Below are positions 1 to 46,869 of a DNA stretch of 46,869 nt, piece by piece. The notes below the pieces were generated by a model. That model saw only the letters and a program-made list of their open reading frames with translations, was not told the DNA's origin and ran no database searches. The stretch comes from an uncultured Saprospiraceae bacterium (GTDB lineage Bacteria; Bacteroidota; Bacteroidia; Chitinophagales; Saprospiraceae): contig CALBWK010000073.1 of assembly GCA_937969415.1 (NCBI GenBank), positions 1 through 46,869 on the forward strand. The letters are read 5' to 3'. The translations under genes and the position numbers were made by a program. How positions within the stretch are numbered: the stretch's first letter is position 1; every line of letters starts with the position of its first letter.

Positions 1-123
1 TCGAATACCACTCTATGGCTATACGATGATGTTTCCTATCGCCTCGGTAATGAAAATTATCATAGCCCAGCTACTGTATATCTTATTGAGTTCGTAATGA
101 GTGTACAGTTTCTAATTTCTTGA
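1..123 (+). CDS. possible 3' end of an unidentified gene
   Basis: Frame 1 is open from the first base to a TGA at 121-123, giving 40 residues that end in ...SVQFLIS. I do not recognise the protein. A 40-codon open frame in AT-rich DNA can occur by chance, so this is only a candidate. In its favour, the palindrome at 302-335 could be a terminator for a gene arriving from the left. The stretch 124-301 shows no coding signal or RNA gene that I can see. Confidence 0.2.
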   Translation, partial: SNTTLWLYDDVSYRLGNENYHSPATVYLIEFVMSVQFLIS

Positions 124-301
124 AAATACATCCAGAAGAACTTATAAGAAGGCAGAACAGCTTCTTATCTTAAAGTCTGCTAACAATCGTGGCTGTTGAC
201 AAACTATTGATGATTTCTATATAATCTCAGACCATATGTGTATTTTAATTGTATGCAAGGGAAAAAGAGATACACGCCAATGATGTTTACTAAATCCTCA
301 A

Positions 302-335
302 AATAGTAGGTAGGCATTAATGCCTACCTACTATT
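302..335. repeat. perfect 34-bp palindrome (possible terminator or cruciform)
   Basis: Each base from 302 to 318 pairs with its partner from 335 back to 319; the arms contain GTAGGTAGGC and GCCTACCTAC. There is no clear T-tract after it, so a classic intrinsic terminator is not certain. It ends only 10 bases before the ATG at 346, so a transcript reading through would fold a strong hairpin next to the ribosome entry site. The terminator at 2058-2089 uses a related stem (TAGCCTACT/AGTAGGCTA). Confidence 0.7.
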
Positions 336-345
336 AAAATTACAA

Positions 346-1116
346 ATGATGAAAATCACAACATTTATAATCATACAAATTCTTCTTTGCTCTATATCTG
401 TAGTTGGCCAATCTATTTCTTATTACAAAGGTGATAGTTATCCTATATCACACAATGTAGTCAATGCAATAGGTTCGAATGGACAAATAATTGGAAATAG
501 GATATCATTAATTCAATTAGAATACCCTATAATCAACTCATTAAACATAACTGCATCGTATTGGGCGCATAAAACTTGGACTGAATTTAGTATTGACCAT
601 CCAGATACTTCATTATTTGGAAGAGCAGGATTTGGTCATGGTAGCACTAGAATAAAACAACGCAGATATGGACTGGGTATGCAATATGACATTCTTGATT
701 TCTACAATGTCCTCAAAGTAAGGCTGATGGGTAGAGTAGAATATGAAAAAAGTTTTGGTGGTCGTTCATTATCAAATTCGTCAATAGTAAGAACACTAGA
801 GCCTGATGACATCATAGATTACTTTCCTGCCATTGCAAGTATCCAAACTCATCCAGGAAGTCAGTTCTTACCTACAATAGGATTTGGTGTCAAGTTAAAC
901 CTACCTTGGCGATTATCCTTGAATGCTGATTACAATTGGACCTTTGGCCATCGAAGATCACAAACTATGTTCTTAGAATACTCATTTCAGGGTGAGCCAC
1001 AACCTACAGCAGAATGGTTTTCAGATGGAACTATGCGTATTGTTATGGTAGGTGTTTCTTTGAGAATATTGGGAGAAAAAAATAATGTTTCGAAGACAAT
1101 CAATGTGTTTAGGTAA
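346..1116 (+). CDS. secreted beta-barrel-like envelope protein, unknown family
   Basis: The 256-aa product begins with a lysine and a hydrophobic stretch ending ...SVVGQS, a good signal peptide for SPase I cleavage near residue 22. The mature part has many short alternating hydrophobic/polar segments rich in Y, W, G and R (for example near residues 65-120 and 170-245), which fits a small outer-membrane beta-barrel; this is inference from pattern only. Two adjacent ATGs (346, 349) could start it. The 34-bp palindrome lies just upstream. The next gene starts 16 bases after its stop on the same strand, so the two are probably co-transcribed. I do not recognise a named family and assign no function. 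Confidence 0.7.
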   Translation: MMKITTFIIIQILLCSISVVGQSISYYKGDSYPISHNVVNAIGSNGQIIGNRISLIQLEYPIINSLNITASYWAHKTWTEFSIDHPDTSLFGRAGFGHGSTRIKQRRYGLGMQYDILDFYNVLKVRLMGRVEYEKSFGGRSLSNSSIVRTLEPDDIIDYFPAIASIQTHPGSQFLPTIGFGVKLNLPWRLSLNADYNWTFGHRRSQTMFLEYSFQGEPQPTAEWFSDGTMRIVMVGVSLRILGEKNNVSKTINVFR

Positions 1117-1132
1117 CTGATGCTAATCGACT

Positions 1133-2047
1133 ATGAGAGAACAAGTTGTAGAGACGTTATACCGTGAGATAGAACCAGCTCTAGCAGCGATGGAGCCTCG
1201 GCGGGAAGAGGCACTTCGCAAAAACAATAATCTACAGATAGGATTAGCGGTGGCCATGGCTATCTTACTTGTCGTAGTTTTTATTTTTTTGCCTATCCCA
1301 TTTCCAGCAAATATCGTAGTACTTTTTGTCTTGTTCGGCATAGGAATGAGTTTCAGAAATTACTACAAAAATCAATACCTCAATAAGTACAAAAAGGATT
1401 TGACGCAGATTCTACTAAGTCAATTTGGTATAGAAAGCACTCATGAACCTAGTCAACATATCTATTCTAAATATTTCAAACAAAGTGGTCTATTCTCGTA
1501 TGCCAATACTTTCAGCGGCGATGACTTAATCAAAGGTCAAAAGGATGGAAATTTTTTCTTAGGCTCAGAACTTCGAGCCAAATACGTAAAACAAAGAAAA
1601 AAACGTACTTCAATAAACAGACTTATATTCAATGGATTCTACTTTTGTGGCCAGATCAAAAATGATACAGGTACTACAATTACCATTCACTCAATAGATT
1701 TCAAATATCAAAACTCAAGAAGACGTGGGCAGATTCCAGACTACGAATTCGAGAGCCTAAATGCTGATTTTGACAATAACTTCAGATTGGAATACACTGA
1801 TTATGATCGCACTTCAAACATATTGACGCCAGAGTTTATGCAAAAGCTTTTGGATTTTAAAGCAGCGCATCATCTTCCATTTGTGATACGCATTGCTCGC
1901 AATCAAGTGTACATCGCCATCCAAGAGAAAAAAGAATTCTTTGACATAAGATTTAGCGAGAAAGCCAATTCTAAAAAGCATATAGAAGTACTAGCAGATG
2001 ACTGTCAGTTTTTCTTTGATTTGGTTCAGCTCCTTGAGAGGCTGTAA
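1133..2047 (+). CDS. DUF3137-family membrane protein
   Basis: The 304-aa product has a charged N-terminal helix (about residues 1-30, many E and R), then two closely spaced membrane segments (about 35-55 and 58-75), then a soluble alpha/beta region to the C-terminus. The order of charged helix, TM hairpin and a domain with a GxFYxCGQ-like strand around residue 165 matches DUF3137 proteins, whose biochemical role is not established. It follows the preceding gene by 16 bases. A bidirectional terminator follows its stop at once and separates it from the giant convergent gene. Confidence 0.65.
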   Translation: MREQVVETLYREIEPALAAMEPRREEALRKNNNLQIGLAVAMAILLVVVFIFLPIPFPANIVVLFVLFGIGMSFRNYYKNQYLNKYKKDLTQILLSQFGIESTHEPSQHIYSKYFKQSGLFSYANTFSGDDLIKGQKDGNFFLGSELRAKYVKQRKKRTSINRLIFNGFYFCGQIKNDTGTTITIHSIDFKYQNSRRRGQIPDYEFESLNADFDNNFRLEYTDYDRTSNILTPEFMQKLLDFKAAHHLPFVIRIARNQVYIAIQEKKEFFDIRFSEKANSKKHIEVLADDCQFFFDLVQLLERL

Positions 2048-2048
2048 A

Positions 2049-2104
2049 CAAAAAAAATAGCCTACTCAATAAGATTATTAAGTAGGCTACTTCTGTTTTT
2101 TTTA
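2049..2104. terminator. bidirectional intrinsic terminator between convergent genes
   Basis: Stem TAGCCTACT (2058-2066) pairs with AGTAGGCTA (2081-2089), and inner A/T pairs can extend it. An A-run at 2049-2057 lies to its left and a T-run at 2096-2103 to its right, so both the plus-strand DUF3137 gene and the minus-strand giant gene get a stem followed by U residues. Confidence 0.85.
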
Positions 2105-2110
2105 GTTACA

Positions 2111-5100
2111 TTATTCTAATAATATAAATCTACTAACCTTATCTGATCTACTACAAACTACTTTAGCATGGAAGACACCAGGTCCAAATGATGAAAGATC
2201 CATCTCATAAGAAGTCGCACCTTTTACATTCTTCTTCATCACTACTTTCCCATAACTGTCATAGATAATCAATTGTCCACTCTCTTCTGGTAGATTCTCT
2301 ATAACTAGAGTCATATGCTCGTGAGCTGGATTAGGATAGAACTGGTAGCTGATTTGCAAGTTTTCCGTTGGTGTTTCTCCAGGCGCAAAGTTCTCAGCAC
2401 ATTCTGAAGGTATACCTGCAGACCAATCAGATCCCAAAATGCCATCTCCGTCATAATTAAGTGAGGCTCCTGTAGCAAATACTGTGGCAAATTCTCCTGT
2501 AGTCCATAGACCAGCTATCACTGCAATACCAGATCTAAAGTGACCAGTACTACCCCATTCTACGTAAGATCTTATAGAACTCGACTGACCAAAACTAGAA
2601 TCTACATATAGAGCCATCTCTCCGTCAGCGCCATCAACACCTATCGTTCCATCAACATCAACCACAACCAATTCACCAGGCTCAAGCACATAATCTCCAC
2701 AAGTTGTAGACAAATTACTTAGCTGTGCATACACCATATTCGAACACAAGAAGTAGCTACTGATATCGATATCAGCTGTTCCTATGTTAATTATTTCTAC
2801 CTGATTGTTTTCGTATACCTCATTGATGACAGGTTGACTACAGTCCAACTTGTTAACTGTAATAGGAATCGCAGTTTCTACAAAGCAATCATCAGAAAGT
2901 GGATCACTAGTCACATTGTCACCAACAGTTGCTGTAAAGCTACCTGTGAAAGAGATACCGTAAATCCTACATATACCGAAACTACTGCCTTCAAAATCGA
3001 AAGTATCGCTAGTAGCTATTTGCGTGATAACATCATTTTCATCCGTGAGTACAAACTGATAATTCCCAGCGACAGAATTAGTACTGACTATCAAGCTATC
3101 CGGAACACCATCTGACACACAGAAATCTATAGTGTTGTCTACAACTGAAGGTGCAGAAATCACGCCTGCATCAACTTGATTTTTGATCAGAGTAATTGAA
3201 TTTGACAATTCTGAACAGCCCAAAAGTTGATTGACATCAACGCCTGCAGTTAAGCCCAGAATCTCTTCACTCGAACTCAAATTAAATACCAAGCAGGTAT
3301 CGCCTACAAAACTCTCCACTGTGATAGCGGTAGTCCCTCCATTGATGACTTCAGTAACAATACTATCTAAGCCAGTAACAACATAATTAAACTCATTACC
3401 GACGGCGCCAGTCAAAGTCATAAACAATTGATCAGGGAAGCCGCCTTCACCTATACATACTTCTTCCGTAAGACTCCCTGCAGCAGTGGTCAACATACCA
3501 CCGTTGACAAAATCCTTGTTGACCGTTATAGAGTTAGACAATACAAACAAGCCATTACTCATTAAGTCATCTATATCCTCTCCGATTGTCAAACCAACTA
3601 AAGTGCTATCAAAACTTATATTATAAATTTCACAAGTCAATGAATCTTGGTCATCAAAAAAGAAAGGCGCACTTGAAGGAAGATCCAGTATAACACCATC
3701 TGTGTCTGTGATCACCCAAGCAAAGTCGAGTCCTAGCGTATCCGTCAATACAACTTCAACACTATCAAGACTTGTCATACTATTAAAACAAAGATCGACA
3801 GTAGTACTCCCATCCACTGTGGACAATACCCCACCGCTCACTGTTGCTTGTGTCACGTCAATCTGTATAGGTGTAGTGGTATCAAAACAACCATCGATAT
3901 CAACAATATTAGCGCCTACCTCAATGCCACTGTAGCCAGCATTAGCAGAAAGGAATGTAACAAAATAAGTTCCCGTGCCGAAGGTATCGAAATCAATTAC
4001 TGGTTGATCAGTCAACTGAACAATGACACCTTGATCGTCATAGACAACATAGAAAGTTGTATCACCTACGACAGTTCCGATTTGAGCAAAAACCACTTCG
4101 TCAGCTACACCATCTCCAGAAATAATAGTCGTGTTGCTATTGGTAGTAATAATGCCTGCAGAGACCATTTCTGCCGTCAATAAAATCGGATCAGACAGTC
4201 CAAATGAACCACCGAGATTACTTATGTTAGCAGGTACATTAAATCCAGTCAGCGTTGCATCATAGCCAATATGATAAAGTCTGAGAGAATCACCATTGAC
4301 TTCTACACTGACCAAAGTTGTGTCTTGAAGAAACTGAACTGTATCCTGAATATTAATTATGTTACCAAATTTATTAGTAATAAAATAAGTAAAGTTGGTT
4401 CCGACTTGTCCATTAGCCACTACCTCAACAGAATCCATAGTAGTATTTCCTACACAGCGTACGTGTTCAGTTCCACCTCCAACTAGAGTAATTACACCAC
4501 CAGAAGCCATCGTATTGGTAGCTTGTGCTTTGACTAAGGTAATCGGATTACTCAACTCAAAGCAGCCATCAAAATCAGCTGGACTATTACCATTCTGTAA
4601 GCCACTCAAGCCGAATGCATAAGCCACATTCCATAACTGGCAAGTACCAGGATTTAGATTCTCAAATGCAAATGGTGGCTCACCATTAGGAATAAATGTT
4701 ATATTTCCTAAAGTATCTGTTACCAACCAATTAGACGTATCAGCAGTGACACCTGTGAAATTAACAAATACAGAATCTATAGGTGCGCTACCCAAGAAAA
4801 GTGAATCAACTGATCCACCACCAGGCAATGACAGCACACCAGCTAAAGCAGAATTTTTTGTAATCGCAATAGGCGCATCACTAAAATCAAATGATCCTGA
4901 AAGTGCACTGATATTATTACCAACCATTAATCCTGTAAGCGGTGACTCAAAACTTAAATGCCAAATCTCACATTGATCCAAGCTACTTGTATCCAACACA
5001 AAAGGTGGAGCCATCGGTAGATCAACTATATTCTGAAGTGTATCTGTTATCACCCAAGCACTATTCGCACCCATAGCTGATGTTACACTTGCGAAGATGG

Positions 5101-8100
5101 TATCGTTGACCATGTCCGTTTTACATATCGTAATATTGTTTCCTTGCGTGCTGGTGACTATTCCACCATTGAGCACAATAGCGGAAGTCTTCACAACCTC
5201 AATACTATTAGACAAGGCGAAACATCCTTCTAAAGCAGCCAATTCAGCACCAAGCACCAATCCATTAAAGCCAAAATCAAAACTGGCTTCATATATCTGG
5301 CAAGTACTGCTGACTTGAGGACCAAACGTAAATAAATTTTCTTCTTGAATAGACTGTATCAATCCATTCCCATCTATCAATAGATAAACAGATGTATCTG
5401 CAGTAATCGCACTTGAAGTCACCATCAAGCTATCTATCATATTGTCAGCGACTGTAATATTAATTGAAGTACCACCAGTGCTGAGTTCTATATTGTTTCC
5501 AAGTATTTCTGACTTATTTAAGGTGACTGCATTCGAAAGCGCAAAGGCTCCCGTCAAAGAATCTATATGACTGTTGAAGTTGAGATTGGATATACTATCA
5601 TATACAATATGTCTAAACTCACATACGTCAGCAACCAAAGTATTAAGTGTAATCGGCAAGTTGTTTGGAACAGCAAATATAGTTCCTGAAGTATCAGATA
5701 GAATCCAAGCTTGATTAGCACCTACAGCTCCATTGAGTGCTAAATCAATAACTCCACCGTTAGCACCAATGCACACATCCAAAGTGTCTCCACCCGCAAG
5801 AGTAGAAATTGTACCCGCAATCAATGTGTCTCCAAGCAACTCTTCTTTGACTATAGAAACAACGTTAGATACATCAAAACAACCAGTAAGGTCCAAATTG
5901 AAATTATTTCCAACTTCAAGACCAGACAAGCCACTTGTTCCAAATACTACACTTCGTATCCTACATAAACCCGGATCTAGAGTGTCAGAAAAAACAAAAG
6001 TATTACTCAACTGTACATCTAGTATTGTATCAGTTCCTGTCGTTAATACGAATAAGGTAGAGTCACCAGAAGTATTGGTGTTGACTAATGTAAAAGTTTC
6101 GTCTATGCCATCATTCACCAATATGGTATCTGAAAACGCATTATTAGGAAGTACTAAAACACCGGCATCAAAGGCAATTTTCGTTACACTTACAAAGTTA
6201 GATAACTCAAAATTTCCTCCTAGACTATCAATAGATTCATTAAGAACCAATCCGGTTAAGGTAGAATCTGAACTAATGTGTACTATTTCACAAACTTGTG
6301 GACCACTTCCAGAAAAATCAAATGAAGCAGCATCAAAGATGCCGATAATATTGCCCGCAGAATTTACAACTGCAAAATCAGAATTATCTCCTTGCTCACC
6401 AGTCAAAACCAAATTAAGAGTCGGTGATAATCCACTGAGACATACCTCTGCAATATCCATAGAATCAGGAGTCATCAATGTACCACCCAGCAATACAAAA
6501 GGCGATTCTTCTTTAGTTACAGTAATCGAGTTAGATAAATCAAAGCACCCATCCAAAACAGAAACATTATTTCCAATTGCAAGTCCAGAAAGGCCTGTTG
6601 TATAACTTAAATTCCAAATCATACAAACACCAGGATTGGCATTTGTAAAGTCAAACGGCTCAGTCAAAGGCAAATCGAGAATCTCACCTAAAGTATCTGT
6701 AACCACCCATTGCATCGAATCTCCTTCAGCGCCATCTAGCACAACATCAACAATATCGGCCATCATATCACCAACAGTAATCGTAATCTCAGTGAGACTA
6801 TCTACTGTCATCAAGTTACCTCCATCTGTTTCATCACGCAGAACAGTTATCGCATTAGATAAATCAAAATCTCCAGATAGTTGGTTAATAAATCCTCCAG
6901 CCATAAGGTTGGCAACTGGACCATTGAAGCTGATATGATTGACAAAACAAGTTCCCGCAAAGGTGTTGACAAAATTAAATGGAGGATTATCAAATTCCGC
7001 TAATATAAATCCTGTAGCATCACTTAAGATATAAGATGAGCTATCACCAACCGCACCGACCAGCAACACACTATCTAGTGTAGTCATTGTTGTATTCAGA
7101 CAGATAGAAATAGTGTCTAATCCATCAGTAGTCATTAAGACACCTCCGTTGACGCCGGTCACAACACCAGTACGATTGACAACAATAGGATTAGATAAAT
7201 CATAACAACCATCTAACATAGTCGCATCATCTCCTACCGCAATTGCCGAACCAAATGAAGAACTCAAATTCCAAATCAGGCAAGTCCCTGGAGGTGTTGT
7301 TTCAAATGTAAACGGTGAAGTCATATTTAAGTCCAATACAATTCCTGCTGCATCCGTAACTACCCATTGCGTGCTATCTCCAATGGCACCAGCCAAATTG
7401 ACTTCTATAGAATCGATGATGCCGTCTCCAATAATAATATCAAAAGTATCCAAACCAGATGGCGTGGTCAAAACACCTCCGTCAACTGCTCTTCTATCTA
7501 TAGTAACCGCATTGGATAAATCAAAATTACCGCTAAGCATTCCTATGTTTTGTCCGACCACTAAGCCCGTTAAGGTACTATCAGAACTGATATGCACTAT
7601 TTCACAAATTCCTACAGGTGTACTTGGACTTACCATAATCGCAGCACCAACAAAGCCTGTACTGTCAATTACTTCTAAGATTAGGCCTGATGTATCTGTA
7701 ACAGCGAAGTCAGAATTTTGTCCTTGTGCCATCACGAGTGTCGTCACGACAATAGAATCTTGACCTAAACAAACTTCAGAAATATTTGCACCAAGAAATC
7801 CACCTACTATTGATGGATTTGTTACACCTGTCCTAATGACCGTAATAGGATTTGACAAGTCATAACATCCATCAAGCATCGTCGCATCATCTCCCACTTC
7901 AATGGAAGATCCAAACGATGAACTTATATTCCATATCAGGCAAGTGCCCGGTGGAGTTGTCTCAAAAGTAAATGGCGGAGTCATAGCTAAGTCTAAAACT
8001 ATCCCTGCCGCATCCGTAACAACCCATTGTGTGCTATCGCCGACTGCACCAGACAACTCTACATCAATCTCATCTACAAGGCCATCGCCAATTACAATAT

Positions 8101-11100
8101 TAAAAGTATCTAAACCCGACGGGGTTGTTAAGACACCACCATCAACTGTTCTTCTGTCTATAGTTACAATATTAGAGAAGTCAAAATTACCACCTAGTGT
8201 ATCTATGTCTTGTCCTACAACTAATCCAGTTAATGTATCAATAGAACTAATATGCACTATCTCGCAAATGCCTACTGGGGTATTTGCTGCTACACTGATT
8301 GTAGTTCCTGTAAAGGCAGTACCATCAATAATCTCTAAGATTAGTCCCGAGGTATCTGTAACAGCATAAGCAGAATCATCTCCTTGCGCTGACACTAGTG
8401 TCGCAGTGACCAAGGTATCCTGACCCAAACAAATGTCATTTATATCTATACTGAGTACCCCACCCGCCAATGCATTGGGTACAAAAGGGGTTTTAGTAAC
8501 TGTAACAGGATTCGACAAAGCGAAGCATCCATCAATGTCTGCTACTAACTCTCCGATAGCCAGTCCAACTAGAGTCTCATTAAAAGTAAGATTCCATACC
8601 ATACACACACCAGCAGTATCCATATCAAATACTAAAGGCAGCGTAGGGAATTCCAATATACGTCCTTGGTTATCCGTTATAATGACTACGGTGCTATCTC
8701 CTTGAGCGCCTGCAGACAAAAAATCTACAACGTCCTCAAGACCATCATTTACTATTACTTCTATAGAGGTTAGACTATCAGTAGTGGTTAATGTACCTCC
8801 TTGTACTGCTGTTCTTGTAACAACAATAGGATTAGATAAATTAAACTCTCCAGCTAACTGATTAATATTTCCGGTCAATCCACTTGTCAATGAATCATAG
8901 ACTAAATGATAGACAACACATACTCCAACACCAGCAGCATCAAAATCGAATGAAGGTGACTGAGACGTCTCTAAAATTAATCCTGCCGCATCTGTAACGA
9001 CAAAAATAGAAGAATCGCCACCTATAGGATTAGATTGAAAAATAACATCAACCGTTTGGGTAAGACTCATTAACCCTATACAGACATCTGCAGCGGTCAG
9101 ACTATCTGTAGTAATAATTGTTCCCGCAAAAAGTGTATCGGCAACAACCGTCTCATCTTCTTTAACAACTTGTATCTGATTAGATAAATCGAAACAACCC
9201 GATAGGTCTGTAAGATTAAAATCTATATCTAGATTTTCAATTGCCCCACAATAACTTACATTCTGAATAAAGCAGACACCACTCTCTATAAAAGTGAAGG
9301 TGCTAGAATTTTGAATGCGTTGAATTACACCTGCGGCATTCGTTATTATAAAGGCATTATTTTCTCCTGTCGCACCATCAAGTCCTACCACTACCATAGC
9401 AGGGTCATTAGGATCGATAGTTACAGTTACACTTGAGTTACCGCTATCGAGAGAAAGCATACCACCTTCTACATCTTTTCGGATAACACTAACTGGCTCA
9501 GATAAATCAAAGCAAGCTAAATCAAGATTAGCAATGCTCGGAGCACCTGCATAAACGATAGGTGTTGTTGCATGAGACAAACTATATATTAAGCAAGTAT
9601 CAGCAGGTGTGCCAGCAAAATCAAATGTTGAGGTTGTATTGGATTCCAACACATTTCCATCCGTATCTGTAACTAACCAAGTATTAAAGTTGCCTTGATT
9701 ACCACTTACGGATAACGTCAAACTTGTATTGCCTACATCATTTAAGCAAATATCATAGCTCACGGGGCCATCTATCGAACCACCTACAACGACTTCACTA
9801 GTGAGTATCAGGGAATTAGAAACAGCAAGACAATCTGCTGATAGGTCAAACAGATTTGACCCAGGCATAAGATTAAGAATAGTTCCTTCATAAGATATAT
9901 TAATTATCTCTACAGAAGACGGTAGCGTATTGTCCAATACAATATTCCCATCTGAATCAACTGAAGGCACCTGAAGAATTTCTCTATCTGCATCTACAAT
10001 GACCCAGGCAAAAGATTCAGCGATAGCATCTACCAACGTCACTGGTACTCTTGTAAATTCAGCATCCATACACAAGACAATACTATCCTGACCATTAGAA
10101 GTTACCGTACCACCATCGACATTGAGTTTTGTTATGGTCAATGGATCTGATAGATCAAAACAGCCTACCAACTGCAACGCTGATTGACCAACTTCGAGAC
10201 CAACAATCCCTGACTCGTAACTAATGTGCCATACATTACAAATGTCCTCCGCTATAGTACTAAAGTCATCTATAACTTCATCGCTTAATAATAAAATGTT
10301 CCCAGACGCATCCGTCACGATAAAAGAACTCAAAGGTCCTACCGCTCCGGTAAGCTGAATATCCAATCCCGCAGTAGCATTACCTAGTCCTGTCGCTCCA
10401 TTACATAAGCTAGCTGATGTCTGTCCATTCATCATTGTCAAAACACCTCCATCCAAGACAGATGAAGTTGTTGAAATACTTATAGAATTAGACAAGACAA
10501 AACAGCCGTCAATCTCAGATAAACTTTGACCAACAATAAGTCCAGAAATGGTATTATCAAATGATAAAGCTGTCAATGAGAAATTACCACTATCGACTAA
10601 TCCCAAATTGATATTTGGTGTATCAAAAACAAATATTATTTCATCACCTTCAGTTAACACATAGAGTACGTTACTTCCTCCATTACCCGTAAGATTGGCA
10701 TTAAAAGCAAAATTATTCTGATTGGGGCAAACAACAAAAGTAGTTTGTCCACCTGGTGTCGTAAGTGTTCCACCTTGACCTACAAGGCTGTCATTTTTAT
10801 TAACGACTACTGCATTAGATAATTCAAAGCATCCTTCTAAGTCAGCTATTAATGCATTTAGTTCTAGACCGCTCAAGCCATCCTCATAACTTATGTGTCT
10901 TATAAAACATTGTGTTTCTGTAAGAGAGCTTAAATCAACGGGCAATTGATCTTCGATGAGTAGAATATTGCCATTAAAATTAGTTACGATATAGTCGCTA
11001 TTTTCTCCAGAAGCACCTTGCAAGTCCAATGACAAAGGTCCTGGCTCACCACAAAAATCTACTGTAGTTTCGCCATTGAGCGAGATTGATCCAGCTGATA

Positions 11101-12460
11101 CACCTTCTGCATTTACATTGACAGTTATAGCATTGGATAAAGCTGTACAACCTGTGACATTTGCAATATTGCCCCCCGCACCCAAATTTCCAATAGGCCC
11201 AGCTGAAGAAACTGCAAACAATCTATAATTTCCTGTAGGTATACCTGCAAGGTCAATGCTGCTACTTGAATAGACCCTTTGTATAATATCTGCACTATTG
11301 ACCAATGCATAATTGACAGCTAAGCCAACATTAGATCTCAAATCAACTAAGAAAGTGCTACTCGAATTGTTGATACAGAAATCAACTGAAGATACACCTG
11401 TATTCGTCAATAAATTTCCTCCTGCAACTTGTCGAATATTGACAACAATGGGGTTAGAAAGATCAAAGCACCCTTGCACGCTATTAAGTGATTGTCCTGC
11501 TACAATACCGCTAAATGCACCTACAAAAGACAAGTGGTGTATAAAGTACTGTGATCCAGATAATCCTTGAAGATTTATAGAAGGGGTATCAGATACTCTT
11601 GCAATGTTATTATTAGCATCTAAGGCTATCCAAGCAAATCCATCTCCTAACTGACCATTGACACTTAAGTCTACATTGAAAGGACCATTATCTAATGAGC
11701 AGAATTCTGTATTAGAATTTGTCGTTATAGTTCCAGCATTCAAACTTGTACATCCAGCTGATATTGATAAATTGTCTATATCCCAAGCGCGCATGCCAGC
11801 ACCATTCCCGACCAGACAGTAAGGCAATATCTCAATCTGGAAAGTTGTGCTTTCCGAAACAGTTAAGCCTGGTATTCCATCTAAATCAAATACTTTGAAA
11901 GTCCAATCTAAAGTTGTGGCTATCTCTTCAGAAAGGTAAATCTCTTCTGATTCCGAAGTAATCCGTAATCTTAGTTTTGTTGGATAATTATTAGGTCCTG
12001 TTACGCCATTAATAAATTCGAAATTTGCAGGAGACATTGAGTGAAAACTTACATTGTCTAGCGCACCCAAGCCGTCTGGACCTGGCGCAACAACAACATT
12101 TACACGTATTGCCTCTTGTGCATTAGGCGTAAAATTGCAATTCTCATTTCCAGAAACACACATAGCTATTCCCCCCTGTACACCAGGAGCACATGAGTGA
12201 CCATTGTTTTGTGGATTGATTCTGTAGAGACTAGGACTGATCATCGAGAGATCTGAACACTCAGCATTCTGGATCACCAGCGGTTGCATTTCTGAATAGT
12301 CAAAGCTAGCTAAGGCACCTAAGGCGTTACAGCTCTCAAAATCAAAATTAAGTGCCGGTCTTTCATTAAAAACTACAGGAGGATTATAACTATAACCTAC
12401 TGTACTCATGACAGCCATTAACAAAATCAAAGTGGAAATAAAACGGATTTTCGGATACAT
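2111..12460 (-). CDS. giant repetitive cell-surface protein with lamin-tail domain and T9SS C-terminal sorting domain
   Basis: The 3449-aa product has a signal peptide (about 1-24), an N-terminal beta-rich domain (about 35-235), 27 degenerate repeats of about 108 aa (about 237-3204), a lamin-tail-like domain beginning CSQPVINEVYENNQVEIINI (about 3205-3340), and a C-terminal domain starting at YPNPA (about 3373) and ending in FILLE, typical of type A T9SS sorting domains. A repeat typically starts GGxL, carries a WVVTDxxGxIL-like strand and GTCxIWNxS, and ends GLxVGxxxxxLxGCFDLSNPITVxK. Export by SecYEG then T9SS to the surface is expected from the family. A role as adhesin or surface fibre is inference. 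The gene is monocistronic, with a consensus promoter about 230 bp upstream. Two repeat pairs near 7166-8455 are almost identical, which suggests recent duplication. Confidence 0.9.
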   Translation of the reverse strand: MYPKIRFISTLILLMAVMSTVGYSYNPPVVFNERPALNFDFESCNALGALASFDYSEMQPLVIQNAECSDLSMISPSLYRINPQNNGHSCAPGVQGGIAMCVSGNENCNFTPNAQEAIRVNVVVAPGPDGLGALDNVSFHSMSPANFEFINGVTGPNNYPTKLRLRITSESEEIYLSEEIATTLDWTFKVFDLDGIPGLTVSESTTFQIEILPYCLVGNGAGMRAWDIDNLSISAGCTSLNAGTITTNSNTEFCSLDNGPFNVDLSVNGQLGDGFAWIALDANNNIARVSDTPSINLQGLSGSQYFIHHLSFVGAFSGIVAGQSLNSVQGCFDLSNPIVVNIRQVAGGNLLTNTGVSSVDFCINNSSSTFLVDLRSNVGLAVNYALVNSADIIQRVYSSSSIDLAGIPTGNYRLFAVSSAGPIGNLGAGGNIANVTGCTALSNAITVNVNAEGVSAGSISLNGETTVDFCGEPGPLSLDLQGASGENSDYIVTNFNGNILLIEDQLPVDLSSLTETQCFIRHISYEDGLSGLELNALIADLEGCFELSNAVVVNKNDSLVGQGGTLTTPGGQTTFVVCPNQNNFAFNANLTGNGGSNVLYVLTEGDEIIFVFDTPNINLGLVDSGNFSLTALSFDNTISGLIVGQSLSEIDGCFVLSNSISISTTSSVLDGGVLTMMNGQTSASLCNGATGLGNATAGLDIQLTGAVGPLSSFIVTDASGNILLLSDEVIDDFSTIAEDICNVWHISYESGIVGLEVGQSALQLVGCFDLSDPLTITKLNVDGGTVTSNGQDSIVLCMDAEFTRVPVTLVDAIAESFAWVIVDADREILQVPSVDSDGNIVLDNTLPSSVEIINISYEGTILNLMPGSNLFDLSADCLAVSNSLILTSEVVVGGSIDGPVSYDICLNDVGNTSLTLSVSGNQGNFNTWLVTDTDGNVLESNTTSTFDFAGTPADTCLIYSLSHATTPIVYAGAPSIANLDLACFDLSEPVSVIRKDVEGGMLSLDSGNSSVTVTIDPNDPAMVVVGLDGATGENNAFIITNAAGVIQRIQNSSTFTFIESGVCFIQNVSYCGAIENLDIDFNLTDLSGCFDLSNQIQVVKEDETVVADTLFAGTIITTDSLTAADVCIGLMSLTQTVDVIFQSNPIGGDSSIFVVTDAAGLILETSQSPSFDFDAAGVGVCVVYHLVYDSLTSGLTGNINQLAGEFNLSNPIVVTRTAVQGGTLTTTDSLTSIEVIVNDGLEDVVDFLSAGAQGDSTVVIITDNQGRILEFPTLPLVFDMDTAGVCMVWNLTFNETLVGLAIGELVADIDGCFALSNPVTVTKTPFVPNALAGGVLSIDINDICLGQDTLVTATLVSAQGDDSAYAVTDTSGLILEIIDGTAFTGTTISVAANTPVGICEIVHISSIDTLTGLVVGQDIDTLGGNFDFSNIVTIDRRTVDGGVLTTPSGLDTFNIVIGDGLVDEIDVELSGAVGDSTQWVVTDAAGIVLDLAMTPPFTFETTPPGTCLIWNISSSFGSSIEVGDDATMLDGCYDLSNPITVIRTGVTNPSIVGGFLGANISEVCLGQDSIVVTTLVMAQGQNSDFAVTDTSGLILEVIDSTGFVGAAIMVSPSTPVGICEIVHISSDSTLTGLVVGQNIGMLSGNFDLSNAVTIDRRAVDGGVLTTPSGLDTFDIIIGDGIIDSIEVNLAGAIGDSTQWVVTDAAGIVLDLNMTSPFTFETTPPGTCLIWNLSSSFGSAIAVGDDATMLDGCYDLSNPIVVNRTGVVTGVNGGVLMTTDGLDTISICLNTTMTTLDSVLLVGAVGDSSSYILSDATGFILAEFDNPPFNFVNTFAGTCFVNHISFNGPVANLMAGGFINQLSGDFDLSNAITVLRDETDGGNLMTVDSLTEITITVGDMMADIVDVVLDGAEGDSMQWVVTDTLGEILDLPLTEPFDFTNANPGVCMIWNLSYTTGLSGLAIGNNVSVLDGCFDLSNSITVTKEESPFVLLGGTLMTPDSMDIAEVCLSGLSPTLNLVLTGEQGDNSDFAVVNSAGNIIGIFDAASFDFSGSGPQVCEIVHISSDSTLTGLVLNESIDSLGGNFELSNFVSVTKIAFDAGVLVLPNNAFSDTILVNDGIDETFTLVNTNTSGDSTLFVLTTGTDTILDVQLSNTFVFSDTLDPGLCRIRSVVFGTSGLSGLEVGNNFNLDLTGCFDVSNVVSIVKEELLGDTLIAGTISTLAGGDTLDVCIGANGGVIDLALNGAVGANQAWILSDTSGTIFAVPNNLPITLNTLVADVCEFRHIVYDSISNLNFNSHIDSLTGAFALSNAVTLNKSEILGNNIELSTGGTSINITVADNMIDSLMVTSSAITADTSVYLLIDGNGLIQSIQEENLFTFGPQVSSTCQIYEASFDFGFNGLVLGAELAALEGCFALSNSIEVVKTSAIVLNGGIVTSTQGNNITICKTDMVNDTIFASVTSAMGANSAWVITDTLQNIVDLPMAPPFVLDTSSLDQCEIWHLSFESPLTGLMVGNNISALSGSFDFSDAPIAITKNSALAGVLSLPGGGSVDSLFLGSAPIDSVFVNFTGVTADTSNWLVTDTLGNITFIPNGEPPFAFENLNPGTCQLWNVAYAFGLSGLQNGNSPADFDGCFELSNPITLVKAQATNTMASGGVITLVGGGTEHVRCVGNTTMDSVEVVANGQVGTNFTYFITNKFGNIINIQDTVQFLQDTTLVSVEVNGDSLRLYHIGYDATLTGFNVPANISNLGGSFGLSDPILLTAEMVSAGIITTNSNTTIISGDGVADEVVFAQIGTVVGDTTFYVVYDDQGVIVQLTDQPVIDFDTFGTGTYFVTFLSANAGYSGIEVGANIVDIDGCFDTTTPIQIDVTQATVSGGVLSTVDGSTTVDLCFNSMTSLDSVEVVLTDTLGLDFAWVITDTDGVILDLPSSAPFFFDDQDSLTCEIYNISFDSTLVGLTIGEDIDDLMSNGLFVLSNSITVNKDFVNGGMLTTAAGSLTEEVCIGEGGFPDQLFMTLTGAVGNEFNYVVTGLDSIVTEVINGGTTAITVESFVGDTCLVFNLSSSEEILGLTAGVDVNQLLGCSELSNSITLIKNQVDAGVISAPSVVDNTIDFCVSDGVPDSLIVSTNSVAGNYQFVLTDENDVITQIATSDTFDFEGSSFGICRIYGISFTGSFTATVGDNVTSDPLSDDCFVETAIPITVNKLDCSQPVINEVYENNQVEIINIGTADIDISSYFLCSNMVYAQLSNLSTTCGDYVLEPGELVVVDVDGTIGVDGADGEMALYVDSSFGQSSSIRSYVEWGSTGHFRSGIAVIAGLWTTGEFATVFATGASLNYDGDGILGSDWSAGIPSECAENFAPGETPTENLQISYQFYPNPAHEHMTLVIENLPEESGQLIIYDSYGKVVMKKNVKGATSYEMDLSSFGPGVFHAKVVCSRSDKVSRFILLE
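2848..11749 (-). repeat. 27 tandem protein-coding repeats (~108 aa, ~325 nt each)
   Basis: I counted 27 occurrences of the repeat-ending motif (CFDLSNPITVxK and variants such as NFDFSNIVTIDRR) in the minus-strand reading frame. Along much of the array, units ending in CF/CY alternate with units ending in NF/DF/SF/EF, which suggests a two-repeat building block. Divergence between most units is high, so the array is old except for the pair at 7166-8455. Confidence 0.85.
7166..8455 (-). repeat. recent 660-nt tandem duplication inside the giant gene
   Basis: The segment 7166-7795 matches 7826-8455 at an offset of exactly 660 nt (220 codons, two repeat units); for example the string CGCATCATCTCC occurs at 7223 and 7883. 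The encoded pairs share long stretches such as GDSTQWVVTDAAGIVLDL and FTFETTPPGTCLIWN. They are far more alike than any other pair in the array, as expected after unequal crossing-over or slippage. Confidence 0.8.
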
Positions 12461-12790
12461 ACGAAATACTTAACAATGGATAAACAGACTAAATTATATT
12501 CTATAAAGGCGCTAACCCTCAGAGAATCAAGCGTATATAAGTAATTGCAAAGAACCTGACATATAAGAATTGCTTCTAATGTCACATTTACTATGCAACG
12601 ATTTTATACTCTAAAGTGTGTTACTGAAGTTATCTTAGGCTCTCAGTGCGAGGCCAGCGATTTTTGGGAATCGGGGGTCAAAACAAGGCAAAAGTACATA
12701 TAAATATCTTTTGTTCAAACATTTACATATATAATAATTGTTTAATATGTTATTCGTTCACCATCCACCTAATACAACCTGAAAATAGAG
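12461..12790. other. 330-bp divergent intergenic region
   Basis: It lies between the starts of the minus-strand giant gene and the plus-strand M15-like gene. It holds the minus-strand promoter at 12689-12718 and hence a leader of roughly 220 nt for the giant gene. Within the leader only a short hairpin is visible (CGATT/AATCG near 12658-12673). I see no conserved RNA element, ORF or clear plus-strand promoter. Confidence 0.5.
12689..12718 (-). promoter_or_regulatory. Bacteroidota-type promoter of the giant surface-protein gene
   Basis: On the minus strand, TTG (12718-12716) is followed by exactly 19 bases and then TACTTTTG (12696-12689), matching the TTG-N19-TAnnTTTG consensus of the Bacteroidota primary sigma factor. 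It points at the giant gene, whose ATG is about 230 bases downstream, and implies an unusually long 5' leader. Confidence 0.65.
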
Positions 12791-13441
12791 ATGTTTAACC
12801 CATTCTCCTTTATACTCAAGATATTGCTGCTGGTCATTCTGCCTTTCATAGGCTTAATAAGGCTGTCTGTCTATTTTCATATTCAGCATAATCTCCTTCC
12901 GTGGGTCTGCATAGCCCTAGCGACCTTAATGACAATCGTACTGCTTTTTATATATCTAACCTTCCTTCACGCTTGGGTGACAGATTATGCCGGTAACACC
13001 AGATATACTGTAAAGAGAAGATTTGGTATTTCTTCTTTTGTTGTCTTGCTTTATGTGATCCATGGCATTTTCTATATCGGTGGTACCAATATCAAGTCCG
13101 AAGACATCAGGACAGAAATAAGAGAAGTCCATCCGATCCTTAGGCTCTCCGTATCTACACTAATTCATCTGGATAAGGAATTACTGATAACGGACTCTGC
13201 ACGGCTTCCTGAAGACTACCAGAAAATGGGGCTACCTTCTAAGAATCAATCCCTGCATTATATCCAAAGCACAGGCTTTGCACACGCCATAGATATAAGA
13301 ACTAAAAATAGGCCGGAGTGGAAAAACCAATTGGTCAGAGCTTACTTCATAGCAATGGGATTCAAAACCTTACGACACACTGGTACAGCAGACCATCTGC
13401 ACATATCCTTAATGAGTCACACTTATCCCAGTGCACGATAA
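12791..13441 (+). CDS. membrane protein with M15 (VanY-like) peptidase-like C-terminus
   Basis: The 216-aa product has three hydrophobic segments (about 8-28, 35-58 and 75-95) and a C-terminal domain from about residue 110. That domain resembles the M15/LAS zinc peptidases of cell-wall D-Ala-D-Ala carboxypeptidases: an ITDSARLPEDYQ region, then GFAHAIDIRT, then AMGFKTLRHT and DHLHISL. HAID and HLH would be the second and third metal-ligand regions. The usual first ligand, a histidine seven residues before the aspartate (SxHxxGxAxD), is a threonine here; the nearest upstream histidine is twelve before it. The protein may be an inactive or diverged relative. It converges with the XRE regulator gene, with 23 bases between stops. 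Confidence 0.5.
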   Translation: MFNPFSFILKILLLVILPFIGLIRLSVYFHIQHNLLPWVCIALATLMTIVLLFIYLTFLHAWVTDYAGNTRYTVKRRFGISSFVVLLYVIHGIFYIGGTNIKSEDIRTEIREVHPILRLSVSTLIHLDKELLITDSARLPEDYQKMGLPSKNQSLHYIQSTGFAHAIDIRTKNRPEWKNQLVRAYFIAMGFKTLRHTGTADHLHISLMSHTYPSAR

Positions 13442-13464
13442 AGAACTAGTAAAGAATCAGTAGC

Positions 13465-14514
13465 CTAATAATATACCTCTATCAACTTCTCCACTCTGTT
13501 TTTGAAGTAGTCAAAATCGTTGTCCATTTTCATAAAAAAGAGCTCTCTAAACTGATATCCCTCTGAGCTAATGAGTACTGACCTCTTCTTAATTCTTTCT
13601 ATCCAATCAGCAGAAAAATCGAAAAACTTGGCATTGTGACTTACTATAAATTGTGGGTAATCGTATCCGATAAATGTAGACTTAAATGCTGTGGAACCGT
13701 ACTGAACCACATTGAGATAATTCCCAAAATCGTTGAGATAGATTTTTAATTCAGATCCATCTATTTTTTCTCCCTTGATATACTTCACACCATCTACACT
13801 CACTCTGCGCAAGTGTTGGATGAGATTGGCGATATCATTAATCAACAGCTCTATATATTGAGCATCTTTAAATGCTCGAATGGTAACAGAAAAAATAACC
13901 TGCTGATACAGATTGTTGAGCATATTAGAATTCCATACTTCCGTAACCTTATGACTATAGTAGTTATTGAGAATCTCGTCTCTAAACTCATTGGCTCTCT
14001 TCTCATAATCAGGATTAGAAGTAATCTCTAGTTGATGATCATCCCAGTGTAAGTGTCTCCATATAGACATCAAAAAATTAAAGATGTACTTATGACCAAA
14101 ATAGTAGAATACCGGAAGCTCATTTGCAAGGTAAGACAGATCTATTTTACCCACTTGAGAGCCTGGACGTAAGGGTCTCATAAATTTCTGGAACTGATTG
14201 AGAAAGACGTCCATTGTCGTTTTCTCCTTATGGACGAAAGGGTGAAAGAATGAAATATACTTGTCACTTCTAAACATAGCATCTAGTGAAACATTAAAAT
14301 GATCCGCTAGCTTAATGACCTCCTCGAGTGAGAGCGCTGTTTCTCCATTCATACGCTTATACGCAGCTCCTCTCTTGACGCCTAGTACATCCATCAGCTC
14401 GTGGTGAATGTTGTGCCCTTTCTGGTTCCTTTTGGCAATTATATCAAAGAACTTTCTCTGATAGTGAGGGCTAGATTGCTGGCTTTGTGAAAGGTCAATA
14501 CTTGCAGTTGACAT
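13465..14514 (-). CDS. XRE-type helix-turn-helix transcriptional regulator
   Basis: The 349-aa product has a helix-turn-helix at about residues 38-80: LGVKRGAAYKRMNGET is followed by LSLEEVIKLADHFNVSLDAMF, as in Cro/C1 (XRE) proteins. The remaining ~265 residues are mainly helical and aromatic-rich, with no family I can name; they could be a sensor or oligomerisation domain. ATG at 14514 is the natural start. The divergent DUF5916 gene begins 200 bases away. The intergenic region contains a pair of 12-bp direct repeats and a perfect inverted repeat, a plausible operator for autoregulation or control of the divergent gene (inference). Confidence 0.75.
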   Translation of the reverse strand: MSTASIDLSQSQQSSPHYQRKFFDIIAKRNQKGHNIHHELMDVLGVKRGAAYKRMNGETALSLEEVIKLADHFNVSLDAMFRSDKYISFFHPFVHKEKTTMDVFLNQFQKFMRPLRPGSQVGKIDLSYLANELPVFYYFGHKYIFNFLMSIWRHLHWDDHQLEITSNPDYEKRANEFRDEILNNYYSHKVTEVWNSNMLNNLYQQVIFSVTIRAFKDAQYIELLINDIANLIQHLRRVSVDGVKYIKGEKIDGSELKIYLNDFGNYLNVVQYGSTAFKSTFIGYDYPQFIVSHNAKFFDFSADWIERIKKRSVLISSEGYQFRELFFMKMDNDFDYFKNRVEKLIEVYY

Positions 14515-14559
14515 AGTTTCAATGTTTTATAATGATAAAATTAAGGGCTCAAATGGATC

Positions 14560-14611
14560 AGATTGTCTACAATATATGAACATTTAAATAGATTGTTTAC
14601 AAAATGTAAAC
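14560..14611. promoter_or_regulatory. candidate operator: 12-bp direct repeats plus inverted repeat
   Basis: AGATTGTCTACA (14560-14571) recurs as AGATTGTTTACA (14590-14601), one mismatch and exactly 30 bp apart (about three helical turns). The second copy begins a perfect inverted repeat, GTTTACA (14595-14601) AAA TGTAAAC (14605-14611). It lies just upstream of the XRE-type gene and is the likeliest binding site for that protein. Confidence 0.5.
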
Positions 14612-14675
14612 TAGCAGATTGGTCTTCTTGCTTACAAGCCCAATAAAGACTAGACATTATATAGCTTATAAGCTG

Positions 14676-14683
14676 TAATTTTG
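14676..14683 (+). promoter_or_regulatory. possible -7 element for the DUF5916 gene
   Basis: TAATTTTG fits the Bacteroidota TAnnTTTG -7 consensus and lies 32 bases before the ATG at 14716. No TTG sits at the expected distance upstream, so support rests on one box only. Confidence 0.35.
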
Positions 14684-14715
14684 CCCTTTCAAAAGAACCC
14701 AGAGTTTACAATTCA

Positions 14716-16998
14716 ATGCATTCACGCTTAAGGCTATACATATTCGGAATAATTACATCTTTAAGTCTCACTGCTACATTCGGCCAGGACTCAGAAGGTA
14801 ATTTTGTTGTAGAAGGCCAACCGGCCCCACAGATTCATATCAAACAAACCGTGGATGAGATTATTCTTGATGGACAACTTGATGAAAACTCTTGGCAGAA
14901 CAGCACCTCATCATCCAATTTTACACAATACTTCCCTACAGATTCCATTAAAGCTAACGGCGAAACCGAACTCTATTTCGCCTATGATGATGAGCATATC
15001 TATCTAGCCGCGAAATGCTACACCGCTGGCAATGACTTCCTTGTAGAATCCCTTAAGAGAGATTATGGTTTTGGATCCAACGACAACATCTCTTTTATGT
15101 TGGACACCTATAATGATAAGACCAATGCCTTTCTCTTTGGTATGAATCCCTATGGTGTAAGAAGAGAAGCGCTCATCTCTAATGGTGGAAAAAACAGAAA
15201 TGCCTTTGACGCTTCATGGGATAATAAATGGGATGGTGCCTCTAAGACTTATGACAACTACTGGATTTGTGAATTAAAAATTCCATTTAAATCCATTCGT
15301 TATGCAAATGGAAATGGCAAGTGGCGATTCAATGCCTATCGAAATGATGCGCAGTGTGGTGAGATAAGTTGCTTTATTAATATTCCGAGAGAATATATCT
15401 TAATGGACCTACAGTACACTGCAGAGCTTGTATGGGAGGAGCCGCTAACCAAACCAGCCAAGAACATAAGTGTCATTCCGTTTGTTGCCGGTGGCATTCT
15501 TAGAAACTTTGAGGATGTAGATGAGACGAAACCTCAAACCAATATAGATTTTGGTGGAGATGCTAAAATTGGGATAGGTTCTAGTATGAATCTTGATCTA
15601 ACTGTCAACCCTGATTTCTCTCAAGTAGAAGTGGATAGACAAGTAACCAACTTGGATCGCTTCGAAATTTTCTTTCCAGAGCGAAGACAATTCTTTTTAG
15701 AGAATGCAGACCTCTTTAACAGCTTTGGAGACAGGCGAGCCAATCCATTTTTCTCTAGACGGATAGGTATATCAGTCGACACAACTTCTGGAAACAATAT
15801 TCAAAACAGAATATATGGAGGTGCTAGACTCACTGGAAAAATAAATGAAGACTTACGTGTAGGTCTCATCTCTATGCAGACAGCACCTCAGCAAGAAAAT
15901 GATCTGCCAAGTTTTAACTATACCGTTATAGCTGCTGAACAAAAAGTGCAAGAGCGATCTAATATCGGTGCTATCCTAGTTAATAAACAAGCTATCAATG
16001 CAGGAGGCTTTGGAGAGACTGTAGACAATTATGATCGTGTAGCGGGATTAGAATATAGAATGAGATCCAAAGATAATTTTTGGACAGGAAAAGTCTCTTA
16101 CCTAAAGGCACTGACACCAAATGAAAAGGAACATAAATTCAGCCATCTGGCTTCTATAGAATACAATAGCAATAAGTTCAGATTACAGTGGGAGCATCTC
16201 TTTGTCGGGGATGGCTTTGATGCTGAAGTAGGATTTGTGCCGAGGAGAGATGTATTTGTTATGAGACCACTAGCTTCCTATCGTCTGTTTCCCGAAAACG
16301 AAAAAGTAGCACAACAGACCTTCACATTGTCTTCGAATATTTTCTACAAGCTTGGAAAGGACGACAACGAAATCCTTCCTGATGCAGGCATAGAACAAAC
16401 AGAATATAATCTAGGTTGGGATATTAGCTATTCCAATACTGCTAGATTCAATCTTCGCGTAGGCACTCAGCAATTTACCCTACTTGGCGACTTTGATCCG
16501 ACTCGAATACAGGCAGATGGTATATTCATCGAAGCAGGAGAAAAGGTCAATAACTATGGCCTCTCTGCATCTTACAACTCCGACAGAAGAAAAAAATTCA
16601 CATATAGAATTGCCCCAGAAGTACAATCATTTTATGATGGGTTAAGATTAAGTATGGGCGGTCTATTTTCTTATCGAGTCCAACCTTACGGCAGTATCGG
16701 TGTCAATTATAATTATAACTACATAGAGCTGGGCGGCAATTTTGAAACAGCTAATCTCTTTTTGATTGGTCCAAGAATAGACCTCACTTTTACTAAAAAG
16801 CTCTTCTGGACGACCTTCATTCAGTACAATAATCAAAGTGACAATCTGAATTTTAATTCGAGACTGCAGTGGAGGTTTGCGAAGGTATCTGATGTATTCC
16901 TAGTCTACACGGACAACTACAACACGGAGACATTCAGTCCCTTAGCAAGTAGAAATCGAGCACTAGTAGCCAAGGTAACTTACTGGTTAAATCTGTAG
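14716..16998 (+). CDS. CBM9-like / DUF5916 outer-membrane protein
   Basis: The 760-aa product has a signal peptide (about 1-23, ending TFGQ). A CBM9-like domain follows at about 45-230, with the LDGQLDENSWQ opening, ELYFAYDDEHIYLAAKCY and NFxDASWDNKWDGA-like region seen in this family. The rest (about 235-760) is a DUF5916 region containing VNPDFSQVEVD and FFPERRQFFLENADLF, both hallmarks of the family, and ending in beta-strand-rich sequence expected to form an outer-membrane barrel. The substrate is unknown; sugar binding by the N-terminal domain is only a family expectation. It stands alone between the divergent XRE regulator and a T9SS cargo gene. Confidence 0.88.
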   Translation: MHSRLRLYIFGIITSLSLTATFGQDSEGNFVVEGQPAPQIHIKQTVDEIILDGQLDENSWQNSTSSSNFTQYFPTDSIKANGETELYFAYDDEHIYLAAKCYTAGNDFLVESLKRDYGFGSNDNISFMLDTYNDKTNAFLFGMNPYGVRREALISNGGKNRNAFDASWDNKWDGASKTYDNYWICELKIPFKSIRYANGNGKWRFNAYRNDAQCGEISCFINIPREYILMDLQYTAELVWEEPLTKPAKNISVIPFVAGGILRNFEDVDETKPQTNIDFGGDAKIGIGSSMNLDLTVNPDFSQVEVDRQVTNLDRFEIFFPERRQFFLENADLFNSFGDRRANPFFSRRIGISVDTTSGNNIQNRIYGGARLTGKINEDLRVGLISMQTAPQQENDLPSFNYTVIAAEQKVQERSNIGAILVNKQAINAGGFGETVDNYDRVAGLEYRMRSKDNFWTGKVSYLKALTPNEKEHKFSHLASIEYNSNKFRLQWEHLFVGDGFDAEVGFVPRRDVFVMRPLASYRLFPENEKVAQQTFTLSSNIFYKLGKDDNEILPDAGIEQTEYNLGWDISYSNTARFNLRVGTQQFTLLGDFDPTRIQADGIFIEAGEKVNNYGLSASYNSDRRKKFTYRIAPEVQSFYDGLRLSMGGLFSYRVQPYGSIGVNYNYNYIELGGNFETANLFLIGPRIDLTFTKKLFWTTFIQYNNQSDNLNFNSRLQWRFAKVSDVFLVYTDNYNTETFSPLASRNRALVAKVTYWLNL

Positions 16999-17046
16999 AA
17001 TAGCGCCCATAACACTGCGCATCCTTCCAATCCTTCTTGCCTTCAA

Positions 17047-17110
17047 CCTGGACACCTTCTTACCTAGACACACTATTACCTGGACACCTTCTGTCCTGAC
17101 AAACACTCTT
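17047..17110. repeat. four degenerate 16-bp tandem repeats
   Basis: Four consecutive 16-bp units start at 17047, 17063, 17079 and 17095, each beginning CCTGGACA, CCTAGACA or CCTGACAA; units 1 and 3 share CCTGGACACCTTCT. They lie in the 242-bp gap between the DUF5916 gene and the SprB-repeat gene. There are no spacers between units, so it is not a CRISPR array. Function unknown. Confidence 0.6.
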
Positions 17111-17240
17111 TTGCCTACTACCTGTCAATATTAATAAGACAACCTACCTTATTTGGAATCAACTTTGGATTATAAGGTGAGATAACAACTTACTAACCCC
17201 ACCCTTATGAGCAACTATAACTCATAAAATTTACAATCCT

Positions 17241-19340
17241 ATGAAATCAATCATCATTAGAGCGAGCCTAGCAGCTTTAATCTGCTTAGGCACACAAGGA
17301 ATCTTTGCACAAAACAACCTCAGTATTACAGCAGATGTGACTGATTTGTCCTGCAACAGTTTTAATGGACCCAATGATGGATCCATAGACATCCAAGTTG
17401 AAGGCGGCACACCTCCTTATAATTATACTTGGACTGGACAAGGAGTAAACACAACAGCCCAAGATCAAAACAGTCTGAGCAATGGAACTTACAGCGTAGT
17501 TGTAAGGGATGCAAATGGATTCACTGAGGAAGCCAATTTTACTTTAGAAATGCCTGAGCAGTTGTTTATTTCTGCGACTTTATTAAGCCCAGAATGTAAC
17601 TTCCTAAATGGAGACAGTAATGGGTCTATCGATATTACTGCGTCAGGTGGCACGGCTCCATATTCCCATCTATGGTCAGGACCTGACATCTGTCCAACTT
17701 GTGAGGACCAGACTGGTCTAGGTACCGGAACCTTTTGTATCACTTTAATTGATGCCAATAATTGTGAAGTGACTTCATGCTTTGAATTAACAGAGCCTGA
17801 TGCTTTACAAATTGCCGAAATACTAACACATCCTTCTTGCAATGGAGCCAATGGCCCTCTTGATGGTTCTATTGATATTGTAGTCACTGGAGGAGCAGCA
17901 CCTTATACTTATACGTGGACAGGCAGTGGTATTGATCAAACCACGCAAGATCAATCGGGATTAAGCTCAGGTACTTACTGTGTTACAGTTACGGACGCAA
18001 ACGGTTGCGAAACATCTAAGTGCTACGACTTAACCGAGCCAAAAGTAATTTCGATCTTGGCAGACGTTACTCAACCCAGTTGTGCCTCTAATGGTGATAT
18101 AAATATAAATGTAACTGGAGGTACTCCACCTTTTACCTACATATGGTCGAATGGATTTACAGGAAGTTCTAATACTAATCTTAATCCAGGCACTTACAAC
18201 TTATCTGTTACAGATAGTAATGGGTGTAGCTGGGAAACATTTTATGACCTTATCTTAGAATCTTTTGTTGTAGAACACACACAAATAAATTTAGATTGTG
18301 AAAATCAATTTGTTGATTATGAAATAATAGTAACTGGCGACAATGGGCCATACTTTCTATCCTATACGACTTCTACTGGAGGAACTATCGGCAACTTAGA
18401 TAACAATCTAGGCCAAACAGGTGGGACAGCATTGGCAACAAATATAGAAATCGGTCACAGATACACCATTGCCATTACAGATAATGAAGGTTGTTCGCGA
18501 GACATAACTATAGATGCTATAACTGGTCTTGAAACAAACCTAGAGTCCCCACGACTTTGTCTAGTAACCACTACTACTACAGGAAACATTCAAGTTCTTT
18601 GGGAAGACATAGCAAGTACCGATAGTTCTACAGAATATAATATCTATAGAGAGTCAACTACCTCAGGTAATTTTGAAAAAATTGCTACAATAGAAAATGA
18701 CTTAGACAACAGTTATATAGACTTAGAAGCTGAACATACAACAAGGTCCTATCAATATTATGTAACAGCGAGTGATGATTGCGGAAACGAGTCCAATCCA
18801 AGTGCGATTCACAAAACTATTCACCTTCAGATTGGTCAAGGTGTAGGAGGAACCATCAACCTACAATGGGATGAATATAAAGGCATTGATTATAATAACG
18901 TTATCATTCTGAGGGGTAATACACCAACAGACTTAGTAGAATACGCGTCTCTACCAGCTAACATATTTACTTTTACAGATGACAATCCTCCCAGTGGTGA
19001 CGTCTTCTACCAAGTTGCTACTGGAGTTTCTGTTGATTGTACAATTAACAAGAGTCTCTTTCAACTGAGATCAAACTTAGCAGCGCTTATAGAAACGAAT
19101 ACTGAAGAAATTGAGTGGTCAGAAAACATCTACCCTAATCCCGTTTACGAAACTCTAAACATAGATCTAGAACAACCAGCCCGCTTGACTATAATAAACA
19201 CTAGAGGTCAAGAGATAAGACAATTTTATTTGCAAAAAGGAAACAATCAGTTAAGTACATCAGAGCTAAATTCTGGACTCTATTTCATACATCTACTGCA
19301 AGGCACTGATGTATTCGTTACTAGATTAATCAAAGAATAA
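17241..19340 (+). CDS. SprB-repeat surface protein with T9SS sorting domain
   Basis: The 699-aa product has a signal peptide (1-23, ending GIFAQ) and four SprB-type repeats (about 30-105, 108-185, 190-265 and 270-340). Each carries the GSIDIxxxGGxxPYxYxWTGxG and LSxGTYxVxVxDANG pattern. Next come a less clear beta domain (about 345-410), fibronectin-III-like segments (about 420-610, with TEYNIYRES and YQYYVTASDDCGNES), and a C-terminal domain starting YPNPVYETLNI (about 632) and ending TRLIKE, typical of T9SS cargo. Surface display through T9SS is expected. Gliding adhesin SprB shares the repeats, but this protein is far smaller and a motility role is not shown. A strong terminator follows the stop. 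Confidence 0.9.
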   Translation: MKSIIIRASLAALICLGTQGIFAQNNLSITADVTDLSCNSFNGPNDGSIDIQVEGGTPPYNYTWTGQGVNTTAQDQNSLSNGTYSVVVRDANGFTEEANFTLEMPEQLFISATLLSPECNFLNGDSNGSIDITASGGTAPYSHLWSGPDICPTCEDQTGLGTGTFCITLIDANNCEVTSCFELTEPDALQIAEILTHPSCNGANGPLDGSIDIVVTGGAAPYTYTWTGSGIDQTTQDQSGLSSGTYCVTVTDANGCETSKCYDLTEPKVISILADVTQPSCASNGDININVTGGTPPFTYIWSNGFTGSSNTNLNPGTYNLSVTDSNGCSWETFYDLILESFVVEHTQINLDCENQFVDYEIIVTGDNGPYFLSYTTSTGGTIGNLDNNLGQTGGTALATNIEIGHRYTIAITDNEGCSRDITIDAITGLETNLESPRLCLVTTTTTGNIQVLWEDIASTDSSTEYNIYRESTTSGNFEKIATIENDLDNSYIDLEAEHTTRSYQYYVTASDDCGNESNPSAIHKTIHLQIGQGVGGTINLQWDEYKGIDYNNVIILRGNTPTDLVEYASLPANIFTFTDDNPPSGDVFYQVATGVSVDCTINKSLFQLRSNLAALIETNTEEIEWSENIYPNPVYETLNIDLEQPARLTIINTRGQEIRQFYLQKGNNQLSTSELNSGLYFIHLLQGTDVFVTRLIKE

Positions 19341-19358
19341 ACACCGTAGATTTTTTTT

Positions 19359-19390
19359 AAAAAAGACTAGAATCTCTAGTCGGCTTTTTT
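19359..19390. terminator. bidirectional intrinsic terminator
   Basis: GACTAGA (19365-19371), loop ATC, TCTAGTC (19375-19381), followed by a T-run to 19390 on the plus strand and preceded by A residues that give the minus strand a T-run. It separates the convergent SprB-repeat and GT2 genes. Confidence 0.85.
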
Positions 19391-19391
19391 A

Positions 19392-20192
19392 TTAGATAGT
19401 ACTCTTACTTTTAGAGAGTGCCAAGTTAAGAGCTATAAACTCTTTAACGTCTTGTATCCTTGGCTTAAGTCTATACTCCAAAGCAATTTCCAATAATCTG
19501 ACAGGAAACTTAAGTGAAGCGCTCATTGATATCTTTGATCCCTCTACCTCTGTCCAATTGTTAAGTCCTACTTCAGATATAAGCTCAGCAGCTTGGTGAC
19601 CATAGCGAGATTTTAATCTTAAAAATAACTCTACATCAAACAACCACTTAGACACAAACGGTCTATCAAAAAGATAAGCCGCTGTCGATACATCAAATAC
19701 TTTAGCGCCACATTGTGTATCACAGATCGGCAGCTCTATAAGAGACTTTATTATCCTACCCACTGCATAGCTCGCAAAAGATCTAAATGCAGATCTCTCT
19801 ACTCCATTGCAATCTCCCTTCTTACGAGAGCCAATGACGACCCTCTTGTCTTCATTTGCTTTACCCGCGACAAGTCTCAAATAATCTTCAAAGCCCGTCG
19901 CTAGATCGGCATCGATGAAACCTATGGTTTCCAGACCTTCTCGTTGGGTCATCGTCAATATACCTTGTCTCACCGCCTCCGCTTTACCCTGATTAACAGT
20001 TAGGTCCACTACTGTAACTTGGGTAGTGTTCTGCGAGGCAAATTCACGCAACTGAACTATAGTCTCATCGGAACTCCCATCATTGACAAAGCAAAGGTGG
20101 TAGTTAGTATGGTTCTCTACAAATTTCTGGAATTCATCAAATTTCAATCTATTGGCTTCATTATAACAAGGGATAACTATTGCATTTTTCAT
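19392..20192 (-). CDS. GT2 glycosyltransferase, dolichyl-phosphate glucosyltransferase (ALG5)-like
   Basis: The 266-aa product is a GT-A fold family 2 transferase: VIPCYNEANRL near the N-terminus, FVNDGSSDET (about 35-44), NQGKAEAVRQG (about 68-78), the metal-binding DAD in GFIDADLAT (about 92-100), GSRKKGD, and DTQCGAKVFD (about 158-167), the last typical of ALG5/DPM-like enzymes that load a sugar onto a polyprenyl phosphate. It should work at the inner face of the cytoplasmic membrane and supply lipid-linked sugar to a GT-C enzyme. The GT-C-like gene starting 187 bases away on the other strand is the obvious candidate partner (inference). It has no C-terminal membrane segments. Confidence 0.85.
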   Translation of the reverse strand: MKNAIVIPCYNEANRLKFDEFQKFVENHTNYHLCFVNDGSSDETIVQLREFASQNTTQVTVVDLTVNQGKAEAVRQGILTMTQREGLETIGFIDADLATGFEDYLRLVAGKANEDKRVVIGSRKKGDCNGVERSAFRSFASYAVGRIIKSLIELPICDTQCGAKVFDVSTAAYLFDRPFVSKWLFDVELFLRLKSRYGHQAAELISEVGLNNWTEVEGSKISMSASLKFPVRLLEIALEYRLKPRIQDVKEFIALNLALSKSKSTI

Positions 20193-20379
20193 TCTCTTAG
20201 GTTTTGCTGTTGACTTTAATTACGAGCCAAAGATGTGCCCATCAAGCAGCTGAAAGTCAGCATATTCGGACGAGGGACTGTATGATTAGATTTTCTGTGC
20301 CTGTGGTAAGATTTTTGGGTTGGGAGTCGCCGAGGATATGGCTAACTTGAGCTCTGAATAGAATGGTGATTAAAGTATC

Positions 20380-23373
20380 TTGAAGAAAGCGAGACAGTAC
20401 TACTTATTGGCCTTATTTCTTGCCCTGCTCATCCACGGCACGCTACTCTCGTTTACTTTGGGTAATACTTACGATGCTTATGTCCATATGTTTATGGGCA
20501 GCCACTATGCAGAAAATTGGTTTGAGACTTGGAATTACAAGTGGTACACTGGCTTTACGATGACAAGCTATCCGCCACTTGTTCACCAAATTATAGCCCT
20601 CTTATCTAAGTTCGTATCACTCAAATTGGCTTTTCTTGTGTGGGCATTGGTTGCTGTTGCCTTATTCATACGTGGGATATATCACTTTTCGAGAATATGG
20701 GTAACTGACCTAGTCGCAGGATATGCCTGTCTTATCGCCGCTTTCTCTTCTTCCTATATAGAAGCCTTACATATTTTCGGGCAATTACCTAGTATAACTG
20801 GAGTGGCTCTACTACTGAACGCTTGTCCAGAATTATATAAGTGGATAAGATATGGAAGAGGCTCCTACTTTATTACAGGAGTCCTACTCTTGAGTTGTAT
20901 GACCGTGGCGCATCACGTTACAACGATATTTGGTATGGTCTTTTTTATTGCTCCCGTTCTAGGTGTTGCCCTTCTAGATATCGCCTCAGACAAAGTTGGC
21001 ATAGAAAAAGTTAAAATTACACACTTCTTAATTGAAGTTAAAAATCATCTAACTCACGCCATATTCTTTGCCATTACTGGACTATGTGTTATTATCATTC
21101 CCATTTTTCCTTATTGGTACTGGAGCAAAACTGACCCTATAACACAAGTCAGCATACCGCATGGCTCAAGGGCTTCTTTTCTCCTAGAACAAGATCTAGG
21201 TCTGGTCTTTTTTCTCATACCTTGGGGTATTTTCTTATTCTTTTTGCCGGGCATCTTCTACAAACTTTTTCACAAAAGAAATCTACTTCTGGGATTATCC
21301 TTTGCCTTGCTCTTTCTCCTTGGCACCGGTGGCACTACGCCGCTTCCAAAAATGCTGCTTGGAGAAACGGCCTTTAATATCTTGACGCTTGACAGATTTA
21401 CGTTTTGGGCAAGCATCATTGCTATCCCCTTTATGGCGCAATTGATTCATAGTCTGATAGAGAAAGATTTGGGCGCAACTATAAAGAATTTTGCAGGCAA
21501 CTTCGTTCATAAGTCTATCGTCTTCATCTATATCATCAGTACGCTTTTTGTCTCAGGACTTATAATCAATTTTTCTAATTACAAATCATTACAGCCGGAT
21601 CCTATCGAGGTGCAACCTATCGTAGATTTCCTTGAGCGAGATGGTCACGATAGATGGAGATATATGACCTTAGGCTTTGGTGATCAGATGGCCTGGCTAT
21701 CAGCCAACAGCTCTGCCTTATCTGTAGACGGCAACTATCATTCTGCACGCAGGTTGCCTGAGTTGACAACACGTGCTGTAGAGCGCATAGAAAATTCTAA
21801 ATATTTGGGAGAAGAAGGCTTGGGAGCCCTGAGAGATTTCTTAGCAACACCAGAAAAGTATCATCTGAAATACCTCTTTTCTAACGACAAATTTTACGAG
21901 CCACTACTTTATTTCTATGGATGGGAAAGACTTAAGCCACTAGAGAACAACATTGATTTGTGGGAAAGAAAAGATGTCCCTCCCCTTCCAACAATATTAC
22001 CCAAAAAGTCCATTCCCTTATACCAAAGACTAATGTGGGGTCTCTTGCCACTGACTTGTCTCATCGTAACAATAAGTATTCATCTCTTGATATGGTTTGT
22101 CCGCAAAGAAGATAGAATAGAAATGTTGAGAACAAGCACCACCTATAATTCTAATGCTAAGTGGTATATTCTTTATGGATTGTGGGCTGTTCTCATATTA
22201 CTCTGTTTACTATGGACAAGCAAAAAATGGCTAGAGCATCAAAATACACAAACCTCACCCGAAGAAACAATACTCAATTATTATCACGATCTGGACTTTA
22301 AGAGATTCAATAAGGCATATACCTATCTCAGTCAAGAAAATGGATTCTCACTCGAACAATACCTATTAGAACTATCGTTAGAAGACGGAATATTGGCATC
22401 ATATGCTAAACTCGATACTATTACTATTGACACCATAGAATCGATTACTGAGAATAAAAAGAACTATCATCTTAGTCTAGAGTGGTTTACATCAACACAC
22501 AAGTACACAACACTACAACAGCTCACTCTACACAAACAAGATGACAAGTGGTACATAGAAAAAATGCCAATGCAGCGGGCGACACCTCCTGATCAATTAA
22601 TCAATGTCCCTAGTATCAACTTCCTTAAACAAGGTAGACGTAAAGCAGAAATACAAAATACGGACAGGCTAGATGTACTAGACAGGCCCTCAATTTCAAT
22701 TCCACAGAGCAATCTAGTCAAGAAAAACGGACATTACTATATCGTCGGAGAAATTCTTAACACAGATAATGTTCCAGCGTTTGTGATCATAGAAGGCGTC
22801 TTGTACGACAATGAAGGGAAAGAAATATATAGAACTAATGCAGATGAATTTCTGATACATAATTTATTTCCTAAAGAATCGTCACCCTTTAGAATTAACT
22901 TTGACAACTGGCAAGGTATAAGTGATCAACAAAAACTAGGTGTATCTAATTTCGTCATCTTTGCAAGAAGTATGGTGACAGATGAAGCGTGTTATAAATT
23001 TACTGGTGTCAGATCTATGGAGTTGGATACCAATAAACTGAAAATTACAGTGGACAACTACGGGAACAAAGAAGTAAGCATACCTCAATTACTCATTACC
23101 TATCAAGAAAGCCAAACGATGATGTGGGTAGATAGATTTTATATGGACTCTGGAATCAGGCCGCAAAGACAAAAAGAAATTGATATAGCACTAACAAATA
23201 CAGAACGTATTCTGCTCAAGAAAAGAGGGAACTCTGAAAACATACTGATTAATGGCAGTAAAACCTCTACAAGCGTAACAAACAAATTCTCAAATCGAAA
23301 AAGTAAAGGGAATACTCTCTACTATGACAATTGTGAAATAAGAATATTTACAAATGGACTTGTAAGTCAATGA
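20380..23373 (+). CDS. large GT-C-like membrane protein (PTPS-related membrane family) with soluble C-terminal domains
   Basis: The 997-aa product starts at TTG (20380); an in-frame TAA lies three codons upstream and no ATG precedes the first membrane helix. Residues 1-400 hold about ten membrane segments. The first large loop has TYDAYVHMFMGSHYAENW and SYPPLVHQ, the pattern of the 6-pyruvoyl-tetrahydropterin-synthase-related membrane family, which resembles GT-C glycosyltransferases; D32 would be the loop acidic residue. Two more membrane segments lie at about 550-570 and 598-615. The C-terminus has an NTF2-like region (about 628-730) and a beta-sandwich like FxLYD domains (about 770-860). 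It overlaps the next gene by ATGA. Transfer of a polyprenyl-linked sugar is inference. Confidence 0.75.
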   Translation: MKKARQYYLLALFLALLIHGTLLSFTLGNTYDAYVHMFMGSHYAENWFETWNYKWYTGFTMTSYPPLVHQIIALLSKFVSLKLAFLVWALVAVALFIRGIYHFSRIWVTDLVAGYACLIAAFSSSYIEALHIFGQLPSITGVALLLNACPELYKWIRYGRGSYFITGVLLLSCMTVAHHVTTIFGMVFFIAPVLGVALLDIASDKVGIEKVKITHFLIEVKNHLTHAIFFAITGLCVIIIPIFPYWYWSKTDPITQVSIPHGSRASFLLEQDLGLVFFLIPWGIFLFFLPGIFYKLFHKRNLLLGLSFALLFLLGTGGTTPLPKMLLGETAFNILTLDRFTFWASIIAIPFMAQLIHSLIEKDLGATIKNFAGNFVHKSIVFIYIISTLFVSGLIINFSNYKSLQPDPIEVQPIVDFLERDGHDRWRYMTLGFGDQMAWLSANSSALSVDGNYHSARRLPELTTRAVERIENSKYLGEEGLGALRDFLATPEKYHLKYLFSNDKFYEPLLYFYGWERLKPLENNIDLWERKDVPPLPTILPKKSIPLYQRLMWGLLPLTCLIVTISIHLLIWFVRKEDRIEMLRTSTTYNSNAKWYILYGLWAVLILLCLLWTSKKWLEHQNTQTSPEETILNYYHDLDFKRFNKAYTYLSQENGFSLEQYLLELSLEDGILASYAKLDTITIDTIESITENKKNYHLSLEWFTSTHKYTTLQQLTLHKQDDKWYIEKMPMQRATPPDQLINVPSINFLKQGRRKAEIQNTDRLDVLDRPSISIPQSNLVKKNGHYYIVGEILNTDNVPAFVIIEGVLYDNEGKEIYRTNADEFLIHNLFPKESSPFRINFDNWQGISDQQKLGVSNFVIFARSMVTDEACYKFTGVRSMELDTNKLKITVDNYGNKEVSIPQLLITYQESQTMMWVDRFYMDSGIRPQRQKEIDIALTNTERILLKKRGNSENILINGSKTSTSVTNKFSNRKSKGNTLYYDNCEIRIFTNGLVSQ

Positions 23374-24557
23374 TCAAGCCTATACTACATATCGCTATTG
23401 TTCTATTCTTGTGTCTATTGGGTTGCACAGAGTATGTTCCACATCCCATTGCTGTACAGCTCAATGGCGTGATAAAACTCTCAGTTCCTGAAGGTTATAT
23501 TGTGGGCAAAGAAATTATTTGTTCTATCACTACTCCAGATAGTCTCACACAAGAGGCCGTACTTCTCTTGGACAATGGCATCACTATAAAGACCTTAGGC
23601 ATTACAACAAATAACAACTTGACGCTAAAGACTAACTGGTTACAACAAGCGGGGCGATATAAGCTCACAGTTATACAACAAAATAAAATACTAGCAACAA
23701 AATCATTTATACTTGAAGCAAGTCAACTTATAGAACCTTTAGAAATTTACACTGGCCCTACCACTATTCTTGTCAACGGCCAAGAAGAAAGTATGCTCAC
23801 TTATATACCTGCGGACAAATATGATAATGGCATCTCAACCCCCATTGCTATCAACTACAACACCTCAGTTAGTTTTTTGACTTCACCGACAGATAGTATT
23901 CACAACTTAATAAGCTATAAAAAATTAAGTGCCGATATCAAAGCGGAAAAAATAATATTAGGTGTCTCCACTAACGCCTTGTCCTCTACTGAACAGGTCG
24001 TAGAAAAAATTGCAGATTGGCCAGACAATATTGAAATAGAAACTGTACAGCACCATCCTTATGCCGATAATAGACAATATACAAGACTAAAAACTAAGCC
24101 AATGTATGATAGCTATGGCAATCAAATTGCTGATGGCACTATACTCTTATTCTCTCAAAGCTTAGACGAAAAACTCAACGCAACCTATAAGGCAATAGTC
24201 ATAGATGGTGTTGCCAATGCTTACTTAAGGAATCCTGATAAAGCTGGAACATACTCCTATCAAGCTACGGTTGGGCAAGCAGAAAGCAATAAAATCCTAT
24301 TGACTTATAACCAACTTGTAGATAACATTCCCTATCAGTATAGTGCATTGACAAGCGAATTAATTGTGGGACCAATCATATCCAAACTAGGACAACTAGT
24401 CCCAGATGGAACTGAAGTCAATCTCAAGACAGCAAGTCAAGAGTTTAGTAGTGAAACAGTAGATGGAAAAGCACTCTTGGATCTTCAAACATTATCTAAG
24501 GCAACAGATTCTGCAATATTGACTGTCGGTGGTCTACAAATATCAATAGACCTATGA
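23370..24557 (+). CDS. lipoprotein with Ig-like repeats, function unknown
   Basis: The 395-aa product has a lipoprotein signal with lipobox LLGC (C19). The mature part is beta-rich. The segment near residues 250-310 (ADGTILLFSQ ... AYLRNPDKAGTYSYQATVG) resembles a bacterial Ig-like domain, and a similar pattern appears near 55-110. The ATG overlaps the stop of the GT-C-like gene (ATGA), and the next gene overlaps in the same way, so the three are almost certainly translated as a unit. It may be a periplasmic or surface-anchored partner of the membrane protein; I cannot name a family. Confidence 0.7.
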   Translation: MIKPILHIAIVLFLCLLGCTEYVPHPIAVQLNGVIKLSVPEGYIVGKEIICSITTPDSLTQEAVLLLDNGITIKTLGITTNNNLTLKTNWLQQAGRYKLTVIQQNKILATKSFILEASQLIEPLEIYTGPTTILVNGQEESMLTYIPADKYDNGISTPIAINYNTSVSFLTSPTDSIHNLISYKKLSADIKAEKIILGVSTNALSSTEQVVEKIADWPDNIEIETVQHHPYADNRQYTRLKTKPMYDSYGNQIADGTILLFSQSLDEKLNATYKAIVIDGVANAYLRNPDKAGTYSYQATVGQAESNKILLTYNQLVDNIPYQYSALTSELIVGPIISKLGQLVPDGTEVNLKTASQEFSSETVDGKALLDLQTLSKATDSAILTVGGLQISIDL

Positions 24558-25132
24558 CCACAATACAATCATCATCTAAGACACGATGGCCATACGCCTT
24601 AATACTACTGCTCATTCTGTGCTTGAGTGTTGCCTTATTGTCCAAAGTCTTAAGTTACTTTAAGACTGGCGCCAACGAAAACAATATCTACGAACTCGGA
24701 CACCATCTTTTAAGTGCACATCAACCTGACATTCATTGGCTCAATGATGATCCTAATATCGGTGGTGAAATCAATGAATATATCAGAGATGAAATAACAC
24801 AATCCTACTCTGATGCTTGGGGCATACTCAATTTAAGTATGGCAGAAGCGAAAGATCTAGGTCTCAAAGAAAACTTTACAGAACTTAAAACTAAAAATCT
24901 TACTCAGAACATAATCAGTTCTGCACCCATTATCAGAGATGATCTTAGCCATAAACTGCAACTTCATTTCATTTCACTAGATCGACAAGTAGTCAGTTTT
25001 ACGGATGTAGAATCTGTATCTTCGATTAGTTTTCCAACCTCTAATTTATCTTATAGAGACACATCAGCTTATGCAGTAGTGATGACACTGAGTGATGGCA
25101 AATGGCAAATCAACAAGTTACTCCGGAAGTAA
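24554..25132 (+). CDS. single-pass membrane protein, last gene of the GT-C operon
   Basis: The 192-aa product has one membrane segment (about 13-36, LILLLILCLSVALLSKVLSYF core) and a soluble domain of about 150 residues rich in short polar helices and strands. The C-terminus (SDGKWQINKLLRK) is like the end of many NTF2-like or DUF4878-type domains, as is a segment in the GT-C-like protein two genes upstream; this similarity is weak. It overlaps the preceding lipoprotein gene by 4 bases (ATGA). The convergent GT4 gene ends 12 bases after its stop. No family recognised. Confidence 0.65.
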   Translation: MTTIQSSSKTRWPYALILLLILCLSVALLSKVLSYFKTGANENNIYELGHHLLSAHQPDIHWLNDDPNIGGEINEYIRDEITQSYSDAWGILNLSMAEAKDLGLKENFTELKTKNLTQNIISSAPIIRDDLSHKLQLHFISLDRQVVSFTDVESVSSISFPTSNLSYRDTSAYAVVMTLSDGKWQINKLLRK

Positions 25133-25144
25133 GTCATATCATAT

Positions 25145-26368
25145 CTAGTTAACTACATTGGCTAAGGCCGGTATCTTGTGCATAACCCCTTCGCCTTTTA
25201 GCTTTTTGGACATACGTTGAAAATGCAATAGATACCAATCTGCAATATCGCACATAGGTAACGAAACAGCAGCAGCATAATTTTTCATACCCATATCCCG
25301 TCGATACGATGCATCCTCGATAAGATTCTGAATAGCTATAGCTAGGTCATCGACATTTCCAGGTTCAAAATATTCTCCTACGTAACCTTCCTCTTCGATC
25401 AGCTCTTTCAGATCACCTATGTTAGGTAAAACAACAGCTCGACCATAACTACCAGCTTGATGAAGTACGCCTGAGCTGCCTGTTGTACTTGTATACGGAA
25501 AGACTACTACTGAGCTATCTCTAAACAACCCTGCTACATCCTCTTCCTCCACATAACCAGTATAGGTAATATCTTTTACCTCTGCATACTTATGCTGTAC
25601 ATTTTTAAGATACCCTTTTACGTTAGGATTATCAGTACCTGCAATGACAAGTTCAATTTTTTGACCTGTACGTTGACGTACAACTACTATTGCCTCAATA
25701 AGATCTTCTACCTTTTTATAAGTACCAAATTTCCCAAAAGTCATCACCTTGAGACTGCTCTCTTTTTCAGGAACAAGGTCCGGCACCTCAAAAGCACCAT
25801 GAGGGATAAGTGCAATATTAGATGCCTTATATTTTTTCCTTAGGATATGCACATATTTAGGCATCGTCACTGCAAGGACATTGGACAATAATAACAACTT
25901 CGTCAAGAAGGTGCCTATAAGATCATAGATCCGCATAACCAACTTATTAGTTGTAATACCAGCCGAAGCATAATCAACAGTCTCCGTAATATTATGCAAT
26001 AGCGTAATGGCTGGAACACCAGCCAATCGACTAAACAAAGGACCTAGCAGTCCTAAAGCTCCTGCAACTTTATTATCGCCAAATGAAAGAAACTGAATAT
26101 TAAACAAAGCAACATCAACTTTATATTGCTTAATAGCTCTTACTACTTTAATAAAATTAAACACATCATTAAAGGTCCAACAAGGCACTATAGTTACCTT
26201 ACAACCATTTACTTTTTGATCAGCAGGATATTGGGCATCAATCTTATCTGTAAAGATGACGATCTCTTCAATATCAGATTTAAGCTTAAGATTTTGTACC
26301 AGATGATAAGCATATTCATTTAAGGTTCCTTTAGAGGGAGGATATGGGGAGACAATTCCGATTTTCAT
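25145..26368 (-). CDS. GT4 (group 1) glycosyltransferase
   Basis: The 407-aa product has a GT-B fold: an N-terminal Rossmann half beginning MKIGIVSPYPPSKGTLNEYAYHL and a C-terminal half with VMTFGKFGTYKKVEDLIEA, ELVIAGTD, DITYTGYVEEEDVAGLF, and a nucleotide-sugar region with VVFPYTSTTGSSGVLHQAGS and PNIGDLKELIEEEG. The last motif replaces the common E-x7-E by a related arrangement. It should transfer a sugar from a nucleotide sugar to a growing lipid-linked glycan in the cytoplasm. It is the last gene of the minus-strand cluster, 12 bases after the flippase, which supports a joint role in polysaccharide assembly. Confidence 0.85.
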   Translation of the reverse strand: MKIGIVSPYPPSKGTLNEYAYHLVQNLKLKSDIEEIVIFTDKIDAQYPADQKVNGCKVTIVPCWTFNDVFNFIKVVRAIKQYKVDVALFNIQFLSFGDNKVAGALGLLGPLFSRLAGVPAITLLHNITETVDYASAGITTNKLVMRIYDLIGTFLTKLLLLSNVLAVTMPKYVHILRKKYKASNIALIPHGAFEVPDLVPEKESSLKVMTFGKFGTYKKVEDLIEAIVVVRQRTGQKIELVIAGTDNPNVKGYLKNVQHKYAEVKDITYTGYVEEEDVAGLFRDSSVVVFPYTSTTGSSGVLHQAGSYGRAVVLPNIGDLKELIEEEGYVGEYFEPGNVDDLAIAIQNLIEDASYRRDMGMKNYAAAVSLPMCDIADWYLLHFQRMSKKLKGEGVMHKIPALANVVN

Positions 26369-26380
26369 AATTTTTATTTT

Positions 26381-27625
26381 TTAAGCACCGATTGGTGCGA
26401 CAATTTTTTGATTTGAGAAATTTGTGCTGGTTATCTTATGATAAACCATAAGCACAGATAATAAAACAAACATAACGAGCAGCTGAAGACCCAAAACTGC
26501 AGCAAATGAGTGACCTAGCATTAATACAAGTACTACCTGTAGCGATCCAGCAATTACAGAAATAAAAACTGGTACATATGATTGTAAGGTCATATGGTAA
26601 TACACAAAAACATTTGAACAAGAAAAAAGACAAGTCAATAAAGCATACTGCCATAAATACTGACCTACTCCTGCGTATTGCGTACCAAAAGCTAACAAAA
26701 TAACTTGATTGCCAGCTAAGGCTGAGCCTATAACCATAGACATACCTATACCAAAAACAATCAGCAAAGACTTATAGAAAAGCGCTTGATGATTCAACCC
26801 GAGACGCTTGCGTTCTATAACCTTAGGAAACAAAACAGTCACAACTATACCCGTTGCAAAAAAGACAGCTTTACCAAGAATAGCCAGTGCAGAATACAAT
26901 CCTGCAGTCTCATCTTCAAAAAGATGATTGACTAAAACCACATCCGCATTATTAATCAATATCTGGCTTAACTCATATAAGGTTATGACCTTGAGAAAAG
27001 TATAAATGGACTTTACTTCACTATTGTGTTTATTTGTACCAGTGAGTTTTATCCTAAAGACATACTGTGTGATTATAAACGACGCTACAAAGCCGATAAC
27101 AACTGACAAGGATGCAAAAGCATAAGGCAAAGCCCAAACGAGTCCCAGCGTACAGACAAGTCGAATAATCATTTCACATAAAAATGTATATCCGAGAGTA
27201 GCAAAATGTGATTTACCCTGATATTGGCCACGGTCAAAGCACATCAAAAAATAAAAAGGCAAACCAAAATATAACACCACTAATAACCACGCAGAGGAAA
27301 GATTTAAAAATATTGCTAAAGGATATGCTGATATCCCCAAAATGACGACAGCTATTTTTACAGCCTTAAGCAAATCCTCTCTTATGCTATGTAGATAATT
27401 TTGATGTCCATCAGCCACCACCTTAGCAACTGTCAACTGTACACCAACTGCAATGAAGGAAAAAAATAAGACGATGGTAGCGATGAGATTGGCTTCTGCA
27501 AAAAATACTGGCCCTAACCACCTAGCCAATAATAAGTTCAATCCATAGTTGGCTATATTGACAAGCATAGTTATAGCTACTAAAATGAACTTGCCTTCAC
27601 TTTTTATTTTACGATCAGTTGCCAT
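26381..27625 (-). CDS. polysaccharide flippase (Wzx/MATE-like, MOP superfamily)
   Basis: About 414 aa with roughly twelve hydrophobic segments spread over the whole length, as in oligosaccharide flippases of the MOP superfamily: LVNIANYGLNLLLARWLGPVFF at the start is typical. It would move a lipid-linked glycan across the inner membrane. An ATG at 27658 in the same frame gives 11 extra residues and a 32-base overlap with the STAS gene. I prefer the ATG at 27625, which follows the STAS stop by one base and starts closer to the first membrane helix. Neighbours are a STAS protein upstream and a GT4 downstream on the same strand. Confidence 0.8.
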   Translation of the reverse strand: MATDRKIKSEGKFILVAITMLVNIANYGLNLLLARWLGPVFFAEANLIATIVLFFSFIAVGVQLTVAKVVADGHQNYLHSIREDLLKAVKIAVVILGISAYPLAIFLNLSSAWLLVVLYFGLPFYFLMCFDRGQYQGKSHFATLGYTFLCEMIIRLVCTLGLVWALPYAFASLSVVIGFVASFIITQYVFRIKLTGTNKHNSEVKSIYTFLKVITLYELSQILINNADVVLVNHLFEDETAGLYSALAILGKAVFFATGIVVTVLFPKVIERKRLGLNHQALFYKSLLIVFGIGMSMVIGSALAGNQVILLAFGTQYAGVGQYLWQYALLTCLFSCSNVFVYYHMTLQSYVPVFISVIAGSLQVVLVLMLGHSFAAVLGLQLLVMFVLLSVLMVYHKITSTNFSNQKIVAPIGA

Positions 27626-27626
27626 C

Positions 27627-27956
27627 TTAAGATGCTCTTTGGAATTGAAATACATCAATAAACTGTGTAAGATAGAGCAGCTCTTCGGCTGGATTAGAAG
27701 CTGAGCTAAGAATTACCAATTCTCTACCCATCTCTTGAGTTTTACTATGGGCCACTACGAGTGCATTGACACCTGTTAGATCTAGGGCATCTACTTGAGA
27801 AATATCGATGTGACAGTCCTTACCCTCTGTATGTAATAACCCCATCACAGTTTCTTTAAAAGATAAGGCGTTTGAGGAAGTAAGATTTCCTTTAACAGAC
27901 AAGAGCACTCTTTCTGTTGTGTTTTTCGTTTCGACTTTAAAATTGTTGGATTGCAT
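27627..27956 (-). CDS. STAS-domain protein (anti-anti-sigma-like)
   Basis: The 109-aa product is a single STAS domain: LLSVKGNLTSSNA, then HIDISQVDALDLTGVNALVVAH, then LVILSSASNPAEELLYLT. In SpoIIAA-type antagonists the loop reads DSSG with a phosphorylated serine; here it is D59-L60-T61-G62, so only a threonine is available. Such proteins usually bind a serine kinase/anti-sigma factor, but neither that kinase nor a sigma factor is in the window. Its position one base before a flippase and downstream of HPt and response-regulator genes suggests control of polysaccharide output (inference). Confidence 0.8.
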   Translation of the reverse strand: MQSNNFKVETKNTTERVLLSVKGNLTSSNALSFKETVMGLLHTEGKDCHIDISQVDALDLTGVNALVVAHSKTQEMGRELVILSSASNPAEELLYLTQFIDVFQFQRAS

Positions 27957-28002
27957 TTTAGAACTATTTGTTTATTTAATACTTCAAAGATGCACTCCTA
28001 TA

Positions 28003-28035
28003 ATACCTTAAAACGAGAGTTTCGTTTTTTGGTAT
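28003..28035. terminator. long imperfect hairpin, possible terminator
   Basis: ATACC (28003-28007), AAAACGA (28010-28016), loop, TCGTTTT (28022-28028), GGTAT (28031-28035). The two stem blocks are interrupted by a T/T bulge. It lies between the YaiO-like and STAS genes. It lacks a good T-tract on the minus strand, so it may be a weak or processing hairpin rather than a full terminator. Confidence 0.45.
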
Positions 28036-28067
28036 GATAATCTAGATTGTTGGAACAGAGCTTTGGA

Positions 28068-29561
28068 TTAAAGGCTATAGCTCAAATTAAGGCCAGCTCG
28101 AAAGTAATCATATGCACCTCCTGTATTGAGCTGTGCCGCACTATTGTATAGAAACTGGCTATTGATAGCTATTCCAGATCGGAAAGTATAACCCAAGCTC
28201 CCCTCTAGTTTGTAGGTAATCTGTTGTGGAGTTTCTGCAATTGACTGATGGCCGACATTGGCTTGTGCTCGATATTGCCATCCAGTACTTTTCAAATTTT
28301 CTATAAGAAAAAATAATTCCATATGTCGATAATACTCTGGTGTAAAATAGCTTGGATCATTAAACTTATATGCTTGAAAGCTGCCATTGCTCCCTATCCT
28401 TATAAGCGGTGCAGCATTCAGCGTATAATAGAGAGAAAACACCTGTCCAAGCAATCTATTTGCATCTGACTGTTCCTGCCATTCAGTTCTAGAAAATAAA
28501 CCAAGTCGCGGAGTCAACATATAATTAGCAACTAGGCTAACATTATGCGTATACAACTCTAATTCTAGCAAGGCTTGCGTAGCGTCATTCATATCACGTG
28601 TATAAGCCATCTCTGTAAAAAGCTTTTGAGATAAAAAACTAGAAATTTTAAATTGACTGGTTATTCGTGTATCTCTTACCTCGTTGTAACCAACCCCTGT
28701 TGCCGCAAGACCTGTAGTTAATTCAAAGCGCTTGCTTAATTTTATTCTATCGCTAAAGGCTATACTTTGCTGAATAGCAGAGGTCCCAATAGGATCTGTC
28801 AACTCTCTATAGGTAGACTGCATAGAAATTCTATGCCGCTCAGCAAATCCAAAATCTACATTGAGACCAATCCGACTTGAGCTGTTATTGTTAGAATCTT
28901 GATCTTGGCTATACTGCAGCCCAAAATTAGACTGTGTTGCCCTAGTGATCTGGCTGCGCAATGCCTCTATTTTAGGGACTTCCACATATTGTTCATTTAT
29001 CTTATCTAGAGTAGCGATGGCATTTACATACCGTCCCGCTTTATACGAGTTAAATGCAGATTTGAGCAAAATAGAATTGAAAGCAATGTGTGCCTGTTCG
29101 TTATCTGGATCCAGCGAGAGTGCGACTTCCATATAGTGCAGTGCTTGCAGATCTTCATCAAGTGCTGCATTGGCATTAGCATAACCATAATTAGCGACAA
29201 AGGATTGCGGATTATCGACTACTAATGAAGCATAGAGGGCAAGAGCCTCCTCATAAGAATTGTTCCATAAGAAAGCTTCGGCAACATTAAGGGCTATTTC
29301 TGTATCTTCTGGATACTGTAAAGACAATTGCTGAAGAACATCTAAAGCTTGCGGTACAGCACCACTAAGGCCTAAGGCTCTAGCATAACAAATTTTGACT
29401 GTTTTATTGTACTCTTTTGGCAGAGTGTCATCAGAAAAGAATGACAAGGCAGCCTCATACTGACCATTTTCCAGTAAATGAAATCCTTTTTCTAATTCCG
29501 ACTGGCTAGATAAGTAACTGAAACTGAAAACACAAAAAACTAAAATTAATAAACCTCGCAT
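28068..29561 (-). CDS. TPR protein with YaiO-like outer-membrane beta-barrel
   Basis: About 497 aa from ATG 29561; a TTG at 29570 would add three residues and is less likely. A signal peptide (ends SYLSSQ) is followed by tetratricopeptide repeats (about 25-195; for example EKGFHLLENGQYEAALSFF, ALNVAEAFLWNNSYEEALALY and YMEVALSLDPDNEQAH). A strand-rich C-terminal half (about 210-497) ends NLSYSL with a GLNLSYSL-type last strand, as in YaiO-family barrels. TPR plus barrel is the usual layout of outer-membrane exporters or assembly proteins for exopolysaccharides (compare PgaA, YaiO). It sits between regulators and the flippase/GT genes on one strand. Confidence 0.8.
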   Translation of the reverse strand: MRGLLILVFCVFSFSYLSSQSELEKGFHLLENGQYEAALSFFSDDTLPKEYNKTVKICYARALGLSGAVPQALDVLQQLSLQYPEDTEIALNVAEAFLWNNSYEEALALYASLVVDNPQSFVANYGYANANAALDEDLQALHYMEVALSLDPDNEQAHIAFNSILLKSAFNSYKAGRYVNAIATLDKINEQYVEVPKIEALRSQITRATQSNFGLQYSQDQDSNNNSSSRIGLNVDFGFAERHRISMQSTYRELTDPIGTSAIQQSIAFSDRIKLSKRFELTTGLAATGVGYNEVRDTRITSQFKISSFLSQKLFTEMAYTRDMNDATQALLELELYTHNVSLVANYMLTPRLGLFSRTEWQEQSDANRLLGQVFSLYYTLNAAPLIRIGSNGSFQAYKFNDPSYFTPEYYRHMELFFLIENLKSTGWQYRAQANVGHQSIAETPQQITYKLEGSLGYTFRSGIAINSQFLYNSAAQLNTGGAYDYFRAGLNLSYSL

Positions 29562-29650
29562 AGACCGCAAGATCTTACAAAGCTCATTATATGTCCCTCA
29601 TTTTAGATTTTCGGTAAGGTTGATTAGATTTTTGGGTCAATGCCCCATTA

Positions 29651-30343
29651 CTATATAAGATTGATAGAACTTATAACCAATGGCTTATGCGCTCTACTTA
29701 TCGGAATAACTTTTTTGCCTATGACGAGTGAGTTATCTTCTATATCAACAATTTTATCGAGGTTGACTATATATGATCTATGGACTTTGAGGAAACGTGG
29801 GTAACTCAACTTATCCGCTAGTGTCTTTAGTGCTCCATAGATTATATGCATGCCTCTTTCCGATATAACCTTGATATAGTCTCCTACGTTCTCAAAGTAA
29901 AGAATTTCGTCATACGGAAGTCGAACCAACTTACCATCTGACCTAACATATAATTCTGTAGCAGCTGAGCTGAGTGCCACCTCATTGATTCTTCTATGCC
30001 GTTCTTCTACCTTTTCCATTGCTTTTTGAAAACGCTTAAGTAGAATAGGCTTCTTAATGAAATCAGTCACCTCATACTCTAATGCTTCATATGCATATTC
30101 ACGATTGGATGAGGTTAAGACAATTTGAGGTAAGTAACTCAGGTTATCTATGAGCTCTAGTCCTGTCATCTCAGGCATCTCTACATCAAGAAACATCAAG
30201 TCAACCTCTTCTTTATTAAGAAACGACATAGCCTGTTGAGCATTTTGAAAGACACCGGCAAGTTCTATATCTGACGAACTTTGACAATAGCTCTTTAGAG
30301 CTTCTATCTCCATCAGGTTATCATCAACTAATATTGTTTTCAT
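29651..30343 (-). CDS. LytTR-family response regulator
   Basis: The 230-aa product has a receiver domain (1-120) with acidic residues D7-D8, phospho-acceptor D53 in DLMFLDVEMPEMTG, the T/S switch in LTSSN and the lysine in DFIKKP. A LytTR DNA-binding domain follows (about 128-230): LYVRSDGKLVRLPYDEILYFE, ... RFLKVHRSYIVNLDKI and IPISRAHK. Partner kinases are usually LytS/YehU-type membrane histidine kinases, none of which is present here. It is the third gene of a minus-strand run after a stand-alone receiver and an HPt protein, and may take phosphate from that HPt. Its target could be the downstream export genes (inference). Confidence 0.92.
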   Translation of the reverse strand: MKTILVDDNLMEIEALKSYCQSSSDIELAGVFQNAQQAMSFLNKEEVDLMFLDVEMPEMTGLELIDNLSYLPQIVLTSSNREYAYEALEYEVTDFIKKPILLKRFQKAMEKVEERHRRINEVALSSAATELYVRSDGKLVRLPYDEILYFENVGDYIKVISERGMHIIYGALKTLADKLSYPRFLKVHRSYIVNLDKIVDIEDNSLVIGKKVIPISRAHKPLVISSINLI

Positions 30344-30401
30344 AGCTTAATTACTAAAAAAAATATCTTCCACTTAAGTTAACACCCTTCTCTTAAAGAT
30401 C

Positions 30402-30827
30402 TCAGCACGCTGTAGTTGCCGCTTCAAGGGATCTATATTGTGCCTCTACAAAAGGCAATCGTGCACTACATTTATCACCAAGGTCTTTCACTACAGAAAC
30501 AACTGAAGAATTCTCTTCGCTTGCTAATGTCTCTATTTGACCAGTTAATTTACTTAATTCAGATAGGCCTACCCATGTAAAATTATTCTTGATCTTGTGT
30601 GCAATTGCACGCATAGTAGAATAGTCATTATTTGTAGCTGAGGATTCTAAGATATCGAGGTCCTGTTGAATAGAGTTAACAAAAATGCCAAACATCTTTA
30701 CCCCAAAAGCAAGATTGGAGCCATACGTAGCTGACAAGAAAGCTGCATCAAGGTCTTTGCTAAACTCGAAGGGTACTTGATTGTTAGATTCGGGCGCTTG
30801 AGTAGAAACCTCTAGAATTTTGTCCAT
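30402..30827 (-). CDS. stand-alone histidine phosphotransfer (HPt) protein
   Basis: The 141-aa product is a four-helix HPt domain with the phospho-histidine motif AHKIKNNFTWVGL (H77). It lacks any kinase or receiver domain, so it would act as an intermediate, taking phosphate from a hybrid kinase and giving it to receivers such as those encoded on either side. ATG at 30827. Short intergenic gaps (58 and 79 bases) to both response-regulator genes support co-function. No hybrid kinase is present in the window. Confidence 0.85.
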   Translation of the reverse strand: MDKILEVSTQAPESNNQVPFEFSKDLDAAFLSATYGSNLAFGVKMFGIFVNSIQQDLDILESSATNNDYSTMRAIAHKIKNNFTWVGLSELSKLTGQIETLASEENSSVVSVVKDLGDKCSARLPFVEAQYRSLEAATTAC

Positions 30828-30906
30828 ATATTCATTTAAGGACGCAAAAGAGCACCCCTTCTTGTAATTCTATCATACATAAGACAAAAAAGTGGGTGGT
30901 CGACCC

Positions 30907-31410
30907 CTACTCAGATTTCAGCGCTGTGTGCGGAAAACAATACTTGCTCAGCTTGTGATAGAGATCAATTGGGGAAAAGGGTTTGCTGATATAATCATTC
31001 ATTCCTGCTTCGGTAAGTTTATCTATTACTGTATCTGATATAGTAGCAGAGATAGCGATAATTGGCACACCAGGAACCTTCCCATCAACTTTAGACAGTG
31101 TCTCTTCTATTTCTCGTAAGTGTTTAACACTTTTAAAACCATCCATAATAGGCATCATCAAATCCATTAGAATCAGATCATAGACCTGAGTTCTAGCCAA
31201 ATCATAGGCTTCTTGACCATTTCTAGCCTGGTCGTATTGCACATTCCATTTATCTAACATATGACCCAAGACAATATGATACATCTCGTTATCGTCCACG
31301 ATTAATACACGAATACCAGTCAAGTCAAGATTTGATTGAAAATCAAAACTCTCACTAATTGGCATCTTTGAAATATTATCAGCGACTATAGATTCTAGAC
31401 TTACACGCAT
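30907..31410 (-). CDS. single-domain response regulator (receiver only)
   Basis: The 167-aa product has an N-terminal extension of about 30 residues, then a receiver domain with D39-D40, phospho-acceptor D83 (DLILMDLMMPIMDG), the S/T switch in IAISAT and the lysine in DYISKPFSP. There is no output domain, so it probably works by protein contact or as a phosphate sink/relay with the HPt next door. It is the first gene of the minus-strand cluster. Its upstream region shares the string GACAAAAAA..GTG (31486-31501) with that of the HPt gene (30883-30896). Confidence 0.88.
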   Translation of the reverse strand: MRVSLESIVADNISKMPISESFDFQSNLDLTGIRVLIVDDNEMYHIVLGHMLDKWNVQYDQARNGQEAYDLARTQVYDLILMDLMMPIMDGFKSVKHLREIEETLSKVDGKVPGVPIIAISATISDTVIDKLTEAGMNDYISKPFSPIDLYHKLSKYCFPHTALKSE

Positions 31411-31560
31411 AGTTATAATGTTTCAATTCACTGTGCATCCGCTACATTACCAGATTAGAGACAAGGGATGCTTTTATATTATGGGGACAAAAAAAGTGTA
31501 GCCTCCCCCCTATTATGTTGAAAACTTACCAAATAAATTAAATCAACTAATACTATAGTT

Positions 31561-31584
31561 GTATAGCTAATTAATTAGTTATAC
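31561..31584. promoter_or_regulatory. 24-bp palindromic operator upstream of blaI
   Basis: GTATA (31561-31565) and TATAC (31580-31584) flank CTAATTAATTAG; only one base pair of the whole 24-bp palindrome is mismatched. It ends 9 bases before the BlaI-family start codon. These repressors usually bind such dyads and autoregulate. Confidence 0.65.
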
Positions 31585-31593
31585 ATTTAAATT

Positions 31594-31962
31594 ATGAGAG
31601 AAAAACTGACGAAAGCAGAAGAGGAGATTATGCAATTGTTCTGGACCTATGGACCAAGTACCGTCTCGAATCTTATTGCAAGAATGGAAGACCCTAAACC
31701 TCCTCACTCGACAATTTCTTCATTTGTCAGGATTCTAGAGAAGAAAGGTTTTGTCAGTCATAAAGCCTATGGTCGCACCTATGAGTATCAGCCTCTTATA
31801 TCAAAAGAATCATACTCTAAGCGCTCTGTCAAAGATCTAGTGATGAAATACTTTGGAGGATCTGTCAATGAGTTAGTCTCTTTCCTTGCCAAAGAAGAAA
31901 ACCTTAGTCTCAAAGAAATAGCAGAATTAATGGACAATCAAAAGCAACAGAATGATGAATAG
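31594..31962 (+). CDS. BlaI/MecI/CopY-family transcriptional repressor
   Basis: The 122-aa product is a winged-helix repressor: LTKAEEEIMQLFWTYGPSTV, then HSTISSFVRILEKKGFVSHKAYGRTYEYQPL, then a C-terminal helical dimerisation part with ELVSFLAKEENLSLKEI. Length matches the family. The next gene, a BlaR1-type sensor, overlaps its stop by 11 bases, the usual arrangement. A palindrome lies just upstream. What the pair controls beyond itself is not visible; in Bacteroidota such pairs often sit away from any beta-lactamase. Confidence 0.9.
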   Translation: MREKLTKAEEEIMQLFWTYGPSTVSNLIARMEDPKPPHSTISSFVRILEKKGFVSHKAYGRTYEYQPLISKESYSKRSVKDLVMKYFGGSVNELVSFLAKEENLSLKEIAELMDNQKQQNDE

Positions 31963-33331
31963 CCACCTGATAGAATTCAGCACTTTATTAGTACTCTTTA
32001 CTCTAGCCTATCATTTCGTTTTGAGGCAAAATAAAAACTATGTCTTTCTACGAATATATTGCATAACCTCAGTACTGATTGCCATTTTACTTCCATTATT
32101 GCCCTCTATTTTCCCTGCTCAATTAATACGTGTTGGCACTCTTCTGCCACAAGTAACAATTACTGCTGATCAGGGGCCAATACTGATTTCAGAGTCGACG
32201 ACACTGTCCAGCGGCAACAATATTTTATTCGCTATCTATTTTCTAGTAGCTGCCTGTTTAGCAGTTAGATTTTTACTCAGTATGATAACCCTGTTTCAAA
32301 TAATTTCTAAAGGGAGTCAGCAGTCCTTGCTTGGATTTGAAGTATTGCTTTCAGATAAAATAAAAGAACCTTGTTCAGTATTTAATTACATCCTTCTTCC
32401 GCAATCAATACCGTATGACCAAGAAACTAGCAAAACCATATTGGAACACGAGCGGCTTCATATTAAATATGGCCATACCGCAGAGAAGTTATTTCTAGAA
32501 GTGATGCGTATCTTCTTTTGGTTTCATCCGGCCATCTGGTATCTCAAAAAAGAAATACAACTCATACATGAATATCAGGTAGATGCCGCTATGAGCACCA
32601 ATACCGACTACTCCAAATATCAAACAACACTAATACAGCTAGCCACTAAGCAAAACAGCCTAACACTAGTCAATCCATTTGCTTCACAAATAAAAAAAAG
32701 AATTACAATGATGAACAGCAAGAAAAACTTCACGAAGAGCTCTTACTTATTTTTAGCGCTTTTACTTGTAGGAGGTTCACTCTTCTTACACGCTTGCCAA
32801 AAAGATGCTAACACTTCTAAAAATACTGTCATAGAAGACAAAATTCACCAAGCCAAGAAAGCTGATTTAATTAGTGACAACAACAGTTACCATTCTTTAG
32901 AAACAAAAATAACTACAGATACTACTATTGTCTTCAACGAAGATACTTATGAAGAAAAAGTCGAAATAGTAAAAGGTCTCCATCAACGAGCTCCACTCTT
33001 TCCTGGTTGTGATGAAGGATTAGGATTTCAAGAAATGATTGATTGTAGTAACGAAAGGCTTTTGAACTTTATCTATTTCAACCTCAAATACCCTGAGCAA
33101 GCTCGTAATAAGAACATAGAAGGTATGGTCGTTACCAAGTTATTGATCAATAAGAATGGTAACCTAGACGACTTTGAAATTTTACGATCAGCGGATGCCA
33201 ATCTCACTTCAGCTGTCGAAGATGTTGTCAATCAGCTTAAGGCGGAAATTACTTGGATACCAGGTTTAAAGAATGGGGATCAGAATGTAAATGCCGAATT
33301 TGTACTGCCAGTTAAATTTAAATTACAATAG
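31952..33331 (+). CDS. BlaR1-type M56 metalloprotease sensor with TonB C-terminal domain
   Basis: The 459-aa product has three N-terminal membrane segments (about 7-22, 32-52 and 90-113), an M56 protease domain with the zinc motif H166-E-R-L-H170 and IHEYQVDAAM (about 205-214, with the family's third-ligand region), a further membrane segment (about 262-280), and a periplasmic TonB_C-like domain (about 345-459: LKYPEQARNKNIEGMVVTKL and a PVKFKL end). It has no penicillin-binding sensor domain, so the signal is not obviously a beta-lactam. Two consecutive ATGs (31952, 31955) are possible starts; both overlap the BlaI stop. Cleavage of the BlaI-family repressor is the expected role. Confidence 0.88.
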   Translation: MMNSHLIEFSTLLVLFTLAYHFVLRQNKNYVFLRIYCITSVLIAILLPLLPSIFPAQLIRVGTLLPQVTITADQGPILISESTTLSSGNNILFAIYFLVAACLAVRFLLSMITLFQIISKGSQQSLLGFEVLLSDKIKEPCSVFNYILLPQSIPYDQETSKTILEHERLHIKYGHTAEKLFLEVMRIFFWFHPAIWYLKKEIQLIHEYQVDAAMSTNTDYSKYQTTLIQLATKQNSLTLVNPFASQIKKRITMMNSKKNFTKSSYLFLALLLVGGSLFLHACQKDANTSKNTVIEDKIHQAKKADLISDNNSYHSLETKITTDTTIVFNEDTYEEKVEIVKGLHQRAPLFPGCDEGLGFQEMIDCSNERLLNFIYFNLKYPEQARNKNIEGMVVTKLLINKNGNLDDFEILRSADANLTSAVEDVVNQLKAEITWIPGLKNGDQNVNAEFVLPVKFKLQ

Positions 33332-33355
33332 GAACAAATAGATAGGAGATAAATG

Positions 33356-33387
33356 AAGTCGATACAATCTTTGTATCGGCTTTTTTT
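33356..33387. terminator. bidirectional intrinsic terminator
   Basis: CGATACAA (33360-33367), loop TCT, TTGTATCG (33371-33378), extended by a wobble pair and a CTT/AAG pair, then a T-run 33381-33387. It separates the convergent blaR1 and alpha/beta-hydrolase genes; the hydrolase TAA overlaps the T-run. Confidence 0.85.
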
Positions 33388-34162
33388 ATTGCTCTTTAAT
33401 AAAGTTAATGGCCACTTCATTAAATTCTACAGGCTTCTCTACATTGACCACATGGCCACAATCATCAACGATATGTAAGGTAGATGAGTTGTGATTCTTG
33501 ACGAGCTTGGTAATAGATGGTAAGAACATATAATCTTCAGAGCCCATAATATAGAGAGTAGGAATTCCAGAGTCCTTGATTCTAAAATACTTGAGCATAG
33601 GATTGACCTGTGCTGCCAACCCAAACCAACGCTTAAATTCTTTTTGGTATAGCTTCTTTGCTTCCTTGACAAATAGGACGCGGGACTCCTTGTTTTTTTC
33701 TGAAGGCATCACTATATGAGCCAGCAACTTATATAAGAAGAGATAAGGCACTACCGACTTAAGTGTATTGCCCATACGCATCAGCAACTGTCCCCTCAGA
33801 TTTAATTGCATAATGGCTCCACCCATAATCATACTCAGCGTACGATCAGGAAAGCGCTCTGTCAATTCTCTCACTATGATAGTCCCTAAAGAAATGCCTA
33901 CAAAATGTGTCGAGCCGATCTTTAGATGATTAAGTACCTCTATAACATCATCGCCAACTTTCTGAAAGGTATAGGCCTTGAGATTAGAGAGTCCCATCTT
34001 CTTAGAGCGGCCATGGCCTCGTAGATCCACAAGTAGTACATTGAAGTGCTGCTTAAATGACTTGATCTGCTTAAACCATATAGCACTACTACCTCCTGCT
34101 CCATGCACAAAGGTCACCCAAGGTGCTTGTAGAGACTGTTCATATGTAGCGTAATGTAGCAT
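33386..34162 (-). CDS. alpha/beta hydrolase
   Basis: The 258-aa product is an alpha/beta hydrolase: oxyanion-hole HGAGGSSAIW (about 20-29), VDLRGHGRS, nucleophile elbow GISLG (serine near residue 95), acid in YIMGSEDYMF and catalytic histidine in DDCGHVVNVEKP near the C-terminus. No signal peptide, so cytoplasmic. The substrate cannot be read from the sequence. It stands alone between a terminator and the DUF937/OmpA-like gene. Confidence 0.88.
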   Translation of the reverse strand: MLHYATYEQSLQAPWVTFVHGAGGSSAIWFKQIKSFKQHFNVLLVDLRGHGRSKKMGLSNLKAYTFQKVGDDVIEVLNHLKIGSTHFVGISLGTIIVRELTERFPDRTLSMIMGGAIMQLNLRGQLLMRMGNTLKSVVPYLFLYKLLAHIVMPSEKNKESRVLFVKEAKKLYQKEFKRWFGLAAQVNPMLKYFRIKDSGIPTLYIMGSEDYMFLPSITKLVKNHNSSTLHIVDDCGHVVNVEKPVEFNEVAINFIKEQ

Positions 34163-34216
34163 TCTAGTAAATCAGTAAGATACCTGAAACATCAATTGAT
34201 TGCAAGGTAGTGAAAC

Positions 34217-34245
34217 AAAAAAAGGAAGGCTAATTGTAGCCCTCC
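34217..34245 (-). terminator. intrinsic terminator of the DUF937/OmpA-like gene
   Basis: On the minus strand a stem GGAGGGCTA / TAGCCTTCC (34245-34224, one G-T wobble, loop CAAT) is followed by a T-run (34223-34217). It follows the stop codon of the gene ending at 34274. Confidence 0.8.
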
Positions 34246-34273
34246 CTTATTTTTATGTTTGTCAGATTAAGAC

Positions 34274-35608
34274 TTAATCAATTACAATTTCAAACTTTTC
34301 AGCACCGTCTCCCATTCCCTTTGCATTTATCTGCTTATCTGCTACACCTAAGGTCACCAACATATCGTGAATAACCTGAGCTTTCATTTTACTTAACTTC
34401 TTGTCTCCTCCTGTAGCCTGTACCGTGATCTTAGATTCAGGGTAAGCTTTAAGTGCTGCAGCAAGGCCCTCTATTTCATTTTTAGACATAGAAGTAATTT
34501 TATGAGAAGTAGGATCGAAGGCAATTTTAGATAAACTATAAGCTGTAACAGCCTCTCCAGAGCTCTTCTTCTTAAACATTCCTCCAAAGGTATCCTTGAA
34601 GAAATCTGCAGTTTTTTCCGCAGCACCGCCTACAGCACCACCAACTGCTTTACCTGCGTCTCCTACGGCCTTACCTGCATCTCCTATAGCCTTACCCACT
34701 TTGCCTAAGAAGCCTAGACTCTTACCCTCAGCATCAAAATATTCACCGTCTTTAACAGTGAATTCTCCACTCTTAAGGTACATTTTACCATCCTTCATCA
34801 AGTTCCCCTCTGCATCTAAGGATAATCCCATCATCATTTCCTTACCCCTATTCATAGCATCGCCTGCTGCACCAGTAACTGCACCTGCCGCTCCTTTAGC
34901 AGCAGTAGCGACATCAGATGTTGTTGTACCGCCATGACTATGTCCTTCATGTACAGTGCCATCTGCGTGTGTATGCGTAGCTGGCTTAGACATCATCGTT
35001 TTTTCTACAGTTGGCTTAGCCATTTCTTTAGCTGCTTTGCCATCTTCTTTACCTTGCATAAAGAACCATCCAGCACCTAACAATAGAAGTAATGGAATTA
35101 ACCACTTCAGTAGGCCACCACCAGAGTTTGTTGCAGCTGTTGCAGGAGCAGATGCTGTCGTTGTCATCTTTACTTCCTCAACATTATCTCTAAGGTAAGT
35201 GGACAATCCTTTGGCATCAAGGTTTTTCTCTTTAACGATTTTACCTACAGAACCCATAGCGAGAGGTGTTGCAAGATTCATCAGTTTGGACTTAGCATCT
35301 CCTGATACGCCAGGGACATTGATATCTTGGAGTGAAGAACCAAAAATAGACTCGTTCATCTTTCCTCCTGCCTTCAAGATATTCTCATTGATATCCATAT
35401 TCGCACCAAGACCATTATTCTTAATCATATTAAGCAATGAACTTGCACCGCTCTCAGTAGAGCCTTTACTTGCGATACCTCTTAATATTCTTGGCATAAT
35501 TGCACTGAGGGCAGTTCTAGCAATCCCAGAATTTATACCAACCATCGATGCTACCTTATTGACTAGGCCATTAGACATCAATGATGTTACAGTATTTAAC
35601 AAAGACAT
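34274..35608 (-). CDS. DUF937 - membrane segment - OmpA-like domain protein
   Basis: The 444-aa product has an N-terminal DUF937 (YidB-like) domain (1-140; LMSNGLVNKVASMVGI, ... LATPLAMGSVGKIV and GLSTYLRDN), one membrane segment (167-184), a histidine-rich stretch (211-226, THTHADGTVHEGHSHGG), Gly/Ala/Lys-rich low-complexity helices (300-340, GKAVGDAGKAVG), and a C-terminal OmpA-like fold (357-444). The OmpA part keeps the FDPTSHKI opening and the final INAKGMG, but has ATGGDKKLSKMKA in place of GHTD...NxxLSxxRA. The aspartate and arginine that bind diaminopimelate are therefore missing or replaced. Peptidoglycan binding is doubtful. Confidence 0.75.
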   Translation of the reverse strand: MSLLNTVTSLMSNGLVNKVASMVGINSGIARTALSAIMPRILRGIASKGSTESGASSLLNMIKNNGLGANMDINENILKAGGKMNESIFGSSLQDINVPGVSGDAKSKLMNLATPLAMGSVGKIVKEKNLDAKGLSTYLRDNVEEVKMTTTASAPATAATNSGGGLLKWLIPLLLLLGAGWFFMQGKEDGKAAKEMAKPTVEKTMMSKPATHTHADGTVHEGHSHGGTTTSDVATAAKGAAGAVTGAAGDAMNRGKEMMMGLSLDAEGNLMKDGKMYLKSGEFTVKDGEYFDAEGKSLGFLGKVGKAIGDAGKAVGDAGKAVGGAVGGAAEKTADFFKDTFGGMFKKKSSGEAVTAYSLSKIAFDPTSHKITSMSKNEIEGLAAALKAYPESKITVQATGGDKKLSKMKAQVIHDMLVTLGVADKQINAKGMGDGAEKFEIVID

Positions 35609-35711
35609 AATAATTTGTTTAGTTAGTTAATGTTTGTCTCTCGGTAATGAGATGAAGACAAGGCAAGGCATTGGGAAACGCCTTATGTAGGAATTGACAC
35701 GTGGAAATAAC

Positions 35712-35748
35712 GTCTTCGTAAAAGACAATAGTTTCCTAAATCAGGAAA
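35712..35748. other. two adjacent short hairpins in the paaZ/DUF937 intergenic region
   Basis: GTCTT/AAGAC (35712-35726) and TTTCCT/AGGAAA (35732-35748) stand side by side in the 290-base gap 35609-35898. Neither has a clear T-tract on the minus strand. They could end paa transcription weakly or form a leader structure for the DUF937 gene. Nothing else is evident in the gap. Confidence 0.3.
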
Positions 35749-35898
35749 TAACCAGATAAAAGTGTTATCAGCTTTGTTGAAGATAAAGAAAATAACCAAG
35801 TACAAAAATTACATACTGAACCAGATGCTTAAAGTACTAGGATAAACAGTTGAATATCAATTCGTTATACCAACAAAAGAATATATTTAGAAAAGAGT

Positions 35899-38397
35899 CT
35901 ATTCTACTAGTCCAAACTGCTGGAAATGATGGTGTGTATGTTTTCTATTCAGTAAGTCCCATTCAAATTTCGTTAACATACCAAAAGTCGGATTGAGTGT
36001 CAGCTTACCTTTACGTTCTTTGAAATAGGTTTCATACTTCTCCCTAGTCTCAAAGTATTTTTCAATAGCCATATCCAAGGAAGGATATCTCAACTCTTCT
36101 AGCTCCCCTTTCTTCAACATAGGGTGATTGTACCCCTTCATCATCGGCTCATGATTATAGATTACGGGTTCAAAAATTTCTAGCAACTTAGGAGAGACAG
36201 CTAGGCGTGTATGGACTTTCTCTGTGGCGATAAGAAACTGATATTCTAAGTGCTCCACCATATGTTGTGGTGTTAAGATACCCCACTTGGCCTGAGCTTT
36301 GGGATCTAGTTTTTTGAATGTATCTCTTAACGTCTCTTCATCCATTTCTATGTATGGATTCTTTTTTTCTACCAGAGTTAAGATCGTCGCCATTGCTACC
36401 AACTCATCCTCTGTATCGAACATCTCCATATACCACTTCACGACGCCTGCAGGTAAATTTTTCCCTTTGGTATCTCGATCTATTTTTTCCTTGCAAGTCA
36501 AACGAACATAGACTGTATCGTTATGATAGATTGGTCTTAAGAATCTGCATTCGTCAAGACCATAGTTGGCACCCACTGGGCCTTTGTCTGGCATAACGAA
36601 AAGTCCCGCAGCTGCAGCTAAAAGAAAATAGCCGTGCGCAGTACGCTTCTCGAAAATACTACCATCCAAAGAAGTGATATCTGTATGTGCATAAAAATGA
36701 TCCCAAGTCACATTGGCGAAGGTGACGATATCCCCATCTGTAATAGTTCGCTTATGCGTCTTAAGTGACATCCCTGGCTGTATATCCTCGAAGTGATAAC
36801 TGAATGGATGTCTTTCGCTTGGCTTGTACTCAGCATTGGGTTGGTATATACCTGTGATATGAGAAACAGTCGTAGGAGAACCTTGAATAGCGCAGCGCTG
36901 CAAGTAATGCTTGATGCCACGCATACCACCCATCTCTTCTCCTCCTCCTGCTCTTCCCGGCCCTCCGTGCACGAGGTATGGTAGTGGAGAGCCGTGGCCA
37001 GTACTCTGCTTAGCAGACTCTTCATTGATGACGAGGATACGACCGTGGTGTGTCGCTGCACCTATCACAAAATCTCTTGCCTCATCATCATCAGCTGTCG
37101 CTATAGAACTGACTAATGACCCCTTACCCATTTGCGCCAACTGAATCGCTTCATCTCGATGGCTATATGGCATAATCGTACTGACAGGACCAAAAGCTTC
37201 TACATCGTGAACAGCCGTATTCTTGAATGGATTTTTTTCCAACAACAACATAGGACTGAGAAAGGCACCTTTACTAGCATCTGCTTCTATCAAGTCAACT
37301 TTATCCAGATCACCAAAAACCAACTCTGCAGTTTGTGTCAGCTCGGCAACTCGTTCTCTTACTTCCGCGACTTGATCTTTAGAGGCCAATGCACCCATCC
37401 TTACACCTTTGACTTGTGGGTCGCCGATAGTTATTTTGCTCAGCGCTTTTCCTAGAGCAATCTGAAAATCCTCTACCAATTTTTCTGGAACCATTATTCT
37501 TCTAATAGCTGTACACTTCTGACCACACTTGACGGTCATTTCTCTACGGACTTCCTTGACAAATAAATCAAACTCTGCAGTTCCGGGCAGTGCATTCATG
37601 CCGAGCACAGAACAGTTCAGAGAGTCTGCTTCCATATTAAAAGGTACCGCTTCAGAAATAATTCTTTCGTGAGACTTCAGCATACGACCTGTCGTAGCAG
37701 AACCTGTGAAAGTCACGACGTCTTGCGAACCTACTGAATCCAATATGCCACGTGCTGATCCACAGATCAGCTGAAGAGCACCCTCTGGTAATATCTTAGA
37801 AGCAATAATATCACGAACGACTGCTTCAGTGAGATATGAAGTCGCTGTGGCAGGCTTGACCACTGCTGGCATTCCAGCCATCCAGTTGACGGCACACTTC
37901 TCTAACATTCCCCATATTGGAAAATTATAAGCATTGATGTGTACGGCGACTCCACGCTTAGGTACCATAATATGGTGACCCATAAATGAACCCCCACGCG
38001 AAAGATCTATACCTTCTCCATCTACGTGAAAGGATTGATTAGCAAAATTTCTACGGAGAGAAGCATTCGCAAATAAGTTACCAAAACCCCCTTCGATATC
38101 TATCCAACTGTCTGCTTTGGTAGCACCAGTCATATAACTGATCTCGTAGTAACTGTCTTTTCTCTTTGTCAGATAAAGCGCTAACTTCTTGAGCATCAAC
38201 CCGCGTTCCTGGAAAGTCATTTTTCTTAAAGCTGGGTTTCCTATTTGTCTGCCATACTCTAAAATTCTAGAGAAATCTATACCTTTAGTAGAAGCGTAGT
38301 GTATCAATTGGCCATTGATGGCATTGTATATAGATGCTCCTTCTCCCTCTCCTGCAACCCATTCTCCGTGTACGTAGTTCTGTAACTTCATGCTCAA
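35899..38397 (-). CDS. paaZ: bifunctional PaaZ (aldehyde dehydrogenase / oxepin-CoA hydrolase) with extra C-terminal DinB/DUF1569-like domain
   Basis: The 832-aa product opens the oxepin-CoA ring and oxidises the resulting aldehyde in aerobic phenylacetate breakdown. Residues 1-520 form an aldehyde dehydrogenase with E256 (FNMEADSLNCS) and nucleophile C295 (CGQKCTAIRR), the same numbers as the known E. coli residues. Residues 530-680 form a MaoC-like hydratase with D566 and H571 (TWDHFYAHTD). E. coli PaaZ is about 681 aa. Here about 145 further residues (688-832) resemble DUF1569/DinB helical domains: LTPQHMVEHLEYQF, and the C-terminal FGMLTKFEWDLLNRKH followed by THHHFQQFG. The role of that domain is unknown. 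Last gene of the paa operon, 29 bases after paaH. Confidence 0.93.
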   Translation of the reverse strand: MSMKLQNYVHGEWVAGEGEGASIYNAINGQLIHYASTKGIDFSRILEYGRQIGNPALRKMTFQERGLMLKKLALYLTKRKDSYYEISYMTGATKADSWIDIEGGFGNLFANASLRRNFANQSFHVDGEGIDLSRGGSFMGHHIMVPKRGVAVHINAYNFPIWGMLEKCAVNWMAGMPAVVKPATATSYLTEAVVRDIIASKILPEGALQLICGSARGILDSVGSQDVVTFTGSATTGRMLKSHERIISEAVPFNMEADSLNCSVLGMNALPGTAEFDLFVKEVRREMTVKCGQKCTAIRRIMVPEKLVEDFQIALGKALSKITIGDPQVKGVRMGALASKDQVAEVRERVAELTQTAELVFGDLDKVDLIEADASKGAFLSPMLLLEKNPFKNTAVHDVEAFGPVSTIMPYSHRDEAIQLAQMGKGSLVSSIATADDDEARDFVIGAATHHGRILVINEESAKQSTGHGSPLPYLVHGGPGRAGGGEEMGGMRGIKHYLQRCAIQGSPTTVSHITGIYQPNAEYKPSERHPFSYHFEDIQPGMSLKTHKRTITDGDIVTFANVTWDHFYAHTDITSLDGSIFEKRTAHGYFLLAAAAGLFVMPDKGPVGANYGLDECRFLRPIYHNDTVYVRLTCKEKIDRDTKGKNLPAGVVKWYMEMFDTEDELVAMATILTLVEKKNPYIEMDEETLRDTFKKLDPKAQAKWGILTPQHMVEHLEYQFLIATEKVHTRLAVSPKLLEIFEPVIYNHEPMMKGYNHPMLKKGELEELRYPSLDMAIEKYFETREKYETYFKERKGKLTLNPTFGMLTKFEWDLLNRKHTHHHFQQFGLVE

Positions 38398-38426
38398 CTT
38401 ATTATCGCTTTGTTTTCATTTTGACA

Positions 38427-39593
38427 TTAGACATTCTGACTAAAAAATAATGTTCCTTCTCGACTCATCTTTCTGAGCAAAGGACAACACCGGTATCGGT
38501 CTTCGTGATATTCTGTATACAAGGCATCAATACTTTTCACGACGTTATCGATACCTATCTCATCCGCCCACCGCAATAGGCCTTTAGGATAATTGACACC
38601 CTTTGTCATCGCAGTTTCGATATCTTCTTTATTAGCAATGCGCATATACAGTGTGTCAGCTGCTTCATTAATTAACATTATGATGACACGATAAGAAATG
38701 ATCTGGCCTAATTCTGTGTCATTAGTCGGCGTAGGTCGAACAGCGTTCTCTGAATAGTCATAATAACCTCGTCCCTTTTTCCTACCGTGATAGCCTGCCT
38801 CCGATAATTTCTTCTGTGTAAAAGCAGGCTTATAACGAGGGTCATAATAGAAAGCTGTCCATACAGTTTCTGTCACCGTATAATTGACATCGTTACCAAT
38901 AAAATCCATCAACTCGAATGGACCCATTCTAAACCCTGCCAACTCCTTCATCGCCCAATCGATAGTGGCAAAATCAGCTATCCCCTCTTCATAGATTCTA
39001 AGAGACTCACTATAAAAAGGTCGCGCTACCTTATTAACAATAAAGCCTGGCGTATCTTTCACCTTGACGGTAAGTTTGCCCCAGTCATCTATAATGCTCT
39101 TAGCCTTTTCCGAAATAGCTTGAGAGGTCTGCAAAGCTGGCACAATCTCTACCAACTTCATCAAAGGAGCCGGATTAAAGAAGTGTATCCCAATAAATCT
39201 TTCTGGGTTCTCTAAACACGATGCCAAATCTGTAATCGACAAGGAAGAAGTGTTAGAAGCAATAATCGCTTCCCTACTTAGCAAGGCTTCGACTTTTTTG
39301 AATACAGATTTCTTAATCTCTGGATTCTCTACAATAGCTTCAATAACGAGATCACAACCTTCTAAATCTCCTAGATCAGTTGATCTTGAAATATTTTCCA
39401 GGATACTTGTTTTCCTAGCAGTATTGATCCGTTCTTTTTCAATAAGACGATTAAGTACTTTCTCCAACTTTGCCGCACTCTTATCTAAGACTTCCTGTTG
39501 CAAATCATACAACACGACTTTGCAGTCAGCCGTGGCCGCAACTTGTGCTATGCCGCTACCCATTGTCCCTGCTCCTATGACACCTACTTTCAT
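38427..39593 (-). CDS. paaH: 3-hydroxyacyl-CoA dehydrogenase PaaH
   Basis: The 388-aa product has the NAD-binding motif GVIGAGTMGSGIAQ (about 3-16), the HACDH catalytic region IHFFNPAPLMKLVEIV (about 139-154; histidine near 140), KVKDTPGFIVNKVARP, and two C-terminal 3HCDH helices domains (about 185-280 and 300-388). In the phenylacetate pathway it oxidises 3-hydroxyadipyl-CoA. Its ATG overlaps the stop of paaG (ATGA), which shows translational coupling and supports assignment to the paa pathway over a general fatty-acid role. Confidence 0.88.
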   Translation of the reverse strand: MKVGVIGAGTMGSGIAQVAATADCKVVLYDLQQEVLDKSAAKLEKVLNRLIEKERINTARKTSILENISRSTDLGDLEGCDLVIEAIVENPEIKKSVFKKVEALLSREAIIASNTSSLSITDLASCLENPERFIGIHFFNPAPLMKLVEIVPALQTSQAISEKAKSIIDDWGKLTVKVKDTPGFIVNKVARPFYSESLRIYEEGIADFATIDWAMKELAGFRMGPFELMDFIGNDVNYTVTETVWTAFYYDPRYKPAFTQKKLSEAGYHGRKKGRGYYDYSENAVRPTPTNDTELGQIISYRVIIMLINEAADTLYMRIANKEDIETAMTKGVNYPKGLLRWADEIGIDNVVKSIDALYTEYHEDRYRCCPLLRKMSREGTLFFSQNV

Positions 39594-40375
39594 CTTCCTG
39601 TAAATGTTGGTTTACGTTTTTCATTAAAGGCAGCTACACCTTCTTTATAGTCCGAAGTATTGGCTGCCTTGACCTGATACTCTTGTTCTACTTCTAGCTG
39701 TTGGTCAAATGTATTTGATTCGCCTAACTGGTAAGCTAATTTTGTCAAAGCCAAGCCTTGCGTCGGCATATGTGATAATTTTTCAGCTATCTCCCAAGAT
39801 TTATCTTCAAACTCGTCATCAGTGAAATATTTATAAATCATACCCATTCTCTCTGCCTCCTCTGCACCTACTTTATCTCCAAGCATAGCAATCGCCAAAG
39901 CTTTCTGATAACCGACTAGTCGCTGCAAAGTATAAGTCCCACCTGAATCCGGAATTAATCCTATAGCACTAAAAGCTTGAATAAAACTGGCTGATTGTTT
40001 AGCGACAACAATATCACAAGCCAAGGCTATATTTGCACCAGCGCCAGCAGCTACACCATTAACGGCAGCGACAATAGGCTTCTGAAGGCCTCTAATTGCT
40101 CTAACAATAGGATTAAAATGATTAGAAATAAAGTGATCTAACTCTTTGCCTTCGCTCTCTGCAGTCGTTACTTCTTTTAGATCTTGCCCCGCACAAAAGG
40201 CTTTTCCTGTCCCAGTCAGATAGACGGCTCGGATGTCATTATCCTTAGCACAGGTCTTGAGATGTTGAAGAAGCGGAAGCGCAATGCCTTCCACCATACT
40301 ATTGTATTTCTCTGGTCGATTGAAGGTGAGCTTGGCAACTTTATCAATTTTTTCAAAGAGGATTAGTTCGTTCAT
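39590..40375 (-). CDS. paaG: enoyl-CoA hydratase/isomerase family protein PaaG (epoxide isomerase)
   Basis: The 261-aa product is a crotonase: GKAFCAGQDLKEV (about 57-69) and AAVNGVAAGAGANIALACDIVVA (about 103-125) form the CoA oxyanion hole, and SAIGLIPDSGGTYTL carries the acidic residue expected for isomerases. The FCAGQDL form is typical of PaaG, which converts ring-1,2-epoxyphenylacetyl-CoA to oxepin-CoA. PaaF, a paralogue, is a less likely alternative; only one such gene is in the window. It lies 69 bases after paaD and overlaps paaH by 4 bases. Confidence 0.85.
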   Translation of the reverse strand: MNELILFEKIDKVAKLTFNRPEKYNSMVEGIALPLLQHLKTCAKDNDIRAVYLTGTGKAFCAGQDLKEVTTAESEGKELDHFISNHFNPIVRAIRGLQKPIVAAVNGVAAGAGANIALACDIVVAKQSASFIQAFSAIGLIPDSGGTYTLQRLVGYQKALAIAMLGDKVGAEEAERMGMIYKYFTDDEFEDKSWEIAEKLSHMPTQGLALTKLAYQLGESNTFDQQLEVEQEYQVKAANTSDYKEGVAAFNEKRKPTFTGR

Positions 40376-40444
40376 TATTTAGTTGGTTGGTGATGGTATG
40401 TTAGTGAGCGCTTAGAGAAACGACCATAAGGCAGATTGACAACT

Positions 40445-40942
40445 TTATTTTAGACATTTAAAATAATCAAAGGGCTCTAGACAATCTTCACACTGAAAGA
40501 GCGCCTTACAAGCAGTAGAACCAAACTGGCTAATCATTTTTGTATTTGTGGATTTACAATTGGTACATGCAATAAGTCTTTCTCCATCGATGAGTGCTCG
40601 CTTATCCAAGGAATCAGAAAGTGGAGCAGCAACCCCATATTCCTCCAACTTACGTCTACCCTCTTGTGAAATCCAATCCGTTGACCAAGCGGGAGAGAGC
40701 ACAAGTTTTATTTCCGTTGCGTAACCCGCTTTCTGCATCGCTATATCTATATCGGCAGCCATTGTATCCATCGCAGGGCAACCGGAATAAGTCGGCGTCA
40801 ATTCGACAAATACTTTTTTATTTTCCTCACGAACTGCCCTCACCACACCTAAGTCTAAGACTGTCAATACGGGTATCTCAGGATCAGAAACTGATTCTAA
40901 TATTTTCCTTAGTTCAAGATCTATGATTGGCTGATTGATAAT
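40445..40942 (-). CDS. paaD: phenylacetyl-CoA epoxidase assembly protein PaaD, start codon non-canonical
   Basis: PaaD is a MIP18/DUF59-type Fe-S protein needed for the epoxidase. The conserved N-terminal part (LRKILESVSDPEIPVLTVLD) is in frame and intact, followed by TPTYSGCPAMDTMAADI and a C-terminal zinc-ribbon-like CTNCKSTNTKMIS ... CKALFQCEDCLEPF. No ATG, GTG or TTG occurs between the in-frame TAA (40960-40958) and the TTG at 40867, which lies inside the conserved motif. Using that TTG would delete the DPEIPV region. I extend the gene to ATT at 40942 as one of three adjacent possible starts (ATA 40945, ATT 40942, ATC 40939); an A-rich run lies just upstream. A sequence error is the alternative. 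Confidence 0.8.
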   Translation of the reverse strand: MINQPIIDLELRKILESVSDPEIPVLTVLDLGVVRAVREENKKVFVELTPTYSGCPAMDTMAADIDIAMQKAGYATEIKLVLSPAWSTDWISQEGRRKLEEYGVAAPLSDSLDKRALIDGERLIACTNCKSTNTKMISQFGSTACKALFQCEDCLEPFDYFKCLK

Positions 40943-40978
40943 TATTAGTTTTTTCTTTTATGAGTGATTACAGTTTGA

Positions 40979-41731
40979 CTACCATTCCATTTGTGGATAG
41001 GTTCTTTGCATATACTGCAGCTCATTCAAAATATAACCCATATGCTCAGAATGTATTCCAGTTTTGCCCTTCACAACTCGGGGAGCGGATTCTGGCATTG
41101 ACAATTCTGCCTCTATCAATACTTCTTTAACTTTTGAGTAAAAGTCTTCCTTGAAAGTCTGTAAATCAGGACCAATACCTTCTTCATACATTTCCTTCTC
41201 AATTGCTGTCATCACAAAGAACTCGTCAGCAAAAGGTAATAGATGATTTACAGCTGCTTGAATTCTGGCTTTACTTTCTTCTGTTCCGGCACCTAAGCGC
41301 TTCATCCAGGATGTAGAAAATCGAAGATGATATCTAGTCTCCTTAATAGACTTTGCCGCTATAGCTGCGATGCGTTCATCAGCACTATTCATCAATGCTG
41401 GTGTCATAAAACTCTGGAACATATCATAAAGAAATTGTCTGACAATAACATGACCAAAATCCTCATTGGGCTGCTCTACAAGAACGACATTCAAATAGGT
41501 TCTCTCTTTTCTTAAAAAAGCAATTGTATCTTCAGAAACTTCCTCTCCTCCCAATTCTGCTGCGTATTGAAAATAACTCCTTACCTGGCCATAGAGATCC
41601 AAAGAAATATTGGTCAAAGCAATATCCGTCTCTAAGCTCGGCCCGTGCCCACACAACTCAGACAAACGATGACCTAAGATCATAGCATTATCCCCCAGCA
41701 TCATCAGATACTTTGTCAATTGTTCGTTCAT
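40979..41731 (-). CDS. paaC: 1,2-phenylacetyl-CoA epoxidase structural subunit PaaC
   Basis: The 250-aa product is a helical ferritin-like protein with the PaaC pattern: GDNAMILGHRLSELCGHGPSLE near the N-terminus, ALTNISLDLYGQVRSYF, NEDFGHVIVRQFLYD, and IKETRYHLRFSTSWMKRLG. It pairs with PaaA to form the core of the multicomponent oxygenase that epoxidises phenylacetyl-CoA; PaaC itself lacks the catalytic di-iron site. It starts one base after the paaB stop, so translation is coupled. Confidence 0.93.
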   Translation of the reverse strand: MNEQLTKYLMMLGDNAMILGHRLSELCGHGPSLETDIALTNISLDLYGQVRSYFQYAAELGGEEVSEDTIAFLRKERTYLNVVLVEQPNEDFGHVIVRQFLYDMFQSFMTPALMNSADERIAAIAAKSIKETRYHLRFSTSWMKRLGAGTEESKARIQAAVNHLLPFADEFFVMTAIEKEMYEEGIGPDLQTFKEDFYSKVKEVLIEAELSMPESAPRVVKGKTGIHSEHMGYILNELQYMQRTYPQMEW

Positions 41732-41732
41732 C

Positions 41733-42023
41733 TTAGATATGTTTTAGCTCGATAGGTAGATCATAGAAAGTCGGATGTCGGTAGACCTTATCCTTAGCTG
41801 GTTCAAACAATTCTCCTGCTTGCTCGGGGTTAGATGCGTGTATATTTTTAGATTCTACAACCCAAATACTAACGCCTTCTTGTCGACGTGTATAGACATC
41901 TCTAGCATTCTCAAGAGCCATCGTCGGATCTGCAGCGTGGAGGCTACCAGCGTGGCGATGCTCGAGACCATTTCTTGATCTGATAAAGACTTCGAAGAGA
42001 GGCCATTCTTTTTTGTTACTCAT
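41733..42023 (-). CDS. paaB: 1,2-phenylacetyl-CoA epoxidase subunit PaaB
   Basis: The 96-aa product matches PaaB in length and sequence: WPLFEVFIRSRNGLEHRHAG, SLHAADPTMALENARDVYTR and IWVVESKNI. It bridges PaaAC heterodimers in the oxygenase. Its ATG is preceded only by pyrimidine-rich repeat DNA of the neighbouring cassette (42027-42220), so its native upstream sequence and ribosome site seem to have been replaced. The next paa gene upstream, paaA, is separated from it by the four-helix-bundle gene. Confidence 0.93.
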   Translation of the reverse strand: MSNKKEWPLFEVFIRSRNGLEHRHAGSLHAADPTMALENARDVYTRRQEGVSIWVVESKNIHASNPEQAGELFEPAKDKVYRHPTFYDLPIELKHI

Positions 42024-42026
42024 TTT

Positions 42027-42220
42027 GTGGAAGGGTTTAAAGGTTTAAGGGTTTAAAGGTTTAAGGGCTTAAAGGATTAAAGGTTTTTTGAAGGGTTCAA
42101 AGGGTTCAAAGGTTTAAGGGTTTAGAGGATTTAATGGCTCAAACGACGTTTAAACTTTTTCACCTTTACACCATTATTCCTTTTGACCTTTACCCCCTTT
42201 TATTCCATTGTTCCTTTACA
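42027..42220. repeat. AAAGG/CCTTT short-unit repeat tract with opposed halves
   Basis: On the plus strand 42029-42140 is built of imperfect 8-10-base units such as AAGGGTTTAAAGGTTT. From about 42150 to 42220 the composition flips to units such as CCTTTACACC and CCTTTTGACC. The two halves are roughly inverted, meeting near TTTAAACTTTTTC at 42149-42161, and could fold into a long imperfect hairpin. The tract joins the 3' end of the four-helix-bundle gene to the start of paaB. Confidence 0.7.
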
Positions 42221-42223
42221 CCT

Positions 42224-42592
42224 TTATTTCTTTTCCCAAAGTTTTCTTGCTTCTATAAGTTTATAAAGTGCTGCCGAAATTTGCTTTGCACTATTAATTA
42301 AATTATCTGCTTTTGCAGTTTCAATAACTCCAATTTCTTTAGCTATGATAAGCTGAGTAATTAATTCCGCTGACGATCCTTTTGCAATGTACATATGGCT
42401 TATTCCGTGCTTAACAGTTTTTAGCTCATCTCCTTCAGCAATATTTGAAGAAATAGAGACTGCTGCACTAGAGAGCTGACTTGAAAACCTAAAATCCTTT
42501 TTTAAACTTTCGTTTTCTCCAATTACTTTATACACTTCAACAGCTAAGTTTTTTGCTAATTTCCAAACGTGTAATTTTTGAAAATCTCCCAT
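42224..42592 (-). CDS. four-helix-bundle protein (S23 ribosomal / IVP type)
   Basis: The 122-aa product matches the four-helix-bundle family first described from 23S rRNA intervening sequences: LHVWKLAKNLAVEVYKVI, then SSQLSSAAVSISSNIAEGDE, then YIAKGSSAELITQLIIAKEIGVI, and a C-terminal helix with LYKLIEARKLW. The SNIAEG and AKGSSAEL motifs are diagnostic. It is related in fold to Avd of diversity-generating retroelements, but no reverse transcriptase is nearby. Function is unknown. It starts 6 bases after the paaA stop and is in the operon's orientation, so it is probably co-transcribed with the paa genes. Repeats flank it on both sides, and its last codons run into the repeat tract. Confidence 0.9.
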   Translation of the reverse strand: MGDFQKLHVWKLAKNLAVEVYKVIGENESLKKDFRFSSQLSSAAVSISSNIAEGDELKTVKHGISHMYIAKGSSAELITQLIIAKEIGVIETAKADNLINSAKQISAALYKLIEARKLWEKK

Positions 42593-42598
42593 TACTTA

Positions 42599-43582
42599 CT
42601 AAGCTATTTTTCCTTTAGACCTTTGAACCTTTATACCTTCAGACCTTTCCCCACAATTAGACCTTTTCTCGCTATAGGCGAGCGCTGCATCTCTTACCCA
42701 TTGTCCATCATCCCAAGCTTTTTGTCTTGCTGCTATTCTTTCTTTGTTGCACGGACCGTTGCCTTTTACAACTTGCCAGAACTCATCCCAGTCTATAGCA
42801 CCGAAGTCATAATGACCACGTTCTTCATTCCACTTAATTTCTGGATCAGGCATCTTCAGTCCTAAAAACTCTGCCTGAGGTACTGTAATATCCACAAACT
42901 GCTGGCGGAGCTCATCATTGGTTTTTCTTTTAATCTTCCACGCCATCGACTGCTTGGTGTTAGGAGAGTCTTCATCTCTAGGGCCAAACATCATCAGTGA
43001 TGGCCACCAGGTTCTATTGAGTGCATCTTGTGCCATTTCTTTTTGCTCTGGCGTACCATTACAAAGAGTGAGCATAATCTCATAACCTTGACGCTGATGG
43101 AAACTTTCTTCTTTACAGATTCTGACCATCGCTCTCGCATAAGGACCAAAAGATGTTCTAGTCAACATCACTTGATTGATAATTGCTGCACCATCTACTA
43201 ACCAGCCTATTGCGCCTATATCCGCCCAGGTCAACGTAGGATAATTGAATATACTCGAATACTTGGCTTTGCCGGTGAGTAGCTGCTGTGTCATCTCATC
43301 TCTAGAGATGCCTAGAGTCTCTGCAGCACTATATAGATATAGGCCGTGGCCAGCTTCATCTTGTACCTTAGCGAGTAAGCCCAACTTACGCTTCAGCGAG
43401 GGTGCTCTTGTTATCCAGTTACCTTCAGGCAACATCCCTACTATTTCTGAGTGGGCATGCTGAGAGATCTGTCTGATATGTGTCTTCCTATATTTCTCTG
43501 GCATCCAGTCCTTAGGCTCGATCTTTTCTCCTGCGTCAATACGTTCTTGAAAGCGGGCGGAGAGATTTTCTATGTTATCCAT
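42599..43582 (-). CDS. paaA: 1,2-phenylacetyl-CoA epoxidase catalytic subunit PaaA, with repeat-derived C-terminal tail
   Basis: The 327-aa product is the di-iron catalytic subunit: iron-ligand motifs DEAGH (ExxH) in [20 protein letters not shown] and [11 protein letters not shown] (ExxH). It also has the conserved end [20 protein letters not shown] and [15 protein letters not shown]. coli PaaA is about 309 aa. Here the last 20 residues (308-327, [17 protein letters not shown] core) are the in-frame translation of the purine repeat at 42602-42660. The original stop appears to have been lost at the cassette boundary. Core catalytic residues are intact. It lies 119 bases downstream of paaE. Confidence 0.95.
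42602..42660. repeat. AAAGG-type repeat overlapping the 3' end of paaA
   Basis: On the minus strand the region reads as units GGTCTGAAGGTATAAAGGTT and CAAAGGTCTAAAGG, of the same kind and orientation as those just downstream of the four-helix-bundle gene (42160-42222). It is translated as the PaaA tail. Confidence 0.7.
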
Positions 43583-43701
43583 TATTTATGCAGTTTAGCA
43601 ATTATAGATTCAACAATTATTATCAATGTTCGGTTTTACGTTTTACAGTATAAGATTTGAGTTATTTCTAATTAACTTTTGGTCTTACACATACTCTCTT
43701 A

Positions 43702-44772
43702 TTAAGCATCAAAATCTACTACGACTTTCTCCGTAGTCGGTAAAGCTTGGCAAGTCAATATATAGCCATCAGCTATCTCATCCTCCTCTAGTCCATAAGC
43801 AACGGCCATTTCAACTTCTCCTTCTAATAGTTTTGCTCTACAAGTACTGCAGACGCCTCCCTTGCATGCATACGGTAAGTCAGCAGCATTATTGAGGGCA
43901 GCATCTAAGAGATTATCCCCACCCATTGCCACTTCAAAATCCATACTCTTACCGCCCTCAATTAAGGTGACACTACAGGTCTTTCCATCTAACTTTTTCT
44001 TCAGTTCCTGACTGATAGGCTTGGCCGCGCCACTTGCCGTAAATAGTTCAAAATGAATCTTATTCTTTTCAACAGACTGCTCTTCCAGAAAATCCTTAAT
44101 CAGGAATATCATTGCTTCTGGGCCACACAGAAAGTAATCATCTATCTTAGTTGTATCACAAATAGTCTTGAAGATCACGTCTAACTTCTCCCTATCCAGT
44201 CTTCCATTAAAAAGTTCTACAGATCTATTTTGACGTGTCAGAAAATGGAAGATTTCAAAGCGTTCCATATATTGATTCTTCAATGCTTCTAATTCTTCCT
44301 TGAGTATAATGGACGACACTGTCTGATTGATATAAAACAACTTAAAAGTCGCTTTGGGCTCTGAAAGCAAATGCGTCTTGATTATAGATAGCATCGGTGT
44401 GATGCCTGATCCTGCAGCAAAGCAGACATAATTCTTCTGGGATTCCTTGTTGATATCTACATAGAACTTACCTCCTGGTGGGAGGCTTTCTAGAGTATCT
44501 CCGACTTTGAGCTCTTGATTGGCGTAGGTAGAAAACTTCCCCTCAGGCACCTGCTTGATACCAACTTGCAATACCTCATCCAAAGGTGAAGAACATAAGG
44601 AGTAAGACCGCTGTACAGATTCTCCCTTTATCTCAGCCCTTAGGGTCAAATACTGCCCTTGCTTGTAAGAGAAGTTGGCTAGTTCTGCGGGGTTAGGCAC
44701 AAGGCTAACGATGACACAATCATCAGTAGTCTTAACTAGCTCTGCAACGGTTAACTTATAGAACTTTGTCAT
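43702..44772 (-). CDS. paaE: 1,2-phenylacetyl-CoA epoxidase reductase subunit PaaE
   Basis: The 356-aa product passes electrons from NADPH through FAD and a [2Fe-2S] cluster to PaaA. It has an FAD-binding barrel (about 5-105; RSYSLCSSP), an NAD(P)-binding region (about 110-225; FAAGSGITPMLSII and DYFLCGPEAMI), and a plant-type ferredoxin domain (about 265-356) with cluster ligands C303, C308, C311 and C341 (YACKGGVCSTCRAKL and ILTCQA). It is the first gene of the paa operon here, and its upstream region carries a perfect inverted repeat overlapping a likely promoter. Confidence 0.94.
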   Translation of the reverse strand: MTKFYKLTVAELVKTTDDCVIVSLVPNPAELANFSYKQGQYLTLRAEIKGESVQRSYSLCSSPLDEVLQVGIKQVPEGKFSTYANQELKVGDTLESLPPGGKFYVDINKESQKNYVCFAAGSGITPMLSIIKTHLLSEPKATFKLFYINQTVSSIILKEELEALKNQYMERFEIFHFLTRQNRSVELFNGRLDREKLDVIFKTICDTTKIDDYFLCGPEAMIFLIKDFLEEQSVEKNKIHFELFTASGAAKPISQELKKKLDGKTCSVTLIEGGKSMDFEVAMGGDNLLDAALNNAADLPYACKGGVCSTCRAKLLEGEVEMAVAYGLEEDEIADGYILTCQALPTTEKVVVDFDA

Positions 44773-44779
44773 ATCACTA

Positions 44780-44810
44780 TAAAACTAACGATTGTTAGTT
44801 AAATGGTCAA
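44780..44810 (-). promoter_or_regulatory. probable paa operon promoter
   Basis: On the minus strand TTG (44810-44808), a 20-base spacer and TAGTTTTA (44787-44780) fit the Bacteroidota TTG-N19/20-TAnnTTTG pattern with one mismatch in the -7 box. The paaE ATG is at 44772, so the leader would be very short. Confidence 0.45.
44783..44800. promoter_or_regulatory. palindromic operator of the paa operon
   Basis: AACTAAC (44783-44789), GATT, GTTAGTT (44794-44800) is a perfect inverted repeat with 7-bp arms, typical in size of TetR-family operators. It overlaps the -7 box and spacer of the predicted paaE promoter. A TetR-type PaaR regulator responding to phenylacetyl-CoA is the likely ligand by analogy, but no such gene is in the window. 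Confidence 0.6.
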
Positions 44811-45037
44811 GTGATAACTTATTCTTCTTCGTAGAATAATTCCAATAGGATACAAATCAGCGCTTTACGCATAGGTATTTTTTACAATACATAAAGCTTA
44901 TACACACATTTCATTGCGCTTCAACCTACAGTTGTTCGTCGCGACATGTACTTAATTAAGAACCCCTCAGTTATGTAATTTCTCGTTGAGTCGCATCCTG
45001 AGTATGAATATTTAATTCTAAACAAAAAAACCTCACT

Positions 45038-46869
45038 ATGAATAAGCTCATTATATTTTGTCTAGGAATTCTGGCCACTTCACTTAATGCCAATAGCTAT
45101 CTAGATACCCTAGTACACAAATCGACTGTCTCTCAAGCTATTGTCTACTATAAAGGGGCGACTATACACAGGACAGCTACCCTCACTAATACCGGCGAGT
45201 ATGTTGTCCGTATTCAGGGTCTTCCAATATCATTAGACAGAAAATCCATAACGGTAGAGGCTGGCAACTTAACTGAAATCAAGTCTGTCAAAAGTGTATT
45301 TGAAGACAGTGTAATCAGTCAACCACTTTCAGATACGACATTAGAAGATCTGAACCAAATATCAGATTCGATAGAACTCCTTAACATATTGGTAGACGTA
45401 CTGGATGAAGAATATGATATGATCACAACCAATAAGAATTTTGAAAAAGATGAAGAAATTACAAGTGTAGAGGAAGTTGTTCTGGCTTCAGAATTCTATC
45501 AATCTAGAGTAAAGGCGCTAAAACTTGAACGTCTTAAGCGAACAAGAGTACTAAAAAGCCTTACCGCACAAAGGGATGCAATACTCAAAGCAAAGCAAGA
45601 GTCAGAAATGCAGTCTAATCAAAAAGTACTAAACGTCTATATATATGTCATCAATAAAACTGCAGGCGCTCCTCTGAAGCTCAGCTACTATCATCCCAAC
45701 GCTGGCTGGACTCCATATTACGATCTAAAGGCAGGAAAAAGTGAAGAAAACTTAGAGTTACTAAGAAAGGCTTACGTCTCTCAAACTACAGATGAGGACT
45801 GGGAAAATATCACTGTGACGCTATCTACTTCAGTCCCAATAAACGACAATAGTCTACCACATCTGAGTCCTGTAAGACTCCATCACCAAAGACCAAGTAA
45901 TACAATAAGCTACTACCCTCCTGTACTTAACACCAATGGCAAGACCGGAAGAGTTATAGATAGAAATACTGGAGAACCTATGATAGGTGCAAGTATCTCT
46001 ATTGATGGTACTACAAAAGGAACAACCACAGACATAGATGGTCAATTCTATTTTCCAGAAGGTATTGGCAAAAATGTCACCATTTCCTACGTCGGATATG
46101 ACAAGGTCAATTGTGTACTCCATCAAGAATATACCGTCGTCAGTCTAGTTGAAGGTATGTTGCTCAGTGAAGTAGTCGTAACTGGTTATGGCGGCAGAAG
46201 AAATAGAACTGCAAAAAAAGAGGCACAACCGACTAGAAAACAAATCGACTTACAAATCAGTGAAACGCTGAATACTTTGAGCTATAAATTAGCTAGTGCT
46301 TATTCAATCAAGTCTGGCTCAGAACCTATCGATGTTTTACTTAAAAAAGAAAATCTACCTACCCTACTGCAATATGAATCGATACCTATCAAAAACGAAT
46401 CTGCCTACCTCATCGCTGAAATAAAAGACTGGCATCTCTACAACTTAGAACCGGCACCTATCAATCTGTTTATAGATGGTACCTTCAAAGGAAAATCAAC
46501 TATAAATCCGAATTCTCAAGATGACAACCTCAAAATATCTCTTGGAACTGATCCAGAAATTTCACTCAGCAGACGATGGATTAACAACAAGTACAAAAAG
46601 AAAATACTGAGCAGACACAAAGAAGAGATTCACCACTACACAGTCACAGTGAAAAACAACAAAGCGAAATCTGTTACCATTAATATAAAAGATCAGATAC
46701 CCATCAGTAGTGATACCGCTATCGAAATAGAACCTCAAACTCTGTCAGGCGGAGAACTTGAGCAAGATTCGGGCTTCGTGAACTGGGAAATGACTTTGGA
46801 GTCAGGAGAATCAAAAGAATTAGAATTGATTTATAAATTGAAATACCCTAAGAATTACGACATCAATTT
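45038..46869 (+). CDS. DUF4139 (MuiA-like) protein with SusC-like carboxypeptidase-regulatory insert, 3' end cut by window
   Basis: The frame is open from ATG 45038 to the window end (610 residues seen). After a signal peptide (to about residue 18) comes a DUF4140-like N-terminal part (IVYYKGATIHRTATLTNTGE), a coiled coil (about 105-195), and the start of DUF4139 (HPNAGWTPYYDLKA, about 225). At about 302-387 a carboxypeptidase-regulatory-like domain is inserted (GRVIDRNTGEPMIGASISID, DGQFYFPEG and ISYVGYD), ending in LSEVVVTGYG, the signature found before TonB-dependent receptor plugs. DUF4139 then resumes and ends with KELELIYKLKYPKNYDIN, so only a few residues are missing. Envelope location is expected; the biochemical role is unknown. 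Confidence 0.85.
   Translation, partial: MNKLIIFCLGILATSLNANSYLDTLVHKSTVSQAIVYYKGATIHRTATLTNTGEYVVRIQGLPISLDRKSITVEAGNLTEIKSVKSVFEDSVISQPLSDTTLEDLNQISDSIELLNILVDVLDEEYDMITTNKNFEKDEEITSVEEVVLASEFYQSRVKALKLERLKRTRVLKSLTAQRDAILKAKQESEMQSNQKVLNVYIYVINKTAGAPLKLSYYHPNAGWTPYYDLKAGKSEENLELLRKAYVSQTTDEDWENITVTLSTSVPINDNSLPHLSPVRLHHQRPSNTISYYPPVLNTNGKTGRVIDRNTGEPMIGASISIDGTTKGTTTDIDGQFYFPEGIGKNVTISYVGYDKVNCVLHQEYTVVSLVEGMLLSEVVVTGYGGRRNRTAKKEAQPTRKQIDLQISETLNTLSYKLASAYSIKSGSEPIDVLLKKENLPTLLQYESIPIKNESAYLIAEIKDWHLYNLEPAPINLFIDGTFKGKSTINPNSQDDNLKISLGTDPEISLSRRWINNKYKKKILSRHKEEIHHYTVTVKNNKAKSVTINIKDQIPISSDTAIEIEPQTLSGGELEQDSGFVNWEMTLESGESKELELIYKLKYPKNYDIN

Follow-up and report, generated by a model that had tools for sequence, protein, structure and literature searches.

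The window analysed here is a stretch of 46,869 nucleotides from an uncultured Saprospiraceae bacterium (contig CALBWK010000073.1 of assembly GCA_937969415.1), whose draft genome, G000, comprises 3.84 Mb in 255 contigs and is 95.1% complete. Towards its end, the phenylacetate genes paaA and paaB are separated by a gene encoding a four-helix-bundle protein (4HB), with all three genes on the minus strand. The 4HB gene is enclosed by arrays of short repeats, and the features are as follows, in the sense of transcription:

42599..43582, minus strand: paaA, the upstream neighbour (PaaA profile match)
42606..42666, minus strand: 5' arm (element sense), an 8-bp array of AAGGTCTA/AAGGTTCA type within the end of the paaA coding sequence
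42224..42592, minus strand: 4HB gene (S23/IVP, PF05635/TIGR02436; profile matches), 122 aa, the ORF of the element
about 42157..42236, minus strand: inner block of the 3' flank, AAGG-type on the minus strand, near the 4HB stop
42031..42134, minus strand: outer 3' arm (element sense), CCTTTAAA-type on the minus strand, the inverted counterpart of the 5' arm
41733..42023, minus strand: paaB, the downstream neighbour (ORF and profile match)

A preliminary description of this DNA had placed a four-helix-bundle gene between paaA and paaB, and both the profile scores and the ORF positions bear this out. The ORF scores 94.2 bits with PF05635 (cut-off 33.8) and 94.2 bits with TIGR02436 (cut-off 24) in profile searches; both scores exceed the curated cut-offs and place it in this family, and the protein has a relative of solved structure (2GSC, E 4.5e-7). 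The AAAGG-type repeats described on both sides, reaching the start of paaB and the inside of paaA, are present too, but their unit is 8 bp long (AAGGTTTA/AAGGGTTT), the arms are inverted and the paaB side is in two parts. TRF reports one array at 42031-42134 (period 8/16, score 105) and another at 42612-42648 (period 8, score 46). The outer arms are mutually inverted (42039-42076 against 42611-42648, 79% complementary), and the flank on the paaB side is a composite of the outer arm and an opposite-sense inner block (about 42157-42236), which is partly complementary to that arm. The PaaA profile matches residues 11-299 of 327 and the array at 42612-42648 lies inside the 3' end of paaA, whose final 28 codons, past the profile match, are mostly array. 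At the other end, 7 nt separate the outer 3' arm from the start codon of paaB. Because the arrays extend to the gene ends, no target duplication is definable at this copy. The inverted flank score is 19.5, the highest value in 114 control genes being 12.5, and the RNA fold of the unit has a z of -3.5, with none of 20 shuffles as good. The paaA-4HB-paaB architecture with inverted 8-bp arrays is thereby confirmed.

The same genome has one other PF05635 match, on contig C199 (locus L002), between genes that read, from their translations, as aldehyde-dehydrogenase-like and extradiol-dioxygenase-like and that lie on the same strand. Its arms are of CATAGTTC type before the 4HB gene and inverted after it. 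The flanks of the two copies are therefore related in plan and different in word, which gives no support to a fixed AAAGG insertion signal: since the C199 copy keeps the plan with another word, the plan is the common factor and the AAAGG word is not. The site can be followed in four congeners, where the two arms switch word jointly: it is TAGTTCA in L002 and L117, a mixture in L122 (whose downstream neighbour is truncated by the contig end) and TAGATAA-type in L102.

Arrays also occur in this genome apart from 4HB genes: AAGG arrays lie on six other contigs with no 4HB gene. Across 590 kb of G000 (the window plus 40 stretches, three of them picked for holding arrays), arrays reach the cut-off in 2 of 236 gaps of 80-1200 nt, namely on C17 and in the window. 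This is a lower bound, because a known array on C234 was left unscored and contigs C12 and C14, with CATAGTTC-type matches, were left out; both array gaps lie in stretches already known to hold arrays. The one on C17 (23913-24213, L011) is a large AAGG/CCTT cluster between two co-directional genes; it contains several inversions but lacks a 4HB gene. On contig C74 (462-742), several CATAGTTC/CATAGTTAAGAG-type arrays lie near one another.

The architecture of a 4HB gene with inverted arrays recurs at unrelated loci in several phyla. TIGR02436 has matches in 52 of 60 genomes (G000 included) among the matches listed. From these we assembled a first set of 92 loci, in each of which an iterated profile finds a single 4HB gene: the two G000 copies and 90 loci from the score-ranked matches listed (30 preset and 60 taken in order), so that weak matches are under-sampled. 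The arms were tested by local alignment of the 200 nt before the gene with the reverse-complemented 200 nt after it, with a cut-off of at least 14; these flank tests used 86 of the 92 loci, or 84 when flanks containing N were excluded as well, and 76 of the 80 loci of a second set. Inverted flanks reach the cut-off at 49 of 86 4HB loci and at none of 114 other genes from the same stretches (Mann-Whitney p 2.7e-19), whereas likeness in direct orientation was found at 13/86 4HB loci and 2/114 controls. The second, named-genome set holds the best 80 of 528 confirmed places and leans to one subfamily, because it was found via one sequence pattern. It is mostly from Bacteroidota and also includes records titled Chlorobi, Omnitrophota, several Patescibacteria, Nitrospira, Anaerolineaceae, Acidobacteriaceae, Fibrobacter, Spirochaetales and others. 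L156 is the same contig as L034, and L162 equals L037 in length and arms; L156 and L162 are both counted among the 80, and only L156 was dropped from the period and wobble counts. In this best 80 of 528, inverted flanks reach the cut-off at 38/76 loci against 10/154 controls, which include genes with arrays. Neighbour genes were called by a simple longest-ORF rule, and some are wrong; they give 48 junction types in these 80 loci, the largest of which (23 loci) is apparently fadJ-fadI, and 27 of 53 loci still reach the cut-off once it is removed. In the two sets, 37/86 and 38/76 loci stay below the cut-off. A 4HB match was also found in 29 plasmid records, ten of which, all cyanobacterial, were analysed: eight reach the cut-off. 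Phage records were searched for a 4HB match and gave none.

The arms are complementary locus by locus, though their words differ between loci. The fit between the left and right arms of the same locus averages 16.1 when the permuted value is 8.7 (sd 0.28; 84 loci), and 14.4 against 8.8 (sd 0.24) in the 76 named loci (from the best 80 of 528); the own right arm is the best partner of all in 34/84 and 27/76 loci. With a search that allowed 4 to 13 nt, the period is 7 in 86 of 110 arrays, 8 in 18, 9 in 5 and 13 in 1, and the window copy, at 8, departs from the majority. Arm polarity relative to the gene is mostly fixed: the 5' flank is G-rich in 56/68 loci and the 3' flank C-rich in 58/68, while G exceeds C in 65/158 control gaps. 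Among loci with a called left array and a same-strand upstream gene, this array starts at a median of 3 nt from the upstream stop codon (at most 15 nt in 36 of 48), and in 13 cases it begins inside the end of the upstream gene. Five loci with broken or short ORFs have a median arm score of 10.5, compared with 15.5 for the other 81. Arrays reach the cut-off at 45/92 and 28/80 4HB genes, but in only 16/127 and 8/169 other gaps, and never in shuffled flanks, which indicates that they are tied, though not confined, to 4HB genes. Gene-less, hairpin-like inverted arrays of short words were seen upstream of hmgA (L155, G060) and upstream of queG (L149 and L151, in G062 and G060).

The paaA-paaB junction itself can be compared within the genus of the window, where 9 of 14 genomes have a PaaB match. 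An intact 4HB gene lies there in G000 and G002, decayed 4HB remnants in G001 and G010, arrays without the gene in G011 and G012, an array cut by the contig start in G013, and no element in G006 and G009. Relatives thus do not all carry the gene at this place without repeats. The idea of a repeat-gene-repeat unit set between operon genes also stands, since both genes stay open and the junction is empty in two relatives. In two further genomes paaA is followed by a 4HB gene and then by the contig end (G007) or by a transposase-like gene (G005); the latter, directly after the paaA-4HB pair (L113) and in the expected place of paaB, we take to be of IS256 type. On the 4HB tree, L001, L059, L106 and L113 cluster, together with L061 of G012. 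This grouping of genus copies suggests that the site is mostly old, and the paaA-paaB copy in this genus looks mostly inherited rather than freshly inserted. The ORF adjacent to L061 (G012, contig C56) resembles the C-terminal portion of another 4HB protein and may mark one insertion stacked on another. 4HB proteins diverge faster than the proteins on either side (for example, 53% identity between L001 and L059, compared with 86% and 87%).

Shared junctions point the same way more generally. Both neighbours are shared by 24 locus pairs, and the seven same-junction groups require 7 changes on the 4HB tree, where the minimum is 6 and the shuffled mean 13.1. Since 7 is so near the least possible, long residence seems to be the rule and vertical descent common. 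Only for paaA-paaB is it shown that 4HB genes arrived separately at the same junction, as this is the one group whose single clade is rejected (L001, L059 and L074; p-AU 1e-4): two or more distinct 4HB lineages have filled it. The six fadJ-fadI 4HB genes, from five families, are split on the tree, and we considered repeated independent insertion there, but one clade of six is not rejected (p-AU 0.157). A single clade is likewise not rejected for L036 and L056 of the window's genus (p-AU 0.517), which may be sisters, or for L039 and L120 (p-AU 0.103).

Evidence of movement comes from genome G031, in which closely related gene-plus-arms units lie at three unrelated places, between genes that read from their translations as hppD- and hmgA-like, pcrA- and queG-like, and aldo-keto-reductase- and hemE-like. 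The proteins are 97% (L054/L079) and 87% (L078/L079) identical, the arms share the word TTAATGG, and the likeness stops at the arm ends. L078 lies on the strand opposite to its neighbours, and contig C5 of this genome carries a further 4HB fragment with stops. With the same plan found at many other places and one piece at three places of one genome, the suggestion of a dispersed cassette is upheld; the cassette idea as a whole largely holds, minus a common AAAGG signal. The near copies are under purifying selection (dN/dS of 0.11 for L054/L079 and 0.07 for L078/L079); three more diverged pairs gave 0.08-0.14 at dS above 1.8, these five being the informative ones among nine pairs, as dS was saturated in the other four. 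The junctions compared yielded neither an exact empty/filled pair, nor a close one, nor a target duplication, and searches with queG, hmgA and hemE for empty versions of the G031 sites met neighbours that are not syntenic in relatives.

The placement of the loci is strongly biased. In the first set, 60 4HB genes are co-directional with both neighbours, 6 opposed, 10 convergent, 3 divergent and 13 without a neighbour; the corresponding counts in the named set (best 80 of 528) are 66, 1, 3, 3 and 7. Seven of the ten plasmid loci are co-directional and three (L312, L313, L314) opposed, antisense between their neighbours. This co-direction fits insertion into operons and is not proof of it, because the genes of an operon are co-directional anyway. 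A tRNA gene lies near one 4HB gene (L118, 2832-2905). In a published table, a 4HB gene between guanylate kinase and nicotinate-nucleotide adenylyltransferase in two Flavobacterium genomes was counted as a phage element (PMC5524665); the site it describes looks like another operon junction.

We conclude, with a probability of roughly 0.7, that the gene and arms seen in the window are a copy of a small mobile element, which consists of a 4HB gene of about 120 aa between inverted arrays of words of 7-9 nt (mostly 7). The unit would insert just behind a stop codon, usually in operon sense, or mainly such insertions would survive. Its arms would serve, as DNA, as inverted terminal arrays able to fold into hairpins, and their likeness may be maintained through template switching or renewed whenever the element moves. 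The 4HB protein would be the element's own nucleic-acid-binding or scaffold protein, with host enzymes supplying the cutting and joining, and array-only sites would be remnants or gene-less derivatives. In profile scans, the window ORF matched only the PF05635/TIGR02436 family and no catalytic domain. A reverse transcriptase was considered as general mobiliser and set aside: RVT_1 (PF00078) has matches in 23/60 genomes and none in the G000 draft (95.1% complete), with the caveats that these are drafts and that other reverse transcriptase families exist. The Y1 transposase (PF01797) was set aside as well; it is found in 46/60 genomes but has no match in the G000 draft, and the flanks of Y1 genes look different.

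The best-surviving alternative, which we nevertheless consider unlikely, is an RNA-level element akin to the intervening sequences (IVS) of rRNA genes, the arms of which pair in the transcript so that RNase III excises the 4HB mRNA, with insertion targeting sense transcripts. The ORF family and the flanking complementary sequences are those of rRNA IVS as given in PMC4990558, the sense bias is strong (60 versus 6, and 66 versus 1 in the best 80 of 528), and the window unit folds well, with the z noted above. Yet selection against antisense insertions would account equally for the sense bias, antisense copies do occur, and PF00078 is absent from G000 and present in 23/60 genomes when 52/60 have 4HB among the matches listed. 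Selection on a stem in sense RNA also finds no backing in the arm mismatches: over 107 loci, those of G-U type in sense RNA number 113 and those of the antisense kind 160, so that the expected wobble excess is absent, although the window unit folds well. This test would favour upkeep of the arms at the DNA level.

A slightly weaker contender, and also an improbable one, is that the heptamer and octamer arrays are independent hairpin-like repeats in which the 4HB gene is a settled passenger or an array-maintaining factor. Array-only sites at paaA-paaB (G011, G012), hmgA (G060) and queG (G062, G060), the AAGG arrays on six other G000 contigs and the arrays in other gaps of 4HB loci (16/127 and 8/169) would all be expected from it. 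It accounts poorly for a similar gene with similar arms at three G031 places, for the mostly constant polarity of the arms with respect to the 4HB gene, and for the greater frequency of arrays at 4HB genes under an equal cut-off (45/92 and 28/80). Finally, it is very hard to credit that this is simply an operon gene passed on by vertical descent, with low-complexity flanks that arose by coincidence: this reading would suit the grouping of genus 4HB genes beside paaA, the clustering of same-junction groups (7 changes versus a shuffled mean of 13.1) and the purifying selection, but not the inverted-flank excess over controls, the own-arm pairing, the series of states at paaA-paaB, the rejected single clade there or, already telling in themselves, the triple copies of G031.

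Taken as a mobile element, the 4HB unit works most like an rRNA IVS, yet it is not one. The IVS with an S23/IVP ORF are described as selfish, with complementary ends, sense orientation, a patchy distribution and a decaying ORF (PMC4990558). The 4HB element likewise has an ORF of this family between complementary ends, as seen in the window copy, is patchy and sense-oriented, and shows ORF decay. Unlike an IVS, the window copy lies outside rRNA, between the protein genes paaA and paaB, and its arms are arrays of 7-9-nt words. An Rfam scan of 40500-44000 gave no match, which places the window copy outside any 16S or 23S rRNA gene, and a further 20 loci, chosen because their neighbours were unusual, gave no rRNA match either.

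The element is neither a REP/RAYT system nor a diversity-generating retroelement (DGR). REP/RAYT systems consist of a Y1 (HUH) transposase gene flanked by REP palindromes. The 4HB element resembles them in that inverted repeats enclose its gene and repeats also occur elsewhere without one; it differs in that the window ORF matches PF05635 rather than a Y1 transposase and that the words vary by locus. The flanks of 28 Y1 genes from the same genomes show palindromes at several loci, not short-word arrays, and 10/28 score at least 14. Y1-transposase genes flanked by palindromic repeats were seen at L244, L253, L255, L256, L262 and L263. The DGR accessory protein Avd is a homologous four-helix bundle, according to PMC10053308, which keeps a nucleic-acid role of the 4HB protein plausible; in contrast to a DGR, the G000 draft (95.1% complete) has no RVT_1 match and hence no reverse transcriptase of this kind. 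Nor does the element have the fixed terminal repeats of MITEs and IS-derived elements, as its words vary from locus to locus and are not the same in the two copies of G000, although the three G031 copies do share one word (TTAATGG).

The arrays themselves have published counterparts. Heptameric simple repeats are reported in Xanthomonas, Nostoc and Calothrix, and TAACTGA repeats in Beggiatoaceae, with heptameric repeats over-represented in bacterial genomes and little explained (PMC4692102, PMC4679880). Like the arrays described here, those reported in these texts are intergenic, 7 nt in period, in part inverted and near gene ends; unlike them, they are described there without a gene, whereas the 4HB arrays hold one. 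The words S23 and four helix (bundle) are absent from the main texts of both papers, and in the open-access literature available to us (closed-access papers being outside this scope) we found no tie of S23/4HB genes to short repeat arrays.

A wider proposal would be a phylum-spanning mobile class without a recognisable recombinase, in which a 4HB gene lies between inverted, locus-specific heptamer arrays behind operon stop codons; the two arms would change their words jointly, and the heptameric repeats long known but unexplained in bacterial genomes would be what is left of the element once the gene is lost. We advance this proposal tentatively, at somewhat less than even odds, and think that the 4HB element has a real chance of deserving its own class. 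On cyanobacterial plasmids, 4HB genes lie between cas6 and cas4 twice and between cas10 and cmr3 once (L311, L317, L318), and 18 4HB genes in cas loci are reported in PMC3936711. This is a warning on guilt by association, as 4HB genes in cas loci may be intruders and not parts of the system. Should the 4HB protein have a role in movement, this would be a case of mobility in an element that encodes no known catalytic domain. The element would offer a common frame for three loose ends: a widespread protein family of unknown function, the excess of heptameric repeats, and the rRNA IVS that carry the same ORF.
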